Of a stretch of 64,000 nt of DNA, positions 1-64,000 are shown piece after piece. Origin of the DNA: Gemmatimonadota bacterium (lineage in GTDB: Bacteria; Gemmatimonadota; Gemmatimonadetes; Gemmatimonadales; GWC2-71-9). The stretch spans positions 1,068,314 through 1,132,313 of the forward strand of contig PNAE01000007.1 of the NCBI GenBank assembly GCA_003169895.1, in the 5' to 3' direction. Position numbers and translations under genes: made by a program. How positions within the stretch are numbered: the stretch's first letter is position 1; every line of letters begins with the position of its first letter. The notes below the pieces were generated by a model. The model searched no databases. It was given only the letters and a program-made list of their open reading frames with translations, and was not told where the DNA came from.

Positions 1-105
1 TGCTAGAGTGGCTGGCCGCAGCCCTTAGTTTTGTTAAGGGCCTGTTCAACGCGGAAAGTGTGAGCTGGGGCTAAGGCGTGATTCCCGGGGTTTCCCTCCC
101 CTCAT

Positions 106-1587
106 ATGTCGTTTAATCGAGCTGTGCGGATATATGTAAGTGGCGTAGTCGTGGCGGCGACGTTAGTGCTTGCTGCCACGTATGCTACGGCGCGCCCTGC
201 AACTGACTGGTGGGCGTTGATTTCGTTCTTGGCGGTGGGCTGTGTGCTCGAGGTTTCTCGTACTCACAACAAGGCAGGCGGACTAAAGGGATCGCTCGGC
301 TTTATTCTCAACCTCGCCGTTGGGTTGATCTTGGGTGGATTCTGGGGAGCGATAGCCGCGGGCGCCGCGAAGGCTATCGCAGAGGCGTACGACCGTAACC
401 CACCACTCAAGTTCGCGTTTAACGTTGCCGAACGGGTCCTGTCTGTCGGGTTGGCCTTCAGTGTGTATCATCTGCTCGGGGGTACAAACCCTCCCACGTT
501 CCTCATGACACACGAGATTGCAGGGTCAGTCTCCCTCAACCACGCTCTGTTTCAAATCTTGGTATTCCTAACCGCCGCGATCGTGTATTTCACTGTTAAC
601 TCACTCGCCGTGAATTCCGCTGTCGCTCTTGCGAGCGGACGACCGGTGCTTTCGACTTGGCGATCAAACACAATCTGGGTGTTTGGCTATGACATCGCCG
701 CGAGCATGCTGTCTCTGGTTGTTGCTTGGGTTTTCGTGCGCACAAACCACGGTGATGGCTTGCAACGCCTTTCGTTTCTTGGCGTAATACTACCGCTTCT
801 TTTTGCCCGCCACATTTACGGCCAGCTCAACCGTCTAAAGGATCTGTTCGGCGAGCTCGACGCAGCCTATGAACAATTGGAGCTGAATGTGCGCGAGCAG
901 CTGGCGATGATGGTGAAAGCTATCGAAGCTCGTGATCCATACACATCAGGTCACTCTCGCCGTGTTTGCGGTCTCTCTCGCGCAATCGCGATGGACTTTG
1001 GGTTGACGCCAGAGCAGGTCGAGGAGATCGAGAACGCGGCGTTGCTGCATGATGTAGGCAAGATTCACGCGGAATTTGCACCGCTTCTCTCGAAGGAAGG
1101 CAAGCTCACCGAAGAAGAATGGGCCGTAATGAAGACTCACTCCGCAAAGAGTGCGGAGCTCGTTAGTCTGTTCTCTCGATTCCAAGGGTACGTTGTCGCG
1201 TGCGTTCGACATCATCACGAGCGCTGGGACGGCAGAGGATACCCGGACGGCATCGCTGGCGAAGCAATTCCATTGGGAGCACGAATCATTACGATCGCCG
1301 ACACGGTCGATGCGATGACGACGAACCGGCCTTATCGCGGCGCATTATCTGTCGACGTCGTTCTCGCAGAACTCAACAAGTGCAAAGGTGGGCAATTCGA
1401 TGCGAACCTGATCGAACTGGCGGTGAACTCTGTTACTGTTCGTCGGCTAATCGCCGACCCCTCTCTGATTCCCGAGTACCTTCCGTCGCCGAAAATTCGC
1501 GACCGTGCAACCGCGGCACGCCGCAAGGCGAACCCGGTGCGACCGACATTCGCGCCATTCCGTCGCGCCGCCAACGACCCAAGCTGA
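106..1587 (+). CDS. Membrane-anchored HD-GYP domain protein (putative c-di-GMP phosphodiesterase)
   Basis: Multiple hydrophobic N-terminal segments, then ALLHDVGKI (HD), RHHHERWDGRGYPDGIAGEAIPLGARIITIADTVDAM (GYP motif). Confidence 0.9.
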   Translation: MSFNRAVRIYVSGVVVAATLVLAATYATARPATDWWALISFLAVGCVLEVSRTHNKAGGLKGSLGFILNLAVGLILGGFWGAIAAGAAKAIAEAYDRNPPLKFAFNVAERVLSVGLAFSVYHLLGGTNPPTFLMTHEIAGSVSLNHALFQILVFLTAAIVYFTVNSLAVNSAVALASGRPVLSTWRSNTIWVFGYDIAASMLSLVVAWVFVRTNHGDGLQRLSFLGVILPLLFARHIYGQLNRLKDLFGELDAAYEQLELNVREQLAMMVKAIEARDPYTSGHSRRVCGLSRAIAMDFGLTPEQVEEIENAALLHDVGKIHAEFAPLLSKEGKLTEEEWAVMKTHSAKSAELVSLFSRFQGYVVACVRHHHERWDGRGYPDGIAGEAIPLGARIITIADTVDAMTTNRPYRGALSVDVVLAELNKCKGGQFDANLIELAVNSVTVRRLIADPSLIPEYLPSPKIRDRATAARRKANPVRPTFAPFRRAANDPS

Positions 1588-1621
1588 GGTCGTTCTATGA
1601 TCTCGGCGGACTGCGCCAATT

Positions 1622-4600
1622 CTATGTCAGCGTTCCCCCTGCATGCATTCCCAAACGGCGCATTACGACGCCAATAGTCGGGGGTAGTTTGGCGAGCCGA
1701 TGCACCACCTGTCGCCATTGGTCGCTGGCGACATTCCCCAACTTGTTTTCAAGCGTCGCGATACCTGCCAATACCTCCGCTTGGTCCTTCAGGTCCAGCG
1801 CGTCGGTGTTTGGGAACGACTCGAGCAGCCTTGTTCGTGCTGCCTCGAACGTATGATCCCGCACGCCTAGCAGGGCCACCCAACGCGCAAATTGGCCGGC
1901 GTAGGCGTGATTATGTAACACAGAATGTGAGCCGCTCGTCGCCCGCTTCGCCAAGGCGTACGCACGTCTTTGATTCCCGGCCAACGCGAAAATATCGGCA
2001 GCACATAGCAGGCCACCCTGGATCGCCCAAGCCGGTATCTCCGTGCCTCTGATGGACAGTGCCTGCATTGATGACTGAGCCTCCATGTACCGGCCTTCTG
2101 CGATAAGGCCGAGGCCAAGCTCATACGTCGCGGCAGTCGTCATAGCGCACCAGCCGTTCTTGGGTAGGAGTGCTAACGCCTGCTGCGCCCAGGTGATTTG
2201 TGGGCTCGATCGCCCAAGCCGGCCCTCAACGAGTGCGAGGTGACACGCGCACTCGCCGGTAAGCGTTCTGTTATCGAGTCGGCTGGCGAGCGCGAATGCG
2301 CGTTGCAACGGTTGGACGGCTTCCTGGTAACGGCCCGCCATGTAGAGCAAATTTCCCTGGCCCAAGATCAGCCTCACGGCGATGGAACTGGCGACCTGCC
2401 CTTCCTCCGCGAGCCGCACTCCTTCGAGAACCTGCTCAAGTGAGCTTGGCGTGTCATGACGCCTTGCCAATATCCACGCGCTGGTGAGAATGAAGTGGAG
2501 GCGCTGGAACACGTCCATCGGAATGTCACGGATGGTCAATGTCAGCGCGTGCAGTTTGGCAAGCTGTTCCTTGTTGTGAGTAAGTCCCAAGATTCTTACG
2601 GTCGCGGCAAGAGCCTTGACGCGGGTCTCGATTTCGATGTCGAGCTCAGCGATTCGCAGCAACTCCTCAGCAACAGTGTGCATTTCTTCGAGCGACAGCC
2701 GCCCCAACCACCTCTTCGCGATGATCCGGTAGACCTCGCGGCAACACGACTCCGATTCGTCAAACGGCTCATCGGCGAGATCCAGCAGCTGTAGCGAATC
2801 CGCCCAGCGACCCAGTTCCTGTTGGGCCTCCGCCAGCAGCAGAATCGCCGTGCGCCGGGCCTGGCCCGTGAGCGCCGGCAGGCCGGTCGAAAGCGCCAGG
2901 TCGGCCTCATGCGCCGCCGCTCGCCGAATCGCTTCGCGACCTCCCGCCAGCAGGTATGGCACCGCCTCCGGCAGCCGATCCGCACGCACCAGGTGCCAGG
3001 CGATCTCGAGGCCGGGAATCGGTTCGTGGTCGCCAACCTGGGTCAGCAGGCGATCGGCCACCGAACCGTGCAGCATCCGCCGCAACGGCGCCGCCATCGC
3101 GACGTAGCACTGCCCTCGGACAAACTCGTTGGTGAACTCCAGCGTGTTGCCGGTGTCCCGCAGAATCCGTTGTGCCACGAGCGAGGTCATCGCCCGCATT
3201 GTCCGCGTGACCGGCAGATCCACCAGGGTATACATGGTCAGGTCGTTGAGGCGCCGACCGAGAATCGCGCCGAGCTCGGACACTGAGCGCGACTCTGCAT
3301 CCAGGTCGACCAGTGTGTGGTCGACCACGCGGCGAAACGCTTCCTCCGGTGGCGTGCGCGCGATGGTCGTCATCGCACCCAGCGACAGCGCCAGGCACTC
3401 GTCGCCGCGGCGGCGCCAATCGAACGCCAACAGCTCCAGGACCATCGGATTGCCCCGGGCGCCTGCCAGCATCGCGCGACACAGGGTGGGGCCGGGGTTC
3501 GCTCCAGGCGGCATCAACGCGTCGAGCAGCTCCGAGGTCTCGGCGTCGGACAGCGGTCCGAGGTGCAGTTGCGTCAGGCCGATCATCTCGGCGTTGTCGA
3601 TGAACTTGCGAGCCGCCGCGGTTTCGAGCTGCAGTGCGCTCGATGACGTCAGCACCACCATGAGCGGCAGGTCGTTGATCCGGCGCACCATCAGATGCAA
3701 CACCGCCAGCGACGTGACGTCGGCCAGATGGATGTCGTCGACGACCAGCACCACCGGGTGCTCGTCGGCGACCGCCGCCACCAGGGCCATTACGCCTTCC
3801 GTGAACAGCATGCGCGCCGTTTCACCTTCGCTCGGCGCCGGCGCGGGCAGTGAGGGGTAACGCTGCCGTACTTTGGCGATCAGTCGTCCCAATTCGGCGA
3901 GCTGTCCCGCCGGTGTCGCGCTGGCACCCGGCAGGTCGAGTAACTGGCCGACCAGGCCTCCGATGGCGCCGAATGGGAGTTCGCGCTCCAGCTCATAGCA
4001 CTTCACCCGGGCGACGCTGGCACCTTCGAGCGCCACTGAAGTCGCAAAGCGATCGATGAGCGTCGTCTTGCCGATACCGGTGTCACCCCGCATGAGTACG
4101 TGGCGTGGCTCGCCGGTACGGGCCCGCTCCCAGACGTCATGACACGCCGAAAACTCGGGTCCCCGCCCGATGAAGACGCGCTCCTTCCAGTGCTCGGTCA
4201 GCAGCGGAGCGCGCGCGGCGGGCGACGGGTGCTCCCACTTGTTGTGGCGCAGGCGGTCAGCCATGCGGTCGAGTGGCAGCGACGGGAGTGCACCCAGTTC
4301 GTCGGCGAGGCGACTGCGCCAGCGATCGAAGAACCGCAACGCGCCAATCCGGTCACCGGCCATCGCCCGCGCCTCGAGCTGGGCCCGCGCAGCAGCCTCA
4401 CTCAAGTCGTCAACGCGCAGCAGCTGCTGCGCCAGCGCTTCCATGCGGCGTGAATCGCCGCGCTTGCGCGAATAGTCGATCCGCTGCGCCAGCATACTAT
4501 GGAGCAAGGGAAGCAGGCGCGCGCACTGGCCATCCTTCCATTGCTGGAACTCGACTGCGTCGTCGATGTCGAAGTCCTCGAGGAATGCGCCGAGGGCTGG

Positions 4601-4939
4601 TTCGCCCGGGTCCGCCGGATCATCACGCTCCAGCATCGCCAACTCGGAGGTCACCGAGCCAGGAAGCATCCGGATCGTGTCGCGGTTGACGTCAAACGCG
4701 TCGGAGCCAATGCGGCCGCGGAGCAGCGAGAGCCCGGTCGCCAGTGAGTGGCGGGCTTCGTCCATGTCGGCCCGACTCCAGAGCAGTGTCGCCAAGCGGT
4801 CGCGTCGATGCGCCGCGGACGGCTCGATGGCGAGGTAGATCAGCAGCGCAAAATGCTTGCGGGTCCGGAACCGGACCGGGTCGCCATTCGGCGCATGCAA
4901 CTCGGGTGGACCGAGCACGGTGAGGCGGAAGGGCACCAT
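1622..4939 (-). CDS. Large BTAD/SARP-like N-terminus + AAA ATPase + TPR-like regulator
   Basis: N-terminal LTVLGPPELHAPNGDPVRFRTRKHFALLIYLAI (BTAD-type), Walker A GDTGIGKTTLI, Walker B VVLVVDDIHLAD, long helical repeat C-terminus. Confidence 0.85.
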   Translation of the reverse strand: MVPFRLTVLGPPELHAPNGDPVRFRTRKHFALLIYLAIEPSAAHRRDRLATLLWSRADMDEARHSLATGLSLLRGRIGSDAFDVNRDTIRMLPGSVTSELAMLERDDPADPGEPALGAFLEDFDIDDAVEFQQWKDGQCARLLPLLHSMLAQRIDYSRKRGDSRRMEALAQQLLRVDDLSEAAARAQLEARAMAGDRIGALRFFDRWRSRLADELGALPSLPLDRMADRLRHNKWEHPSPAARAPLLTEHWKERVFIGRGPEFSACHDVWERARTGEPRHVLMRGDTGIGKTTLIDRFATSVALEGASVARVKCYELERELPFGAIGGLVGQLLDLPGASATPAGQLAELGRLIAKVRQRYPSLPAPAPSEGETARMLFTEGVMALVAAVADEHPVVLVVDDIHLADVTSLAVLHLMVRRINDLPLMVVLTSSSALQLETAAARKFIDNAEMIGLTQLHLGPLSDAETSELLDALMPPGANPGPTLCRAMLAGARGNPMVLELLAFDWRRRGDECLALSLGAMTTIARTPPEEAFRRVVDHTLVDLDAESRSVSELGAILGRRLNDLTMYTLVDLPVTRTMRAMTSLVAQRILRDTGNTLEFTNEFVRGQCYVAMAAPLRRMLHGSVADRLLTQVGDHEPIPGLEIAWHLVRADRLPEAVPYLLAGGREAIRRAAAHEADLALSTGLPALTGQARRTAILLLAEAQQELGRWADSLQLLDLADEPFDESESCCREVYRIIAKRWLGRLSLEEMHTVAEELLRIAELDIEIETRVKALAATVRILGLTHNKEQLAKLHALTLTIRDIPMDVFQRLHFILTSAWILARRHDTPSSLEQVLEGVRLAEEGQVASSIAVRLILGQGNLLYMAGRYQEAVQPLQRAFALASRLDNRTLTGECACHLALVEGRLGRSSPQITWAQQALALLPKNGWCAMTTAATYELGLGLIAEGRYMEAQSSMQALSIRGTEIPAWAIQGGLLCAADIFALAGNQRRAYALAKRATSGSHSVLHNHAYAGQFARWVALLGVRDHTFEAARTRLLESFPNTDALDLKDQAEVLAGIATLENKLGNVASDQWRQVVHRLAKLPPTIGVVMRRLGMHAGGTLT

Positions 4940-5280
4940 TGGGGAAGAGCCTCGAGCGATTGGGGGCCGTGAGACGGTATCCGGCGATCGTCAACGCATT
5001 GTCAAGGCGTCATCGTGCCGCGCTGGAACATCTCAGCGGAAACACCGTTGGGCGGCCAATGAGAACGTGCAGCGTGCGGACAGTTCTGTCAAAGGGGCAG
5101 CGATGATGTGATCACCGGGGCGGTTCAGTATCAATTCGGGCAACAGCCGATGAGGTAAGAGGTTACGACGATGGGGCCCGGATTCTTGTTCCCCGTGCTA
5201 TGGCTGGCTCGATTGCGAGTTGATGCATTGGTGGTCTCCGGCCGGTGATGCGTGCGTCGAGTCGTCGCCGGCCCGCCGCC

Positions 5281-6021
5281 TCACCGCCGTCTTCCCGAGA
5301 TCTTGAGCAGCAACCGCAGCACCTCCAGGTACAGCCAGATGAACGTCACCAATACGCCGAACGCCCCGTACCATTCGAGGTACTGCGGCGATCCGCGGTT
5401 CACCGCCTGTTCGATCATGTCGAAGTCGAGCAGGAACGACAACGACGCAATACCGACCACCAGCAACGAAAAGGCGATGCTGGCCCAGCCGCTGTCCTGC
5501 AGCAGCGGCGCCCGCACGCCGAAGAGGCCGAGCACGATCGCAATCAGGTAATACGCGGCGATGGCAATGATGGCGCCCATCACGATCGCGCGGAACCGCT
5601 GTGTCACCCGCACGATGCGGGTCACGTAGAGCGCCAGCATCGTGACGCCCGACAGCATCGTCAGGCCAAGCGCGGTGACTGGCAGCCCACGGTAGCGCGG
5701 ATTGGCGTTGATCAGCAGCGTGATGCCACCCAGCAGCACACCTTCAACGATCGCATAAAGCGGGGCGGTCACCGGGGCCCACCTGGGCACGAACACCGTC
5801 GCCATCGCGATCGCGAAGCCAAGCAGCGCGGCGACCATGATCGCCACCGGCATCGAGGGCCCGAGCGATGTCGACGTGACCCAGATACCTGCCGCGGCGA
5901 TGGCACATAACACCATCAGGGCGCCGGTCTTGGTGACCGCGCCCGCGAGGGTCATCCGGCCTTCAGCGGGTGTTGTCCCGGCGTTGGCGAACGCGGCACG
6001 GGCGAGCACGGGATTGGACAT
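5281..6021 (-). CDS. Bax inhibitor-1/YccA family membrane protein
   Basis: Seven-TM hydrophobic protein with YYLIAIVLGLFGVRAPLL...FLLDFDMIEQAVNRGSPQYLEWYGAFGVLVTFIWLYLEVLRLL, typical of the family. Confidence 0.88.
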   Translation of the reverse strand: MSNPVLARAAFANAGTTPAEGRMTLAGAVTKTGALMVLCAIAAAGIWVTSTSLGPSMPVAIMVAALLGFAIAMATVFVPRWAPVTAPLYAIVEGVLLGGITLLINANPRYRGLPVTALGLTMLSGVTMLALYVTRIVRVTQRFRAIVMGAIIAIAAYYLIAIVLGLFGVRAPLLQDSGWASIAFSLLVVGIASLSFLLDFDMIEQAVNRGSPQYLEWYGAFGVLVTFIWLYLEVLRLLLKISGRRR

Positions 6022-6042
6022 GGCGACTCCAGGTCGGGCGAA

Positions 6043-6825
6043 TCAGGTGGAGTTTTCCGTGAACAGGATCATTACGACCGCGCCATTGATCGTGGCGCTT
6101 GCCGTGACCGTGATCGCGCCCCCAGCCCCGGGCGGCGTGGTCAGTTGCATCTGCGATCCGCCGGTTGCATTAGTCCGCCCCGATGACGACGTGAGTACGC
6201 CGCGGTTTGTTCCCCAGCCGACGGTAACGCCGGACACCGGATTGCCGAATTGATCGGTGACGAGCACGGCCATCGGGTCAGGCAGCAGGCTGCCGCGCGG
6301 AGCTGACTGATTGTTTCCTCCGGCGAGTGTCATGCTCACGGCGGCATCGGCGAGTCCCGTTTCCTGGAACGTGATGCCATCGCTCAAGCCGGTCGCGGTT
6401 GCGGTGACCGTAACGGCCCCCGCGACATGGCTGAACGTCACCGATGTCAATGCTTCACCCGATGCATCGGTCTGTATGCTCGACGCGCTGAGGCTGGCAC
6501 CGCCATTGACCGCAAAGGTGACGGTCGCGCCGGCCACTGGTGCGCTATCGGCGTCCGTCACTCGCACGACAATCGGGCCGACGGCGGTTCCGACGACACC
6601 GCTGAGGCCGGCACCCGTGACCACGGTGAGGTGCGCCGGCACGCCGCCCGTACCACCGGAGTTGTTCGACGAGCACGCGGCGAGGGTCGCCGCGGCAAGC
6701 AGCATCACCCCGAGCCCGACTGACGACTTCGTGCCAGAGGAAACCGCGATAGATGACACCATGACTGTTCTCCTGATAAAGTCCACGCGAACGTTAACAC
6801 CCCGGGCGGACCCGGCGGGTTCCAT
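6043..6825 (-). CDS. Secreted/lipoprotein with bacterial Ig-like (Big_1-type) repeats
   Basis: Lipobox-like LAACSS; two repeats of DADSAPVAGATVTFAVNGG... / DQFGNPVSGVTVGWGTNRG... Confidence 0.75.
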   Translation of the reverse strand: MEPAGSARGVNVRVDFIRRTVMVSSIAVSSGTKSSVGLGVMLLAAATLAACSSNNSGGTGGVPAHLTVVTGAGLSGVVGTAVGPIVVRVTDADSAPVAGATVTFAVNGGASLSASSIQTDASGEALTSVTFSHVAGAVTVTATATGLSDGITFQETGLADAAVSMTLAGGNNQSAPRGSLLPDPMAVLVTDQFGNPVSGVTVGWGTNRGVLTSSSGRTNATGGSQMQLTTPPGAGGAITVTASATINGAVVMILFTENST

Positions 6826-6850
6826 CTCCTCGGCTCTCGTTTCTCATGGC

Positions 6851-7864
6851 TCATGTGCTCCACCAGCTCCGATCGTTGACCAGTTCCGTCACGACATCCT
6901 CGCTGCTTCGATCGGCGGCTTCGGCGGCGAAGTTGGTCATCACACGGTGCCGCAGTACTGATGTTGCCACCGCGCGCACGTCGTCGAGATCCGCCTGGGG
7001 CCTGCCGTCCATCGCCGCGCGCGCCTTGGCACCGAGCACCAGGTACTGCGACGCGCGAGGGCCGGCACCCCATTCGACATACTCGCGCACCAACGACGGT
7101 GCCTCGGCCTCCTGTGGCCGCGTCATGCGTGCCAGCAGCACCGCCGCGGCGATCAGTGACTGTGACACCGGAATGCGCCGAACCAGCTCCTGCATCGCGG
7201 CGAGCGCGCTGCCATCGAGCACCGGGCTGATTGTGACGCGGCGCATCCCGGTCGTCTGCGTGACGATGGTCTCTTCCTCCGCGCGCGACGGATAGCCGAG
7301 CCGCAATTCGAGCATGAAGCGATCGAGCTGTGCCTCGGGCAGCGGGTAGGTTCCTTCCTGTTCGATCGGGTTCTGCGTCGCGAGCACGAAGAACGGACTC
7401 GGAAGCTGGTAGGTCTGGCCGGTGACAGTTACATGCCGCTCCTGCATCGCCTGCAGGAGTGCCGCCTGCGTTTTCGGCGGAGTGCGATTGATCTCGTCGG
7501 CGAGCACCACCTGCGCAAAGATCGGCCCGGGCACGAAGCGAAACGACCGCTTGCCGCTGGCGGGGTCTTCTTCGACCAGCTCGGTGCCGGTGATGTCGCC
7601 CGGCATGAGATCGGGGGTGAATTGCACCCGATTAAAGGAGAGCGCCAGCGCTTCGGCGACCGTCGACACCAGCAGCGTCTTGGCCAAGCCCGGCACGCCC
7701 ACCAGCAAGGCATGCCCACCGCCCAGCAGTGCCGTCAGCACCCCGTCGACGGCGTCGCGCTGTCCCACGATCCGTTCGGCAACCTGGTTACGCAGGCCGG
7801 TGACGGCATTGGCGAGGTGTTCGAGCTGCTGGACGTCGGAGTCAGGGGCTGCTTGGGGCGCCAT
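6851..7864 (-). CDS. MoxR-family AAA ATPase
   Basis: GGGHALLVGVPGLAKTLLV (Walker A), VVLADEINRTPPKTQAALLQAMQERHVT, FFVLATQNPIEQEGTYPLPEAQLDRFML. Start placed at MAPQAAPDSDV; the longer ORF start to 7963 runs through a repeat. Confidence 0.93.
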   Translation of the reverse strand: MAPQAAPDSDVQQLEHLANAVTGLRNQVAERIVGQRDAVDGVLTALLGGGHALLVGVPGLAKTLLVSTVAEALALSFNRVQFTPDLMPGDITGTELVEEDPASGKRSFRFVPGPIFAQVVLADEINRTPPKTQAALLQAMQERHVTVTGQTYQLPSPFFVLATQNPIEQEGTYPLPEAQLDRFMLELRLGYPSRAEEETIVTQTTGMRRVTISPVLDGSALAAMQELVRRIPVSQSLIAAAVLLARMTRPQEAEAPSLVREYVEWGAGPRASQYLVLGAKARAAMDGRPQADLDDVRAVATSVLRHRVMTNFAAEAADRSSEDVVTELVNDRSWWST

Positions 7865-7996
7865 TTCTGTCTTTGATAAGAGGTGAGAGGTAGGCGGTAA
7901 GAGGGGAGGAAATAAGGGAGAAGCGCCTCGAGAAGCCAATCTATCGAGGTTTGTCGTTCTCACCGCGTACCTCTCACGTCTTACCGGCTTTTTCGC

Positions 7997-8275
7997 TTGC
8001 GTAATATTTCACAAAGTCCTAATTTTGCCGCGGTGAAGCGCCCGGAAGACGACACGTCGGAGGGGATGGGAGCCGGGTACGCCCTGCTCACTGTCGGGAT
8101 CACCTTTGCGCTGACGCTGACGGGCGGTGTGCTGTTCGGGTTCTGGGCCGACCGGCGCCTGGGGACGTTGCCGTTGCTCACCGTGACGGGCACCCTACTC
8201 GGAACGGGGCTCGGCGGTTTCTGGGCGTACCAGCGGATCCGGGCCATCGGGAAGCGGGACGACGGTGGCCGCTAG
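7997..8275 (+). CDS. AtpI/AtpQ-like small membrane protein upstream of F0 genes
   Basis: Two TM segments (GYALLTVGITFALTLTGGVLFGFWADRRLGT...LLGTGLGGFWAYQ), first gene of an atp cluster. Confidence 0.75.
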   Translation: MRNISQSPNFAAVKRPEDDTSEGMGAGYALLTVGITFALTLTGGVLFGFWADRRLGTLPLLTVTGTLLGTGLGGFWAYQRIRAIGKRDDGGR

Positions 8276-8621
8276 CCAGCGCGCCCGGCTGCTGGTCGGC
8301 TTGGGGAGTACGGGGCTGGTGATGGGGATTGCGGCGATGATCTGGGGCCGGCCGGCGCTCACGGGTGCCGCGACGTTCGGCCTGGTCGCCACCGGCATCC
8401 AGATCCTGGCGGCGCGAGTGATGGCGCGGACCGGGGTCACGCCGTCGCTCGACAACTTGAGGGTGTACGGCATGGGCGTACTGTTCCGGCTGACGGGTGT
8501 CATCATCCTCGGCGTGACGGTGGCCCTTGATCGCACGACATTTGCGCCGCTGGCGAGTGCCACCGGCTATCTCGGAACCGTGTTACCGCTGCTATATCTG
8601 GAGACGCGACTGTCACGATGA
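8265..8621 (+). CDS. Small membrane protein, ATP synthase subunit I-like
   Basis: Four hydrophobic segments, position directly before atpB, overlapping start/stop with neighbours. Confidence 0.6.
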   Translation: MAASQRARLLVGLGSTGLVMGIAAMIWGRPALTGAATFGLVATGIQILAARVMARTGVTPSLDNLRVYGMGVLFRLTGVIILGVTVALDRTTFAPLASATGYLGTVLPLLYLETRLSR

Positions 8622-9481
8622 TGCAAGGCCAGGAAGTGGACATCGCCGAGATGATCTTCCATCACACGGGAGACTCGCACGAGCTCGAGTTCGAGCCGTT
8701 CGGGACGATTCACCTTCCCGCGTGGCAGCCGGTGCACATCGGATCGCTGTCGATCGACCTCTCACCCACCAAGTACGTGGTGTTTGCGATCCTCGCGGCG
8801 TTGATCGTCTACACGATGCTCAAGGTGGCGGCCGTCGGGATCGAGCGCGCCCGGCGCGCCGGGAAGGCGCCGGGCGGCTATGCTGGCGCAATGGAAGCGT
8901 TCGTGATCTGGGTCCGCGAAGAGGTCGCAATCGAGAACATCGGGCACGAGATGGGGCCGCGCTACGCTCCGCTGATCATGTCGTTCTTCTTCTTCATCCT
9001 GATTTGCAACCTGCTCGGCCTGTTGCCATGGGGCGGGTCGCCCACCGGCAATCTTGCCGTTACCGCGGCGCTCGCATTGATCGCGTTTGTTGCGATCGAA
9101 GTCGGCGGCATGCTCAAGCTCGGCTTCAAGGGATACATGGGGACGATCTTCCCCCACATTGACGGCCTGCCGCCCGTCGGCGCGAGGATCATGTCGATCG
9201 GTCTCGCACCGATCGAGGTGATGTCGAAGCTGGTGAAGCCGTTTGCGCTCACGGTCCGTCTGTTCGGCAACATGACCGCCGGCCATTTCGTCATCCTGGC
9301 GTTGTTCGGCATCGTATTCCTGTTTGGCCACCTCGGCGTTTTCAGCTACGGCATCGGTATCGTGACGGTGCTCGTCGTGGTTGGCGTGATGTTGCTTGAA
9401 CTGCTGGTCGCGGTGTTGCAGGCCTATGTCTTCGCGCTGCTGACCGCGGTGTTCATCGGATTGATGCAGCATGAGCACTAG
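8618..9481 (+). CDS. atpB: F0F1 ATP synthase subunit a
   Basis: EVMSKLVKPFALTVRLFGNMTAGHFVILAL and ELLVAVLQAYVFALLTAVFIG signatures. Confidence 0.97.
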   Translation: MMQGQEVDIAEMIFHHTGDSHELEFEPFGTIHLPAWQPVHIGSLSIDLSPTKYVVFAILAALIVYTMLKVAAVGIERARRAGKAPGGYAGAMEAFVIWVREEVAIENIGHEMGPRYAPLIMSFFFFILICNLLGLLPWGGSPTGNLAVTAALALIAFVAIEVGGMLKLGFKGYMGTIFPHIDGLPPVGARIMSIGLAPIEVMSKLVKPFALTVRLFGNMTAGHFVILALFGIVFLFGHLGVFSYGIGIVTVLVVVGVMLLELLVAVLQAYVFALLTAVFIGLMQHEH

Positions 9482-9656
9482 GCCATCACTTCGGGCATCC
9501 CGCGGTGACGGTATCGGACAGCGATCGGCGCTGTCCTCGGAGGTTGGGAGCGATCCCGTTGACCTCCACCGAAAGGCCCCCGTTCCGGAAGAGACGGACG
9601 GCCTGACGAGCGATGCGATCACCAATCGATCTTCCACTGAAAACGGATAGACTGAC

Positions 9657-9938
9657 ATGCTGCTTGCCATGCTTCTGCAGGACCAGGCCACGCTCGTCGC
9701 CGGCGAAACCGGTTCCGGCTACGGCGCCCTTGGCGCTGGAATCGGAATGGGTCTGGCGGTCGTCGGCGCCGGTATCGGCCTCGGCCGCATCGGCGGCCAG
9801 GTGGCCGAGGCGATTGCGCGCCAGCCCGAGGCGACCGGTGCCGTTCGCGCCGCCGGCATTCTGTTCGCCGTGCTGCTTGAGGGCGTGACGATCATTGCGC
9901 TGGTGTTCTGCCTGTTGTTCAAACTGATGGTCAAGTAA
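9657..9938 (+). CDS. atpE: F0F1 ATP synthase subunit c
   Basis: Glycine-rich helix GALGAGIGMGLAVVGAGIGLGRIGGQ, RQPEA loop, second helix with AVLLEGVTIIAL. Confidence 0.97.
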   Translation: MLLAMLLQDQATLVAGETGSGYGALGAGIGMGLAVVGAGIGLGRIGGQVAEAIARQPEATGAVRAAGILFAVLLEGVTIIALVFCLLFKLMVK

Positions 9939-9956
9939 CCGGCACGAGGTGTTCTG

Positions 9957-10469
9957 ATGGATACTCTTCCGGCACCGTTCCGACTCAATCCGGGTCTGAT
10001 GATCTGGACTTTGGTCGTATTCGGCATCCTGGCGGTCGTGCTCTGGAAGTCGCTGTACCCCACGATCCTCAAGGCCACGATCGATCGTGAGGCCCGGATC
10101 AAGAAGGACCTTGACGACGCCGAGCGATTGCGGGCGGAATCGGCGGCGGCGCTGGAAGAGCAGCGCCAGCTCCTGGCGAGCGCTCGCGGCGAAGCCACGG
10201 CGATCATCGCCGAGGCGCGTCAGGCCGCGGAGCGGGAGCGTTCGGCCGCGGTGGAGAAGACGCGGCAGGAGCAGGAAGACCTGTTGCACCGTGCCCGGCG
10301 CGAGATCGAAGCCGAACGGGAGCGCGCCGTGGCTGATATCCGCCGCGAAGCGGTGGACATCGCGATTGCGGCGGCCGGCAAGGTGGTCGGTGCGCGGCTC
10401 GACGCTGCCGCTGATCGCAAGATTGTCGAGGAGTACATCGGGTCGATTGGCACCGGGGCGCGCGGGTGA
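9957..10469 (+). CDS. atpF: F0F1 ATP synthase subunit b
   Basis: N-terminal TM helix followed by a long charged coiled-coil (EERQLLASARGEATAIIAEARQAAERE...); position between atpE and atpH. Confidence 0.93.
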   Translation: MDTLPAPFRLNPGLMIWTLVVFGILAVVLWKSLYPTILKATIDREARIKKDLDDAERLRAESAAALEEQRQLLASARGEATAIIAEARQAAERERSAAVEKTRQEQEDLLHRARREIEAERERAVADIRREAVDIAIAAAGKVVGARLDAAADRKIVEEYIGSIGTGARG

Positions 10470-10999
10470 GGGATGTCACGATCGCCCGCAACTATGCCGA
10501 GACGCTGCTGGCGCTCGCGGAGCACGGCGACGCGCTGGAGCAATGGGGCACTCGCATCGACATGACCGCGGCGGCGTTCAGCACGGCGTCGATCGAGGCA
10601 GTGCTGATGTCACCGCGGGTGCCTCGCGATCGCAAGATCGCGTTGGTCACCGAGGCCTTGCACGACTATCCCCGCCCGTTCTCACTCTTCGTGGCCGCGG
10701 TGATTCGGCGCGGACGCCAGATGCTGCTCGGCCAGATCGCCGATGAATACCACACCCTCGTCGACGTGAAGATGAATCGTGTCCGGGCCGGCGTGACCGT
10801 GGCGCGCGACATCGATGCGCTCGCTCGTCAGGTGATCATCGAGCGGTTGTCGAAGGCAATCGGAAAGAACGTGATCGCCGGGTTCACGACAGATCCGGCG
10901 TTGCTGGGTGGCGTGGTGATCCGCGTCGGTGACCGGATCTATGACGGGTCGGTGCGCAAGCGGCTCGCCGGGTTGCGGCACAAGCTGCTGACGACGTAG
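10466..10999 (+). CDS. atpH: F0F1 ATP synthase subunit delta
   Basis: VTIARNYAETLLALAE start, C-terminal DPALLGGVVIRVGDRIYDGSVRKRLAGLRHKL. Confidence 0.95.
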   Translation: MRDVTIARNYAETLLALAEHGDALEQWGTRIDMTAAAFSTASIEAVLMSPRVPRDRKIALVTEALHDYPRPFSLFVAAVIRRGRQMLLGQIADEYHTLVDVKMNRVRAGVTVARDIDALARQVIIERLSKAIGKNVIAGFTTDPALLGGVVIRVGDRIYDGSVRKRLAGLRHKLLTT

Positions 11000-11020
11000 C
11001 GATTGCCGTGGGAGTGCAGG

Positions 11021-11054
11021 GAAGTGCTGCTCGGGAAATCGGGCGGCACTTTTC
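11021..11054 (+). terminator. Candidate intrinsic terminator after atpH
   Basis: GAAGTGCTGCTCG GGAAAT CGGGCGGCACTTTTC: about 12-13 bp stem with two G-T wobbles, 6-nt loop, then a short T run. Confidence 0.55.
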
Positions 11055-11205
11055 ATTGGTGCAGTGGCCGCCATTCTTGCCGACGACGGTGTGCAGCTCG
11101 CAAGCAGCGGAACGTGGCTGACGGGGCCCGGCAAGGAAGAATGCGTCCTCCGCATCCCCGGCCGGCTCCGCGGCAACCGCCACCTGGTGTCGCTAACTTT
11201 CCGGC

Positions 11206-14200
11206 GTGCTCATCTCAATCATCGGCCTGTTCGCACTGCAGCAGCTTCCGGCGCCAGCCGCCGGCCCCGCGCCGTACTGGCAGCAGCGGGTCGTGTACCA
11301 GATCAACGCCCGCCTCGACGAACCGTCGCAAACGCTCGCTGGCGACGAGCGCGTCACGTACATCAACCATTCGCCCGATACGCTGCGCACCATCTCATTC
11401 CACCTCTATCTCAATGCGTTCCGGCCCGGGTCGCGCTGGAGCGATGCCGATAGCGCGGAGCGGAGGCGGCGGTTCAACGATCTCAAGGACCCGGATTACG
11501 GCTTCAATCACGTCCGCAACGTGAAGGTGGATGGCGTAGCGGTCGATCCGGCCTGGCCGTTTGGGCGCGACTCGACGATCGTGCGCTTCACGTTGCCGCG
11601 GGCCCTTCCGCCCGGCGACTCGATGGTGGTCACGATGGATTGGGACGCGCGGACGTCGATTCCGCCCCGGCGCCAGGGCCGGCGCGGCAGGTCATACGAT
11701 TTCGCGCAGTGGTATCCCAAGGTGGTGGTGTACGACAAGTACGGCTGGGAAGAGCACGCGTTGTATCCGGCGGGTGAATTCTATGGTGAGTTCGGCGATT
11801 TCTTCGTCAAGCTGGATGTGCCGAAGGACCAGGTGGTGGGAGCGACGGGTGTTCCGGTGTGTGGCGACCCGGGGTGGGCCGGTGCCAATCGTGACCCATC
11901 AAGCAGAGTCGATCGTGGTTGGGACGTCGCCGGCGGCGTCGCGTACCTGCCGGTTGACGCCATTGGCGGCGACCCGTCGTCATGCAGCGCCCATGGCGCG
12001 GCGATGCGGATCTCGCTCGACACGACCAGTGGACGCAAGCAATTGCTCTGGGTCGCCCGCGACGTCCACAACTTTGCCATGACGATGTCGCCCGACTATC
12101 GCTACGAAGGCGGCGAGTGGAACGGCATTCTGATCCATGTTCTCTACCAGCCCGGCGATGAACAGACCTGGGGCGGCGGCATCGTCGTCAACAACACGAT
12201 CACCACACTCAAGTGGCTCGATTTCATCTTCGGCCGGTATCCGTGGCCGCAAATGACCGTGGCGCACCGGATCGAAGGTGGCGGCACCGAGTTCCCGATG
12301 ATGCAGATGAACGGATCGCCTTCGCTGGGTCTCAACCTGCATGAAGGCGGTCACAGCTATCTCATGGGGATCCTGGCCAACAACGAGTGGAAGGAAGGAT
12401 GGATGGACGAGGGATTCACCTCGTTCCAGACTTCCTGGTACGAAGCGATCCAGGCACACAACGACGGCGCGGTGCGCAACCTCGAAGCGGGAATCCTGCT
12501 CGGCGACCTGGATGACGAATCGCAACCGGTGTCCACCGTGAGCGACAAGTTCCGCGACTTCAGCACCTACAACAACATGATCTACAGTCGCGGCGAGTTG
12601 TTCCTTGAGGAGCTGCGGCGGATGGTGGGCGACTCGACCATGCTCGAGATCCTGCACCGCTACTATGCCCGCTGGAGGCTGCGGCACGTCGACGAAGACG
12701 CCTTCAAGTCCGTCGCCGAGGAAGTCTCGCACCGCGACCTGTCGACCTTTTTTGCGCAATGGCTGCACGACGTCGACCTGACCGACTACGCCATTCACCG
12801 CGCGCGTCGAGAAGCGACGCCGGCCGGGTGGCGAACAACCGTCGACCTGGCGCGAAGGGCGCCGGGACAGTTTCCGGTGACGGTCGCCGTGTACGGCGCG
12901 AGCGATACTGGGTACGTCACGGCTGACGGCGTCGCCGAACGCGAACCGGTCGTCGTGATGACGCGAAGCAAGCCACGCCGTGTGATGCTGGATCCGTCCG
13001 TGATCTCGCACGACTGGAACATGCTGAACAATCAGTACACGTTCGGTTCGCTGCCACGATGGTTGTCCGGTCGTGACGCGCCGACGCACGTCTATTTCGA
13101 CACATATTTCTCGCCCCAGGCAAGTCGCGACCACCTCACCGTAGGCATCATGCCGACGCTCTGGTACAACGACGTGGGTGGTGCCACGATCGGCCTGCGC
13201 AGTCGCGATGACTATCTCGGCCGTTTCGAACAGAACGTCGTGTCGGAGTTTTGCGGCCTCCGCCACTTCGGTTCGGGTGGGCACGACCTCGATACCTGCG
13301 GCCTTTCCGTCTCGCTCGGCAACCCGACCTGGTGGCGCATGCCGAACGTCTCGGAGCGTCTCGGCGCGTTCCGCTATGAAGGCCGCGCCGGCGCCAGCGT
13401 GAGCCTGGAGCGGGTCCGGGCGGCGCATATCGGCTTCGGCCCCACGCACACGCTCGGCGGCTCGATCCAGTGGTTGGCGACCTACGACATGGCGTACCTG
13501 CCGCTAACGCTCTGGGACGACGGCGGCTCGGCTGAAGCCGCGATTTGGTGGGGCGTGTCTGATACGCGCGGCGGCTGGGGCCTCACGCTCAAGGCGACGG
13601 CCGCGGCAGGCGTGATGTATCGCAGTCCCGGCGGCGGGTTCACGACGACCCGGCGGTACGACGCAGAGGCATATGCCCGTCCGGAATTGACCGCGCTGGC
13701 GATCCGCCCGATCGGGAAGCGGAGCACTCTCCGCGTCCGTGCTTACGCCGCCGCGGTGTTCAGCGCGGACCCGGTGTTGTCGCAACGCCGCATCTTCGTT
13801 GCCGGGGCGGATCCGTACCAGTCGATGTCAAACCCGTTCGTGCGTTCGGTCGGCGCACCGCTGTTGCGCGACGACTGCTGGTGCCGCTGGCACACGCCGG
13901 GCGACGGGAACCTGCGTGGCTACGATCAGGCATTCTCCACCGATCGCCTCGCGACGATCAACGCGGAATTCGAGACGACGCTCGTCCGGACAAAGCGCGC
14001 GTTCGTGAGTCGCGCTGGCCTGGCGCTGTTTGGTGATGCCGGGACGATGGGCCGAGCGCGCGGCATTGGCGGTGTGGGTGATTCGGCGACGCTGCCGGTA
14101 TCCGACCGCTGGCTCGCCGACGCCGGTGTCGGCGTCCGGCTGACGCAGCGCATCGGTCGCACCAGCTGGACCACCCGGCTCGATTTTCCGATCTACGTCA

Positions 14201-14286
14201 GCGACCCCCAGTACGCGTTCGCGCACCGGCTGACGGCGATCGGCTTCAATCGGCTGATCGTGTCGCTGGCGCCGGTGATTCGATGA
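11206..14286 (+). CDS. M1-family metallopeptidase with C-terminal Omp85-like beta-barrel region
   Basis: HEGGH...NNEWKEGWMDEGF (zinc peptidase motif); C-terminal half has GDGNLRGY, ALFGDAGTMG and RLDFPIYVS, resembling Omp85/surface-antigen barrels. Confidence 0.88.
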   Translation: MLISIIGLFALQQLPAPAAGPAPYWQQRVVYQINARLDEPSQTLAGDERVTYINHSPDTLRTISFHLYLNAFRPGSRWSDADSAERRRRFNDLKDPDYGFNHVRNVKVDGVAVDPAWPFGRDSTIVRFTLPRALPPGDSMVVTMDWDARTSIPPRRQGRRGRSYDFAQWYPKVVVYDKYGWEEHALYPAGEFYGEFGDFFVKLDVPKDQVVGATGVPVCGDPGWAGANRDPSSRVDRGWDVAGGVAYLPVDAIGGDPSSCSAHGAAMRISLDTTSGRKQLLWVARDVHNFAMTMSPDYRYEGGEWNGILIHVLYQPGDEQTWGGGIVVNNTITTLKWLDFIFGRYPWPQMTVAHRIEGGGTEFPMMQMNGSPSLGLNLHEGGHSYLMGILANNEWKEGWMDEGFTSFQTSWYEAIQAHNDGAVRNLEAGILLGDLDDESQPVSTVSDKFRDFSTYNNMIYSRGELFLEELRRMVGDSTMLEILHRYYARWRLRHVDEDAFKSVAEEVSHRDLSTFFAQWLHDVDLTDYAIHRARREATPAGWRTTVDLARRAPGQFPVTVAVYGASDTGYVTADGVAEREPVVVMTRSKPRRVMLDPSVISHDWNMLNNQYTFGSLPRWLSGRDAPTHVYFDTYFSPQASRDHLTVGIMPTLWYNDVGGATIGLRSRDDYLGRFEQNVVSEFCGLRHFGSGGHDLDTCGLSVSLGNPTWWRMPNVSERLGAFRYEGRAGASVSLERVRAAHIGFGPTHTLGGSIQWLATYDMAYLPLTLWDDGGSAEAAIWWGVSDTRGGWGLTLKATAAAGVMYRSPGGGFTTTRRYDAEAYARPELTALAIRPIGKRSTLRVRAYAAAVFSADPVLSQRRIFVAGADPYQSMSNPFVRSVGAPLLRDDCWCRWHTPGDGNLRGYDQAFSTDRLATINAEFETTLVRTKRAFVSRAGLALFGDAGTMGRARGIGGVGDSATLPVSDRWLADAGVGVRLTQRIGRTSWTTRLDFPIYVSDPQYAFAHRLTAIGFNRLIVSLAPVIR

Positions 14287-14855
14287 AGGACCTGAGCGGC
14301 AATCGCCGCAACTTTCTCCGGCGGGCCTTTGGCGGCGCGATTGATCACGTGGCGCGCGTCACGGAAGACCGGCTGGTGCAGCGGCGCTATGTCCGTCCGC
14401 CGGGCGCACTCCCTGAAATGGGCTTCCTGGCCGCATGTACTCGTTGCGGTGCATGCGCGGCAGCCTGCCCGCCTGCAGCCATCCGGTACGCCGGTCCCGA
14501 AGGCGGTCTGGCGGCGGGGACGCCATATCTCGAGCCGGATCAGGTGGCGTGTGTCGCGTGCACCGACATGCCGTGCGCCGTCAGCTGTCCCACCGACGCA
14601 CTGATCGTTCCCCCGTCCGGCTGGACCGGCTTGCACCTCGGCCGGATCACGTTCCACCCCGAACGCTGCATTACGTTCCGGGGCGACGCGTGTGCCATCT
14701 GCGTGCAGGCGTGTCCGATCGGGCCCGCCGCCCTGGCACTGGACACGGAAGGGCGACCGGTACTCAAGCTTGAAGGGTGCGTTGCCTGCGGCGTCTGCGT
14801 ACGCGAGTGTCCCACGCTGCCGTCGTCACTCACCTTTGCACCGTTGGAGCGCTGA
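14283..14855 (+). CDS. 4Fe-4S ferredoxin-type protein, NapG/MauM-like
   Basis: Several CxxCxxxCP clusters (CTRCGACAAACP, CVACTDMPCAVSCP, CAICVQACP, CVACGVCVRECP), Arg-rich N-terminus. Confidence 0.85.
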   Translation: MKDLSGNRRNFLRRAFGGAIDHVARVTEDRLVQRRYVRPPGALPEMGFLAACTRCGACAAACPPAAIRYAGPEGGLAAGTPYLEPDQVACVACTDMPCAVSCPTDALIVPPSGWTGLHLGRITFHPERCITFRGDACAICVQACPIGPAALALDTEGRPVLKLEGCVACGVCVRECPTLPSSLTFAPLER

Positions 14856-15211
14856 TGGGAGACGTGCCTCGCCGGGTCGAGAAGCCGTGGGGATACGAAT
14901 TGATCTGGGCGCACACCGACCGGTATGTCGGCAAGGTCCTGCACGTCAAGGCGGGCCATCTCCTGTCGATCCAGTATCACAACCGGAAGGACGAGACGAT
15001 GCACGTGCTGTCGGGAGAGTTGATCCTGCGGACCTGGCCGACACGCGACGCGGCGCCCGTCGAGCGGGCGTTCCGGCGGGGCGACTCGGTGCACATTCCC
15101 GCGCCGACCATCCACCAGATCGAAGCGGTGACCGACAGCGACGTCCTTGAGGCGTCGACCCCGGAACTCGATGACCTGGTCCGGATCACGGACCGGTACG
15201 GGAGAAGCTGA
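14855..15211 (+). CDS. Cupin protein, mannose-6-phosphate isomerase type II-like
   Basis: VEKPWGYELIW...GKVLHVKAGHLLSIQYHNRKDETMHVLSGE; start ATG 14855 overlaps the upstream TGA. Confidence 0.85.
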   Translation: MGDVPRRVEKPWGYELIWAHTDRYVGKVLHVKAGHLLSIQYHNRKDETMHVLSGELILRTWPTRDAAPVERAFRRGDSVHIPAPTIHQIEAVTDSDVLEASTPELDDLVRITDRYGRS

Positions 15212-15215
15212 ACCG

Positions 15216-16199
15216 ATGCAGGTCATCATTCCGCTGGCAGGCAAGGGCACGCGACTGCGGCCGCACACCCATCTCGTTCCCAAGGCGATGCTCAAGGTGG
15301 CCGGCCGGCCGGTGATCGACTGGGTGATGGACCGGCTCAAGGGCCTCCACATCGAAGAGTTGATCTTCATCACCGGCCACCTCAAGGAGCAGGTGGAGGA
15401 GTACGCGCGGGCCAACTACGTCACGGCGTCCCGATTCATCGAACAGAAGGTGCAGGACGGCACTGCGGGTGCGGTGAACCTGGCCCGGCCATACGTGCAC
15501 GGACCGGTGCTGATCATCTTTGTCGATACGGTGTTCGAGGCCGACCTGTCGCTGGCGGAAACCACCACCGCCGACGGCATCATCTGGGCCAAGGAAGTCG
15601 ATGACTATCAGCGCTTCGGCGTGGTAGTTACCGACGCCGACGGCTACATGACTCGCATCATCGAAAAGCCGAGCGAGCCGGTGTCGAAGCTGGCCAATAT
15701 CGGTCTGTACTTCGTGCGTGATGTCGCGGCCCTGTGGCGCGGCATCGATGCCGTACTCACGGCGGCACCGAACAAGGGCGAGTACTACCTGACCGACGCC
15801 TTCCAGCACATGATCGATCACGGCAGCAGGATCCTGACGGCCGAAGTCGGCGGCTGGTACGACTGCGGCCAGCTCGAAACCACGCTGGAGACCAACGGTC
15901 TCCTGCTCGAGCAGGGCGCCGCCCGGCACCCCCGTGTGGGGCCCGACGTGCGGCTGGTCGAACCGGTCCTGATCGAGGAGAACTGCACGCTGGAGCGCTG
16001 CACCGTGGGGCCGAACGTGACGGTGGACCGCGGCTCGGTGATCCGTGACGCCGCGGTGGCCAACGCGATCATCGGCCCCGATTGCACCATTGAGCGCTCG
16101 ACCCTGACGCACGCCATGCTCGGCGAACGGGTGCGGGTGACGGACTTTACCGGTTCGGGCACGTTCGGTGCCCACAGCGAGATCGCGGGGCGGGCATGA
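15216..16199 (+). CDS. NDP-sugar nucleotidyltransferase with left-handed beta-helix tail
   Basis: MQVIIPLAGKGTRLRPHTHLVPKAMLKVAGRPVIDWVMDRL; hexapeptide-like repeats at the C-terminus. Confidence 0.92.
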   Translation: MQVIIPLAGKGTRLRPHTHLVPKAMLKVAGRPVIDWVMDRLKGLHIEELIFITGHLKEQVEEYARANYVTASRFIEQKVQDGTAGAVNLARPYVHGPVLIIFVDTVFEADLSLAETTTADGIIWAKEVDDYQRFGVVVTDADGYMTRIIEKPSEPVSKLANIGLYFVRDVAALWRGIDAVLTAAPNKGEYYLTDAFQHMIDHGSRILTAEVGGWYDCGQLETTLETNGLLLEQGAARHPRVGPDVRLVEPVLIEENCTLERCTVGPNVTVDRGSVIRDAAVANAIIGPDCTIERSTLTHAMLGERVRVTDFTGSGTFGAHSEIAGRA

Positions 16200-17641
16200 G
16201 GGCGACCGAGGCACTGCTAGCGTCGTATCTCGACCTCGCTCGCCACCTCGATCCGCTGCGCTACCCCGACGAGTCGCCACAGGAGATCGCCCACCGGCTG
16301 GGGCAGTTCGACCCCGCCTCCATGCGGGCGCACGTCAGCGCACTGCGAAGCATCGCGAACGCGCTCGAGGATCTCGACAACATCGCCGAGCTGGACGACG
16401 AGGTCGACCGGACAATGCTGCTCGACAGCATCCGATCCGACACCGTCCGGCTGGGAGGGATGCTTGCGAGCGAGACGTCGAATCCGGCCTTGCCGCTCCG
16501 GCACCTGAACCGCGCACTGCTGGTGCTGATGGGTGAGGATTTTGATGCCGAATGTGAAGCAGCGCTGCGTGAGCGCATCGCGGCGTTTCCCGGCTTCCTC
16601 GAGTCGTTGCAAGCGGACCCGCGTCCCGCGCCGGTCCTGATTCTCGAACGGGCGCGGCTCGAAGCCGGCCGGTTTGCCGACGAGACGCTCGACATGGCGG
16701 CGGAGCGCCTCGACGACGCGACCGTGCAACCGGCACTGGTCGCCATCGCCGAGTATCGCGCCTGGCTCAATGACGACGGCAGGGAAGGCGGGCCATATGG
16801 CTTCGGCGAACAGCATGTCGAGGCACGACTGGCGACGCTGGGCAGCGAACCACTTGGTGCCAAGGGCACGCTGCGACTGCTCGAGCTCCGCCGCGCGGGT
16901 GTCGAACGATCGCTGGCGGGCGCCGCGGAGGAGCTTGGATTGACGGACCCGCTTGCGTGCGCGCAGCAACTGATGGACGAAGCACAACCGGCGCCCGACA
17001 TCTTCGACGATTTCTGGGCCGACGAGTGGCGACGCGTTGGCGAAGCGCTGCGCGAGGCCGGCCTGCCGATACCCGACGCCGAGCCGCCGGCCGGCCCGCT
17101 GGATGCCGCGGACGGCTGGTCGATGGCCGCGCATGCGGTGCGCGACCATGCCGCGCGGATGATGTGGGTGGCGAAGGCGATGAACCCGCGTCCGGTTCGT
17201 CGGTTGCTGCGCGGGCCGGGCCTGCTCGACGGTTGGGGGCGGACCGTGGCGGCACTGCTGCGCAACAGCGAAGCGTTTGGCTTGCCCGAGCGGCGCCTGA
17301 TGATGTCGTTCCTCGCACTGCGCGACTGCGCGGCGGCCGAGGCGGATCTCCTGTTGCACTCGCGCGCGGCCGGTCCGGACGAACTCATGGTACGGACCCA
17401 GAAAATCGCCGGTGTGAGCGCCGAGGCTGCGCGTGTCATCATCGGGGACATCGCGGCCGACCCGCTGCATGCGCTCGGGGCCGCGCTCGCCCACGAGGCG
17501 TGGCAGGGGTGGTATGCGGAGGTCGGTGGGGAGCCGGTGCCGTTCGTGCTGAAGGCGATGTTGGGCGGCGGGTTGGCGGTGCCGCTGGCCAGGTGGGCGC
17601 TGGAAACGGGAGAGGCGAGCGACGGGAGACGCGAGACCTAG
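16196..17641 (+). CDS. Uncharacterised helical protein, possibly a divergent DUF885-like member
   Basis: Complete ORF with ATGA overlap; N-terminal YLDLARHLDPLRYPDESP resembles DUF885 starts, but no clear HExxPGH motif. Confidence 0.5.
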   Translation: MRATEALLASYLDLARHLDPLRYPDESPQEIAHRLGQFDPASMRAHVSALRSIANALEDLDNIAELDDEVDRTMLLDSIRSDTVRLGGMLASETSNPALPLRHLNRALLVLMGEDFDAECEAALRERIAAFPGFLESLQADPRPAPVLILERARLEAGRFADETLDMAAERLDDATVQPALVAIAEYRAWLNDDGREGGPYGFGEQHVEARLATLGSEPLGAKGTLRLLELRRAGVERSLAGAAEELGLTDPLACAQQLMDEAQPAPDIFDDFWADEWRRVGEALREAGLPIPDAEPPAGPLDAADGWSMAAHAVRDHAARMMWVAKAMNPRPVRRLLRGPGLLDGWGRTVAALLRNSEAFGLPERRLMMSFLALRDCAAAEADLLLHSRAAGPDELMVRTQKIAGVSAEAARVIIGDIAADPLHALGAALAHEAWQGWYAEVGGEPVPFVLKAMLGGGLAVPLARWALETGEASDGRRET

Positions 17642-17705
17642 CGACGAACTGCCCGTGGGATGTGGAGTTCCGGTCTTCGGCCACTATTACAATTAGTCGG
17701 CTAAC

Positions 17706-17711
17706 TATAAT
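17706..17711 (+). promoter_or_regulatory. Candidate -10 element (TATAAT) upstream of glutamine synthetase
   Basis: Perfect TATAAT in an unusually AT-rich patch (attacaattagtcggctaactataatacg); no convincing -35. Confidence 0.4.
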
Positions 17712-17849
17712 ACGAACAAATGCCCCGCTCCGATAAGCGCGTTGTGGATACTGTCGGATCAGCAGTTAGTAAGACGGCTAAGTATCTCTTGCAACCCGAC
17801 CGGTACGCCTTACCTTGCGTCCTTTCCTGGCCCCCACCCCAGTCAAGGA

Positions 17850-19996
<2,147 letters not shown>

Positions 19997-20051
19997 GGGC
20001 TTTCCCCTTTCACGTCTTACTTCGTAGCGCCGGCCCTTTTACGATTCAAGC

Positions 20052-20852
20052 ATGCGCAGTTCACGTGGTTGCTCAATCCGCATCGCCGCCGTCCTCACCG
20101 GACTAGCGGCGATGTGCGTCCCCGGCTCGCACGCCGGCGCCCAGGGTTTCGGGCGCAACTCCGGGTTCATTCAGACACCGTTCGTGCAGAATGTTCCGTA
20201 CGACGGACGGTTCACCTTTGCGCGGTTGAGCTACGTCACCAACAGCCCCGAGGGCTATTACTACCGCGGACTCCCCGCATGGGCGCACGGGTACGACGTC
20301 GCCGAGCGCAACCTGATGCAGATCCTCACCTCGCTGAGCACCATGCATCCGCGCCTTGAGACTGGCGTCGTGTACAATCTCGACGATCCGCAGTTGTTCA
20401 AGTATCCGCTGACCTATATGACCGAGGCGGGCTACTGGTCGTTGAGCGACAAGGAGGCGCTGGCATTCCGGAAGTATCTGCTCAAGGGCGGGTTCGTCAT
20501 CTTCGATGACTTCCGCGGTCTCGGCGGATACGAAAACTTTGCGGCCAACATGAAACGCATCCTGCCCGACGCGCGAATCGTCGATCTCACGCCCAAGGAT
20601 CCGATCTTTCATTCGTTCTACGAGATCAACTCGTTCGACATCGTGCCCATGGCGTACGGGCGCGGCAGGCCGCTCTTTCAGGGGATCTATCTGGACAACG
20701 ACCCGTCCAAACGGCTCGTGGCGATGGTCAACTTCAACGAGGACGTGTCAAACTTCTGGGAGTTTTCCGGTCAGGGGTTCTACCCGATCGATGAATCGAA
20801 CGAAGGATACAAGCTGGGAATCAACTACTTGATCTATGCGATGTCGCACTAG
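20052..20852 (+). CDS. DUF4159-domain exported protein
   Basis: Signal peptide then FTFARLSYV..., LLKGGFVIFDDFRGLGGYENF, typical of DUF4159. Confidence 0.85.
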   Translation: MRSSRGCSIRIAAVLTGLAAMCVPGSHAGAQGFGRNSGFIQTPFVQNVPYDGRFTFARLSYVTNSPEGYYYRGLPAWAHGYDVAERNLMQILTSLSTMHPRLETGVVYNLDDPQLFKYPLTYMTEAGYWSLSDKEALAFRKYLLKGGFVIFDDFRGLGGYENFAANMKRILPDARIVDLTPKDPIFHSFYEINSFDIVPMAYGRGRPLFQGIYLDNDPSKRLVAMVNFNEDVSNFWEFSGQGFYPIDESNEGYKLGINYLIYAMSH

Positions 20853-21031
20853 CAGCAACGCATTCCACCGCGCTCATAGCGTACCTTCAGATACAACTCG
20901 TAATACTCCCGTTCGCTTGGCACCGGGCACTCCGGGTGGCAGGCGCCAAGGTGTTCGACGTACGCCTCGTAATTGGGCATGCCCGCGATGCGGCGGACCG
21001 TTTGTGCCCAGCGTGCTACCAGATCCCTCAC
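20849..21031 (-). CDS. YbdD/YjiX (DUF466)-family small protein, CstA partner
   Basis: VRDLVARWAQTVRRIAGMPNYEAYVEHLGACHPECPVPSEREYYELYLKVRYERGGMRCC; GTG start overlaps the CstA TGA stop. Hidden in a longer spurious ORF in the track. Confidence 0.88.
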   Translation of the reverse strand: MRDLVARWAQTVRRIAGMPNYEAYVEHLGACHPECPVPSEREYYELYLKVRYERGGMRCC

Positions 21032-23052
21032 GCGACCCCCTTCGCTTCGTCCGGTCGCGCGAGCTGCGGAGCAGCGAGTCGAGACCCCCGCAGCCACACC
21101 CGCGCGGATGACAACACCACTGCCCAGGTGATTGCCAGGAACAGTGCGCACAGCACCGCGTCGATCCGGTCGTTGAAGACGAGGCGTGCGCCGCGTGCGG
21201 CGCCGAGGCTGCCGGCGGTGACAGCCGCAGCGGTCTCCGCGGCGTGGCTCAGGAATCCGAGACGCGGGTCGGCGGAGAACATCTTCTGCCACGATGCGGT
21301 GCTCGTCACGGCGAGCAGCCAGGTCAGCGGTAGTAGCGTCGTCCACGCATAGCGGGCTCGCCCGGCGCGAATGATGAGCGTCGTGCCGACCGACAACGCC
21401 ACTGCGGCGAGCAACTGATTGCTGATACCAAACATCGGCCAGAGTGAATTGATGCCTCCCAGCGGATCGGTGACTCCTTGCAGCAGGAACCAGCCCCACG
21501 CGGCGACAATCACCGCCGAAGTGAGGATGGCGCTGGGATACGACGAAATTCTACCGACCGGCTTCCAGAAGTGTCCTCCGAGTTCCTGAATCATGAAGCG
21601 GCCCACACGCGTACCGGCGTCGATCGTGGTGAGGATGAACAGCGCCTCGAACATGATGGCGAAGTGGTACCACAACGCCATCAAGGGGCGGCCGAACACG
21701 CCGGACAGGATCTGTGCCATCCCGACTGCGAGCGTCGGCGCGCCGCCGGTGCGAGCCAGCAGCGTGGTCTCGCCGACCGAGCGGGCGACCGCTTCGATCT
21801 GGCCGGGCGCGAGCGTAAAGCCCCAGTGCTGCACCGCCAGGACAGCGTGCGCCGCATCGCCGCCGAGGAGGGCGAGCGGGGCGTTCATCGCGAAGTACAC
21901 GCCGGGGTCGAGAATCGATGCCGCGCATATCGCCATCACTGCGACCAACGATTCCATCAACATCGCACCGTACCCGATGACGCGCGCGTCGCTTTCCCGG
22001 TCGAGCATCTTGGGCGTCGTGCCGCTGGACACCAGTGCGTGAAACCCGGAGATCGCGCCGCATGCGATCGTGATGAAGCAGAACGGAAAGAGCGAACCTG
22101 CAAACACCGGACCGGTTCCGTTGACGAACTGGGTGACCGCCGGGAGCTTCATCACCGGGAGCGTGAGGACGATGCCGAACGCGAGTCCGACGATGGTGCC
22201 GAGCTTGACGAAGGTCGACAGATAATCCCGCGGCGCGAGCAGCATCCACACCGGCAACACCGATGCGATGAAGCCGTACCCCATCAGGCCCCACGAGAGC
22301 GTGGTGGCGCTCAGGGTGAACACCGGTGCGAGCGTCGGCGAAGCGGCAATCCAGCGCCCCGCGACCAGTGCCAGCAGCAACAGGACGATCCCTGCGGCGG
22401 TGGCCTCGAGGGTCTTCCCCGGCCGGACCACCTTCATCCAGAAACCCATGCCGAGGGCGATTGGGATAGTACACAAGAGGGTGAAGACGCCCCACGGCGA
22501 CTCGGCGAGTGCCTTGACGATCACCAGCGCGAGCACGGCGAGGAGGATCACCATGATGGCCAGAATGGCAACCATCGCGAGCACGCCCGTGAACGGGCCG
22601 ATCTCTTCCTTCGCCATCTGGCCGAGGGACTTCCCATCGCGGCGGACCGACGCCGCAAGGATGACGAAGTCCTGCACCGCGCCGCCGAGGATCACGCCGA
22701 CCACGATCCAGATGGTGCCCGGCAGGTAGCCGAACTGCGCTGCAAGCACGGGACCCACCAGCGGACCAGCGCCGGCGATGGCCGCGAAATGATGGCCGAA
22801 CAGCACCCAGCGCGACGTGGGGACAAAATCACGGCCGTTCGCCAGGCGATGGGCCGGTGTTACCCGCGCGTCGTTCAGGCCGACAACGCGGTTCGCGAGA
22901 AAGCGACTGTAGAAACGATAGGCGATCAGGTAGGTGCCCACCGCGGCGAGCACGAGCCACGCAGCGTTCACGGTTTCGCCGCGGTGCAGCGCGAGCATCG
23001 CCCATCCGGCGCCGCCGATGCCGGCCACGAGCGTCCAGATGAGGGCAGACAT
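21028..23052 (-). CDS. cstA: Carbon starvation protein A family transporter
   Basis: FGHHFAAIAGAGPLVGPVLAAQFGYLPGTIWIVVGVILGGAVQDF; start set at MSALIWTL because upstream codons fall in a repeat. Confidence 0.95.
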   Translation of the reverse strand: MSALIWTLVAGIGGAGWAMLALHRGETVNAAWLVLAAVGTYLIAYRFYSRFLANRVVGLNDARVTPAHRLANGRDFVPTSRWVLFGHHFAAIAGAGPLVGPVLAAQFGYLPGTIWIVVGVILGGAVQDFVILAASVRRDGKSLGQMAKEEIGPFTGVLAMVAILAIMVILLAVLALVIVKALAESPWGVFTLLCTIPIALGMGFWMKVVRPGKTLEATAAGIVLLLLALVAGRWIAASPTLAPVFTLSATTLSWGLMGYGFIASVLPVWMLLAPRDYLSTFVKLGTIVGLAFGIVLTLPVMKLPAVTQFVNGTGPVFAGSLFPFCFITIACGAISGFHALVSSGTTPKMLDRESDARVIGYGAMLMESLVAVMAICAASILDPGVYFAMNAPLALLGGDAAHAVLAVQHWGFTLAPGQIEAVARSVGETTLLARTGGAPTLAVGMAQILSGVFGRPLMALWYHFAIMFEALFILTTIDAGTRVGRFMIQELGGHFWKPVGRISSYPSAILTSAVIVAAWGWFLLQGVTDPLGGINSLWPMFGISNQLLAAVALSVGTTLIIRAGRARYAWTTLLPLTWLLAVTSTASWQKMFSADPRLGFLSHAAETAAAVTAGSLGAARGARLVFNDRIDAVLCALFLAITWAVVLSSARVWLRGSRLAAPQLARPDEAKGVA

Positions 23053-23060
23053 GGAATGGA

Positions 23061-23112
23061 AGCTAGGAGCTAAGGAGAGACGAGAGAAGAGAGACGTCTC
23101 TCGTCTCTCCTT
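23061..23112. repeat. Heptamer-register inverted repeat (mixed AGCTAAG/GAGAGAC words)
   Basis: AGCTAGG AGCTAAG GAGAGAC GAGAGAA GAGAGAC GTCTCTC GTCTCTC; perfect 16-bp stem 23072-23087 / 23097-23112. Confidence 0.85.
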
Positions 23113-24430
23113 ACATCTTCGGCAGCGGATATCGCTCCAACCATTCCGCTTCGCCATCGAGGCGGGCCAAATAGACACCGTTCTTGCCGAAGCCGACCAG
23201 CCTGGTGTTCGCGGGCAGCTTGACGTGTCCGACGATGCCCTTGCCCTCGGCGATCACGTCATATTTCGGCGCATTGTCGCCGCGCATTCGTTCACGGGCA
23301 ACCCAGAGGCTGCCATTCGGATCGAATGCCGCGACCAGGCCGCTCGACGCGATCGCGGGCTTGGTCGCGGGAAACGGCGCGATCGGAATGTCGGACGGAT
23401 TGAAGGTGAACGACTGCCCGCTTGCGCCCGCGGCCTGTCCTGCGGCACGGCCCGCTTCCACCGCGGCGCGATCTGCACCGGCCGGCGGGGCACCACCACC
23501 GTCACCGCCGCGCATGACGAACACCTGCGTGCCGCCCCCACCGCCACCGTCACCAAACATGATTGTCTGCCCACCACCGCCGTCACCGATCGTCCGATTC
23601 GCCGGGGCCGCCATGCCAACCGAGCTCACCATGTTCTTCATGCCCTGGCGCATCGAATCGGTGATCGCCTGCTGCTCGGCCGCCGAGATGGCGATCGGCT
23701 GGAACGGCAACGGGCCGGTCCGTCCGGTTTCGTGTCCATCGCGTGACCAAATGACCTGGTAACTGTCAGCCAGCACGCGTGCAATGAGACCGTCGTTGCG
23801 GACCGCCCAGGCGTCGCGAAACGGGAAGACCAGGATGCCCTGGGCGTGCGCCTGATCCGCACGCCGGATGTTGATCCGCATGAGTTCCTGATCGGTGGTG
23901 CCGCCCTGGACCAGGCGACGGAGCGATGCGCTCGGCTTCATCGCCTTTGCAGCGGTATCAAACTCGGTGACGGTGTAGTACAGGTTGCCCGACCCGTCCG
24001 TCGCCGACAGTGTGAAGAAACGACTGCCGCTGGGGACCGCCACCGGGATCACTGCTGCGACATCGCCGCTCGGCGTCAGGTGAAGTGCCTTGTGGCCGAG
24101 CGCGTCATATAACAGCAGCGAATCGCCCGGCAGCGGCAGTACCGCGGTGGCAGTCCGATACTCGTCCGGCCCGTCACCCTGCTTGCCGAGCAGCGCGTCA
24201 CCGCCCGTCGCCAGGTCAATCAGGCGGAACGCGGCTTCCTTGGTATCGCTGGCGACGACTCGTCCATCCGGCAGCTCCTGCACGGCAAACACCCGACCCA
24301 GCTGGTACTTCGACCGGGCCACGCGTTTGCCGAGATCAACGGGCGTGGTTCCCTGCGCGGGGGCCGACGACGCGAGCGCGGCGAGCAGGACCGTGGCGGA
24401 CAGCGTCGTTGCCAGACGGGATGGGAGCAT
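23111..24430 (-). CDS. Exported six-bladed beta-propeller-like protein with Gly-rich insert
   Basis: Signal peptide MLPSRLATTLSATVLLAALASSAPAQG; QLGRVFAVQELPDGRVVASDTKEAAFRLIDLATG...KQGDGPDEYR. Confidence 0.75.
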   Translation of the reverse strand: MLPSRLATTLSATVLLAALASSAPAQGTTPVDLGKRVARSKYQLGRVFAVQELPDGRVVASDTKEAAFRLIDLATGGDALLGKQGDGPDEYRTATAVLPLPGDSLLLYDALGHKALHLTPSGDVAAVIPVAVPSGSRFFTLSATDGSGNLYYTVTEFDTAAKAMKPSASLRRLVQGGTTDQELMRINIRRADQAHAQGILVFPFRDAWAVRNDGLIARVLADSYQVIWSRDGHETGRTGPLPFQPIAISAAEQQAITDSMRQGMKNMVSSVGMAAPANRTIGDGGGGQTIMFGDGGGGGGTQVFVMRGGDGGGAPPAGADRAAVEAGRAAGQAAGASGQSFTFNPSDIPIAPFPATKPAIASSGLVAAFDPNGSLWVARERMRGDNAPKYDVIAEGKGIVGHVKLPANTRLVGFGKNGVYLARLDGEAEWLERYPLPKM

Positions 24431-24453
24431 GTGGGTCTCTCCGAGCGGGGAGG

Positions 24454-24565
24454 GGCTGGTGGCTGTTGGCTCGTGGCTATTGGCTGTTGGCTTGTAGCTC
24501 ATCGTTGGCCGCTGGTCGCTGGCAGCCAATAGGCATTAGCCAACAGCCATGAGCCACTAGCTCCC
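24454..24565. repeat. Heptamer inverted repeat, GGCTNNT class
   Basis: Left arm GGCTGGT GGCTGTT GGCTCGT GGCTATT GGCTGTT GGCTTGT AGCTCAT (24454-24502); right arm AGCCAAT AGGCATT AGCCAAC AGCCATG AGCCACT AGCTCCC (24524-24565). Confidence 0.9.
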
Positions 24566-24726
24566 GGCCAGCCAATTGTAACGATTCCCCGGTGTCACCG
24601 AGGGTCGCGACGGCTTGCTCGCCTCCCGATCGGCCCGTAGCTTCGCAGTCCATGCCCTTTCCGTCCGGACGCCATCCTGAGCCGTGGATGGCCGGATCCG
24701 CCGCGTCCGCCGCGGCGCCCGCGACC

Positions 24727-25518
24727 ATGACTGAACCCAAACCCGCCTCCGCGACCGGAAGCTCGGATGGCCGGGTCGCCGTGGTGACTGGTGGCGCGAC
24801 CGGGCTGGGCCGCACCATCGCCATGGAACTGGGTCGCGGCGGCTGCAAGGTCGCCTTCTGCTGGTTTGAGATGGACGGCCGGGACGTCGAGTCGACTGCG
24901 CTCCTCACCGAGACGACGCTTTCGTCGATGGGCATCGAGGTCTACGCGGCACGTTGCGACGTGCGCGACCGGGAGCAGGTGAATCGGTTCGTCGCGGAGG
25001 TCAAGCGCCGTTTCGGCGCAATACATCACCTGATCAACAACGCTGGCATCGCGCATGATGGCGCGCTGTGGCGCCTGACGCCGGCGGACTGGGATGCAGT
25101 GCTCGACACCAACGTGAGCGGCGCGTTCCATTGTATTGCCGCGTGCTCGCCGCACTTCCGTGAGCAGCATTCGGGCAAGGTCGTCAACGTGTCGGCTCAT
25201 CAGGCGACGCGACCCGGATTCGGCGTATCATCGTACGCTGCGAGCAAGGCGGCGCTGGAGGGTCTGACCCGTGCGGCGGCGGTCGAGCTCGGCCCGAGCA
25301 ACGTCAACGTGAATGCCGTCGCACCGGGATTCATTCGCACCGAGCGACTCGATCGCCTGCCGCGCGACCTGATCGAGCGCACCCGCAAGCGCGCCGTGCT
25401 CGGCCGGCTCGCCGAACCGGAGGATATCGCGCGCGTGATCACCTTTCTCTGTTCGGACGCCGCGCGGCACATCACCGGACAGACGATCGTGGTAGACGGG
25501 GGTCTGTCACTGGAATAG
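24727..25518 (+). CDS. SDR-family oxidoreductase (FabG-like)
   Basis: VAVVTGGATGLGRTIA, NNAGIAHDGALWRL, SSYAASKAALEGLTRAAAVELGPSNVNVNAVAPGFIRT, GQTIVVDGG. Start uncertain (24652 also possible). Confidence 0.92.
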   Translation: MTEPKPASATGSSDGRVAVVTGGATGLGRTIAMELGRGGCKVAFCWFEMDGRDVESTALLTETTLSSMGIEVYAARCDVRDREQVNRFVAEVKRRFGAIHHLINNAGIAHDGALWRLTPADWDAVLDTNVSGAFHCIAACSPHFREQHSGKVVNVSAHQATRPGFGVSSYAASKAALEGLTRAAAVELGPSNVNVNAVAPGFIRTERLDRLPRDLIERTRKRAVLGRLAEPEDIARVITFLCSDAARHITGQTIVVDGGLSLE

Positions 25519-25528
25519 GTTTCGGAGT

Positions 25529-26185
25529 GTGACTGACCCCTCTCGCCTGATGCGCCGCGTGACGGTCTGCGCGGCCGCGTTCGTTTTCACGTTGCTGGCA
25601 GGCAGCGGTTGCGCCCACGGGCAGCAGCCGGGCAAGCCGCCGAAGCCATTGCCGGCGCCTGGCCTGCTGCTCGCGCCGCTCGCCGGGCAGCCGATTGCCG
25701 TGCTGCCGGTCACCTACCTCGTGTTCGACAACGTCAGCGGGGGCGGATTGCCGGCAACGCGCCCAGCGCAACTGGCCTGGGCCGACTCCATCCTGGCGGA
25801 CGGATTGCAGGCGCGCGGGCCGGAAGCGGCCTGGATCTGGCCCGCCGAGCTCAGGCGAGTCGCCCGGCGCGCACCGGGCATGGTGACGGATCCCGACCGC
25901 ATGGGCCAGTCGGTGATGCGGTACGAAAATCTCAAGCGGGTGCCGGATCCGTTTCTTTCCAATATCCGTTCGCTGGTCGCGATGACGGGAAGCCGGTTCG
26001 TGCTCATTCCGGCGGCACTCCGATTCACGCAGGTGGGCGACAGCGTCCGGGTGGAAGCCACGCTGGTGCTGGCCGATGCGCGCCTCGGTGTGATTGCATG
26101 GCGCAGCACGCCGATCGCGACCGCGGCATCGGCCGGTGCCGCGCTCGCCGCAACGATCGCACGGATCCTGCCGGACGCACGCTAG
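25529..26185 (+). CDS. Hypothetical exported/lipoprotein
   Basis: Signal-like N-terminus ending in GSGCAHG; no family recognised. Confidence 0.6.
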   Translation: MTDPSRLMRRVTVCAAAFVFTLLAGSGCAHGQQPGKPPKPLPAPGLLLAPLAGQPIAVLPVTYLVFDNVSGGGLPATRPAQLAWADSILADGLQARGPEAAWIWPAELRRVARRAPGMVTDPDRMGQSVMRYENLKRVPDPFLSNIRSLVAMTGSRFVLIPAALRFTQVGDSVRVEATLVLADARLGVIAWRSTPIATAASAGAALAATIARILPDAR

Positions 26186-26186
26186 C

Positions 26187-27203
26187 ATGGGCTACGAAAT
26201 CACCCTGATCCCGGGTGATGGGATCGGTCCCGAAATCACCGCCGCTTCCCTCAAGGTTCTCGACGCCACCGGGCTCAAGTTCAGCTGGGACCGGCAGCTG
26301 GGTGGCATGGCCGCGATCGCCAGCGCCGGTGGTCCGCTTCCGGAGGCGACACTGGCGAGCATCCGGCGCACGCACTTGGCGCTCAAGGGGCCGCTGACGA
26401 CGCCCGTGGGCGAGGGGTTCCGCTCGGTGAACGTTGCGCTCCGCAGGGAATTCGAGCTGTTCGCCAACCTCCGCCCGGCCAGGACGATCGTGCCCGGTGG
26501 ACGCTACGATGGCATCGACATCGTGCTGGTTCGCGAGAATCTCGAAGGGCTTTATGTGGGGCAGGAGCGTTGGGTCGAGCGCGACGGCGATGCGCACGGC
26601 CAGGCCGAATCGGTGGCGGTGGTGACCCGGCGGGGATCGGAGCGCGTCATTCGCTACGCGTTCGAGTACGCGCTGACCCACGGCCGCAAGAACGTCACCC
26701 TGGTTCACAAGGCGAACATCCTCAAGCTGACCTCCGGGCTGTTTCTGGATGTCGGTCGCGAAGTTGCAGCGGAATACGCGGGCCGGGTCGCGATGAACGA
26801 GCTGATCGTCGACAACTGTGCGATGCAGCTGGTGATGCGGCCGGAGCAGTTCGACGTGATCGTGACCACCAACCTGTTCGGTGATATCCTCAGCGACGAG
26901 ATCTCCGGTCTCGTCGGTGGCCTGGGCCTGGCCCCGGGCGGCAACATCGGGGCGCACGGCGCCATCTTTGAAGCGGTACACGGGTCGGCGCCGGACATTG
27001 CGGGCAAGGGCATCGCCAATCCGTCGGCGTTGATTCTGGCCGCAGCGATGATGCTCGACTATCTGGGTGAAGCGGCGGCCGGGGACCGCGTGCGCCGGGC
27101 GATCGTCGCGACGATCGTCGCCGATCGCGTGCGCACGCGCGATCTGGGAGGCACCGCCACCACGGAGGAATTCGGCGATGCCGTCGCCCGTCGGGTGGCG
27201 TGA
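26187..27203 (+). CDS. Isocitrate/isopropylmalate dehydrogenase family protein
   Basis: [82 protein letters not shown]. Confidence 0.95.
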
Positions 27204-27468
27204 AGTCCCCTGTGTCGAATGCGGTGAGTTCGTCGCGGGGATCAACTTTGGCGAGCGCTGCGCGGCGTGTCAGGCGCGGCGGCAGCGGCGGGCGAACCGC
27301 GTTGCTTCGCGCACGGCGATCGCGGCGACGCTGCTGATGGCCGCCTCGACGCTCTGGAAACTGCCGCACACCAGCCTGGCCCGGTGGTACGGTGGACTCG
27401 CCATCGGTGCCACCTATTTTCTGGTTCGATTGATCACGAGACGAATTGCGATGGAGGCATTGAAATGA
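27178..27468 (+). CDS. Small zinc-ribbon membrane protein
   Basis: CVEC...CAAC followed by hydrophobic segments; overlaps the upstream dehydrogenase end and the downstream start (ATGA). Confidence 0.6.
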   Translation: MPSPVGWREVPCVECGEFVAGINFGERCAACQARRQRRANRVASRTAIAATLLMAASTLWKLPHTSLARWYGGLAIGATYFLVRLITRRIAMEALK

Positions 27469-28844
27469 AGAGGCGCATTGGCTGTTGGCTCGTGGCCGCG
27501 TTGGCGTGCCCGTCGGTGATCAGCGCACAGGGAAGCGCCGCCGCGACCTCCGTGACACTGTTCAATTCAGGGCGCGTGCTGGTGCGGCGCGTCCTTCCGG
27601 TCAGCCTGCCGGTGGGCAGCTCGACGCGGCCGCTTGATCTCGGCGACTTCGCTCCAGGCACCTTTACCACGCTGGACCCCGGCGTCGTCGTGACCGGGGT
27701 CCGGTTCGATCCGTCAACGTCGGAGGAGGCGCTGCTGCGCCGCAGCGTCGGACGCCAGTTCCAGTTCCCGCGGCCATCGGCGGCGACAGCATCCGCCACG
27801 CTGCTCGCGCTGGATCCCGAGCGGTGGCGGTGGGACTCGAGCGGCAAGGTGATCTTCGGCCGGCCGGGCCAACTCCAGTGGCCGGCGGAACTGGTGCCCA
27901 CGGCGTCATCGACCGACGTGACAATTCGCAGCGACCGGGCGCGCCAGGGTATCAAGGTGATGTACGAGACCTCGGGCGCCGCGTGGAGTGCGACGTACCG
28001 CGTCTTCCTCGGCCCGCAGGGTCGGATCGAGGGAACGGCCTTGGTCGCGTCGGGGCCGCTCGATCTCAGTGACGTCGAAGTGCAACTGCTGGCGGGTGAC
28101 GTCGGCCGGCCAGCGGCGCAGATGCAGCGGGCGTTTGCGGCGAAGGCGGCGCCAATGTCCGAGGCGGCGTCCTCCTATATCGACGGCGTCCCGCAGGAAC
28201 AGGCAGTCGGCGAAGCGCACGTCTACACCCTGCCGAACCGCATGTCGTTCGTGCCCGGGGTGCAATTCATGGTATCGCTTTTCGACCCGACGCCGGCCAG
28301 GGGCGAACGACGGCTGGTGCTCGGCGGCGGGCTGCCGTTCTACGGCGGCTTTGGACAGCAGCAGGACGAGACGCCGGTGCCGGTCGAGGTCGCCTATCGC
28401 TTCGAACGGAAGGCAGGAACTCCCTTCGGTGATCTTGTGTTGCCCGGCGGCGGTGTGAGCGTGTTCGACACCGACAACGCCGGCCGCATGCAGTTGATCG
28501 GCCAAGGGTCGATCGGTCACACGCCGGCGGGAAAGGAACTGCTGATTCCGACTGGAACCGCGTTCGATGTCACGGCCAAACGGGTGCAGACAGCGTTCAG
28601 CACCGCCCGCGCGACGGTGGCGCCGTATTCCACGGTGGCGATGGCGTCGTACCGCGTGACGCTGCAGAACGCGAAGGATTCCGCCGTGGTGGTCGATGTG
28701 CGCGAGGACCGCGGCGGTGAATGGTCGGTCATCGAGAGTTCGATGCCGTCCCAGAAACGCTCGTCGACCCGCGTGGTGTTCGCCGTGCCTGTTGCCGCCA
28801 GGGATTCGGCGGTACTCACCTATCGCGTGCGCGTGGTGTGGTGA
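27465..28844 (+). CDS. DUF4139-like exported protein
   Basis: Signal peptide; VTLFNSGRVLVRRVLPVSLPVGSSTRPLDLGDF...YETSGAAWSATYRVFL...DVEVQLLAGDV; C-terminal VSYRV..LQNAKDSAVVVDVREDRGGEW. Confidence 0.8.
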   Translation: MKRRIGCWLVAALACPSVISAQGSAAATSVTLFNSGRVLVRRVLPVSLPVGSSTRPLDLGDFAPGTFTTLDPGVVVTGVRFDPSTSEEALLRRSVGRQFQFPRPSAATASATLLALDPERWRWDSSGKVIFGRPGQLQWPAELVPTASSTDVTIRSDRARQGIKVMYETSGAAWSATYRVFLGPQGRIEGTALVASGPLDLSDVEVQLLAGDVGRPAAQMQRAFAAKAAPMSEAASSYIDGVPQEQAVGEAHVYTLPNRMSFVPGVQFMVSLFDPTPARGERRLVLGGGLPFYGGFGQQQDETPVPVEVAYRFERKAGTPFGDLVLPGGGVSVFDTDNAGRMQLIGQGSIGHTPAGKELLIPTGTAFDVTAKRVQTAFSTARATVAPYSTVAMASYRVTLQNAKDSAVVVDVREDRGGEWSVIESSMPSQKRSSTRVVFAVPVAARDSAVLTYRVRVVW

Positions 28845-29692
28845 CTCGAGTCACCATCCTGCACTGTTCCGACCTGCATTTCGGGCAGGACGTCGATCTC
28901 GACCAGATCGCCGGGCTCGAGGGGCTGGCGGCCGATCTCGCGCCGAGCGTCGTGGCGATCGCGGGAGACATCACCCAGCGGGCCCGCCACGGCGAGTTCC
29001 AGCGCGCGCTGGTGTTCGTGCAGGCATTGCGGCGCCTTGCGCCGACGCTGATCGTTCCGGGCAATCATGACGTGCAGTGGTGGGCCACGCCGTTCGATGT
29101 AATCGGCGCCGGCCCGAAGTACGAGAAGTACCGCCGCTATTTTGGCGACGACCTCACGCCCACACTGGTCATCGATGGCGCGATCCTCTGCGGCGTGCTC
29201 ACGAGTTATGGCGTGGTCGCGGGATCGATCACGCCGAACCTCAACGACATGGCGGTGAAGGGGCACCTGCCGGCGCGCGAGACCGAACGCGCCGCAATTC
29301 GGTTTGCCGAGGAAAGCCCGGAGCTGTTGCGCGTGATGGTGATGCACCAGAACCTGTTGCGCGGGCGGATCTCCGAGCGCATGGGCCTGGCGCGCTGGCG
29401 CGAGGCGTGGCGCAACGTGATGGCGACCGGTGTGGACCTCGTGCTGTGCGGGCACGATCACGAGGAACGGGCCGGCATCCTGCCCAACGGCGCCGTGGTC
29501 GCGACCGCCGGCACGCACACCGCCCGCACTCGCGGTCGTCGTCCGTCGGCCTGCAACCTGGTCATGGCCGACGCGACATCGATCACCATTCGGCACTACG
29601 TGTGGGATGCGGGTGACCGGGTCTTTCATGCCGGGCCGGAAATCGTGTTCCCGCGGCCGCGGGTCAAGGAGCTACAGGGCACTGGCGGATAA
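28841..29692 (+). CDS. Metallophosphoesterase
   Basis: ILHCSDLHFG, VVAIAGDITQRAR, LIVPGNHDV, LVLCGHDHEE; GTG start overlaps the upstream TGA. Confidence 0.92.
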   Translation: MTRVTILHCSDLHFGQDVDLDQIAGLEGLAADLAPSVVAIAGDITQRARHGEFQRALVFVQALRRLAPTLIVPGNHDVQWWATPFDVIGAGPKYEKYRRYFGDDLTPTLVIDGAILCGVLTSYGVVAGSITPNLNDMAVKGHLPARETERAAIRFAEESPELLRVMVMHQNLLRGRISERMGLARWREAWRNVMATGVDLVLCGHDHEERAGILPNGAVVATAGTHTARTRGRRPSACNLVMADATSITIRHYVWDAGDRVFHAGPEIVFPRPRVKELQGTGG

Positions 29693-30347
29693 GCGCGCGC
29701 AGCTGGAGCTCGGCCTGGTCACGCTCCCCGAGCGCCTGTTTCGCTTGGGCCTGCCACCCGGCACCGCCGTCACCCTCACCCACAACCACACCGTTCTGTT
29801 GAGCTGGCGTACACAGACTGGACTGCGGATGCACGCCGGGTACGCCGCGGCGCCAGACCACGTGCTGCAGGCGATCGTCCGATTCCTCTCGCGTCGCGTG
29901 CCGCGGGTGGAGCGCGCGGCGGCGCGGAAGATCTTCATGGCGTTCCCGGTGGAGCACCATGTCGCGTCACGTCCCAGGGCGGCGCGCCGTGCGAGGCCAG
30001 TCGCGCCGGAGGACCAGGCGCTGATCGAGCGCCTCACCCAGGTGCACGTGGAGTTCAATGCAGGCCACTTTGGCGGCGCGCTGAGCGCCATCGCCATTCA
30101 TCTCTCCGATCGCATGCGCAGACGTCTCGGCGAACTGCATGTGCCCCGTGACGGCGCGCCCGCTGAGATCGTGATTGCCCGGCGCCACATCCGGCGCGAC
30201 CGATGGGCGGCCGTGCTCGACACGCTCCTGCACGAAATGGTGCATCAGTGGCAGGCGGAGACGGGGCGGCCGATCGACCATGGCAAGGAGTTCCGGCGGA
30301 TGGCGAGGCAAGTCGGGGTGTCGCCGAGGGCGGTCGCGGACCTGTGA
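29682..30347 (+). CDS. SprT-like zinc metalloprotease-type protein
   Basis: LHEMVHQWQAETGRPIDHGKEFRRMA (HExxH...HG.EF). Start uncertain (non-ATG). Confidence 0.75.
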   Translation: MADKRAQLELGLVTLPERLFRLGLPPGTAVTLTHNHTVLLSWRTQTGLRMHAGYAAAPDHVLQAIVRFLSRRVPRVERAAARKIFMAFPVEHHVASRPRAARRARPVAPEDQALIERLTQVHVEFNAGHFGGALSAIAIHLSDRMRRRLGELHVPRDGAPAEIVIARRHIRRDRWAAVLDTLLHEMVHQWQAETGRPIDHGKEFRRMARQVGVSPRAVADL

Positions 30348-30447
30348 GGTGAGACGTAAGAGGTGAGACGTAAGAGGTGAGAGGTGAGAGGTAAGAGGGG
30401 TGGATCGTCAGTTCCCTCTCACCTCTCACTTCTTACCTCTTACCTCA
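30345..30447. repeat. Heptamer inverted repeat, GTRAGAS class
   Basis: Left arm GTGAGAC GTAAGAG GTGAGAC GTAAGAG GTGAGAG GTGAGAG GTAAGAG (30349-30397); right arm CTCTCAC CTCTCAC TTCTTAC CTCTTAC CTCA. Confidence 0.92.
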
Positions 30448-30484
30448 GGCTTTATGTTCCCCGCGGCTCCAAGGGAGGTCGGAC

Positions 30485-31675
30485 TTGGCGGGATCTGCGG
30501 AATACACCGGCGTCGACTTCTATGACGTTGACGGACTCCTGAGCGAGGAGGAGCGGGCGGTCCGGGACACCGTGCGTTCCTGGGTCGACGAGCAGCTCAT
30601 GCCGGTCATCGGCGAGTGCTACATCGAGGGACGGTTCCCCAGGCAGCTGATCCCCGGAATGGCGGAGCTCGGCCTCTTCGGCGCGAACCTGCCGGAAGAG
30701 TATGGTTGTGCCGGCCTGAACAACGTCGCGTACGGGCTGATCATGCAGGAGCTGGAGCGTGGCGACAGCGGGATCCGTTCATTCGCGTCGGTGCAGGGTG
30801 CCTTGGTGATGTATCCGATCTTCACGTTCGGATCGGACGAGCAGAAGAAGCACTGGTTACCACGACTGGCGGCCGGCACCGACATCGGCTGCTTTGGCCT
30901 TACCGAACCCGACTTCGGATCGAATCCCGGCGGCATGATCACCACGGCGCGCGAGACCGCCGACGGCTGGTTGCTGAACGGCGTCAAGATGTGGATCACG
31001 AACGGTTCGCAGGCGACCGTGGCGATCATCTGGGCGAAGACCGGCGACATCAATGACGTGAATTCGATCCGCGGCTTCATCGTACCGGCGAGCACCCCGG
31101 GCTACACCGGAAAGGACCAGAAGGGGAAACTCTCACTCCGGGCATCGGACACGAGTGAGATTCACCTGCAGGATGTGCACCTTCCGAAGAACGCGATCCT
31201 GCCGAAATCGGGCGGGATCAAGTCACCGCTGATGTGCCTCACGCAGGCGCGCTACGGAATCGCCTGGGGTGCCGTGGGCGCGGCGATGGCGTGTTACGAC
31301 GAGGCGCGGCGCTACGCAATCAGCCGGATCATGTTCGGCAAGCCGATCGGCCAGACGCAGATCCAGCAACAGCGTCTCGCCGACATGCTGACTGAAGTCA
31401 CCAAGGCACAGCTGCTCGTCCTCCAGCTTGGCCGGCTCAAGGACCAGGGTAAGGCAACGCCCGCGCGGGTATCCCTCGCCAAGCGCAACAACGTGAGCGC
31501 GGCGTGCGACATTGCTCGCGAAGCGCGCCGATTACTGGGCGCCAACGGCATCCTGGTGGAATACCATTCGATGCGGCACCTGGCTAATCTCGAATCGGTG
31601 TATACCTACGAAGGCACCCACGACATGCACTCGTTGATTCTCGGCCAGGAGATCACGGGATTGGGGGCATTCTAG
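30485..31675 (+). CDS. Acyl-CoA dehydrogenase, glutaryl-CoA dehydrogenase-like
   Basis: GCFGLTEPDFGSNPGGMITTA, NGVKMWITNGSQATVAIIWAKT, ANLESVYTYEGTHDMHSLILGQEITG. Confidence 0.93.
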   Translation: MAGSAEYTGVDFYDVDGLLSEEERAVRDTVRSWVDEQLMPVIGECYIEGRFPRQLIPGMAELGLFGANLPEEYGCAGLNNVAYGLIMQELERGDSGIRSFASVQGALVMYPIFTFGSDEQKKHWLPRLAAGTDIGCFGLTEPDFGSNPGGMITTARETADGWLLNGVKMWITNGSQATVAIIWAKTGDINDVNSIRGFIVPASTPGYTGKDQKGKLSLRASDTSEIHLQDVHLPKNAILPKSGGIKSPLMCLTQARYGIAWGAVGAAMACYDEARRYAISRIMFGKPIGQTQIQQQRLADMLTEVTKAQLLVLQLGRLKDQGKATPARVSLAKRNNVSAACDIAREARRLLGANGILVEYHSMRHLANLESVYTYEGTHDMHSLILGQEITGLGAF

Positions 31676-31799
31676 TACCGAAGGCGTGGGTGGTTGGTGG
31701 CCACTTACGGCATCACGCGAGACTTGGTGTTGCACGACCATCAGCCGCGAGCCACCAGTCACCAGCGCGTTTGAACACTGAACTGGGAATTGTATCGAC

Positions 31800-32549
31800 A
31801 TGAAGATCGCCGTCTGCCTCCGCCGCGTCCCCGACACGACCGCGAAGATCGTCATCGCGGGAAGCGGCACCGTCATCGACGAAACCGGGGTCAAGTTCGT
31901 CCCGAATCCGTATGACGAGTACGCGATCGAGGCCGCGCTGTCGCTCAAGGAGAAGGCCGGCGGCGGGGAGACCGTGGTGGTTGCACTGGGCGGTGACGCG
32001 GTGCAGGAGACGATGAGAACCGCGCTCGCCATGGGCATCGACCGCGGCGTTCACCTGCACGGCACGCCTTCTCCGGACGGCCTGGAGAACGCGAGGGTGC
32101 TCGCCGAGCACCTGCGCGGCGCCGGATACGATGTGATGCTGTTCGGCAAGTTCGCCGTCGACGACTGCGGTCAGCAGACCGGCGCGATGGTGGCTGAGCT
32201 GCTGGAACTGCCGTGCGCGACCGCGGTCACGAAACTGGACATCGCCGCGGGCCGCGCGACGGTGGAACGCGAAGTGGAAGGCGGCATCGAGCAGGCGGCG
32301 TGCGCGCTTCCGGCCGTGTTCACCTGCGACAAGGGGCTGAACAATCCGCGCTTGCCGTCGCTCAAGGGGATCATGGCCGCGAAGAAGAAGCCGCTTGAGG
32401 TCACGCCCGTTGCGCCGGGAGCTGGATCGGTGACAGTCGCCGCGCTTGCCCTGCCGCCGGAACGCGCCGCCGGCCGGATTGTCGGCGAGGGAGCGGCGGC
32501 GGTGCCCGCGCTGATGCAACTGCTGACGACCGAAGCGAAGGTGATCTGA
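31800..32549 (+). CDS. etfB: Electron transfer flavoprotein subunit beta
   Basis: MKIAVCLRRVPDT, NPYDEYAIEAALSLKE, GGDAVQETMRTALAMG, IMAAKKKPLE. Confidence 0.95.
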   Translation: MKIAVCLRRVPDTTAKIVIAGSGTVIDETGVKFVPNPYDEYAIEAALSLKEKAGGGETVVVALGGDAVQETMRTALAMGIDRGVHLHGTPSPDGLENARVLAEHLRGAGYDVMLFGKFAVDDCGQQTGAMVAELLELPCATAVTKLDIAAGRATVEREVEGGIEQAACALPAVFTCDKGLNNPRLPSLKGIMAAKKKPLEVTPVAPGAGSVTVAALALPPERAAGRIVGEGAAAVPALMQLLTTEAKVI

Positions 32550-32551
32550 AC

Positions 32552-33520
32552 ATGGCCAACGTTCTGGCGGTGCTGGAGGTGCGCAACGCGGTATTGCGTA
32601 AGGGAGCGGCGGAGCTGCTTGCGGCCGCACGGCGGATTGCCGATGCGTCGGGTGGGACGGTCGATGCATTGATCTGCTCCGTCGGCCCGGTGTCGGGGAG
32701 CGACGGATTGGGCGCGGCCGGCGCCGATCGCGTATTGACCGCCCAGCACGCGGTCTTCGCCAATTACTGTCCGGATGGGATGGCCGCGACCGTCGCGACG
32801 CTGACGAACGCGTACCGGGCCGTCGTCGTGGCGGCCACCGCCACCGGCAAGGACCTCGCACCGCGCATCGCCGCTCGCATCGGCGCCCCGTGCGCGATGG
32901 ACGTTACGGTGGTCGACAGTCGCGGCGAGTCGATCCGCGTCGTGCGGCCGGTGTATGCCGGCAAGGCGCTGCAGACGGTGGACCTTGCCGGCACGGCGGT
33001 GGTCGCCGTCCGCCCCGGGGCCTACGCCGCAGTGCCAGCCGGCAAGGCCGGCACGCCAGCGGTCGTGACCGTGCCCGCCTTCACGAAACGCCTCGACGTT
33101 ACCGGCATCCGGACCTCCGACAAGGCCGCGCTTGACGTTGCCGAAGCGCGCGTCGTCATTTCGGGTGGGCGAGGCCTCGGTGATCCGAAGCATTTTGCGC
33201 TGCTCGAGGAACTGGCCGCCGCGTTTGGTGGTGAGGCCGCCGTTGGCGCCTCACGCGCGGTGGTGGACGCCGGATGGGCCGAACATGGCGCGCAGGTCGG
33301 TCAGACGGGCAAGACCGTGTCGCCTGAACTGTACATTGCGGTCGGCATTTCCGGCGCGATTCAGCACCTCGCCGGCATGCGCACCGCGAAGGTCATTGTC
33401 GCGATCAACCGCGACAAGGACGCGCCGATTTTCAAGATCGCGGATTATGGGATCGTTGGAGATCTCTTTGAGGTCGTGCCGGCCCTCACCGCTGCGGTGC
33501 GGGTCGCGAAGGCGCATTAG
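32552..33520 (+). CDS. etfA: Electron transfer flavoprotein subunit alpha
   Basis: VISGGRGLGDPKHFALLEELA, VGQTGKTVSPELYIAVGISGAIQHLAGM, IVAINRDKDAPIFKIADYGIVGD. Confidence 0.96.
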   Translation: MANVLAVLEVRNAVLRKGAAELLAAARRIADASGGTVDALICSVGPVSGSDGLGAAGADRVLTAQHAVFANYCPDGMAATVATLTNAYRAVVVAATATGKDLAPRIAARIGAPCAMDVTVVDSRGESIRVVRPVYAGKALQTVDLAGTAVVAVRPGAYAAVPAGKAGTPAVVTVPAFTKRLDVTGIRTSDKAALDVAEARVVISGGRGLGDPKHFALLEELAAAFGGEAAVGASRAVVDAGWAEHGAQVGQTGKTVSPELYIAVGISGAIQHLAGMRTAKVIVAINRDKDAPIFKIADYGIVGDLFEVVPALTAAVRVAKAH

Positions 33521-35145
33521 TGGGCATCGTCCTTCCCGTTCGCCATCAGGCTCCATTGCCGGGTACGCTGATCCGCGCCGAGAAGCCGCACGCGGAGGCG
33601 ATCGAGCTCGACGTGCTGATTGTCGGCGCCGGGCCGGCCGGACTCGCTTGTGCCATCCAGCTTGCGAAGACCGCACCAAACCTCGCCATCGGTGTACTCG
33701 AAAAAGCCGGCGCGCTCGGGGAGCACGTGTTGTCGGGCGCGGTCATCAATCCGGTCGCCTTGCGGGCGCTCTTCCCTGAGAAGCAGGACGCCGATTTTCC
33801 GTTTCGCCAGCGTGTCGATGCGGAGGCGGTGTACTTCCTGACCGAAGGCGGTAGCACCCGCATTCCCACGCCGCCCACGATGAAGAATCATGGCAACTAC
33901 ACCGTATCCCTGTGCGAACTGGTGCGGTGGCTGGGTGAGCAGGCGGAGTCGCTCGGCGTGAATCTCTTCCCGGGATTCCCGGTGGCGTCGTTGCTGGTCG
34001 ATGGCCAGCGGGTGATCGGCGTGCGCACCGTGCCGGCCGGGCTCGATCGCGACGGCAACCCGACCGACGTGTTCCAGGAACCGACGGACTTGGTGGCGAA
34101 GGTGGTCGTGGTGGCGGAAGGCACGCGAGGTCCGCTCGCGCAGGCCTGGCGCGACTGGCAGGGTGTCGGCAGCGACAACCCGCAGATCTTCGCGCTCGGC
34201 GTCAAGGAGGTATGGCAGGTCCAACGGCCGGTGTCCCGCGTCATTCACACGATGGGCTGGCCGTTGCCGACCGACGCCTTCGGTGGATCCTGGTGCTATC
34301 CCATGGGACCGCAGCAGCTCTCGATCGGGCTGGTGGTCGGCCTCGACTATCACGATGCCGAGCTTGACGTGCACGAGTCGCTGCAGCGCCTGAAGTTGCA
34401 TCCGCTGTTCCGGGAACTGTTGCAGGGAGCCACGCTGCTCGAATGGGGAGCCAAGACCATCCCCGAAGGGGGGTTTCATGCGATTCCCGTGCGGCTCAGC
34501 GGCGACGGGATCGTGATGGTCGGCGACACGGCTGGATTTGTGGACGTGCCTTCGCTCAAGGGAATTCATTACGCGATGGAGTCGGGGATGCTCGCCGCGA
34601 CGGCGATCGCGGATGCGCTCCGGCAGCCGGAGGCCGCCGACGGTACCCGGTTCGCGGCATACGACCGCGCGGTCCGCCAGTCACGCATTGTCCGGGACAT
34701 GCGCGTCACGCGTAACATGCGGCTGGCATTCAAGGATGGCTTTTTCGGTGGCGTGGTGCGGGCGGGATTGATGACACTGAGCGGCGGCGCGTTTCCCGGC
34801 GGTCGCATCGCGATGGGGAGGGATGTCGAAGCGCCACGCACGACGCATCCCGCCGAGCCGTTCGTTCCGGATAACGTGACGACCTTCAGCAAGGTCGACG
34901 CGGTCTTCAAGTCAGGCAACGCCACGCGGGACACGATTCCATCGCATCTCATTGTTGGCACGGATATCACCGGCGAGGTGGCGGAGTTCTACACTCACCT
35001 CTGCCCGGCCGGAGTCTATGAGCGGCATGGCGACACGCTGCGGCTCAATCCGCCAAACTGCATTGACTGCAAGGCGACCGATGTCCTCGGCCCCCGCTGG
35101 ACGCCGCGCGAAGGCGGCAGCGGCCCCAAGTACCGGCTGATGTGA
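33520..35145 (+). CDS. Electron-transfer flavoprotein:ubiquinone oxidoreductase
   Basis: DVLIVGAGPAGLACAIQL, EKAGALGEHVLSGAVINP, GDTAGFVDVPSLKGIHYAMESGMLAA; C-terminal CPAGVYE...NCIDCKATDVLGP. Confidence 0.95.
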   Translation: MGIVLPVRHQAPLPGTLIRAEKPHAEAIELDVLIVGAGPAGLACAIQLAKTAPNLAIGVLEKAGALGEHVLSGAVINPVALRALFPEKQDADFPFRQRVDAEAVYFLTEGGSTRIPTPPTMKNHGNYTVSLCELVRWLGEQAESLGVNLFPGFPVASLLVDGQRVIGVRTVPAGLDRDGNPTDVFQEPTDLVAKVVVVAEGTRGPLAQAWRDWQGVGSDNPQIFALGVKEVWQVQRPVSRVIHTMGWPLPTDAFGGSWCYPMGPQQLSIGLVVGLDYHDAELDVHESLQRLKLHPLFRELLQGATLLEWGAKTIPEGGFHAIPVRLSGDGIVMVGDTAGFVDVPSLKGIHYAMESGMLAATAIADALRQPEAADGTRFAAYDRAVRQSRIVRDMRVTRNMRLAFKDGFFGGVVRAGLMTLSGGAFPGGRIAMGRDVEAPRTTHPAEPFVPDNVTTFSKVDAVFKSGNATRDTIPSHLIVGTDITGEVAEFYTHLCPAGVYERHGDTLRLNPPNCIDCKATDVLGPRWTPREGGSGPKYRLM

Positions 35146-35195
35146 CAACGGTACTGGCGGCCGTGCCGCTCCGGCGTTCGCTCGGCTCTCGTGAC

Positions 35196-36110
35196 TCATG
35201 CATTGCGCAGCGACGCCAGCACCGACATCCCCAGCACACCGACGACGACCGCCAGCGTGATCTCCGGCGGCACGCCGATCCACGGCGAGGCCAGCATCTT
35301 GATGCCCACCAGGATGAGTACGATGGCCACGCCGACTCGTAGATGGATGAGGCGCATCATGATACCGGCCAGCAGGAAGAACAGGGCGCGCAAGGCAATA
35401 ATCGCGAACATGTTCGACGTGTAGACCAGGAACGGATCGCGGGTGATCGCGAAGATCGCGGGAATCGAGTCGGTGGCGAAAACCAGGTCGGTCCATTCGA
35501 CGACGAGTACCACCAGCAAGAGTGGCGTCGCGACCAACCGGCCATTCTGCCGGGTGAAGAACGCTGCGCCCTCGAACCGATCGCCGATCGGCAGCAGGCG
35601 CCGGGCCGCGCGCAGCACCGGGTTCCGCTCGGGTTCGCCCGGCTGATCGTCAGGGCGTACCAGCATTTTCACGCCGGTGACCGCCAGCAGCGCGCCGAAC
35701 GGATAAATCACCCAGCTGAGTTCACGCAGCAGTACCGTGCCGATGGCGATCATCAGGCCGCGCATCACGATCGCGCCGAGAATCCCCCACTTGAGCACAC
35801 TGGGCTGCAATGCAGCCGGGACTGCGAAGTAGTGCAGCACCAGCATGAACACCAGCAGGTTGTCGACCGACAACGCCAACTCGACGATGTACCCGGTGGC
35901 GAACTGCAACGCCTCCGAATGCCCACGACGCAACAGGATAAGGCCGCAGAAGAGCATCGCGGCTGCGACCACGGCAACACTCCACCATGCCGCTTCCCGG
36001 AACGACGGCGCGTGCGGGCGGCGGCGGGTCAGGCCGAGGTCGATCGCCAGGAGGAGCGCGACGGCGCCGGCGAACAGCAGCCAGATGAGGGCGGTGTGAC
36101 CGTAGATCAT
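35196..36110 (-). CDS. TerC-family membrane protein
   Basis: LALSVDNLLVFMLVLHYFAVP, EWTDLVFATDSIPAIFAITRDPFLVYTSNMFAIIALRALFF. Confidence 0.95.
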   Translation of the reverse strand: MIYGHTALIWLLFAGAVALLLAIDLGLTRRRPHAPSFREAAWWSVAVVAAAMLFCGLILLRRGHSEALQFATGYIVELALSVDNLLVFMLVLHYFAVPAALQPSVLKWGILGAIVMRGLMIAIGTVLLRELSWVIYPFGALLAVTGVKMLVRPDDQPGEPERNPVLRAARRLLPIGDRFEGAAFFTRQNGRLVATPLLLVVLVVEWTDLVFATDSIPAIFAITRDPFLVYTSNMFAIIALRALFFLLAGIMMRLIHLRVGVAIVLILVGIKMLASPWIGVPPEITLAVVVGVLGMSVLASLRNA

Positions 36111-36385
36111 CTGGGCTGGGTGCAGCGTCGTGTGCCAGTGGGATGCGTATCAGCTCCTTGGCAAGGTGCGGAGGGGCGAGGAGACGGAAGTATCGCTGCC
36201 GGACGCCAGTCAAGTCTTGCTATGGTGGTCCACCGGGCCAAGGCGCCGGGGTCGTCTGATTTGACATGGCCGTTCCGTCGCTCCACCATCAAGTGACGCC
36301 AATCCAGCGTGGCGGCGTTGGGCACCGTCATATCGGGCCGAGTGAAATCGCCACGCCGATTCACGCCAGATCTCAGGCCGAGCCG

Positions 36386-37075
36386 ATGTCGAACGGATTT
36401 TCGGGTCAACATGTGGTGATCACCGGTGGTGACGGCGCCTTGGGGCAGGCGGTTGTGGACGCCTTCGTCGCGGCCGGCGCTGTCTGCCACCTGCCGATTC
36501 TTGGTCCGGTTGCCACGCCACCGGCCCCGGCGGCCGGGGTGCAGCTGACCGGCAACATCGATCTCACTGACGAACACGCGGTCGAGGCGTATTACGCAAG
36601 CCTCCCGCCGATCGCCGCGTCGATCCATCTCGCTGGCGGCTTCACCTTCAAGCCGATCGCGGCAACCTCGCGTGCCGATCTCGAGCGACAACTCGCGATC
36701 AATTTGTTCACCACGTTTTTCTGCTGTCGTGAAGCGGTGAAAGCGATGCGCAAGGGCGGTGGCGGCCGGATCGTCAACGTCGGCGCCCGCGTGGTTGAGG
36801 TCCCCGGCGCCAATCTCACCGCCTACACCGCCGCAAAAGCCGCGGTGACCGCCCTCACCCGCGCCTTGGCCGAGGAGGTGCGGCACGACGGCATCCTGGT
36901 CAACGCAATTCTCCCTTCGATCATCGATACCCCCGCCAATCGCGCCGCGATGCCCGACGCGAAGTTCGACCAATGGCCCAAGCCGGCCGAGGTGGCGCGG
37001 ACGATCGTGTGGCTGGCCTCGCTGGAGAATGTCCTGACGTCGGGGGCGTTGGTGCCGGTGTACGGAAGGGCGTAG
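36386..37075 (+). CDS. SDR-family oxidoreductase
   Basis: VVITGGDGALGQAVVDAF, GRIVNVGARVVEVPGANLTAYTAAKAAVTALTRALAEEV. Confidence 0.9.
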   Translation: MSNGFSGQHVVITGGDGALGQAVVDAFVAAGAVCHLPILGPVATPPAPAAGVQLTGNIDLTDEHAVEAYYASLPPIAASIHLAGGFTFKPIAATSRADLERQLAINLFTTFFCCREAVKAMRKGGGGRIVNVGARVVEVPGANLTAYTAAKAAVTALTRALAEEVRHDGILVNAILPSIIDTPANRAAMPDAKFDQWPKPAEVARTIVWLASLENVLTSGALVPVYGRA

Positions 37076-37130
37076 CGGAAGGCCGACGGCGAGCCGTGAG
37101 TTGCGGGTGCCATGCCGGCACGAGCACACG

Positions 37131-38360
37131 TCAAGTGAAGCGCCAGGCCCTCGCCATCGACCCCGCCAGTGCCGCGCCCTCGCCTGCGGGCACGACGACC
37201 AGACCGTCCGCCCGCGCCATGGACATCAGCATCCCGGAGCCCTGCGGACCGGTCAGCGTGGCCCTCGCCATGCGACCATCCTCGGGGGCGTCGAAGGTGC
37301 AGCGCAGATATTGATCCAGCACCGGATCGCGGCGCGCGTCGTCCGCCAGCACCACCTGGGTCACCGGGCGAAACGGATCGCGGTGTCCTGACATCGCGCG
37401 AACGGCGGGCCGGCCAAACAACTCGAACGTCACCATGGCGCTGACCGGATTGCCCGGCAGCGCAAGCCACGGGCGGCCAGGCGGAAACCGCCCGAACGTG
37501 GTCGGTCCGCCCGGACGGATCCGCACCCGGTCGAAGCTGGTTGTTACACCGCACGCAGCCATTACGCTGCGCACATGATCGTGATCACCGACACTGACGC
37601 CGCCGGCGGTGATCAGCAGGTCGACGTCATCTGCCGCCAGCACCACTCGCTGCAGCTCTGCGGGGTCATCGGGCGACAGGCCGAGTGGCACGGCCACGCC
37701 GCCGGCCTGCTGAACCAGTGCCGCCAGCGCGGGGCTGTTGACGTCGGCGAGGCGCCGCGCCGCGAGAATTTCCTCGGGATGATCCAGGGAGACCACTTCG
37801 TCGCCGGTCGCGAGGATCCCCACTCGTGGGCGGCGATGCACCATCGGGTGCGTCACCGCCAACGCGGCCAGGAGCGCCAGCTGGTGCGGACCGATGATCG
37901 TCCCGCTCGGCAGCGCCGGGGCGCCGCGAGCGAGGTCACCGCCCGCACGTCGGACGTTTGCACCGGCGTCGCGATCGTCAAACACCGTGACGTATTCGGT
38001 GCCGCGATCGGTGTCTTCCTGGCGAATCACCGAGTCGGCGTCGGCAGGTAGCGGGGCACCGGTGTAGATGCGCATCGCTTCGCCCGTCCGAAGCGCGCGA
38101 TCGGGAACCGCGCCGGCGGGAATCGCGCCGATCACGCGCAGATGCATCGGCGCATCGCGGCGCGCGCCGCGAATATCCTTGGCGCGGACGGCGTAACCAT
38201 CCATGGCGGCATTGGTCCACGGCGGCAGGTCGATCGATGCGGTCAGATCTTCGGCGAGGACATGTCCAACGGAGTCGATGAGTGGAATGCGGAGTGGCGG
38301 CTGCACCGGCACGACGGCGACGATGTCGCGCGCAGCCTCCCCGGCCGAAGCTACCCGCAT
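37131..38360 (-). CDS. moeA: Molybdopterin molybdenumtransferase
   Basis: DLPPWTNAAMDGYAVRA, RIYTGAPLPADADSVIRQED, RVGILATGDEVV, LLITAGGVSVGDHDHV, PWLALPGNPVSAMVTF. Confidence 0.95.
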   Translation of the reverse strand: MRVASAGEAARDIVAVVPVQPPLRIPLIDSVGHVLAEDLTASIDLPPWTNAAMDGYAVRAKDIRGARRDAPMHLRVIGAIPAGAVPDRALRTGEAMRIYTGAPLPADADSVIRQEDTDRGTEYVTVFDDRDAGANVRRAGGDLARGAPALPSGTIIGPHQLALLAALAVTHPMVHRRPRVGILATGDEVVSLDHPEEILAARRLADVNSPALAALVQQAGGVAVPLGLSPDDPAELQRVVLAADDVDLLITAGGVSVGDHDHVRSVMAACGVTTSFDRVRIRPGGPTTFGRFPPGRPWLALPGNPVSAMVTFELFGRPAVRAMSGHRDPFRPVTQVVLADDARRDPVLDQYLRCTFDAPEDGRMARATLTGPQGSGMLMSMARADGLVVVPAGEGAALAGSMARAWRFT

Positions 38361-38364
38361 CGAT

Positions 38365-39180
38365 CTAGTAGCGCCGGCCGCGCCGCTTTTCCAGCACGAC
38401 GTCGAACGAGACCAACACGCTCGGAAATCCCTTGAGCACCGATCGCGTGGGCGGCAGTAGTCCCTGCTGGGACGTGGCTGCGGTAACTATGGTCTGCGCC
38501 AACCAGGTTTCCCGCACCTCGATCCGCAATTGGTACCCGGAGCTCGGCGCGGTGGCGAAGCCGGCGCCCAGCGTGAAGCTGGGGCGGATCTCCGCGGTAT
38601 GATCGTCCTGGTAGATATTGAGCGTGACCAACGTGTCACCAATTGCGCCATATATCGAAGTCATCTCCACCGTGCTCCTCGGCGTGAAGGCGACACCGGC
38701 CGTGCCCGTCAGGTATGGCTGAATAAACGTGCGCGACCATGGTCGCAGCACCACACCGCCTTGGACAGTGGTCACCGCGGCGGAATGCTGGACGCCCTGG
38801 AGTGCGTCGCACGCGGCCCTGAGCTCCAGGTTGCCGCCATCCTGAACGACGACGCAGGCATCGGTGGTCCCCAACCCCAGATAGGTGAACTCGCCGGTAA
38901 AGCCGAGGTGTGGCCCGCGAAAGTAGGTCCCGTGCCCGCTGATCGTGATGTCGGAGCGGAGTTCACGGTGCAGGTGATAGAAGTCCGGGTCGCCGAACGG
39001 GGACGAGATCGCCTGCCTGGGAACATCCCACAGCTGGGCCGAGGCGATCCATCCGGCGGAGATCCCCATGGTGAGTCGCGATTCATCATTGGTCTGTCCG
39101 ACCAGCGCGACGCACGGCATGAGGAGCAGCGCGGCGATGGCACCGCCGCACCGGCGCGCGGGCGCAAGATGCTGGATCAT
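38365..39180 (-). CDS. Hypothetical exported/outer-membrane-like protein
   Basis: Signal peptide MIQHLAPARRCGGAIAALLLMPCVALVGQ; alternating beta-strand-like pattern. Confidence 0.6.
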   Translation of the reverse strand: MIQHLAPARRCGGAIAALLLMPCVALVGQTNDESRLTMGISAGWIASAQLWDVPRQAISSPFGDPDFYHLHRELRSDITISGHGTYFRGPHLGFTGEFTYLGLGTTDACVVVQDGGNLELRAACDALQGVQHSAAVTTVQGGVVLRPWSRTFIQPYLTGTAGVAFTPRSTVEMTSIYGAIGDTLVTLNIYQDDHTAEIRPSFTLGAGFATAPSSGYQLRIEVRETWLAQTIVTAATSQQGLLPPTRSVLKGFPSVLVSFDVVLEKRRGRRY

Positions 39181-39205
39181 GAAGCCCTCGTGAGACCAGC
39201 GAGAA

Positions 39206-39604
39206 TCAGTCAACCCCGGTGCAGTCGGCCCAGAGCGTGGCGTCCTCGGCCACCCGCACTCGCTCCAGCTCGGCACCGGAAGGGAGACGTGGGGCGATCC
39301 GCCGCCAGCACCACGCCGCCACCGCCTCGCACGAAGGCAGCTGTTCGCCCGACGCGAACTCGCGGATGGCTTCATTAAGATGACGCCCGGCGAGCGGTTG
39401 GGCGACTTCCTGGGTCAGAATGCCGTCAAGCGCGGCAAGGTCGACGATCGTCTGGCGCGACGCGTCGATCACTCCTCCCACCGTCACCTCGACGCGATAC
39501 AGGTGGCCATGGTCCGCCGCCGGCCCGTCGCACGCATACCGATGTCGCGCGTGGAACGAGATGGCGCGAGTGAGCGAGCACCGTGCCTGTGCTCCACTCA
39601 CCAT
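39206..39604 (-). CDS. 6-pyruvoyl tetrahydropterin synthase/QueD-family protein (divergent)
   Basis: AISFHARHRY...DHGHLYRVEVTVGG...DLAALDGIL...RHLNEAIREF...PSCEAVAAWCWRRIAP...VAEDATLWADC. Confidence 0.8.
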   Translation of the reverse strand: MVSGAQARCSLTRAISFHARHRYACDGPAADHGHLYRVEVTVGGVIDASRQTIVDLAALDGILTQEVAQPLAGRHLNEAIREFASGEQLPSCEAVAAWCWRRIAPRLPSGAELERVRVAEDATLWADCTGVD

Positions 39605-40305
39605 GCAATGCCGATCCCAACGCGGATCTCGGGAGTCGCGGTGTACTGCGACGTGACGCCGGTCGTGTTGACGGCGTTGGATTGCGTGGCTGTGCCGGGC
39701 TGCTTCGCCGGCTCGAGGCTGTACGAAGGCGGGTAATTCAGCTTCCAGAACAGCGCACGCACGTCGACCTTGAGATAGATGCGCTGCCCGGCAAACCACC
39801 GTGTTCCGATCGTCGGCGCAAACCAGATCTTGTTGCCGAACGCGTAGCCGGATGTGTCGACCGCCGGTCCGCCCTGACCGTGCACCAGGCCCAGGCTCAC
39901 ACCGGTGTACGGCGCGAATCCGCGCCAGGTCTTCCCGCCGGTCAGGTTGAGCTGGAAGCCGATTTCACCGGCGATGAGGCGCTGAGGGGAGAGCCCCTTG
40001 TTGCGCGTGGCAATGGAGTCCTGGGCGTTGATCACCGAGCGTTGGGTGCCGGCGGTCCATCCTCCGAAGGAGAATTGCAGCGTGTTCTTGCCGCGGATCA
40101 CCAGCCGGGCACCTTCCGAGGAACCGTTGCGCGGGCCGAGCTGCAACAGCCCGCCGGTGCCGAAGACACGGCCGCCGAACGCCTCCGCGAACGTTCCACG
40201 CTCGAGTTCGTGATAGGGCGAATGGGACGGCGGGTAGCCGACCTGCGCTGCGAGCGGGACAACCGGGATCAGCAGGACCATGAACGGCACCAAGAGACGC
40301 ATCAC
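39598..40305 (-). CDS. Hypothetical outer-membrane beta-barrel-like protein
   Basis: Signal peptide; Gly/aromatic beta-strand pattern. Confidence 0.6.
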   Translation of the reverse strand: MMRLLVPFMVLLIPVVPLAAQVGYPPSHSPYHELERGTFAEAFGGRVFGTGGLLQLGPRNGSSEGARLVIRGKNTLQFSFGGWTAGTQRSVINAQDSIATRNKGLSPQRLIAGEIGFQLNLTGGKTWRGFAPYTGVSLGLVHGQGGPAVDTSGYAFGNKIWFAPTIGTRWFAGQRIYLKVDVRALFWKLNYPPSYSLEPAKQPGTATQSNAVNTTGVTSQYTATPEIRVGIGIAW

Positions 40306-40311
40306 GACAAT

Positions 40312-41865
40312 CTACCCGCGCAGCAGTGGTCGGCCCGTCATCTCGGCCGGCTGCTCCAGGCCAAGCAGGGCAAGTATGGTTGGCGCGACGTCGCAAAGAG
40401 CGCCGTGAGCGCGCAATGACTGGCCAGCGATGCCGAAGGTCACGAACGGCACCGGGTTGGTGGTGTGTGCGGTGTGCGGTCCACCTGTGGCCGGGTCGAT
40501 CATTTGCTCGGCATTGCCATGATCGGCGGTGACCAGCACGCGGGCGCCGGCATTCTCCGCCGCCGCGAGTACCCGGCCGAGCGATTCGTCCACCGTTTCC
40601 ACGGCCTTGATGACCGCGGGGAGTACGCCAGTATGGCCCACCATATCGGCGTTGGCGAAGTTGGCGAGGAAGAAGTCGTACTCGCCACGATCGAGCGCGT
40701 TGCAGAGCACGTCGGTGATGCCGGCGGCGCTCATCTCGGGCTTGAGGTCGTAGGTCGCAACCTTCGCCGATGGAACGAGCTGGCGCTCTTCACCTGGCCA
40801 CGGCGGTTCGTAGCCGCCATTGAAGAAGTAGGTGATGTGGGGATACTTCTCCGTTTCGGCGGTGCGGAACTGACGGCGCACCGCGCCGCTCAGCACCTCG
40901 CCCAGGATTCGCACCATGGAAAATGGTGCGAACGCGGTCGTTAGCGGAAAGGTCTGGTCGTACTGCGTCATCGTCGCCACGAGCAACTCCGGCCGATCAG
41001 CGACGGGGAATCCGTCGAACCCGGCAATCGCGAGTGCGGCGACGATTTGTCGCATGCGGTCGGATCGGTAGTTGTAGCAAAAAATCGCGTCGCCGTTCTG
41101 CATCGTCGCCGCGGGACCTTCATCATGCATCATCACGAGTGGCTTGACGAACTCGTCGGTCTCTCCGCGCTCGTAGGCCGCACGGATGCCGGCGACTGGG
41201 TCCGCAATGGGCGCACCGACGCCGTGGACCATGGCGTCGTATGCCAGACGGATGCGGTCCCAGCGCTTGTCACGATCCATCGCGAAGTATCGGCCCGTCA
41301 GCGACGCGATCCGGGTGCGGCCGCCGCCGATCCGGGTCACGTCCTGTCCCAGTTTCGCCACGACGTCTGCCGCCGACTTTGGTGGCGAATCGCGCCCATC
41401 CAGGAACCCGTGAATCGCGATACGCGGCACGTCCAGTTGCACCAGAGCCGTGATCACGGCGAGCAGGTGGGTGTCCATCGCATGTACGCCACCGGGACCC
41501 AGCAACCCGAGCAAGTGCACCGTGCCACGCGTGCGTCGGACCTGTGCCGCGACCTCGGCCAACGCCGGCGACTGGAAGAACTCGCCGCTCTCGATGCTCT
41601 GATTGATGCGCACGAGATCCTGCGGCACGACCCGGCCGGCGCCCAGGTTGAGGTGTCCGACTTCGCTGTTGCCCATCTGGCCGTCGGGAAGGCCCACCGC
41701 GAGACCGCTCGCATCGAGGAGCGCGCGCGGCGACGTCGCCAGCAGGCGATCCCAGATCGGCGTATGCGCCATGGCGATGGCATTGCCGGCGGTTTCCGGC
41801 CGCCAGCCCCAGCCATCGAGTACGAGAAGAACTACGGGTGGAATGCGTCGCGACACAGCGGCCAA
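40312..41865 (-). CDS. gpmI: 2,3-bisphosphoglycerate-independent phosphoglycerate mutase
   Basis: VVLLVLDGWGWRPETAGNAI, GLPDGQMGNSEVGHLNLGAGR, FCYNYRSDRMRQI, LVTADHGNAEQMIDP. Confidence 0.97.
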   Translation of the reverse strand: MAAVSRRIPPVVLLVLDGWGWRPETAGNAIAMAHTPIWDRLLATSPRALLDASGLAVGLPDGQMGNSEVGHLNLGAGRVVPQDLVRINQSIESGEFFQSPALAEVAAQVRRTRGTVHLLGLLGPGGVHAMDTHLLAVITALVQLDVPRIAIHGFLDGRDSPPKSAADVVAKLGQDVTRIGGGRTRIASLTGRYFAMDRDKRWDRIRLAYDAMVHGVGAPIADPVAGIRAAYERGETDEFVKPLVMMHDEGPAATMQNGDAIFCYNYRSDRMRQIVAALAIAGFDGFPVADRPELLVATMTQYDQTFPLTTAFAPFSMVRILGEVLSGAVRRQFRTAETEKYPHITYFFNGGYEPPWPGEERQLVPSAKVATYDLKPEMSAAGITDVLCNALDRGEYDFFLANFANADMVGHTGVLPAVIKAVETVDESLGRVLAAAENAGARVLVTADHGNAEQMIDPATGGPHTAHTTNPVPFVTFGIAGQSLRAHGALCDVAPTILALLGLEQPAEMTGRPLLRG

Positions 41866-41999
41866 GCGCGCTCCGGAGCACGAGAAACTGAGGTGTCGAA
41901 ACTAGTGGGACCACGCGGACCCGGCCAATCGGCGGGTCGAACGAGTATTCTTTGGTGCTCGCTTGATCAAGCCAGGAGCGCCCAATCAGCGTCCGCGCC

Positions 42000-44900
42000 A
42001 TGCTCGTTTTGTTCCTCCTCGCCGCCACTGCGCAGCGGGCTCCCGCCCAGGAAGCGCCCTGGCGCCTGGGTCGCTGGAATCCCGATTCCTTTGGCAATCA
42101 GCGCGTGGTGCTGCAGGTGGCCGATACGGGGACCGGCGGCGCCGTCCGGGCATTGATTCCATGGCGTCGGCGCGACGCGCAGCCGGAGCTCAAGCGGGTG
42201 ATCGTGACCGACACGGCGAACCGGCGGATTCGCAATGCCGCCGCGCTGTGGGTGCGTCGCGACTCCGGTGAGCTGGTCTTCGAGCCAGTGCACGGAATCG
42301 GCACGTATTACGTGTACTACCTCCCATATACCGGCAGCGTTCGCTCGAACTATCCCCGGATCAGCTATCCGCGTCCCGATTCCATGGCGGCCCCGGGCTG
42401 GGTCGCCGCTGCGCGTGCGGGCGCCGCAACATTGCCTCGCGCGGACGTGGTCGCCTTCGAAGCGGTGGATTCGATGTCGCAACGCTGGCCGATGGAGGTG
42501 ACGGCGACCGATTCCGAAGTCGCCGCGGCGCGCCGTCGCATCTCGCCCGGCGAACCATTTGCCGTTTTTGTCGAAGATCGATCGCGGCCGGTCAAGATGA
42601 CCGACCAACTGCCGCTGATCTGGGCCATGCGTACCGCAGGCGTCGCCCGCCTCGGGCCGGCAGAGCGCGATGAGTACTACGCATTCCAGCTGGGCATCTG
42701 GGCGCAACAGCCGCTGGATTCAGTGCAGGTGCACTTCTCGAGTTTCCAGGGGGGCGCGGGCGTTGCCATGGAGATTCCACCGAGCGCCTTCGACTGTATC
42801 ACTACCGATGGCGTGGACTGGCTGGGGCGACCGTTCCATCCCGATGTCACGATTCCTGCCGGCCGGGTGCGGGCATTGTGGTGTGGCGTGATGATGCCGC
42901 GCACCGCTTCGCCAGGCACCTATCAGGGCAGTGTTCATGTCGTGGTGGCTGGGAACAACGGGGTCACGACGCCGATCCGGATCGTGGTCGACACTGCGAT
43001 GGCGGTCAATCACGGTGACGACGAACCATGGCGCCTGTCGCGTTTGCGTTGGCTCAATTCGCAACTTGCCGCGGACGGGCCGCCTACGCCACCGTACACG
43101 CCGGTGCGGGGCGGACCGGCCGACTTCCGGATTCTCGGCCGCCGCATCCTCCTCGACTCGTTGGGGTTTCCCCGGCAGATCCTCTCGTTTTTCACATCGG
43201 CGATGACGGGGATCACGGCGCGCGGCCTCCCGATTCTCGCGGCCCCGATCGCGCTGCAGGTGGAGGACGCTTCGGGCCTCGTGCACGGGTGGACACCCGG
43301 TGCGCTCCGGCTCGTCCGCGCCACGGCGTCGCGCGCCACGTTCCACTCGAGCGGCAGGCAGGGTGATCTCCGTCTCGATATTACCGGCGATCTCGATTTC
43401 GATGGCAACCTGGAGTATCGCGTGGCGCTGGTGGCGCGCCGCGACACCCCGGTCCGTGACATTCGCCTCGTCATGCCGATGTTCCGGAACGTGGCGCGCT
43501 ATTTCATGGGATTGAACCGTCCCGGTGGCATGGCGCCCGCCAACTATGACTGGAAATGGGACGTCACCCGCAACCAGGACGCCGTGTGGATCGGCGACGT
43601 GAACGCCGGATTGCAGCTCACGCTCAAGGACGAACATTACGTCCGTCCGCTCAACACCAATTTCTACCAGCAGTCGCCGCTGGTGATGCCACGTTCGTGG
43701 TCGAACGACGGCAAGGGTGGCTGCAGCTTCACCGGCGGCGAGCGCAGTTATCGCGCGGTGTGCACCAGCGGCGGCCGAACCCTTGTTGCCGGCGACACCT
43801 TGTGGTTCAACTTCCGGGTGCTGATCACGCCGTTTCATCCGCTGGACACCCGCACCCATTTTGCGACCCGGTATTACCACGCCTATCGGCCGGTCGACAC
43901 CGTGCGGGCCGCGGGTGCCAACCTGGTCAACGTGCATCATGCGACGGCGATCAATCCGTTCCTGAACTATCCGTTCCTGCGTGCCGCCCAGATGCGCGCC
44001 TACGCCGACTCACTGCACGCCGCCGGCATGCGGTTCAAGATCTATTACACGGTGCGCGAACTGACCAACCGCGCTCCCGAGTTCTGGGCCCTGCGCTCCC
44101 TCGGCACGGAAGTATTCTCGCCGGGACCGGGTGGCGGTCACTCGTGGCTGCAGGAACACGTGGTCGACAACTACATCACGGGCTGGGTCGTCCCCGAACT
44201 GCGCGACGTGACGCTGGTGACCAATGGCATTTCCCGGTGGCACAACTTCTACGTCGAGGGACTGCGCTGGTTGACCGATCACGCGGGCGTTGACGGCATC
44301 TATCTGGACGACGTCGCGTTCGACCGGGCCACGATGCTGCGGATCCGCCGTGTCCTGGCGGCCCACGGCGGACCGGGGGAACGGATCGATCTCCATTCCG
44401 CGAATCAGTACGACAAGAATGATGGATTCGCGAGCAGCGCCAACCTGTACCTCGAGCATTTCCCCTTCATCGACCGGCTCTGGTTTGGCGAAGGGTTCAA
44501 CTACGATTCACCGCCGGACTACTGGCTGGTTGAAATGTCGGGCATTCCATTCGGCCTGATGGGGGAAATGCTCGAGGGTGGCGGCAATCCCTGGCGCGGC
44601 ATGTTGTTCGGGATGACAAACCGGCTGCCGTGGACCGGCAGTGATCCGCGCCCACTCTGGCACGAATGGGACAGCTTTGGCATCACGGACAGCCGCATGG
44701 TGGGTTGGTGGAGTCGCGGCGCACCAGTCACGACCGGTCGCAACGATGTGCTTGCCACCAGCTACCTGCGCACCGATCATGCGCTCGTAGCCATCGCCAG
44801 TTGGGCCAAGGACACCGTCGCGGTGCAACTGCACATCGATTGGCGGGCGCTGGGACTCGACTCGGCGCGCGTCCGCATCACCGCTCCGGCGATCCCCACG

Positions 44901-45008
44901 TTTCAGGCGGCGCGGAGCTTCGCCGCCGGCGAGCTGATTCCCGTGGTACCGGGCCGGGGCTGGTTGCTGCAATTCGATACCTTTGACGCGCACCCTCGCG
45001 CCCGGTAG
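42000..45008 (+). CDS. Large exported GH123-like/DUF6067-type putative glycoside hydrolase
   Basis: Signal peptide; ends of a TIM-barrel-like region FYVEGLRWLTDHAGVDGIYLDDVAFDRATMLRIRRVL, DLHSANQYDKNDGFASSANLYLEHFPFIDRLWFGEGFNY. Confidence 0.7.
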   Translation: MLVLFLLAATAQRAPAQEAPWRLGRWNPDSFGNQRVVLQVADTGTGGAVRALIPWRRRDAQPELKRVIVTDTANRRIRNAAALWVRRDSGELVFEPVHGIGTYYVYYLPYTGSVRSNYPRISYPRPDSMAAPGWVAAARAGAATLPRADVVAFEAVDSMSQRWPMEVTATDSEVAAARRRISPGEPFAVFVEDRSRPVKMTDQLPLIWAMRTAGVARLGPAERDEYYAFQLGIWAQQPLDSVQVHFSSFQGGAGVAMEIPPSAFDCITTDGVDWLGRPFHPDVTIPAGRVRALWCGVMMPRTASPGTYQGSVHVVVAGNNGVTTPIRIVVDTAMAVNHGDDEPWRLSRLRWLNSQLAADGPPTPPYTPVRGGPADFRILGRRILLDSLGFPRQILSFFTSAMTGITARGLPILAAPIALQVEDASGLVHGWTPGALRLVRATASRATFHSSGRQGDLRLDITGDLDFDGNLEYRVALVARRDTPVRDIRLVMPMFRNVARYFMGLNRPGGMAPANYDWKWDVTRNQDAVWIGDVNAGLQLTLKDEHYVRPLNTNFYQQSPLVMPRSWSNDGKGGCSFTGGERSYRAVCTSGGRTLVAGDTLWFNFRVLITPFHPLDTRTHFATRYYHAYRPVDTVRAAGANLVNVHHATAINPFLNYPFLRAAQMRAYADSLHAAGMRFKIYYTVRELTNRAPEFWALRSLGTEVFSPGPGGGHSWLQEHVVDNYITGWVVPELRDVTLVTNGISRWHNFYVEGLRWLTDHAGVDGIYLDDVAFDRATMLRIRRVLAAHGGPGERIDLHSANQYDKNDGFASSANLYLEHFPFIDRLWFGEGFNYDSPPDYWLVEMSGIPFGLMGEMLEGGGNPWRGMLFGMTNRLPWTGSDPRPLWHEWDSFGITDSRMVGWWSRGAPVTTGRNDVLATSYLRTDHALVAIASWAKDTVAVQLHIDWRALGLDSARVRITAPAIPTFQAARSFAAGELIPVVPGRGWLLQFDTFDAHPRAR

Positions 45009-45020
45009 ACTGCCGTACCC

Positions 45021-45998
45021 ATGAGACTGCCGCGCGTCGCCGTTCTGGCCGTTCCCGCCGCCATACTCGGATTGCTCACCGGGTCCGTCTCGCCCGCGCC
45101 GGCGCAAACCGTCCGGTCGATCGGCGCCGAGACCGACCTGGTCAAGGATCCCGGCGGCATCCAGCTGCTGCACCTGCTCAAGGGTACTGCCGTGACTGTA
45201 GGTGCGGCCAACGGCGAATGGGTGCCGGCCACTATCGACGGCTGGATCGTCGCAAGTGCATTGCACGACGACAAGCGTGACGGATTCGATGTCAGCGTTG
45301 CGCTCGCCGCTGGAACGACGTTGCGCGCCAGCCCTGGCGGCGCGGCGCTCGCCTCCGCACGCCTTGGCGCGCTGTTCGATCGTGTCGACGCGAAGGGCGG
45401 GTGGGTGCATGTCCGCCGTACGGGCTGGATTGCCGCCGCCGCGGTCACGCCGCCGCGGGCCGTAACGGTCCCTCCGCCGGCACCGGTAACCGCGACTGCG
45501 CCACCGGCAGTTACCAGCATCGAAGCCGGCGCCGGGCTCGCGCTACAGCCCGGCGGTGCTGTCGTGGCGACCCTGGAATCGCCGGTTCATGCCGACGTGC
45601 TGGAACACAAGAGCGGCTGGGCGCACGTACGGATCGATGCGTGGGTGCGCGACGCGGCGCTGGGTAACGCCCCGGCCCCAGGCGGCATCACCGCTGCGGA
45701 TATTCGCGCGGCACCGGACAGGTACGTCGGGCAGACCGTTGAATGGACCATCGAGATTCTTGGCATCGAGAAAGCCGACGACCTGCGGCCCGAACTCCCC
45801 GCCGGGCGGCCCTACTTGCTGGCCCGCGGCCCGCTTCCCGAAACCGGGTTTCTCTACGTCGCGATCACTGATGACGAAGCGGAAGCCTTCCATCGACTCG
45901 AGCCGCTGGCGAAGATCAGGATCCGGGCGACCATCCGCGCCGGCCGGTCACGTTTTCTGCCCACCCCCGTGCTCAACTTTGTGCGCCGGCTCGACTGA
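45021..45998 (+). CDS. Exported protein with SH3-like repeats
   Basis: Signal peptide; repeats of TLRASPGGAALASARLGALFDRVDAKGGWVHVRRTGWIAAAAV type. Confidence 0.65.
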   Translation: MRLPRVAVLAVPAAILGLLTGSVSPAPAQTVRSIGAETDLVKDPGGIQLLHLLKGTAVTVGAANGEWVPATIDGWIVASALHDDKRDGFDVSVALAAGTTLRASPGGAALASARLGALFDRVDAKGGWVHVRRTGWIAAAAVTPPRAVTVPPPAPVTATAPPAVTSIEAGAGLALQPGGAVVATLESPVHADVLEHKSGWAHVRIDAWVRDAALGNAPAPGGITAADIRAAPDRYVGQTVEWTIEILGIEKADDLRPELPAGRPYLLARGPLPETGFLYVAITDDEAEAFHRLEPLAKIRIRATIRAGRSRFLPTPVLNFVRRLD

Positions 45999-46007
45999 GG
46001 AGTGGCA

Positions 46008-46388
46008 ATGAACGAACATCTCAAGGAGCGCATCCTGCGGGCCGCCGAGTCCCTCTCCGACGAACGTGGCTACCAGATTCTCGACTACATCGAGTTTCTT
46101 AACAGCAAGTACGCCGAGCGCGCCAATCCGACGAACCTCTTCGCCAAGCTTACCGATCGCGCGGAGGACATTCTGCGCGCCGGCAAGGTCCCGATTGATG
46201 CCATCAGCGGCACGGTGACCTTCTTCGACGGGGCGTCGAAGGTGATGAAGGGGCTGGCATCGGCGGCGCAGGCGGTGGTCGATGAAGCATCGAAGACGGC
46301 ACAGAGCATGACCAGCTCGAAACCAGAATCTGCCGACAAACCTCCCCCGCCAGCGACCCCGCCGACATCCAATGGGAACACGCCTTGA
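46008..46388 (+). CDS. Small hypothetical protein
   Basis: MNEHLKERILRAAESLSDERGYQILDYIEFLNSKYAERANP..., Pro-rich tail; overlaps the next start. Confidence 0.6.
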   Translation: MNEHLKERILRAAESLSDERGYQILDYIEFLNSKYAERANPTNLFAKLTDRAEDILRAGKVPIDAISGTVTFFDGASKVMKGLASAAQAVVDEASKTAQSMTSSKPESADKPPPPATPPTSNGNTP

Positions 46389-47851
46389 GCGAGCCCGAAG
46401 GCGCCGGATTCGTCCGCGGTATCGGCCCGTGGCAGGCGACGTCACTGGTCGTCGGCACGATGATCGGGTCCGGCATCTTCATCGTGTCGGCCGACATCGG
46501 GCGCGAGGTGAACGCGTGGGGGCCCGGCGGCCTGCTGCTGGTCTGGATCATCACGGGGATCATGACCGTGGCCGGCGCGCTGGCGTACACCGAACTCGCC
46601 GCCATGATTCCCAAGGCCGGCGGCCAATACGTCTTCCTGCGCGACGGGCTGAATCCGCTGGCGGGATTCCTGTACGGCTGGACGCTGTTCGCCGTGATCC
46701 AGACGGGCACGATCGCCGCAGTCGCCGTGGCCATGGCCAAATACCTGGCGGTATTCATCCCATCGCTCAGCGACACGATCTTTCTCCCGCTCGGCCACAT
46801 TCACCTCCCGGGCGCCGCGGACGCGATTCCAATCGGTATGTCGGCGCAGCGCCTGGTCGCCATCATCAGCATCGTGGTGCTCACCTGGATCAACGCGCGC
46901 GGCGTCAAGCTCGGCGCCGGTGTACAGACATTCCTGACGACGATCAAGTTCATCGCGCTGGCAATGCTGGTGATCCTGGGGCTCTTCCTGTTCCGGAACG
47001 TGCAGATTTCGTCGGCCAACCATGCGCACTTCTGGGGCACCGGCGACTGGTCCTTCGCGATGCTGCCGGTCGTCGGCGCCGCGATGGTCGGCTCGCTGTT
47101 CTCCAGCGACTCGTGGAACAACGTCACGTTCGCCGCCGCCGAGGTTCGCGATCCGACGAAAAACCTGCCCCGCGCCCTTGCGCTGGGAACCATCGCGGTC
47201 TCACTGCTCTACATCCTGGCGAACGTCGCCTACCTCAACGTGTTGCCGTTCGCCGGCGATCCTCACGGCACGACCGCCGTGGCCCGGGGCATTCAGAACG
47301 CGGCGCAGGATCGCGTCGGCGCCGCGGCGGTGGAAGCGATGCTCGGCTCCGCCGGGGCGCTGGTGATGTCGGGCTTCATCGTGATTTCAACCCTGGGCTG
47401 CAATGCCGGGCTGGTGCTCTCCGGGCCGCGGGTCTACTACGCCATGGCCCGGGACCGACTGTTCTTCGAACGCGCCGGCACGCTGCACGCGACCTACCGG
47501 ACGCCGGTCTTCGGCCTCATCACCCAAGCCATCTGGGCGTCCATTCTCTGCCTCTCGGGTACGTACAACCAACTGCTCGACTACGTCATCTTCGCGTCGG
47601 TGCTCTTCTACTGTCTCACGACCGTCTCACTCTTCGCATTTCGCATCAGGCGGCCGGACCTGCCGCGTCCGGTGAAGGCCTTCGGGTATCCGATCGTGCC
47701 GGCCTTGTACATCGTGTCGCTGGCGGCGCTGATGGTGGTGTTGCTGAGCAAGAAGCCGTTGTACACCTGGCCGGGGCTCGTCATCGTGGCGTTGGGCGTG
47801 CCGGTCTACCTGTTGTGGCGGCGCGGGACCAGAGCCGTGAGCCGTCCTTGA
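46385..47851 (+). CDS. APC-family amino acid permease
   Basis: IGPWQATSLVVGTMIGSGIFIVSADI, 12 TM pattern, SDSWNNVTFAAAEVRDPTKNLPRAL. Confidence 0.92.
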   Translation: MSEPEGAGFVRGIGPWQATSLVVGTMIGSGIFIVSADIGREVNAWGPGGLLLVWIITGIMTVAGALAYTELAAMIPKAGGQYVFLRDGLNPLAGFLYGWTLFAVIQTGTIAAVAVAMAKYLAVFIPSLSDTIFLPLGHIHLPGAADAIPIGMSAQRLVAIISIVVLTWINARGVKLGAGVQTFLTTIKFIALAMLVILGLFLFRNVQISSANHAHFWGTGDWSFAMLPVVGAAMVGSLFSSDSWNNVTFAAAEVRDPTKNLPRALALGTIAVSLLYILANVAYLNVLPFAGDPHGTTAVARGIQNAAQDRVGAAAVEAMLGSAGALVMSGFIVISTLGCNAGLVLSGPRVYYAMARDRLFFERAGTLHATYRTPVFGLITQAIWASILCLSGTYNQLLDYVIFASVLFYCLTTVSLFAFRIRRPDLPRPVKAFGYPIVPALYIVSLAALMVVLLSKKPLYTWPGLVIVALGVPVYLLWRRGTRAVSRP

Positions 47852-47923
47852 ACCCTTCCGCCCCCACCCGCTACGTTTGAGGATGTTCCCCGTATCCAGT
47901 CAGCGCCTGTCACGGACGGCGGC

Positions 47924-49381
47924 ATGAGTCCGATCCGGCCGGACTTCGGCCTGACGTTCGACGACGTCCTGCTCCTGCCGCGACATTCGACCGTGCATCC
48001 TCGCGACGTCAGCACGTCCAGTCGCTTCACCCGCACCATCCCGCTCCACATTCCGCTCGTCGCCGCTGCCATGGACACCGTCACCGAATCGGAAATGGCG
48101 ATCGCAATGGCGCGCGCGGGCGGCATCGGCGTGTTGCACAAGAACATGTCCATCGACCGACAAGCGGCCGAGGTCGACCGGGTCAAGCGCAGTGAGAGCG
48201 GGATGATCATGAACCCGATCACCCTCGGGCCGGAGCGTCCGATCCGCGAGGCGCACGCGCTGATGCGGCGGTTCCGCATTTCGGGCGTGCCGATCGTCGA
48301 CGGTAGCGGGCGCCTGATCGGCATCATCACGAACCGCGACTTGCAGTTCGAGTCCAACCTCGAGCGGCCGATCGCCGAAGCGATGACTCGCGAAGGACTG
48401 ATCACCGCACCGGTCGGAACGACGCTGGCCGAAGCCGAGGCGACGCTGGCGCGGCACCGGATCGAGAAACTTCCGGTGGTGGACGCCGACGGCGTCCTGA
48501 GGGGCCTCATCACGGTCAAGGACATCTTCAAGCGCCGGGACTTCCCCGATGCCAACAAGGATCAGCATGGCCGTTTGCGGGTCGCCGCCGCGGTTGGTAC
48601 CGGCTCCGAGGCGATGGTTCGCACCCGCGCACTGGTCAACGCCGGCGTCGATGTCATCGTGGTGGATTCCGCTCACGGGCATTCGGCTGGTGTCCTCGAC
48701 ACCATCGCGGCACTCCGGGATGCGTTTTCCGAGGTACAATTGGTCGGCGGGAACATCGCAACGGAGTCGGGCGCGCGGGCCCTGGTCGAGCGAGGCGTTG
48801 ACGCCGTCAAGGTTGGCATCGGTCCTGGCTCGATCTGTACCACGCGTGTGGTCACTGGCGTCGGGGTCCCGCAGATGACCGCGATCATCAATGCGGTCGC
48901 CGGGGCCGGCGACGTGCCGGTCATCGCCGACGGCGGCATCAAGTACTCCGGCGACGTGGTGAAGGCGATTGCAGCAGGGGCCGCGAGCGTGATGATGGGT
49001 TCGATGCTCGCCGGCACGGAGGAGAGTCCCGGCGAGAGCATCCTGGCCGAGGGCCGCCGGTTCAAGTTGATCCGCGGCATGGGCTCGCTGACGGCAATGC
49101 AGGATGGATCGGCCGACCGGTATTTCCAGGAAGGCGAGGTGTCGCCTTCAAAGCTGGTGCCCGAAGGCATCGAGGGACGGGTGCCGTACAAGGGCGCCGT
49201 CGCCGACGTCCTGTTCCAGATGGTGGGCGGCCTCCGCAGCGGCATGGGGTATTGCGGTGCCGCGGACATCGCGGCGCTGCAGCGCGACACCGAGTTCATC
49301 CAGATCACCTCGGCCGGTCTCCGCGAGTCGCACCCGCATGACGTGACGATCACCCGGGAAGCGCCGAACTACAGCGTGTAG
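47924..49381 (+). CDS. guaB: IMP dehydrogenase
   Basis: [27 protein letters not shown] domains, [51 protein letters not shown]. Confidence 0.97.
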
Positions 49382-49409
49382 GAAATCCACCCCGCTCGAG
49401 GATCTCTTC

Positions 49410-50966
49410 ATGGGCCTCTTCAGCACCAAGAACGTCTCCGACCTGCAGGTTGAAGCCGAGAGTTCGCACAGCCTCAAGCGCGCGCTGACCGCGACCAACC
49501 TCGTGTTCCTCGGCATCGGTGCCATCATCGGCGCCGGCATTTTCGTGCTCACGGGACAGGTGGCGGCGACCAACGCGGGGCCGGCGATCGTGCTGTCGTT
49601 CGTCGTTGCCGGTTCCGGATGTCTCTTCGCCGGCCTCTGCTACGCGGAGTTTGCGTCGATGATCCCGATCGCGGGAAGCGCCTATACCTATGGGTATGCC
49701 ACGATGGGGGAGCTGATCGCGTGGATCATCGGCTGGGACCTGATCCTCGAGTACCTCTTCGCTGCGTCGACCGTGGCGGTCGGCTGGGCCGGCTACTTCA
49801 GCGCGTTCATGACGGAACTCGGCGTCAAGCTCCCGCCGGCATTGATGGGCGCTCCGCTGGATGTGCTAGGCACGCACCACCTGATCCGGGCGCAGATCTG
49901 CGTCGACCCGGCAACTGGTGGCGTGGCATACGACGCCGTCAGCCGCGCCCTGGTGTCGGGGGCGGACTGCGCGGCCAAGGGTTTCACGCTCACCGGCGGC
50001 ATCCTGAACGTCCCGGCGGTGGTGCTGGTGTTGCTGCTCACGACCCTGCTGGTGATCGGCATCAAGGAGTCGGCCCGGTTCAACAACGCCATCGTCATCG
50101 CCAAGGTGGCCATCGTCCTCGCGGTGATTCTCTTCGGCATCAAGTACATCAACACGGCCAACTGGCACCCGTTCATTCCGCCGAACACCGGTGAATTCGG
50201 TCACTTCGGCTTCAGCGGCATCGTGCGCGGTTCGGCAGTGATCTTCTTCGCGTACATCGGTTTCGACGCGGTGTCGACCGCGGCGCAGGAAGCGAAAAAC
50301 CCGCAGCGCGACCTGCCGATCGGCATTCTCGGGTCGCTGGCGGTCTGTACCGTGCTGTACATCGCGATGGCGCTGGTCATGACCGGCATCGCGCATTACA
50401 GCAAGCTCAACGTGCCGCACCCGGTGTTCGTGGCGATCGACGCGGCGGGACCGGGACTCAAGTGGCTGGGCTTCTTCGTCAACATCGGCGCCATCGCCGG
50501 CCTGGCCTCGGTGGTGCTGGTGATGCTGATGGGCCAGCCGCGCATCTTCTACTCGATGTCGCGCGACGGCCTGCTGCCACCGGTGTTCTCCAAGGTGCAC
50601 CCGACGTTCCGCACGCCCTACGTCGCAACCATCATCACCGGTTGCGTCGCGGCGCTGATTGCCGGTTTCTTCCCGATCCGGTTGCTGGGCGAACTGGTGT
50701 CGATCGGGACGCTGCTCGCGTTCGTGATCGTCTGCGGGGGCATCTGGGTCCTTCGGCGCGCCCGGCCCGAACTGCCCCGGCCCTTCCGGACGCCCTGGGT
50801 ACCGGTCGTGCCGATTCTCGGCATCCTGATCTGCGGCTACATGATGTCGACGCTGCCGGGTGATACCTGGATTCGTCTGCTCGTCTGGATGGCGATCGGT
50901 CTCTGCATCTACTTCTTCTACGGCCGGTTCCATTCCAAGCTGGCCGCGGTCGGAAACGTGCGATGA
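49410..50966 (+). CDS. APC-family (cationic amino acid transporter-like) permease
   Basis: LTATNLVFLGIGAIIGAGIFVLTGQVAATNAGPAIVLSF; FFAYIGFDAVSTAAQEAKNPQRDLPIGI. Confidence 0.94.
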   Translation: MGLFSTKNVSDLQVEAESSHSLKRALTATNLVFLGIGAIIGAGIFVLTGQVAATNAGPAIVLSFVVAGSGCLFAGLCYAEFASMIPIAGSAYTYGYATMGELIAWIIGWDLILEYLFAASTVAVGWAGYFSAFMTELGVKLPPALMGAPLDVLGTHHLIRAQICVDPATGGVAYDAVSRALVSGADCAAKGFTLTGGILNVPAVVLVLLLTTLLVIGIKESARFNNAIVIAKVAIVLAVILFGIKYINTANWHPFIPPNTGEFGHFGFSGIVRGSAVIFFAYIGFDAVSTAAQEAKNPQRDLPIGILGSLAVCTVLYIAMALVMTGIAHYSKLNVPHPVFVAIDAAGPGLKWLGFFVNIGAIAGLASVVLVMLMGQPRIFYSMSRDGLLPPVFSKVHPTFRTPYVATIITGCVAALIAGFFPIRLLGELVSIGTLLAFVIVCGGIWVLRRARPELPRPFRTPWVPVVPILGILICGYMMSTLPGDTWIRLLVWMAIGLCIYFFYGRFHSKLAAVGNVR

Positions 50967-52459
50967 ACCTGTGGGCGACCAAGTCCATCGGTGCGCTTCG
51001 CGCCGAGGCGGAGGCCACCGGCGAACACTCGCTGCGGCGTTCGCTCGGTGCGCTCAACCTGACCACGCTCGGCATCGGCGCGATCATTGGGGCCGGCATC
51101 TTCGTGCTCACTGGCCAGGCGGCGGCGCAATTCGCCGGACCGGCGGTGTGGATCTCGATGATCATCGTCGGGATCGCCTGCACCTTCGCCGGGCTCTGCT
51201 ACGCCGAGATGGCCAGCGTCGTGCCGGTGGCGGGGAGCGCGTACACGTATTCGTACGCCACCATGGGTGAGCTGGTCGCCTGGATCATCGGGTGGGACCT
51301 GGTGCTCGAGTATGCGGCCGGCGCCGCGACGGTCGGCGTCGGCTGGTCGGGGCACCTGGTAGACCTGCTCAAGAACTTCGGCATCGTGCTTCCGGCGTCG
51401 CTCACCAATGCGCCGACCGCGTGGTGCACCGCCGACAACGTCACCCAGGCCGTGGCGGCATGTGCGCACTCGGGACTCAACCTCACCGGCGCGTTGCTCA
51501 ACGTGCCGGCGGTGTTCGTGGTCGCCGTCATGTCGACCATTCTGGTGATCGGCATCAAGGAGTCGGCGACGGTGAACAGCTTCATCGTCATCTTCAAGGT
51601 TGCGATCGTGCTATTGATCGTCGCCGTGGGGTTGGCGCACGTGACGCCGGCCAACTGGCATCCGTTGATTCCGAAGAACACCGGCACCTGGGGCAGCTAC
51701 GGCTGGTCCGGCGTGCTGCGCGGCGCCGGTCTGGTCTTCTTTGCGTACATCGGGTTTGACGCCGTGAGCACCGCAGCCCAGGAATCGAAGAATCCCCAGC
51801 GCGACCTGCCGATCGGCATTCTCGGCTCACTGGCCATCTGCACCGTGCTGTACATCGTCGTGTCGGTGGTGTTGACCGGGATGGTGCCATATGCCGAACT
51901 CAATGGCAACGCACCGGTGGCGTATGCGATGGAAAAGGTCGGCGCCCCGGGCTTCATCCGCGTGCTGATCGACATCGGCGCCGTGCTCGGCCTGGCTTCG
52001 GTCATCCTGGTGATGCTGCTCGGGCAATCGCGCGTGTTCTACTCGATGTCGCGCGACGGCCTGCTGGGCCGCTGGGGCGCGCGGGTACATCCCAAATTCC
52101 GTACGCCGTACATCTCGACCATTTTCACCGGCGTCGCGGTCGGACTCGCCACCGGCATCCTGCCGCTGCAGCTGCTGGGACAGCTGGTCAACATCGGCAC
52201 CCTGCTGGCCTTCGTGCTGGTGTGCGCCGGCGTGCTGATCCTGCGCCGGACGCGGCCCGAGCTGGACCGTCCGTTCCGGACCCCGTTCGTGCCGGTCGTG
52301 CCCATCCTCGGCATCGTCTGTTGCCTCGGCTTGATGGCCACGCTGCCGGGCGACACCTGGATCCGCCTCATCGTCTGGCTGATCATCGGCTTGGGCATCT
52401 ACTTCGGGTACGGGCGGCGGCACAGCACGTTGCAGCGGGAGCTGGGAGCTGGGAGGTAG
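50963..52459 (+). CDS. APC-family permease, tandem paralog of the preceding gene
   Basis: LGALNLTTLGIGAIIGAGIFVLTGQAAAQFAGPAVWISM; FFAYIGFDAVSTAAQESKNPQRDLPIGI; ATGA overlap. Confidence 0.94.
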   Translation: MNLWATKSIGALRAEAEATGEHSLRRSLGALNLTTLGIGAIIGAGIFVLTGQAAAQFAGPAVWISMIIVGIACTFAGLCYAEMASVVPVAGSAYTYSYATMGELVAWIIGWDLVLEYAAGAATVGVGWSGHLVDLLKNFGIVLPASLTNAPTAWCTADNVTQAVAACAHSGLNLTGALLNVPAVFVVAVMSTILVIGIKESATVNSFIVIFKVAIVLLIVAVGLAHVTPANWHPLIPKNTGTWGSYGWSGVLRGAGLVFFAYIGFDAVSTAAQESKNPQRDLPIGILGSLAICTVLYIVVSVVLTGMVPYAELNGNAPVAYAMEKVGAPGFIRVLIDIGAVLGLASVILVMLLGQSRVFYSMSRDGLLGRWGARVHPKFRTPYISTIFTGVAVGLATGILPLQLLGQLVNIGTLLAFVLVCAGVLILRRTRPELDRPFRTPFVPVVPILGIVCCLGLMATLPGDTWIRLIVWLIIGLGIYFGYGRRHSTLQRELGAGR

Positions 52460-52471
52460 GGGCTGGGAGCT
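52437..52471. repeat. Heptamer tandem repeat, GGGAGCT class
   Basis: GGGAGCT GGGAGCT GGGAGGT AGGGGCT GGGAGCT then ATCCCAGT; contains the TAG stop (52457-52459) of the upstream permease. Confidence 0.85.
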
Positions 52472-52494
52472 ATCCCAGTCATTAGCTTCTCCGC

Positions 52495-53505
52495 ATGACC
52501 ACGCCGGATTACAACCTCCCCGCCGCTGCCCGCGAAATAGCGGCGCTGGTAGGTCCGGGCCGCCGCATCTGCCTCACCACGCACGTCAACGCCGACGGCG
52601 ACGGCCTCGGCAGCGAGGTCGCGATGGTGCACCTGCTGCGTGCCCTCGGCGCGGCCGTGTACGTCACGAACCCCACCGCCACGCCGCCGCGATTCGCATT
52701 TCTCTTTGCCGACATACCGGATGCCGACAAGAGCGGCGCGGCGGTCAAGGAACTCCGCCGGGCCGATGCGATCATCGTGCTCGACATCACCGACCTGCCA
52801 CGACTTGGCGGCCTGGCGGACACGGTACGAGACAGCGGCGTGCCGGTCGCTTGCATCGATCATCACGTCAGCCCGGGCACGCTGCCCGACGGCCCGCGCC
52901 TGGTCGACGCTTCGGCGGCCGCCACGGGCGAGCTGATCTATCTGCTCGCGCGCGAGGCCGGCTGGCCCGTCACGGCCGCCGCCGCGCGCGCGTTGTACGT
53001 CGCGCTGGTGACCGATACCGGTGGATTCCGCTTCTCGAACACCCGGCCGCGGACCCTTCGCATCGCCGGCGACCTGCTTGAGGCTGGTGTGGACCCGGAG
53101 CAGGTGTACCTCGACGTCTACGCCGGCGCCCCGGTCGGTCGTCCGCGCCTGCTCGCCGAGGTGCTGCAGACCCTCGTGGTGGAAGAGGACATCGGCCTTG
53201 CATGGGTCACCGTGCCGCCGGGGGCCCTGGAGCGGCATGGCGTCGATCCTGATGACCTCGATGGTGTGGTGGAACACGCCCGCTCGGTGCGGCGGGTGCG
53301 CCTGGCGTTGCTGTTCCGGGAGATGTCCGGGCATCGCGTCAAGACTTCACTCCGCAGTGTCGGTAACGTGAACGTCGCGGAGTTGGCAAGGCAGTTTGGC
53401 GGCGGCGGACACGCCAAGGCTGCCGGTGTGGCCATGCCCGGAACACTCGCCGATGTGCAGGCGACGGTCCTGGCTGCGGCGCGGGCCTATCTCAGGGCTG
53501 GTTGA
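52495..53505 (+). CDS. nrnA: DHH-family phosphoesterase, NrnA-like oligoribonuclease/pAp phosphatase
   Basis: LTTHVNADGDGLGSEVAMVHLLRALG, IDHHVSPG, VTDTGGFRFSNT, ARQFGGGGHAKAAGVAMPG. Confidence 0.92.
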   Translation: MTTPDYNLPAAAREIAALVGPGRRICLTTHVNADGDGLGSEVAMVHLLRALGAAVYVTNPTATPPRFAFLFADIPDADKSGAAVKELRRADAIIVLDITDLPRLGGLADTVRDSGVPVACIDHHVSPGTLPDGPRLVDASAAATGELIYLLAREAGWPVTAAAARALYVALVTDTGGFRFSNTRPRTLRIAGDLLEAGVDPEQVYLDVYAGAPVGRPRLLAEVLQTLVVEEDIGLAWVTVPPGALERHGVDPDDLDGVVEHARSVRRVRLALLFREMSGHRVKTSLRSVGNVNVAELARQFGGGGHAKAAGVAMPGTLADVQATVLAAARAYLRAG

Positions 53506-53556
53506 TCGGTCTTCCGGCCCCTTGTACCACGCTCTTCGCCGTATAGCTTCCGCCGA

Positions 53557-53817
53557 GTGAACGGATCCATTGCACTGCCGACAGCCGACGAGTTGCTCGA
53601 CCGCATCGAGCGCACTGTCGATGAGATGCGCCCCTACATCGCTTCGCACCGCGGCAGCGTCGAGGTGGTCGACTTCGACGCCAGCCAGGGTCGGTTGCTG
53701 GTGCGTCTCGGCGGCACCTGTGTCGGTTGCTCCGCCTCGACCGTGACGCTCAAGCAGGGCCTGGAGCTTCGCCTCCGCCACGCCGTGCCTGAGGTGCTGG
53801 TCGTCGAGGCCGTGTGA
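53557..53817 (+). CDS. NifU C-terminal-domain Fe-S scaffold-like protein
   Basis: IASHRGSVEVVDFDASQGRLLVRLGGTCVGCSASTVTLKQGLELRLRHAVPEV (CxxC). Confidence 0.92.
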   Translation: MNGSIALPTADELLDRIERTVDEMRPYIASHRGSVEVVDFDASQGRLLVRLGGTCVGCSASTVTLKQGLELRLRHAVPEVLVVEAV

Positions 53818-54911
53818 GCACGCCCCGGCAGGACCAGGTACGAGCCACCCTCGACGCCATCATCAATTCGCGGACCAGCCAAGGCCTCGTCGCGTCGGGC
53901 ATGATCGACCAGCTCACGGTCGATGAAAGCACCGGCGAAGCCAAATTCACCTTCCTGCTGCGGCGCGACGATCCCGCGACGCTGGTACGTCAGGCGCGTC
54001 AGGCCTTGGTCGCCGCCGGACTGCCGCAGCCGCGCATCACGGTGGTGGACCCCACCGGGCCGTCGAAGACGACCCACGGCGCGCCGCAGAGCGCGCAGGC
54101 CGGCGTTCCGGCGCCAACCCCGATGGAAGTGCCCGGCATCCGAACAGTCATCGCCGTGTCGTCGGGCAAGGGCGGCGTGGGCAAATCCACCGTCACGGTG
54201 AACGTCGCGGTCGCTCTCGCCGAAGAGGGATACCGCGTCGGCATCATGGACGCCGACTTCTACGGTCCGGATCTCCCGCGCATGGTCGGCGTATACGAAA
54301 AGCCGGTGGTCCAGGGCGGACGGATCATTCCGCTCGAGGCCTATGGCGTCAAGCTCATGTCGATCGGGTTTCTGGTCGATCGGGATGCGCCGGCGATCTG
54401 GCGTGGTCCGATCATCACCAAGGTGCTGCAGCAGTTCCTGCACGACGTCGACTGGGGCGAGCTCGACTTCCTGCTCGCCGACATGCCGCCGGGAACCGGT
54501 GACGCCCAACTCTCGCTGGTGCAGCAGGTGCTTGTCAGCGGCGCGGTGATCGTGACCACGCCGCAGGAGGTCGCGGTGGGCGATGCGTTGCGGGGCGCGA
54601 AGATGTTCGAGCGCGTCAACGTGCCGGTCCTCGGTGTGGTGGAAAACATGAGCGGGTTCATCGACCCCATCAGCGGCATGCGCCACGACCTGTTCGGCAG
54701 CGGCGGCGGTGCACGGCTCGCCGACGAGCTGGGCGTACCCCTCCTGGGACAGGTTCCGTTGCAGGCCGGACTCGTCGATGCAGCCGATCGCGGTGAGCCG
54801 ATTGTCGTGGCGGCGCCGACGTCGGCGGCTGCCGTGATACTGCGCGAGATTGCGACCCTGGTGCGGCAGCATGTCGCCGCGGCCCGAGTATCCCTTCCGG
54901 TACTGGAATAA
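53814..54911 (+). CDS. Mrp/NBP35-family Fe-S carrier ATPase
   Basis: VIAVSSGKGGVGKSTVTVNVAVALA, DADFYGPDLPRMVG, LADMPPGTGDAQLSLVQQ. Confidence 0.96.
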   Translation: MSTPRQDQVRATLDAIINSRTSQGLVASGMIDQLTVDESTGEAKFTFLLRRDDPATLVRQARQALVAAGLPQPRITVVDPTGPSKTTHGAPQSAQAGVPAPTPMEVPGIRTVIAVSSGKGGVGKSTVTVNVAVALAEEGYRVGIMDADFYGPDLPRMVGVYEKPVVQGGRIIPLEAYGVKLMSIGFLVDRDAPAIWRGPIITKVLQQFLHDVDWGELDFLLADMPPGTGDAQLSLVQQVLVSGAVIVTTPQEVAVGDALRGAKMFERVNVPVLGVVENMSGFIDPISGMRHDLFGSGGGARLADELGVPLLGQVPLQAGLVDAADRGEPIVVAAPTSAAAVILREIATLVRQHVAAARVSLPVLE

Positions 54912-54920
54912 CACCCGAAC

Positions 54921-55358
54921 ATGATGCGAACGCTTTCATTCGTGGCAGCGCTGCTGCTCGTGGTGATGCACCCCGCTGGCGCGCAACGGTTCGTGACCCT
55001 GGGCCTGTCGGATGCCGACGTCATCGCGACGCTGAAGAAGCTGCAGAAAGCGGTCGGCGCCGGCGACCGTGCCACCGTCGCGGGCATGGTCAACTATCCG
55101 TTGCGCATCAATCACGGACCGGATGACCACACCACGCTCCGCACACGCGCCGACCTGTTGAAGCACTACGACGAAGTGTTTGCACCCGAGGTCCGCCGAG
55201 CGGTCGTGGCCGAAAAACTGACCGACGTGCTCGGCAGCACCGAGGGTGTTCCGCTGGGAAAGGGCGCGGTCTGGCTTGCCAGCACGTGCGACAAGGGTCG
55301 GCCGCCAAGCTGTCACCTGGGTATCACCAGCGTGAATCTCAAGCAGCCACCGCGATAG
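54921..55358 (+). CDS. Hypothetical exported protein
   Basis: Signal peptide MMRTLSFVAALLLVVMHPAGAQ; no family recognised. Confidence 0.6.
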   Translation: MMRTLSFVAALLLVVMHPAGAQRFVTLGLSDADVIATLKKLQKAVGAGDRATVAGMVNYPLRINHGPDDHTTLRTRADLLKHYDEVFAPEVRRAVVAEKLTDVLGSTEGVPLGKGAVWLASTCDKGRPPSCHLGITSVNLKQPPR

Positions 55359-55377
55359 CCGGCAGGGAGCAGGAAGC

Positions 55378-56319
55378 GTGACCGCCACAGGAATCGCGTT
55401 GATCGCCCGGGTCGGCTGGCTCGTGGCAACTGCATCTTGTCTGATGGGCGGGTTGCGACTGGCGTCAGTGCAGGCGCAATCGTCGCCGGTCGAGACGGCG
55501 ATGCGGCACGTCGACTTTCACGTCGATTCCACCCTCGTCATGCACATCGAATACCTGCGTGGCCGGTTGATCGAGCGGCATCCCGGGCAACCGCCCTGGT
55601 TCGACGATCCACGTTCCTTCGATATCGAGATGGATACGGCCAGCATCACGCTGAGTACCACCGCGCTCGCCGACCTGCTCAACCGATACGTCTTCAACTA
55701 CCGCGGTTCACCGCTACGCGCGATCAAGGTGCAGGTGGACCACGGCAGGCTCAAGCAGAGCGGTCGCCTGCATGGCTTGCCGTTCAGTATCATCACCGAC
55801 GCGACGGTGACACCGGGCGGCGAGTTGCGCCTGCATCCCACGACGATCCACGCCTTCGGGATCGGGGTGCAGGGTTTGATGCACCTGTTCGGGCTGTCGC
55901 TGCAGAAGCTCGCCGACGTCGGCAAGGCGCCGGGGGTGCGGATCGCCGGGAATGACCTGCTGTTGACGCCCGCCACCATGCTACCGCCACCGACGACCCG
56001 GGGAAAGCTGGTGGCGGTGGCACTGCACGATTCGGCGCTGACATTGACGTTCGGCGGGCACGGTCCCGTGCGCCCGCTCGTGGTGCCGGACGCGCGCGCG
56101 GTCAACTACATGTACTATCGCGGCGGGACGATCCGGTTCTGGACCCTCACCATGACGCCGGCGGACCTGCTGGTCGTCGATCACGACCCGCGCGATCCGT
56201 TCGACTTCTGGCTGGCACGCTACCGGGCGCAACTGGTCGCAGGCACGTCAAGGAACGCGGCGACGGGAGGGCTGATTACGGAGTGGCCGGATTACAAGAA
56301 GGCGGGAGGCAAGAGGTAA
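55378..56319 (+). CDS. Hypothetical exported protein (possibly LmeA/DUF2993-like)
   Basis: Signal-like N-terminus; LADLLNRYVFNYRGSPLRAIKVQVDHGRLKQSGRL. Stop codon lies in a heptamer repeat. Confidence 0.55.
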   Translation: MTATGIALIARVGWLVATASCLMGGLRLASVQAQSSPVETAMRHVDFHVDSTLVMHIEYLRGRLIERHPGQPPWFDDPRSFDIEMDTASITLSTTALADLLNRYVFNYRGSPLRAIKVQVDHGRLKQSGRLHGLPFSIITDATVTPGGELRLHPTTIHAFGIGVQGLMHLFGLSLQKLADVGKAPGVRIAGNDLLLTPATMLPPPTTRGKLVAVALHDSALTLTFGGHGPVRPLVVPDARAVNYMYYRGGTIRFWTLTMTPADLLVVDHDPRDPFDFWLARYRAQLVAGTSRNAATGGLITEWPDYKKAGGKR

Positions 56320-56431
56320 GAGGTAAGAGGTAAGACGTAAGACGTAAGACGTAAAAGAGAAAAGGGAAAAGGGAACTCCCATTGTACGGAGGCCCCCTTT
56401 CACGTTTCACCTCTCACTCTTCACCTCTCAC
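56309..56431. repeat. Heptamer inverted repeat between convergent genes, GTRAGAS class
   Basis: Left GCAAGAG GTAAGAG GTAAGAG GTAAGAC GTAAGAC GTAAGAC GTAAAAG (56309-56357); right CTTTCAC GTTTCAC CTCTCAC TCTTCAC CTCTCAC (56397-56431). Confidence 0.92.
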
Positions 56432-57291
56432 CGCTGTTCAATCCACTCCACCTCGATCGCCACCATTGACGCCTTCAGCTCGACACTCAACTTGTGCGCC
56501 GCGAGGTCATATCCGGGCGTGATCCAGGCATCTCCGGATTTCACGAAGCCCTTGCTGTCGAACGGTGCCAGGAATCGTTGGCCCGTGAGCCGTACGCTGG
56601 TGCCGCGCGGCAGCTGCAGCCGGAGTCCTCCGACGGCCAAGTCGACGACCAGGGTCAGGTCGCGACGCCACGCGCCCTGGAAGCCGAGCGTGGTGCGACC
56701 TGCGCCCCCATCCACCCGGAGCGCGGAGCAGCCGGCCTGCGCCAGGTGCTGGACATCGAGCTGCGATGCGCCGATGGTGAACGTGGCCGCCTTGCACGTG
56801 CCGCGGGTTGGGCGCGAGAAATCAACCGTGGCGTGTGTCGCCCCGATCCGAAGCTCGAGCTCGGTGAGCGTGGTACCACCGAGGTCCATCGTTGCATCGC
56901 TGGCACCGAGCGAGGCGTCAACGGCCAATGGCACGTCGGCTGCAAGCTCGAACTGCGCGGTCTGTTCCAGTTGCGCGCGTGATGTGACGCGCACGCCCAT
57001 CCCGCCAACCGACTCGACGCCCAGGTGCAGTATCCCGGTGCGCTGGTCATACTGCTGCACCGGAGCATACCGGGTGGCGTCGTAGCGGAGCCTCATCCCA
57101 TACAACATTCCGGCCGGAGCGGGCATCAGGATGAGGCTGCCGCCGCTGAAATCGAGGGTGACGTGCAGGAAGCGTTCGGACGCCACCGGTCGTGACACCG
57201 AGAGCGTCCGCATGCTCTGCCCCCAGCACCGCGATGGGCTGCCGGCGCCGTGGACTCCGAGCAGCACGCCGAGCGCGATCAGGCGTCGCAC
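56428..57291 (-). CDS. Hypothetical exported protein, adhesin-like beta-helix ('toastrack') type
   Basis: GTG start overlapping the upstream TAG; signal peptide VRRLIALGVLLGVHGAG; repetitive beta-strand pattern. Confidence 0.6.
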   Translation of the reverse strand: MRRLIALGVLLGVHGAGSPSRCWGQSMRTLSVSRPVASERFLHVTLDFSGGSLILMPAPAGMLYGMRLRYDATRYAPVQQYDQRTGILHLGVESVGGMGVRVTSRAQLEQTAQFELAADVPLAVDASLGASDATMDLGGTTLTELELRIGATHATVDFSRPTRGTCKAATFTIGASQLDVQHLAQAGCSALRVDGGAGRTTLGFQGAWRRDLTLVVDLAVGGLRLQLPRGTSVRLTGQRFLAPFDSKGFVKSGDAWITPGYDLAAHKLSVELKASMVAIEVEWIEQR

Positions 57292-58520
57292 TAACTGCCG
57301 TCCTTCGCGGGGCGCTTGACCGCTGCGACCCCGAATTGCGGCGTCGCCCAGAGATACTCGTCGGTCATCATCTCCGGCGGCATGAGCCGCCCGGCGAAAT
57401 GTTCGCGAATTCCGCCGCGAGACAGCAGTGCCGCACCGAACCCGACCGTCGCCAACGTCCACGTTGTCAGGGCCGCGGCCAGCAGCATCAGCGTGCCGGC
57501 CACCGGCACCCAGCCGAACGCCACCCACGCCAGCCAGAGAGCGGCCACGGTGCCCAGTCCCGTCGCGACATAGCGATAGGAGTTGGGTGACAGCGCGATA
57601 CCGCGGGCCATGCGCCGGCGCGTTATACGCTCACCCATGGCGTGCGCGACGGCGAGCAGGCCCACCAGCGTGGTGACCACCACGAGTACCAGATAGACGA
57701 CGATCGCGAAGGGCAGCAGCAATGCGCCGGCGATCGTGAGGACCAGGCCGATCACCAGCATACCGAAGGTCGGCAGCACGAGCACCTGGCCAAGCAGTCC
57801 GACCACGAAGCTGCGCCCGAACGAATGAGCGACGGTATCGGAAACGATTTCGAGATTCGGGCGGCCGAAGGTCACCACACCGAATCCGAGCACGGTCAGG
57901 GTGAGCAGCAATCCGGCGAGGCCGGCAGCGTGACGGGCGATCTGGGTGGCGACGGCCGCGGGCGGCACCGGGGGCTCGGCCGCAGCCTGCAGCGTCTGCT
58001 CTGTCCCGCTGATGGTTCCGCTGCCGATCTTGTGAATCCTGCCGCCAACCGAGAGGACATCGCCAACGATCGAGCCGCCGGGGTACACCGTGACATCGCC
58101 ATCGAGCGCGACAACGTTGCCCTCGACGCGGCCATGTACCTCGGCGTCGCCTTCGAGCACCACGACATGGCCGCGGAGTGACTCATCCGATCCGACCGAG
58201 TATCGCCCGATCCTGGCCGACCCACCGATGACCGTCAGTCGGGTCGCACTGAGCGGCTTGCGCAGCGCTGATCGCAGTTGTCGCTCGAGTTGTGCCGGCT
58301 GATCCAGGCGGGCGGGATTGACCGTCGGTCCTTGCGAGTCCGCGCGCTGCACCGCTTGCGGAGTGGGCCCGTTATCGTCGAGAAGCGACGCGAGCAGCAT
58401 GCGCCGCACCCGTTCGGAAAGGTGACCAGTGTCATCGCGCACCGGAGTCGCCATCAGGCGGCCTGGATTGACGAGTGCTGCGAAGAAGAAGAGCGCTGCT
58501 AGCCGGTTACCAGGTCGCAT
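57291..58520 (-). CDS. Membrane protein with bactofilin/polymer-forming-like domain
   Basis: SVGSDESLRGHVVVLEGDAEVHGRVEGNVVALDGDVTVYPGGSIVGDVLSVGGRI followed by multiple TM segments. Confidence 0.75.
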   Translation of the reverse strand: MRPGNRLAALFFFAALVNPGRLMATPVRDDTGHLSERVRRMLLASLLDDNGPTPQAVQRADSQGPTVNPARLDQPAQLERQLRSALRKPLSATRLTVIGGSARIGRYSVGSDESLRGHVVVLEGDAEVHGRVEGNVVALDGDVTVYPGGSIVGDVLSVGGRIHKIGSGTISGTEQTLQAAAEPPVPPAAVATQIARHAAGLAGLLLTLTVLGFGVVTFGRPNLEIVSDTVAHSFGRSFVVGLLGQVLVLPTFGMLVIGLVLTIAGALLLPFAIVVYLVLVVVTTLVGLLAVAHAMGERITRRRMARGIALSPNSYRYVATGLGTVAALWLAWVAFGWVPVAGTLMLLAAALTTWTLATVGFGAALLSRGGIREHFAGRLMPPEMMTDEYLWATPQFGVAAVKRPAKDGS

Positions 58521-59097
58521 TGACCGTCGGCTCGGTCATCAGCCGCCGAAGGCCCATCAAGCCAATCGCGTACGCGCCGGCCAGAACGGCCAACGCGAGC
58601 AATCCGCTGACCGGAGTCGCCAACGTGTCGCGAACCGAGGAAAACCACGGCTGCTCGGTCGCGTTCGCCACAATTGCCTGCAAGGACAACCACAGCGTGT
58701 GACCGGCGTTCTGCAGCGCCGGAGTCGACCAGCGTAGCGCGTCGGCCGGATGGGCGCTCGCCCAGGCGAACCCGGCCGCGATCCCGCCGCCGGCCAGAAG
58801 CACGGCGCCGAGCGCACGCCGCCTGGCTGCCACCGAGCGCGGCGTGCTGAGCCCGGCCGCGACGGCGGCGGGGATGCCAGCGACTACCAGCCGTGCCATG
58901 ACGCGATCAGAAAAGCCCGGAGTTACATCGAATCGGGGCAGGGTGCCGAGCGCGGCGACCAACCGTCCATCGTGCTCCACCATGGCAGCGCAAGCGGGGC
59001 ACGTCGCAAGGTGCGACGTAACCAGCTGCGAGCTGTTTTCGGTGAGGCACGCGTCCAGCTCGTCGGCGGTCAGATGCTTCGGGTCGTGCAGGCTCAT
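58507..59097 (-). CDS. Putative anti-sigma factor (zinc-finger type)
   Basis: SLHDPKHLTADELDACLTENSSQLVTSHLATCPACAAMVEHDGRL, one or more TM segments; downstream of a sigma gene. Confidence 0.8.
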   Translation of the reverse strand: MSLHDPKHLTADELDACLTENSSQLVTSHLATCPACAAMVEHDGRLVAALGTLPRFDVTPGFSDRVMARLVVAGIPAAVAAGLSTPRSVAARRRALGAVLLAGGGIAAGFAWASAHPADALRWSTPALQNAGHTLWLSLQAIVANATEQPWFSSVRDTLATPVSGLLALAVLAGAYAIGLMGLRRLMTEPTVNATW

Positions 59098-59140
59098 GCT
59101 GGGGCCTCCTACGTCAGATTATGGTACAGGTTTCAGGCAA

Positions 59141-59335
59141 GACGAGAGACAAGAGACGTGAGACGTGAGACGTGAGACGTGAGACGTGACCGTCGCCGTC
59201 ATCCCGAGCGAAGCGAGGGATCGCTTCGTCGCGGGCCGATCCCTCAGTCCCTGCGGTCCTTCGGGATGGCTCCGCCGGCTGGCCCTTCTCGTCTCTCTTC
59301 TCCCGTCTCTCGTCTCTCGTCTCTCGTCTCTCGTC
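59141..59335. repeat. Heptamer inverted repeat (GACGTGA/GACGAGA) carrying a REP-like palindrome at its apex
   Basis: Left GACGAGA GACAAGA (GACGTGA)x5 59141-59189; right TCTCGTC TCTCTTC TCCCGTC (TCTCGTC)x4 59287-59335; centre CATCCCGA...TCGGGATG. Confidence 0.92.
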
Positions 59336-59342
59336 GTTGCCG

Positions 59343-59948
59343 TCATCGCGTATCCGCCAGCAAGATCCGCAGCTCGTTTCTCGCCCGGTGGATGTAGGTC
59401 TTCACCGTGCCGAGCGGCAGGCCGAGAATTTCCGCGATCTCCTCGTATGGCCTGCCGTCGATGTGCCGCAGGATGATGCAGCTGCGATACTCCGGGCGGA
59501 GCTTGCCGATCGCCGACTCGATCTGCGAGCCCAGTTCGCGACTGGTGACTTCCTCGAGTTGGGACTCGCGGGCGTCGCCGATCTGGAGCGTCGTGGCTTC
59601 GATCGCTTCGGCGCTCTCGGCGTGCGGCGATCCATCCAGCGAGAGTGTATCGAGCGACCGGCGGCGCAGTTGATCGATGGCGGCGTTGTTGGCGATCTTG
59701 AAGATCCAGCTCGAAAACTTGTACTCGGGCCGATAATTCTCGATGGCGTTGAGCACCTTGATGAACGTTTCCTGCGCGAGGTCCTCCGCCAGTTCGCGGT
59801 CGCGGACCATGCGGTAGAGCAGCGAGAAGACCGGCCGCTGGTAGCGGCGAATCAGCTCGCGATAGGCGGCCTCGCGCCCGCGCGCGGCGTGGCGGACCAC
59901 TTCCTGGTCCGACAACGCGGCCCATTCCACGGGCGTCGGGTTTGTCAT
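59343..59948 (-). CDS. ECF-type RNA polymerase sigma factor
   Basis: LIRRYQRPVFSLLYRMVRDRELAEDLAQETFIKVLNAIENYRPEYKFSSWIFKIANN...PYEEIAEILGLPLGTVKTYIHRARNELR. Confidence 0.96.
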   Translation of the reverse strand: MTNPTPVEWAALSDQEVVRHAARGREAAYRELIRRYQRPVFSLLYRMVRDRELAEDLAQETFIKVLNAIENYRPEYKFSSWIFKIANNAAIDQLRRRSLDTLSLDGSPHAESAEAIEATTLQIGDARESQLEEVTSRELGSQIESAIGKLRPEYRSCIILRHIDGRPYEEIAEILGLPLGTVKTYIHRARNELRILLADTR

Positions 59949-60017
59949 GCGCCGGCCTTGTCACCCTGAGCGAAGCGCCCGCGCCGGGCCTTCGTCCCCG
60001 TGGTAAATTCCCGCCCA

Positions 60018-60752
60018 ATGCCAATCACCGACCAGCCGTTACCGGTCACCGGCGGCCTCGCCAAGCACGAATATGTTCGCGGCGTATTCACGGACATCGC
60101 ACCGCGATACGACCTGCTCAACCGCATTCTGTCGCTCAACACTGACCGGCGCTGGCGGCGCCGGGCGGTGGACCAGTTGCACTGGGAGGCTGCGCCGGCC
60201 GGCACGTATCTCGACCTGTGCGCCGGCACCCTCGACCTTGCCGCCGAGCTGGCCAACCGCGCCGGGTTCACCGGTCACGTGATCGCCGCGGATTTCGTAC
60301 CGCCGATGCTCCGCCGTGGCGCCGGAAAGTCCGCCCGGGTGGCGCCGGCCGCGGCGGATGTGCTGCGCCTGCCATTCCCCGATGGCACGTTTGACGGCGC
60401 CACGATCGGCTTCGGGGTGCGCAACCTGATGGACCTCGACGCGGGACTCCGTGAGGCGGCGCGAGTGCTCAAGCCGGGAGCGCGGTTCGTGGTGCTCGAA
60501 TTCACCACGCCGCGCTGGCAACCATTCCGCGCGATGTATCTCACCTATCTGCGGCTGGTACTGCCGCGTGTGGGCCGGATCGTGTCGAAACATAGGACTG
60601 CCTATGACTGGCTTCCAGCGTCGATGCGGTTGTTTCCCGAGCCGGCCCAGTTGGGGGCGCACCTGCAGGCGGCCGGATTCGGGGCGGTGGAGTGGCATAC
60701 CCTGATGGGCGGCGCCGTCGCGATCCACATCGCGGTCCGGATGCCGGCATGA
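60018..60752 (+). CDS. menG: UbiE/MenG-type demethylmenaquinone methyltransferase
   Basis: VRGVFTDIAPRYDLLNRILSLNTDRRWRRRAV, LDLCAGTLDLA, TIGFGVRNLMD, VVLEFTTP. Confidence 0.94.
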   Translation: MPITDQPLPVTGGLAKHEYVRGVFTDIAPRYDLLNRILSLNTDRRWRRRAVDQLHWEAAPAGTYLDLCAGTLDLAAELANRAGFTGHVIAADFVPPMLRRGAGKSARVAPAAADVLRLPFPDGTFDGATIGFGVRNLMDLDAGLREAARVLKPGARFVVLEFTTPRWQPFRAMYLTYLRLVLPRVGRIVSKHRTAYDWLPASMRLFPEPAQLGAHLQAAGFGAVEWHTLMGGAVAIHIAVRMPA

Positions 60753-62242
60753 GTCTCGACTCGCTGCCCGAGTTCATTGCGGCAATCGAGCGCATCGGAG
60801 AGCTGGTGCGGATTCGAGAGCCGGTGCGCACCCATCTCGAGATCGCGGCCATCGCGGATCGGGTCATGAAATCGCCCGGCGGCGGTCCCGCGCTGGTCTT
60901 TGAGCATCCAGTGCTCGCCGACGGCACGGCCAGCCCTATTCCGGTCGCCATCAATCTGTTCGGTTCGCAGCGCCGGATCAGCCTCGCGCTGGGCGTCGAA
61001 CGCCTGGATGACATTGGCGACCGGATCGCGGAAATGCTGAACCTCAAGGTACCGGAAGGCCTGCTGGCCAAGCTTGCGATGCTGCCGAGACTCGCCGAGC
61101 TCGCGAAGTTCCCGCCGCGAACGCGCTCCGGGCGGCCGCCCTGCCAGGCGGTGGTCTGGCGTGGCGACGAGATCGACCTCGATCGGCTGCCGCTCCTGCA
61201 GACCTGGCCCAAGGATGGCGGCCGTTACATCACGCTCCCGATGGTGATTACCCGCGATCCGGTCGGCGGGGCGCGCAACGTCGGCATGTACCGCGTCCAG
61301 TTGCTCGGCCGGCGGGAGCTCGCGATGCATTGGCAACGCCACAAGTCCGGCGCGGCCCACTGGCGCGAAATGGCCGCGCGCGGAGAGAAGATGCCGGTGG
61401 TGATCGCGATTGGCGGCGATCCCGCCAGCATCTACGCTGGATCGGCTCCGCTTCCCCCCGGCATCGATGAGTTCCTCTTCGCCGGCTTCATCCGTCGCGA
61501 TCACGTCGAGCTGGCCCGGGCCGTAACCTGTGACCTCGACGTCCCCGCCGAAGCCGAGATCGTGATCGAAGGCTACATCGACCCCGCCGAGCCACTGGTG
61601 ATGGAAGGACCGTTCGGCGATCACACCGGTTTCTACTCGCTCGCCGATCGATACCCGCTTGTGCACGTCACGGCCGTGACGATGAAGGAGCGGCCGGTGT
61701 ATGCCGCGACACTGGTCGGACGCCCTCCGATGGAGGATTACTGGCTCGGTCACGCCACCGAACGCATCTTCCTGCCGCTGCTCAAGCTCACCGTGCCGGA
61801 AATCGTCGATTACCACATGCCGGCGGCGGGGATATTCCACAACCTGGTGTTCGTCAGCATCGACAAGCAGTATCCCGGCCAGGCTTACAAGGTGATGCAC
61901 GCCCTCTGGGGCCAGGGGCTGATGTCCCTCGCGAAGGTCCTGGTGATCGTCGACAAGGACGTCAACGTGCATGACGCCGATGAGGTATGGTGGGTCGCGC
62001 TCAATCACATCGATCCCAAGCGCGACGTCGAATTCGTGCGCGGGCCGGTCGACGTACTGGATCATGCGTCGCAGCACTTCACCTTCGGCAGCAAGATGGG
62101 GATCGACGGCACGCGGAAGTGGCCCGAGGAGGGATTCACGCGCGAGTGGCCGGAGCGGATGGAGATGGATGAGGAAACCACGCGGCGGGTGGATGAACTG
62201 TGGCCGAGGCTGGGGATCAAAGACGTGAGACGTGAAACGTGA
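60749..62242 (+). CDS. UbiD-family decarboxylase
   Basis: NLFGSQRRISLALGV, VWRGDEIDLDRLPLLQTWPKDGGRYITLPMVITRDP, VMEGPFGDHTGFYS; ATGA overlap with menG. Confidence 0.95.
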   Translation: MSLDSLPEFIAAIERIGELVRIREPVRTHLEIAAIADRVMKSPGGGPALVFEHPVLADGTASPIPVAINLFGSQRRISLALGVERLDDIGDRIAEMLNLKVPEGLLAKLAMLPRLAELAKFPPRTRSGRPPCQAVVWRGDEIDLDRLPLLQTWPKDGGRYITLPMVITRDPVGGARNVGMYRVQLLGRRELAMHWQRHKSGAAHWREMAARGEKMPVVIAIGGDPASIYAGSAPLPPGIDEFLFAGFIRRDHVELARAVTCDLDVPAEAEIVIEGYIDPAEPLVMEGPFGDHTGFYSLADRYPLVHVTAVTMKERPVYAATLVGRPPMEDYWLGHATERIFLPLLKLTVPEIVDYHMPAAGIFHNLVFVSIDKQYPGQAYKVMHALWGQGLMSLAKVLVIVDKDVNVHDADEVWWVALNHIDPKRDVEFVRGPVDVLDHASQHFTFGSKMGIDGTRKWPEEGFTREWPERMEMDEETTRRVDELWPRLGIKDVRRET

Positions 62243-62328
62243 AACGTGAGACGGAAGTGACGCGTGTCGCTGACGAGCCCGACCTGAGATCGGAAACCGG
62301 TCTCACATCTCACGTCTCACGTTTCACG
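62222..62328. repeat. Heptamer inverted repeat spanning the UbiD stop and UbiA start
   Basis: Left GACGTGA GACGTGA AACGTGA AACGTGA; right TCTCACA TCTCACG TCTCACG TTTCACG; perfect 16-nt inverted match 62238-62253 / 62313-62328. Confidence 0.92.
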
Positions 62329-63222
62329 CCTTTCGAAGGCCAGACCTTCCGTGGCGCGTCCGCCTTCGCCCGTTACGCCTCATTGGTCAAGCTCCCGCAC
62401 ACCGTCTTCGCGCTCCCGTTCGCCTTGCTTGGCGTCCTCGCCGCCGCACGGGTGGCCCCGCTGACGTTGCGCACCGTCGGGCTCGTCGTGATCGCGTTCA
62501 GCGCGGCGCGGTTCGCCGCCATGGGGTTCAACCGGATCGCCGACCGCGTCTACGATGAGCGCAACCCGCGCACGCGCGATCGCGAAATCCCGCGCGGCCT
62601 GATTGCGGTGGAGGCAGCGACGGCCGCCGTGGCGGCCGCGAGCATCGTGTTCATCATCGCCGCCGGCCTGCTCAATTCACTGTGCCTGGTGCTGTCGCCG
62701 GTGGCGCTGGCCTGGATTCTCGCCTACAGCTACGCGAAGCAGTTCACGCACTGGCCGCACGTGTGGCTCGGCCTCTCGCTCGCAATTGCACCGGTCGGCG
62801 GCTGGCTCGCCGTCACGGGCCGCTGGAGCGAGCCGTGGTGGCTGCTGCTCGCCATTGCACTCGCCGTGCTGAGTTGGGTCGCCGGATTCGACGTGTTCTA
62901 CGCGCTGGCCGACGAGCGTTTCGATCGCGAAGCGGGCCTGGGGAGCGCGGCCGTTCGCCTCGGACAATCGCGGGCCATCCTGTTCGGCAAGTTGCTCCAC
63001 GGCGTCACGATCCCGGCGCTGCTCCTCTTTGGCTGGGGGGCAGGCTTCGGGCTATGGTACATGATGGGTGTCGGCGTCGCCGCGGCCATCATCGTCTACG
63101 AGCACCAGTTGGTGAAGCCTGGCGACTTGTCCCGGCTGAATGCGGCGTTCTTCACGATGAACGGCGTGATGAGTCTCGTGGTGTTCGGGTTTGCGGTGGT
63201 GGACCGGGTGGTGGGGAGATGA
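62239..63222 (+). CDS. UbiA-family prenyltransferase (MqnP-like)
   Basis: VKLPHTVFALPFALLGVL, AMGFNRIADRVYDERNPRTRDREIPRGLI, DVFYALADERFDREAGLGS. N-terminal ~30 residues derive from a repeat. Confidence 0.92.
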   Translation: MKRETEVTRVADEPDLRSETGLTSHVSRFTPFEGQTFRGASAFARYASLVKLPHTVFALPFALLGVLAAARVAPLTLRTVGLVVIAFSAARFAAMGFNRIADRVYDERNPRTRDREIPRGLIAVEAATAAVAAASIVFIIAAGLLNSLCLVLSPVALAWILAYSYAKQFTHWPHVWLGLSLAIAPVGGWLAVTGRWSEPWWLLLAIALAVLSWVAGFDVFYALADERFDREAGLGSAAVRLGQSRAILFGKLLHGVTIPALLLFGWGAGFGLWYMMGVGVAAAIIVYEHQLVKPGDLSRLNAAFFTMNGVMSLVVFGFAVVDRVVGR

Positions 63223-63225
63223 CAG

Positions 63226-63641
63226 CCCCTCACACTGTTGTCACCCGGAGTGCAGGCCCTCACACGCTTGTCACCCTGAGCCGCAGGCCCTCACCCTCTT
63301 GTCACCCTGAGCGCAGCGAAGGGGCGGAGCCTGCCGTCGCACCCGTGTCACCCTGAGCGCAGGCCCTCACACGCTTGTCACCCTGAGCGAAGGCCCTCAC
63401 ACTCTTGTCACCCTGAGCGAAGCGAAGGGGCGGAGCCTGCCGTCGCACCCGTGTCATCCTGAGCCGCAGGCCCTCACACGCTTGTCACGCTGAGCGCAGC
63501 GAAGCGGCGGAGTGACGACTTAGTACCAAGTTCCGCCCCTTCGCCTGCGGCTCAGGGTGACAAGGGCGCTACTCCGCCCCTTCGCTGCGCTCAGGGTGAC
63601 AAGGGTGTCACTCCGCCCCTTCGCTGCGCTCAGGGTGACAA
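63226..63641. repeat. Clustered REP-like CCTGAGCG(A/C)AGCGAAGG elements
   Basis: About eight + strand copies of GTCACCCTGAGC.. followed by three inverted copies (..GCTCAGGGTGAC), spacing irregular. Confidence 0.92.
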
Positions 63642-63931
63642 TACCAACCCCATTCGGCCGCCCGGTCGCACCAATCTGGATTCACGGATTCAATCAACGC
63701 CAACTTTCGTTTGCGAGTCCAACCCTTCAGTTGTTTTTCCCGCTGTATTGCCTCGATGGCTCGGCCAGCCACTTCCACGTATATCAACCGGTGAATTTCG
63801 CATCGGGCCGCGAAGGCGCTTCCGGTACCGCGGACATGCTGATCGAATCGACGCCGAAGATCACGGGTTACACCGATGTACAGCGCTCGCTGGGAGTTTG
63901 CCATGACATAGACATAGTAGGAGTGCGCCAT
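63608..63931 (-). CDS. GIY-YIG nuclease-domain protein
   Basis: MAHSYYVYVMANSQRALYIGVTRDLRRRFDQHVRG...REKQLKGWTRKRKLALIESVNPDW; C-terminus CHPERSEGAE is translated from the repeat. Confidence 0.92.
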   Translation of the reverse strand: MAHSYYVYVMANSQRALYIGVTRDLRRRFDQHVRGTGSAFAARCEIHRLIYVEVAGRAIEAIQREKQLKGWTRKRKLALIESVNPDWCDRAAEWGWYCHPERSEGAE

Positions 63932-64000
63932 TCTGTACGAAGTCCGAAGCTCGCTGCCGACGGTGGACCGTAATAACGCAGATGGATGCCTTGTCACCCC

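Follow-up and report, generated by a model that had tools for sequence, protein, structure and literature searches.

An intergenic palindrome of inverted heptanucleotide arrays in a Gemmatimonadota bacterium and its many-worded class

The bacterial over-representation of seven-base repeats is an old question, studied so far word by word (GGGNATC, TAACTGA, STRR); Mrazek's explanation for the heptamer excess, as quoted in two later papers (PMC4692102, PMC4679880), is slippage. The heptameric repeats GGGNATC of Xanthomonas and GGGGA(C/T)T of Nostoc are intergenic (Rehm et al. 2015, PMC4692102). Those of Xanthomonas are convergently paired in 70 to 75 cases, one per strand, are found on the coding strand at 50 bp or less from stop codons and are rare between divergent genes; their length differs among close species, and they are transcribed and were interpreted as G-quadruplexes (PMC4692102). 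In the P6b hairpin of the Nostoc tRNA-Leu intron, heptanucleotide repeats of more than one class base pair in RNA (PMC3488679), with length variation arising by repeat number according to 2002 work as cited there; that is a single locus inside a group I intron, whereas here there are dozens of intergenic loci. The TAACTGA heptamers of Maribeggiatoa and relatives (PMC4679880) also form abundant intergenic arrays close to gene ends, but they are direct, lie upstream of start codons, use one word and have practically no inverted arm. REP/PU and MITE palindromes share with the present elements a dispersed, intergenic distribution, often at 3' ends; here, in contrast, copies have no conserved sequence or loop, and the genome lacks RAYT. 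The kind of element that we describe is thus already known from cyanobacterial STRRs, the Nostoc P6b hairpin and the paired Xanthomonas heptamers. What is new is the presence of several unrelated, arm-matched words per genome, which are replaced from one close species to the next with period and polarity retained.

We analyzed a 64,000-nt stretch of DNA (the window) from a Gemmatimonadota genome (G000, 3.42 Mb). Its focal feature, at 24454-24565, lies between genes and consists of two tandem arrays of heptanucleotides, inverted with respect to each other to form an imperfect palindrome (Table 1). Read directly, it is 16 × 7 nt (112 nt) with the register exact throughout, and the seven left and six right units listed in the initial annotation read as quoted there.

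Table 1. Positions of the focal element, its neighboring genes and companion heptamer palindromes in the window
Feature	Coordinates	Strand	Description or basis	Remark
Small heptamer palindrome	23075-23109	.	GGAGAGA CGAGAGA ... TCTCTCGTCTCTCC	
439-aa gene	23111-24430	-	ORF and coding model	Start codon 23 bp from focal hairpin
Focal left arm	24454-24502	+	Seven GGCTNNT-type heptamers, GGCTGGT GGCTGTT GGCTCGT GGCTATT GGCTGTT GGCTTGT and final unit AGCTCAT	Direct reading, TRF period 7, chance expectation 0
Focal apex/loop	24503-24523	.	21 nt, three degenerate units, CGTTGGC CGCTGGT CGCTGGC, 7-register kept	Direct reading
Focal right arm	24524-24565	+	Six AGCCNNN units, AGCCAAT AGGCATT AGCCAAC AGCCATG AGCCACT AGCTCCC, complementary to left arm	Direct reading; fold pairing
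Short-chain dehydrogenase gene	24652-25518	+	Pfam adh_short, E 3.8e-52 over 24688-25518	Divergent from 23111-24430 gene; start inferred
Hairpin	30335-30452	.	GTRAGAS class	Past stop codon of 29829-30347
Hairpin	56295-56435	.	GGTAAGA/GTAAGAC words	Between convergent genes; absent in G001
Hairpin	59134-59343	.	AGACGTG arm / TCTCGTC arm	Upstream of ECF-type sigma factor gene
Hairpin	62213-62336	.	GTGAGAC class	Past a stop codon

Three consecutive GGCTNNT units with at most one mismatch were matched eight times in the window, every time inside the focal element, where 100 dinucleotide shuffles gave an expectation of 0.00; the longest run was six units in the element and one to two in codon-block-shuffled windows. 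These shuffle controls rule out a chance origin of the array. That the feature or its class reflects chance or faulty assembly is vanishingly improbable: some relatives' contigs do terminate in arrays, as is usual for repeats, but besides the zero expectation, many loci lie well inside a 1.85-Mb contig, and the architecture is identical in independent genomes. The + strand of the element folded at -82.3 kcal/mol (z = -6.49, equalled by no shuffle) and the - strand at -66.8 (z = -5.5, beating every shuffle), and the predicted RNA stem over the element is imperfect, with 42 bp, 7 of them G.U. No Rfam family matched at its gathering score in the window, and a plasmid search matched nothing. Like the Xanthomonas pairs, the focal arrays converge with the G-rich strand first. 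Their GGCTNNT units, however, hold G runs of two only, short of the four or more runs of three G per array that give G-quadruplex potential. The comparison extends beyond this copy: Xanthomonas has one G-quadruplex word, whereas several unrelated words occur per genome here, most of them without G-quadruplex potential; they match between the arms and turn over from congener to congener. Because this lineage has the Xanthomonas layout without a G-quadruplex word, we argue that what these systems have in common is not the quadruplex.

The focal copy is atypical of its class in position, for the hairpin sits in a divergent gap next to a start codon (gene calls are from a simple codon model). The product of the 439-aa gene belongs to no Pfam family; in G007, a genome of the same genus, the orthologue of this gene adjoins a CstA gene. 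Given an upstream promoter, the 439-aa gene would have a putative 5' leader that contains the focal hairpin, with an uncertain effect: the predicted accessibility of the ribosome-binding site is 0.40 with the hairpin and 0.51 without it. On the other side, about 50 bp from the focal element, a TTGCTC-17 nt-TAGCTT motif (24614-24654) lies 8 nt before an ATG and is conserved in G000, G001 and G007; it probably drives the dehydrogenase gene as a candidate promoter. Since the motif is conserved just upstream of that ATG, it suggests that the dehydrogenase start is at 24652 rather than at the called start farther downstream, and that its mRNA would be leaderless and would not include the hairpin. 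The hairpin is absent from the orthologous divergent gap of G007, where the distance from the start codon to the shared GTAACGATTCCCCGG is 40 nt, compared with 147 nt in G000; about 107 nt therefore differ as a unit.

Across the parent genome, we found 54 matches to three GGCTNNT units (at most one mismatch), compared with 0 for the reversed control. The initial annotation had proposed a search for whether such arrays are always paired with an inverted arm, and they are not: an inverted partner was found for only 10 of the 22 GGCT-type arms (within 150 bp, P < 0.02), with several others borderline. Nor is the focal array unique and unpaired elsewhere, as other GGCTNNT arrays exist and some are paired. 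The further claim that GGCTNNT arrays have the same architecture as the other words accordingly stands for most arrays but fails for the unpaired GGCTNNT arms. Among these is the longest perfect GGCT array, GGCTAGT × 7 plus GGCTATG (L064:7572-7627; G000:C8 558571-558626), which has no inverted arm, is separated by 11 bp from a start codon and is probably a young expansion. The GGCTCAT subclass pairs leftward, opposite in polarity to GGCTATT and GGCTGTT. Four-unit GGCTNNT arrays occur in G000, G006 and G017 only.

Next, we screened three genomes of one genus for tandem repeats of any period, covering 864 kb of G000, 547 kb of G004 and 93 kb of G001. Intergenic period-7 arrays numbered 13 + 20 + 7 in G000, 49 in G004 and 9 in G001, a total of 98, whereas any other period, multiples of 7 aside, yielded 0 to 2 intergenic arrays per data set. 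The arrays are 7-nt tandem units, intergenic and dispersed, as in heptanucleotide tandem repeats (STRR/heptameric SSR). The words of G000 include GAGAGAC, GTGAGAC, GTAAGAG, GTRAGAS and GGCTNNT, and those of G004 include GATGACR, GGGTGAT, GAGAAGG and GAGACTA; elsewhere we found GAGAGAC (G001), GAGAAGC (G002), GACCAAC and GGTGAGG (G008), GGGGCAT (G009) and GGAATGC (G019). The earlier proposal of a period conserved whatever the sequence is thus strongly supported, and by far more than the focal array from which it was drawn. These results suggest that the lineage retains the seven-base step and the mirrored layout while its letters vary.

The trait looks patchy among family and order relatives. 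Exact four-unit GAGACGA-type arrays occurred, among 41 genomes searched, only in G000, G001, G003 and G009 and once in G004, and arrays were absent from small samples of G007 (39 kb, same genus), G010 (53 kb), G013 (33 kb), G015 (40 kb), G022 (49 kb) and G031 (60 kb). Loss of mismatch repair or of a palindrome nuclease was rejected as the cause of this distribution, since all 25 genomes, with and without arrays, carry MutS1 and SbcD-like genes. The G001 contigs C1, C6 and C45 have ends that fall inside heptamer arrays, as is frequent in relatives' drafts; because draft contigs often end in this way, fragmented genomes hold more arrays than are counted in them.

We then looked at how the arrays are arranged. 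All 28 array pairs found by periodicity alone, at most 250 bp apart, were inverted, purine-rich on the left and pyrimidine-rich on the right, with matched words, a purine-first polarity that reads identically on either strand. In 74 of 77 paired arms overall, the left arm was rich in both G and purines. The focal left arm, whose partner lies to its right, follows the rule by its G excess (GC skew of +0.48), with a purine content of only 49%. Within a locus, the arm words differed at a mean of 0.5 of 7 positions, compared with 1.85 to 2.53 between loci (0 of 2,000 permutations), a test that is partly circular in that loci were picked by pairing, although the 28 periodicity-only pairs are free of that. 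The two arms of one hairpin can hold different homogenized variants (GTGAGAC on the left and GAGAGAC on the right at 59134), which indicates that arms are homogenized separately.

We consider it reasonably probable that these elements arise by slippage and snap-back, and that transcript ends tolerate or make use of the RNA hairpin. Slippage during replication, in steps of 7 nt, would create and homogenize the arrays, and the second arm would be a snap-back copy of the first, made by intramolecular template switching. Such copying would explain why word, period and inversion travel together while the words are free to change, and it jointly fits the period, the inverted arm, the shared word, the drifting words, the unique loops and the fast turnover. 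Against it, some arrays are unpaired, and neither slippage nor snap-back by itself accounts for the purine-rich arm coming first. Conceivably, but improbably, period 7 and the purine-first inverted polarity are instead imposed by a cellular process that writes palindromes from any local word, for example, a replication or repair polymerase that, on nascent strands rich in purines, steps or switches template by registers of 7 nt. The class would then represent a sequence-independent palindrome generator instead of a repeat family.

The position of the hairpins bears on what they may do. The median distance of paired hairpins to a stop codon was about 0, and of 25 hairpins in tandem gaps, 23 were nearer the stop. 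Convergent gaps were enriched (20 of 54 hairpins compared with 88 of the 537 gaps that measure 60 bp or more; odds ratio = 3.6, P value = 1e-4), and divergent gaps tended to be avoided (9 of 54 hairpins, P value = 0.08), the focal element being among the nine. The class thus shares with the Xanthomonas heptamers their nearness to stop codons and rarity between divergent genes, and the focal element does not. Because the class abuts stop codons, we suggest that 3' ends tolerate the transcribed hairpin or benefit from it; under slippage and snap-back, most hairpins would persist there, harmless or useful, possibly in termination or in protecting mRNA 3' ends, and readable from both sides. The focal hairpin, in a divergent gap rather than at a 3' end, sits poorly with this part of the proposal.

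Stop-codon abutment, the enrichment in convergent gaps and the purine-to-pyrimidine polarity could also mean that the hairpins are selected bidirectional transcription terminators or 3'-end stabilizers, a reading that we hold as a tentative minority view. The purine-first polarity might weaken the RNA-DNA hybrid (rY:dR) during hairpin closing and so favor termination in either direction. In addition, T is mildly enriched to the right and A to the left, the T fraction past hairpins being 0.25 compared with 0.185. Selected terminators would nevertheless be hard to reconcile with quick gain and loss at orthologous gaps, with the nine hairpins in divergent gaps and with unpaired arrays in similar places. 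There was no clear U-tract beyond the hairpins, with T runs of at least 3 within 15 nt to the right at 13 of 54 loci, and none was seen at 24566-24580, to the right of the focal hairpin. A canonical intrinsic terminator is therefore disfavored, for slippage and snap-back as for selected terminators.

The pyrimidine arm raised another reading, in which the arrays are multimeric sites for a regulator or for Rho, with YC every 7 nt. The genome encodes Rho, and a YC step is present in 83 of 84 pyrimidine-arm words, but any C-rich word is expected to hold YC steps, many unrelated words per genome ill suit one sequence-specific protein, the pyrimidine arm would be locked within the hairpin, and Rho descriptors use YC spacings of 9 to 13 nt (PMC9160355), which counts against a 7-nt Rho reading. 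We regard this as very unlikely.

Hairpins were gained or lost at orthologous gaps between congeners, a comparison that rests on divergent congeners with about 85% protein identity or less. The hairpin at 52435, like that at 56295, is absent in G001. At the counterpart of 30335-30452, both G001 and G007 carry partial arrays, and the hairpin at 59134 is common to G000 and G001 with a different loop. The 62213 site holds heptamers in G000 and, between the same flanks, a nonhomologous GTCATCCTGAGCG-type palindrome in G001.

The dispersed, intergenic, inverted elements and their sharp presence or absence could also suit a mobile family, REP/RAYT- or MITE-like, with the heptamer arms as terminal inverted repeats. 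Two inverted arrays of 129 and 93 bp do surround one small gene in a cassette-like manner (L052-L053; G000:C8:180364-181299), and a short, gene-sized segment downstream of CstA in G002 is similarly bracketed. However, loops were unique in 17 of 26 cases, with no second copy in the data compared, which speaks against a mobile unit or MITE with full-length homologous copies; the remaining loops often hold sequence present elsewhere in the data, probably dispersed repeats. Words vary among loci of one genome, and the REP-associated Y1_Tnp transposase is absent from half the congeners and from G000, where no such gene was found at 98% completeness, arguing against RAYT mobilization. We judge a mobile origin to be highly improbable.

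Several unrelated words in one genome, mostly mirrored with one polarity, separate what is conserved (the 7-nt step, the inversion and the purine-first order) from what is variable (sequence and G-quadruplex potential), and orthologous filled and empty sites suit tests of slippage, template switching and transcript-end selection. What deserves further work is the polarity rule together with the turnover of words.

Besides the heptamer palindromes, there is another dispersed palindromic repeat (TGTCACCCTGAGCGAAGC.. / GTCATCCCGAGCGAAGCGAGGGATC), which occurs as tandem arrays at window positions 63223-63641. It also lies in a heptamer-hairpin loop (59196-59285) and replaces the heptamer hairpin at the G001 counterpart of 62213. 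Finally, in the comparison of window positions 49410-52459 with G001:C36 (~81490-82960), one of two paralogous genes appears to have its orientation reversed relative to its neighbors in G001, beside a heptamer hairpin, and an inversion between inverted arrays is a possible cause of this flip.
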